Assembly (NCBI GenBank): GCA_003661385.1
Contig: QMWA01000109.1
Span: 1 to 6,032, forward strand
Length of the DNA stretch: 6,032 bases
Direction of reading: 5' to 3'
Source of the DNA: Thermoproteota archaeon
GTDB lineage: Archaea; Korarchaeota; Korarchaeia; B14-G2
Positions 1 to 6,032 of the stretch are shown here, piece after piece; the first letter of the stretch is position 1; every line of letters begins with the position of its first letter. The translations under genes were made by a program, and so were the position numbers. The notes below the pieces were generated by a model. The model had not been told where the DNA came from. It ran no database searches and saw only the letters and a program-made list of their open reading frames with translations.

Positions 1-55
1 AATACCACATGATGGAACCAGGAGAGCAGGAGGCAGAAGAGGCAGAAGAGTGTAA
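1..55 (+). CDS. rps11: 30S ribosomal protein S11 (uS11), C-terminal end only
   Basis: This is the 3' end of a gene cut by the window start. Read from position 2, the frame gives 17 residues, IPHDGTRRAGGRRGRRV, then TAA at 53-55. This Ile-Pro-His-Asp-Gly segment followed by an Arg/Gly-rich basic tail is how archaeal and eukaryotic-type S11 proteins end. S11 sits on the platform of the small subunit and contacts 16S rRNA near the mRNA exit. Its place just ahead of the rpoD region agrees with the archaeal S13-S4-S11-RpoD gene order. The stretch is short, so the call rests on the tail motif plus the neighbours. Only two bases separate its stop from the next start. Confidence 0.87.
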   Translation, partial: IPHDGTRRAGGRRGRRV

Positions 56-57
56 AC

Positions 58-1026
58 ATGGCTGCCCTAAGCGAGGTCACAAGGCAGAAGATAACAGTAA
101 GAGAACTAGAGCAGAGGAGAAGCTTACTCAGAAGGTATGATCCAATAAACCTCAGCCTACCTAACTGGGAAGGTCGGCGGATTAAAGACTATGTAATTGC
201 TGTCAGGGAGTTTGATGTGGATCAAGGCCCCTTAAGCACGTTAGTCGATGAGGTGCTGCAAATAGAGAGAGAAGCAGACGTGATAATAATCTACGTGCCT
301 GAGATAGTAGCCTATGACTTAGATGGCCTGGAAAAGAAGCTCAACTCACTTCTAGAAGATCCAAGTAAGGTGGAAATAGTAGAAGTAGTACATGAAGGCA
401 TACCCACTCCATCACAGGAGCCTTACAGGCCCACTGCTACAGCTAGCAAACGTAGCTCCCATCACATACAGTACAAGAGGATAGCCGAGCAGGCTACACC
501 AGCAGCTATAGGAGACAAGCCTCGAGAAGGAGCTCCCCCGCCAGTCTCCCGTGTGATAGCAGGCTTAAAGGAGAAGCCTAGTGAAGGCAAGCTGACCATC
601 ACAATAGACCAGCTTGCAACACTAATCCGCGGTATTCTATCAGAGACGATAAGAGAGGTTGTACGAGAAGTCCTAGATGAGAGAAAAAGATACGACTCCC
701 TTATCCTCTACCTCCTCCTAAACAGAGCAGAAAGCGACAGCTGGAGGCACGAGGTTCATAGCCTCTCAAGAGAGCTCAATAGGCTGCAACAAGAGCTAAA
801 ATCTATGCTGTCAGCTCAAGCACAGAGGCCTCTCCCACAGAGACCTATAGAGCATAGGTCAATGGCATCTGAGCATAGCGGTGAAGAGCACCTTATGGCC
901 ACAGAGCTAGTTCAGCCTGAGCCTGCCTCCCAGCATTCTGATGTCTTTGAGGATAACCCCTGGGCTGAGGTTCTTCTCAGCAAGAAGAAGGATGGTAGCC
1001 GTGAGAATCGAGAAGGTGGAGGTTAA
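58..1026 (+). CDS. Uncharacterised 322-residue protein between rps11 and rpoD, modular with coiled coil
   Basis: I do not recognise this protein. Residues 1-115 look like a folded alpha/beta domain (hydrophobic strands near 44-50, 73-81 and 105-111). Residues 116-178 are a Pro/Ser/Thr-rich linker. Residues 179-253 are helical: an amphipathic stretch (181-225) and then a clear heptad pattern with W229, V233, L236, L240, L243, L247 and M250 in a/d positions, so a coiled coil is likely. Residues 254-295 form a second Pro/Gln/His/Glu-rich linker. The tail has a short conserved-looking patch around DNPWAEVLLSKKK (299-311) and ends in charged and Gly residues. There is no cysteine, signal peptide or membrane segment, so it is probably cytosolic. 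ATG at 58 lies two bases after the S11 stop, without a strong ribosome binding site. The 3' end overlaps rpoD. The architecture suggests an adaptor or scaffold; translation or RNA polymerase association is only a guess from location. Confidence 0.8.
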   Translation: MAALSEVTRQKITVRELEQRRSLLRRYDPINLSLPNWEGRRIKDYVIAVREFDVDQGPLSTLVDEVLQIEREADVIIIYVPEIVAYDLDGLEKKLNSLLEDPSKVEIVEVVHEGIPTPSQEPYRPTATASKRSSHHIQYKRIAEQATPAAIGDKPREGAPPPVSRVIAGLKEKPSEGKLTITIDQLATLIRGILSETIREVVREVLDERKRYDSLILYLLLNRAESDSWRHEVHSLSRELNRLQQELKSMLSAQAQRPLPQRPIEHRSMASEHSGEEHLMATELVQPEPASQHSDVFEDNPWAEVLLSKKKDGSRENREGGG

Positions 1027-1819
1027 AGGCCTTGAGATGAAGTTTATACTCAAGGAGGCTTCTCCAGCTAAAGCCAATGCTCTCAGAAGGGCGATACTCA
1101 CAGATGTGCCCACACTAGCTATAGACGAGGTCATCTTCTTCGAAAACACCACATCTTTCTTTGATGAGTATATCGCCCACAGGCTAGGGCTTATTCCCCT
1201 TAAAGCAGACATAAGCTCCCTAAACCTGCCATCAGAGTGCGAGTGTGGTGGAGGAGGCTGCCCCAAATGCACTGTTGTCCTGAACTTAGATGAGAAAAGT
1301 GATGTAGACTACAGGGTGATATACTCAAGCTCACTAAAGTCAAGTGCACCTGATGTCCAACCTGTCTCACCTAAGATACCGATTGTGACGCTGATGAGAG
1401 GAGAACGCCTCAACCTACAGGCTGTAGCTCGTCTGGGAACTGGAAGAGATCATGCAAAGTGGCAGCCAGTCTCAACAGTCTCATACAAGTACATGCCAAT
1501 CGTCACAATCGACCAGGAGAAATGCGACTCATGTGGTATCTGCATACAGTACTGCCCGAAGCATGTGCTAGCTGAGGAAAATGGGAGAGTTGTAGTCAGG
1601 GATCTGGAAGAATGCTCTCTATGCAAGTCATGTGTGAGAAAGTGCCCAAGGTCGGCTATAGAAGTAGAAGGAGACCCAACATGCTTCATATTCAAGCTAG
1701 AGTCTGTAGGAGCTATGCCACCTAAGCAGATAGTCGAGATGGCCTTAAATGCCCTAGTAAAGAAGCTTGAAGAGCTTAAGAAGTATGCTAAGGGGATACT
1801 GGAGGCAGTAGTCATCTGA
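992..1819 (+). CDS. rpoD: DNA-directed RNA polymerase subunit D (Rpo3), two-cluster ferredoxin type
   Basis: This is the archaeal counterpart of the bacterial alpha N-terminal domain and eukaryotic Rpb3/AC40; it pairs with subunit L to start RNA polymerase assembly. The dimerisation domain begins near residue 5 and carries the typical ANALRRAILTDVPTLAIDEV segment (28-47) and HRLGLIPL (63-70). A CxC-x4-CxxC loop lies at C83, C85, C90 and C93. The ferredoxin-like insert has two complete CxxCxxCxxxC sets, C178/181/184/188 and C208/211/214/218, each followed by Pro, so two 4Fe-4S clusters are expected. The C-terminal helix closes the dimerisation fold. The length of 275 residues suits the family. 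The frame stays open to ATG 941, but family N-termini start just before the IEKVEVKG-like strand, so ATG 992 is preferred; GTG 1001 is also possible. The start lies 35 bases inside the upstream gene, implying coupled translation. Confidence 0.95.
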   Translation: MVAVRIEKVEVKGLEMKFILKEASPAKANALRRAILTDVPTLAIDEVIFFENTTSFFDEYIAHRLGLIPLKADISSLNLPSECECGGGGCPKCTVVLNLDEKSDVDYRVIYSSSLKSSAPDVQPVSPKIPIVTLMRGERLNLQAVARLGTGRDHAKWQPVSTVSYKYMPIVTIDQEKCDSCGICIQYCPKHVLAEENGRVVVRDLEECSLCKSCVRKCPRSAIEVEGDPTCFIFKLESVGAMPPKQIVEMALNALVKKLEELKKYAKGILEAVVI

Positions 1820-1896
1820 GAGCTTCTCACATACTCAGATACCCCTCATCCACCTTGTATACAGCAAACTACCTCTCTACCTGCATAGGCGATTAG

Positions 1897-1903
1897 TTTT
1901 TAT
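1897..1903 (+). promoter_or_regulatory. Putative TATA box for the tRNA-Leu gene
   Basis: TTTTTAT in the rpoD-tRNA gap, centred about 29 bases before the mature tRNA 5' end. That is the expected spacing for an archaeal TBP site with transcription starting a few bases ahead of the tRNA. It is the only AT-rich patch in a gap otherwise made of C-rich sequence. The same T run could also help end transcripts coming from rpoD. The call rests on composition and distance only. Confidence 0.5.
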
Positions 1904-1928
1904 TCCCCCCACCTACTACACTCTTAGT

Positions 1929-2025
1929 GCGGGGGTCGCCAAGCCTGGTCAACGGCGCAGGGATGAGGAGCCCCTTATGAACCCTGTCCCTTAGGGGTTC
2001 GTGGGTTCAAATCCCACCCCCCGCA
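1929..2025 (+). tRNA. tRNA-Leu (anticodon GAG) with a 12-base intron
   Basis: A class II tRNA folds cleanly. The acceptor stem is GCGGGGG (1929-1935) with CCCCCGC (2018-2024), and A2025 is the discriminator. The D stem is GCC/GGC (1938-1940, 1954-1956) with a GG-containing loop. The anticodon stem is CAGGG (1958-1962) with CCCTG (1982-1986). The long variable arm at 1987-2000 has a CCC/GGG stem. The T arm is GTGGG, TTCAAAT, CCCAC (2001-2017). The long variable arm with A73 points to leucine, not serine. The anticodon loop is 19 bases long, not 7; removing 1969-1980 leaves A, T, GAG, G, A, so the anticodon is GAG (1965-1967), reading CUC/CUU. A32 is unusual, because a pyrimidine is normal there. 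CCA is not encoded and must be added after transcription. Confidence 0.93.
1969..1980 (+). other. tRNA-Leu intron, canonical 37/38 position
   Basis: These twelve bases (AGCCCCTTATGA) interrupt the anticodon loop just 3' of position 37. The precursor can pair 1963-1968 (ATGAGG) with 1973-1978 (CCTTAT), leaving a four-base loop (1969-1972) on one side and a three-base bulge, GAA (1979-1981), on the other, above the anticodon stem. This is a bulge-helix-loop, a relaxed version of the archaeal bulge-helix-bulge splicing motif. Cutting in the loop after 1968 and in the bulge after 1980 restores a seven-base loop. The exact cut sites could shift by a base. Confidence 0.75.
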
Positions 2026-2043
2026 CTATAGAAGGCGTTCTCC

Positions 2044-2047
2044 GGTG
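2044..2047 (+). promoter_or_regulatory. Ribosome binding site of rpl18e
   Basis: GGTG, complementary to the CACC of the 16S rRNA 3' end, seven bases before ATG 2055. It supports that start over the GTG at 2001, which would fall inside the tRNA gene. Confidence 0.55.
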
Positions 2048-2054
2048 CGTCGCA

Positions 2055-2390
2055 ATGGTATCACACAGGTACTTGGCCAAGAAAAAGCTCAGAGCACTAA
2101 AGAATCACTCTAAACTCTGGAGAGTAGTGTACAGATACGTTAAGAGGCCCAGGAGGAAGATGGTTGAGGTGAATGTGAGGAAGCTAAACTATCTAACCAA
2201 GGAGGGAGACATAGCTGTGGTTCCTGGAGTAGTGCTAGGTGGAGGCGAAATAGACCATAAGATAACTGTGATCGCCGTATCCTTCACAAAGGGAAGCCTT
2301 AAAAAACTAGAAGAAGCCAGATGCAGGTGCGTGTATATATGGGAACTCGATGAGCCACCAAGAGGTCCAAACATCAAGCTGATCACATGA
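2055..2390 (+). CDS. rpl18e: 50S ribosomal protein L18e (eL18)
   Basis: Large-subunit protein found in archaea and eukaryotes that binds 23S rRNA. Recognisable landmarks are the basic RPRRKMVEVNVRKLNYLTKE segment (31-50), followed by GDIAVVPGVVLGGGEIDHKI (51-70), the family core with its PGxVLGxGxxxHK pattern, and then an alternating strand (71-77) and a helix. At 111 residues it is slightly shorter than most archaeal homologues, with a brief basic N-terminus. The frame is open further upstream to a GTG at 2001, but that lies inside the T arm of the tRNA gene, so it is not the start. ATG 2055 is chosen, helped by GGTG at 2044-2047 seven bases ahead. The gene begins only 29 bases after the tRNA-Leu 3' end and leads into rpl13 with a 10-base gap. 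Confidence 0.94.
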   Translation: MVSHRYLAKKKLRALKNHSKLWRVVYRYVKRPRRKMVEVNVRKLNYLTKEGDIAVVPGVVLGGGEIDHKITVIAVSFTKGSLKKLEEARCRCVYIWELDEPPRGPNIKLIT

Positions 2391-2400
2391 GGTTTAAGCC

Positions 2401-2853
2401 ATGCAGCTAGACAAAGACGTGATAGTAGTTGATGCATCAGGTCTAATACTTGGCAGAATGGCAAGCTTCGTAGCAAAGAGGCTTCTAGAAGGCTACAGGG
2501 TGTGGGTCGTAAACTGTGAGAAGGCTGTGATTTCTGGGAGGAAAAACGTGGTATTCGAAGACTACCTAGCTAGGCTCCACAGGAAAGACAGAGCATCCCC
2601 TCTTAAGGGCTCCTTTGCAACACGGAGGCCTGATAGGATAGTCTGGAGAGCAATAAGGGGTATGGTTCCAAGAGACCAACATAAGGGCAGAGAAGCACTA
2701 AGGAGGCTGAAAGTCTTCATAGGTACACCAAAGCACCTGGAGAACGTTGAGAAGGTCGATGAAAGCAAGCTTCCTAAGTCCAGTGCCAAAAGGTTAAGTG
2801 GGAAGTATGTCACAGTAGAGGAGGTAGCTAGACGCCTTGGGTGGAATCCATGA
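2401..2853 (+). CDS. rpl13: 50S ribosomal protein L13 (uL13)
   Basis: A universal large-subunit protein that binds 23S rRNA early in assembly. The 150 residues match the archaeal L13 length. The N-terminus has a VVDASGLILGRMASFVAKRL stretch (9-28), the family's nucleotide-fold-like start, followed by VVNCEKAVISG (36-46). The archaeal/eukaryotic signature RRPDRIVWRAIRGMVP (75-90) leads into the basic helix and FIGTPKHLE (106-114). A TGAGGT ribosome binding site (2388-2393) overlaps the rpl18e stop and sits seven bases before ATG 2401. The last codon overlaps the rps9 start as ATGA. Its position between L18e and S9 is the standard archaeal order. Confidence 0.97.
   Translation: MQLDKDVIVVDASGLILGRMASFVAKRLLEGYRVWVVNCEKAVISGRKNVVFEDYLARLHRKDRASPLKGSFATRRPDRIVWRAIRGMVPRDQHKGREALRRLKVFIGTPKHLENVEKVDESKLPKSSAKRLSGKYVTVEEVARRLGWNP
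2839..2844 (+). promoter_or_regulatory. Ribosome binding site of rps9, inside rpl13
   Basis: GGGTGG lies five bases before ATG 2850, within the last codons of rpl13. It fixes the rps9 start at ATG 2850; the in-frame GTG at 2841 falls inside the binding site itself and is unlikely to be used. Confidence 0.65.
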
Positions 2854-3287
2854 GCTTTGGAGCTGAGAAGAAGCCTTATGTCTTTGCTTCAGCCAAGAGG
2901 AAAACTGCTAGAGCTGCTGTAGTCATCAAGCCAGGTAGAGGAGAGCTCAGGATAAACGGCTTTCTTGTAAACGTCTACGCCCCAAACGAGTTCGTCAGAG
3001 CAAAAATACTAGAACCCCTAAAGATAGCTGAGCTTATCTTAGGCGAAAATTCCCTCCAGAACCTCGATATACATGTGACTGTAAAGGGTGGAGGCTTCAT
3101 GGCTCAAGCCGATGCAGCTAGAATGGCGATAGGGAGAGCCCTTGTAGAGTGGACTGGATCAGAGGAGCTTAAAGAAGCTTACGTCGAGTACGATCGCACG
3201 ATAATCGCTGGAGACCCAAGGCAGACTGAGCCAAAGAAGTTCGGAGGGAGGTCAGCTAGGGCAAGAGTGCAAAAGTCTTATAGGTAA
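2850..3287 (+). CDS. rps9: 30S ribosomal protein S9 (uS9)
   Basis: Small-subunit protein of the head, whose C-terminal tail reaches the P-site tRNA. The protein has 145 residues. The N-terminal ASAKRKTARAAVVIKPGRGE stretch (13-32) is the S9 signature for RNA contact, followed by the INGFLVNVY strand (35-43). The middle has DIHVTVKGGGFMAQADAARM (73-92), and the tail carries YDRTIIAGDPRQTEPKKFGG (114-133), ending in ARARVQKSYR with the expected terminal Lys-Ser-Tyr-Arg. The ATG overlaps the rpl13 stop in an ATGA junction, so translation is probably coupled. After the stop there is a 26-base gap to the aIF5A gene; rpoN, which commonly follows rps9 in archaea, is absent. Confidence 0.97.
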   Translation: MSFGAEKKPYVFASAKRKTARAAVVIKPGRGELRINGFLVNVYAPNEFVRAKILEPLKIAELILGENSLQNLDIHVTVKGGGFMAQADAARMAIGRALVEWTGSEELKEAYVEYDRTIIAGDPRQTEPKKFGGRSARARVQKSYR

Positions 3288-3302
3288 AGTCCCTCAGCAG
3301 AC

Positions 3303-3309
3303 AGGGGTG
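3303..3309 (+). promoter_or_regulatory. Ribosome binding site supporting the TTG start of aIF5A
   Basis: AGGGGTG, a strong match to the archaeal anti-Shine-Dalgarno sequence, ends four bases before TTG 3314. There is no in-frame ATG near the beginning of the gene, so this site is the main support for the non-ATG start. Confidence 0.65.
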
Positions 3310-3313
3310 CTAG

Positions 3314-3718
3314 TTGAGTACTACATACAAGACAGCTGGAGAGCTTAAGAAAGGCCACTACATAGTCATAGATGGGGAAGCCTGCCAGATAATATCAGTC
3401 GATAAGTCAAAGCCAGGAAAGCATGGTGCAGCAAAAGTTAGAATACAGGCAATAGGAGCATTTGACAAGAAGAGGAGAGAAGCCATACTCCCTGTCGACG
3501 CCAGAGTAGAGGTTCCAATTATAGACAAGAGATTAGCTCAAGTAACATATGTAGGCTCATCTGAAGTCCAGCTCATGGATCTAGAGACGTTCGAGACATT
3601 TGAAGCTGAGCTCCCAGAGGACCCAGATTTAAGAGAGAAATTAGCTGTAGGAGCTGAAGTAGAGTACTGGATTGCTTTGAACAAGAGGAAGATAATGGGG
3701 GTACGCTCCAAAGCATAG
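3314..3718 (+). CDS. eif5a: Translation factor aIF5A (hypusine-containing IF5A family)
   Basis: IF5A binds the ribosomal E site and helps peptide bond formation at difficult sequences such as proline runs. The 134-residue protein has the two expected domains: an N-terminal SH3-like barrel (about 1-70) and a C-terminal OB fold (about 71-134). The modification loop DKSKPGKHGAAK (30-41) contains K36, the lysine expected to be converted to deoxyhypusine or hypusine. The usual residue after Ser-Lys is Thr or Pro; here it is Pro. The start is TTG 3314, backed by the ribosome binding site at 3303-3309. The downstream SRP54 start follows almost directly, so the two are probably cotranscribed. No deoxyhypusine synthase gene is visible in the window. 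Confidence 0.97.
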   Translation: MSTTYKTAGELKKGHYIVIDGEACQIISVDKSKPGKHGAAKVRIQAIGAFDKKRREAILPVDARVEVPIIDKRLAQVTYVGSSEVQLMDLETFETFEAELPEDPDLREKLAVGAEVEYWIALNKRKIMGVRSKA

Positions 3719-3721
3719 GTG
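3718..3721 (+). promoter_or_regulatory. Ribosome binding site that decides the SRP54 start
   Basis: GGTG begins on the last base of the aIF5A stop codon and lies six bases before GTG 3728. The other candidate start, GTG 3719, is part of this site and has no binding site of its own at a workable distance. The site therefore favours GTG 3728. Confidence 0.5.
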
Positions 3722-3727
3722 CCTACA

Positions 3728-5065
3728 GTGAGCCTACGCCAGCTAGGGAAGTCGATATCTGATGCTGTAAGGAAATTCCTCAGAGTACCAACTGCAGATG
3801 AGCGAGCTGTAAACACTCTCCTAAAGGAAATCCAGAGAGCTCTCATAAGGGCAGATGTGAACGCGAGGATAGTAGCAGACTTCACAAGAAAAGTAAGGGA
3901 AAGAAGCTTATCATCAGAGGTACCTCCAGGCTTTTCAAGAAAAGACATAGTCCTAAAGTCTGTCTACGATGGGTTAGTAGAGATACTCGGTGAAAAAAAG
4001 CCTACCCTACAGCTAGTCAAGGGCACTAACATAATGTTGTTCGTTGGCATAGAAGGCTCAGGGAAGACAACAACTGTAGCCAAGCTAGCTGTACTGCTGA
4101 AGAAAAGAGGGTACCTCGTAGCAGTGGTCTGTGCCGACGACCATAGGCCAGGTGCCTACCAGCAGCTCCTAGACCTGCTATCAGAGTTTGAGATCCCAGT
4201 ATACTGGGAGAGAGGTGTTAAAGCTCCAGAACTTGCGGAACGTGGCGTCAAGAAGTTTAAAGAAGAAGGCTATAAGATAATCCTGGTAGATACAGCAGGA
4301 AGACACAAGAATGAGCAGGAGCTGATAGAAGAGATGCGAGTGATCTCAGATAGGATAAAGCCAACCCACACTTTTTTAGTAGTAGATGCCGCAATAGGGC
4401 AGTTCGCCTATCAGCAGGCAAAAGCCTTCCATGAAGCTGCTCCAATAGGAGGAGTAATTATAACCAAGCTAGATGGCACAGCAAAGGGAGGTGGAGCCCT
4501 ATCAGCAGTGGTGGCGACCGGAGCGCCAATATACTTCGTCTGCACTGGTGAAAAGCTAGGTGAAATAGAACCATTCGATCCAAATGGGTTTGTATCTAGG
4601 CTTCTAGGGATGGGAGACCTCAGAGCTCTATCTGAGAAACTGCATGAAGCATACCTGGAGATGAAAAGACTTAAGGAAGCAGAACTCATGCCAGAGAAGT
4701 TCAATCTGCTAGCATTTAGGATACAGCTACAGCAAGCGAGGAAGCTAGGTCCACTAACCAAGCTACTGGATCTCCTTCCAGGAGGCTTAAGCCTCAACCT
4801 ACCACCTGAAGTCGCTCAAGAGGCTTCTAAGAAGATCGATAAGTGGCTGGTCATAATGAACTCAATGACGAGAGAAGAGCTTGAGAACCCGAAGATAATA
4901 AACAGGTCTAGGATAAACAGGATAGCTAAGGGTGCAGGAGTATACCCAGAAGATGTGAGAGAGCTGTTATCAAACTACAAGAGAGCAAAAAGGATGATGA
5001 AGGCTTTCAAATCAGATAGAGCTGCTAAGCGGATGCTAGAAAAGCTTACAAAGTCAGTGCTATAG
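3728..5065 (+). CDS. srp54: Signal recognition particle GTPase SRP54 (Ffh family)
   Basis: SRP54 binds signal sequences on nascent chains and, with 7S RNA and the receptor FtsY, delivers ribosomes to the membrane. The protein has 445 residues, or 448 from GTG 3719. The N domain (1-95) includes the ALIRADVNARIV helix (38-49). The GTPase domain has G1 GIEGSGKTTT (107-116), a G2 region DDHRPGAYQQL (137-147), G3 DTAGR (188-192), G4 TKLDGTAKGGG (246-256) and G5 TGE (273-275), ending in GMGDL (294-298). The M domain (about 299-445) has the RNA-binding helix around SRINRIAKGAG (394-404). Two oddities: the usual Thr after the first Asp of G2 is Asp, and the finger-loop part of the M domain (340-360) has Leu where many homologues have Met. 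The gene sits between aIF5A and pus10, with one base between its stop and the pus10 ATG. Confidence 0.97.
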   Translation: MSLRQLGKSISDAVRKFLRVPTADERAVNTLLKEIQRALIRADVNARIVADFTRKVRERSLSSEVPPGFSRKDIVLKSVYDGLVEILGEKKPTLQLVKGTNIMLFVGIEGSGKTTTVAKLAVLLKKRGYLVAVVCADDHRPGAYQQLLDLLSEFEIPVYWERGVKAPELAERGVKKFKEEGYKIILVDTAGRHKNEQELIEEMRVISDRIKPTHTFLVVDAAIGQFAYQQAKAFHEAAPIGGVIITKLDGTAKGGGALSAVVATGAPIYFVCTGEKLGEIEPFDPNGFVSRLLGMGDLRALSEKLHEAYLEMKRLKEAELMPEKFNLLAFRIQLQQARKLGPLTKLLDLLPGGLSLNLPPEVAQEASKKIDKWLVIMNSMTREELENPKIINRSRINRIAKGAGVYPEDVRELLSNYKRAKRMMKAFKSDRAAKRMLEKLTKSVL

Positions 5066-5066
5066 G

Positions 5067-5990
5067 ATGCAGTCCAAAATCCCCCTATGCAAGCACTGTG
5101 TCAACAGGATAAGGAGCCGAGGCCTGCTTAAGGTAGAAGTTGTTGAGCCACCAGCTTGTTTCATCTGTATGGGGATTATAGACAAGCTATACGAGTTGAT
5201 TGATGAAGCCGTCAGCAAACTGAGCGAAATAGAGTACAGCAAGCTGAAAGCTGCTACCCGCATACCCTCCAACATAGTAGAAAGAGAGGATACGATAAGA
5301 TCTCTATACAACGCTGAAATATACCCCCCGATCAAGATGTACGTGAATAAGCTACTAGATAAGGAGCTATCCACTAGAACAAACTGCTCCATTTCATCTA
5401 CAGCTCCAGACATTATAGTGCTATTTGACTTACCATTGTGGACAGTAACCCTCCAAGTGAACCCGTTATTCATCTCTGGAAGGTATCTAAAGCTTGCCAG
5501 AAACATATCTCAAGCAACATGGTACTGCAAAAGATGTAAAGGTGAGGGCTGCAGCAGATGCAACTGGACAGGATACACTTACCCCTACTCAATTGAAATG
5601 CTAATATCACAGCCGATACTCGAGCTAACTGGCGGCATAAGGGCAGTATTCCATGCCAGCGGCCGCGAGGACGTCGATGCCCTAACCCTAGGAGCAGGCC
5701 GTCCATTCATAGTAGAAGTACTGCAGCCAAGGAGAAGGAGGATAAACCTAAGAGAGCTAGAAGCCGAAATAAACAAGAGAGCTGAAGGACTAGTAGAGGT
5801 TAGAAACCTCTCCTTTGCTCTGTCAAGCTCAGTAAGGCTCATGAAGCAGGCTGAAGCTAAAGCACCCAAAACATACAGGGTGATAGTCCGGTCTGAAGAC
5901 AAGCCGCTAACAGAAGAAGATGTGAGAAGAGCTGAAGCAGAGCTATCTGATAAGCTCTGCTTCAGCTCTTCTCACATCTTCTTCTGTTAG
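5067..5990 (+). CDS. pus10: tRNA pseudouridine synthase Pus10, 3' end lost at fold-back
   Basis: Archaeal Pus10 makes pseudouridine 54 and often 55 in the tRNA T loop. The N-terminal part has two Cys pairs, C8/C11 and C31/C34, then a helical/THUMP-like region (about 35-150), and a further cysteine group C154/C157/C162/C165. The catalytic domain starts near 170 and contains GREDVDALTLGAGRPF (199-214), where D202 is the expected catalytic aspartate. Arg-rich RRRR (222-225) and later strands follow. The frame ends at TAG 5990, but from about 5953 the DNA is the reverse complement of earlier coding sequence, so the last 11 or so residues (LCFSSSHIFFC) are false. Genuine sequence ends near residue 295, leaving off a C-terminal part that archaeal homologues have (roughly 100 residues by memory of the family). 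ATG 5067 is one base after the SRP54 stop, without a strong ribosome binding site. Confidence 0.9.
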   Translation: MQSKIPLCKHCVNRIRSRGLLKVEVVEPPACFICMGIIDKLYELIDEAVSKLSEIEYSKLKAATRIPSNIVEREDTIRSLYNAEIYPPIKMYVNKLLDKELSTRTNCSISSTAPDIIVLFDLPLWTVTLQVNPLFISGRYLKLARNISQATWYCKRCKGEGCSRCNWTGYTYPYSIEMLISQPILELTGGIRAVFHASGREDVDALTLGAGRPFIVEVLQPRRRRINLRELEAEINKRAEGLVEVRNLSFALSSSVRLMKQAEAKAPKTYRVIVRSEDKPLTEEDVRRAEAELSDKLCFSSSHIFFC

Positions 5991-6032
5991 CGGCTTGTCT
6001 TCAGACCGGACTATCACCCTGTATGTTTTGGG
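5865..6032. repeat. Perfect inverted repeat at the window end, probable fold-back artefact
   Basis: Bases 5953-6032 are the exact reverse complement of 5865-5944, 80 of 80 positions, around an 8-base spacer (ATCTGATA, 5945-5952). The left arm is ordinary pus10 coding sequence; the right arm codes for nothing sensible. The arms meet the spacer at AGCT (5941-5944 and 5953-5956), which is its own reverse complement and could have let a 3' end snap back and prime copying of the same strand. The repeat runs to the last base of the window, so its full length is unknown. Confidence 0.97.

Follow-up and report, generated by a model that had tools for sequence, protein, structure and literature searches.

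Interrupted palindromes in Illumina forked-adapter libraries originate when single-stranded DNA forms hairpins whose 3′ ends are filled in (Star et al. 2014, PMC3946424). Among the chimeras formed by multiple displacement amplification (MDA), 85% are inverted, and most are primed at a complementarity of 2-21 nt (Lasken and Stockwell 2007, PMC1855051). Chimeric inverted-repeat reads are also found after sonication in human hybrid-capture libraries, in which they appear as false variants (PMC10908179). The window analyzed here, a stretch of 6032 bp that is the entire contig C109 of an archaeal draft genome (1.74 Mb in 206 contigs, 91% complete and 1.9% contaminated), has a right end that shares features with all three. 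Like the palindromes of Star et al. (PMC3946424), it bears a mirror of its 5′ part at the 3′ end and turns at a short natural inverted match, with a genuine inner part and an apparently artificial outer 3′ part; however, those palindromes were seen in reads of historic or ancient DNA, whereas this one is an assembled contig end with 80-nt arms. It resembles the inverted MDA chimeras (PMC1855051) in the closeness of the two segments and in a joint within the range of 2-21 complementary bases at which those are primed, but they are products of phi29 amplification, whereas the C109 event is single among 267 contig ends. The sonication chimeras (PMC10908179) likewise arise at short inverted repeats, through extension during end repair, but differ in that they come from human hybrid-capture libraries and were recognized as false variants.

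The features at the right end of the window are as follows.

pus10 open reading frame: 5067..5990, plus strand; authentic as far as about 5954, beyond which it encodes false residues up to a false stop codon, TAG at 5988-5990.
Left arm: 5865..5944, plus strand; genuine pus10 coding sequence and template of the fold-back, aligning in frame with the pus10 of contig C54 and with other homologues.
Loop ATCTGATA: 5945..5952, plus strand; genuine pus10 sequence of 8 nt, which reads ATCTAATA in the sister gene of C54.
Probable site at which the snapped-back 3′ end annealed: 5953..5956, plus strand; AGCT, self-complementary and, by its sequence, able to pair with the AGCT at 5941-5944.
Right arm: 5953..6032, minus strand; artificial mirror of the left arm that runs to the contig end, almost certainly non-native at that place.

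The preliminary description had reported a perfect 80-base palindrome with an 8-base spacer and an AGCT at the joint, lying possibly at a contig end, and each of these points proved exact. The two arms are 100% reverse-complementary over 80/80 nt around the loop, which differs from its own reverse complement TATCAGAT, and the turn has the form AGCT-N8-AGCT. Base 6032 is the final base of the contig, so that the right arm is terminal.

The pus10 open reading frame matches Pus10_THUMP_arc and positions 1-144 of 232 in Pus10_C in Pfam, and its tail consists of 11 non-homologous residues (LCFSSSHIFFC), followed by the stop codon inside the mirrored arm. Around the turn, GTAGAGCTATCTAATAAGATC of C54 is aligned with GCAGAGCTATCTGATAAGCTC of the window; the identity is unbroken to 5954 (AAG), and the next base is C for A. 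The TC at 5956-5957 matches C54 by chance; from 5953 onwards, the window repeats in reverse complement what precedes. Homology to C54 and to the other homologues ends at 5954-5957, which indicates that the left arm and the loop are native, whereas the right arm is not. Past the turn, the C54 gene follows the normal Pus10 C-terminus where C109 turns back, and all 12 aligned homologues, C54 included, have 83-88 further residues beyond the breakpoint. The part missing from C109 (about 83-88 residues) includes a conserved block around GLYIKELISGDDGRT. The last 80 bases are almost certainly not genome sequence, and pus10 has almost certainly been wrongly cut short in C109 by the mirrored arm. These results bear out what had been suggested earlier about the gene, namely that it is truncated, that it has received a false stop and 11 or so false residues, and that the true sequence ends between 5952 and 5956, here placed at about 5954 by C54 and the archaeal homologues.

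The open reading frames of the window form an archaeal gene cluster that comprises a 322-aa ORF and, by Pfam assignment, rpo3 with a 4Fe-4S domain, rpl18e (a match just below the Pfam cut-off), rpl13, rps9, aIF5A, srp54 and pus10. The order srp54, pus10, rpl21e, rpo4/F and DUF655 is kept together in 15 of the 19 related loci; C54 begins within pus10, and rpl21e, rpo4/F and DUF655 follow there. Its bases 2-568, compared with window 5640-5957, hold a second pus10, represented by its 3′ half, from the same draft genome, on the other side of the conserved cluster. The two contigs overlap over 318 bp at 79% identity; a nucleotide identity of about 77-79% is too low for C54 to be the lost continuation of the C109 pus10. 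A scan of the genome contigs found only one distant homologue. C54 apparently belongs to a sister population, as judged from sequence, and serves well as a model of the native pus10. With a sister pus10 in the same bin, the bin looks composite.

Elsewhere in the window, the 322-aa ORF (58-1026), which lies upstream of rpo3, is open throughout and has no Pfam match. The product of rpo3 (974-1819) is Rpo3, RNA polymerase subunit D, with a 4Fe-4S ferredoxin-like insert that has two cysteine motifs. At 1929-2026, ARAGORN calls a tRNA-Pro(AGG), whose anticodon would be odd in an archaeon, and makes the same call when introns are allowed. Inspection by eye makes a class II tRNA look more likely, namely a tRNA-Leu(GAG) with a 12-nt intron; its stem would be CAGGG/CCCTG, and its 19-nt loop would include the GAG.

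The palindrome is far beyond chance. Perfect inverted repeats with a loop of up to about 60 nt were surveyed in 140 of the 206 contigs, C1-C140 (1,359,604 bases); the contig ends covered were both ends of C14-C140 and the left ends of C1-C13. Within these 140 contigs, only twelve perfect close inverted repeats of at least 13 bp occur besides that of C109, the longest of them 16 bp, and no palindrome similar to that of C109 was found. Among the 267 contig ends, only that of C109 has a terminal arm longer than 12 nt; the second-longest arm, of 12 nt, belongs to a perfect 24-bp palindrome in C80, and the rest are of 9 nt or less. The C80 palindrome, CCGCTGTAGCAGCTGCTACAGCGG, occupies bases 1-24 at the left end of that contig, which may be a break of the de Bruijn graph at a palindromic edge, given that 24 equals k+1 at k = 23.

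Exact overlaps of 123 bp in 13 pairs of contig ends point to a short-read de Bruijn graph assembly, probably with a final k of 123. Many other contig ends (for example, C103/C104, C104/C37, C1/C16 and C127/C130) overlap over 200-500 bp with an identity of 88-99%, which indicates fragmentation of the assembly by strain variation.

Taken together, an exact reverse complement around a short loop, a short inverted match at the turn, and a native inner part joined to an outer 3′ arm that does not belong there make us very nearly certain, from the bases themselves, that the end of C109 would be a fold-back (snap-back) chimera, produced during library preparation or, less likely, whole-genome amplification. 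The preliminary description had offered MDA snap-back priming or an assembly join as the origin. The fold-back stands, whereas a pure assembler join, in which the graph, with no chimeric read involved, turned onto its own reverse complement, is very improbable. Such a join would suit the position of the palindrome at a contig end of a de Bruijn graph assembly, and the C80 end likewise starts with a perfect palindrome, at which odd-k graphs can break. However, a graph self-join can form only where the native sequence holds an inverted match of k bases or more, with k at least 21. At the turn of C109 this match does not exceed 4 nt (AGCT), and it shrinks to 2 nt if the native sequence is that of C54, by which at least the AG of the second AGCT is native. 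Nor does the 80-base arm reflect the assembly k, as it is unequal to the overlap of 123. With a native match far below any assembly k-mer, and a loop unlike its own reverse complement, the junction k-mers must have come from reads; these reads must have existed, which places the fold-back in the tube rather than in the assembler. Very few would have sufficed. In a 168-bp hairpin fragment read as 2x125 or 2x150, every (k+1)-mer occurs at least twofold at k = 21-27, because the arms share their k-mers and both mates span the loop, so that one read pair would be able to clear a count threshold of 2.

Even less credence is due to a genuine structure, whether a recent inverted duplication or natural long hairpin within the archaeal pus10, or a covalently closed hairpin terminus. 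The exactness of the arms is what a very recent duplication would leave, but the repeat runs out at the contig end, with no sequence after it, would destroy a conserved gene that continues in every aligned homologue, and has no other long inverted repeat beside it in the 140 contigs; moreover, the breakpoint shows just the short inverted match expected from snap-back priming. An unusually stable native hairpin was also considered as the cause and ruled out, as the single-strand fold of 5865-5956 is of unexceptional stability (z -0.58). That the local sequence offers no strong hairpin site speaks to some degree against the fold-back as well, though priming over 4 bp requires no stable hairpin; so does the rarity of the event, which leaves no series of like cases for comparison.

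For the fold-back chimera, the following course may be proposed. A single pus10 strand ending near 5956 would fold back on itself, and its 3′ AGCT would presumably anneal to the AGCT at 5941-5944, leaving an 8-base loop between the paired motifs. A polymerase could then extend the folded 3′ end with the strand's own 5′ part as template and generate the 80-base mirror arm, after which the hairpin product would be ligated, sequenced and assembled. If the true continuation was too low in coverage to compete, the contig would end in the chimera. Probably one or a few molecules lie behind it; reading a single 168-bp hairpin fragment from its two ends would have sufficed. As just one such end occurs among the 267, which gives no sign of abundant chimeras, library preparation is a likelier origin than MDA; MDA is a possible source, but not a required one.

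The palindrome is almost certainly an artefact of a known kind and holds no biology. Its consequences are a matter of data hygiene only: the terminal 80 bases should be trimmed, and sequence after about 5954 disregarded. A perfect palindrome at the end of a draft-genome contig should not, without reads, be taken to imply a telomere hairpin or a cruciform. The pus10 model of C109 should be marked as a partial gene, and not be taken to show that this tRNA pseudouridine synthase is truncated or has become a pseudogene.
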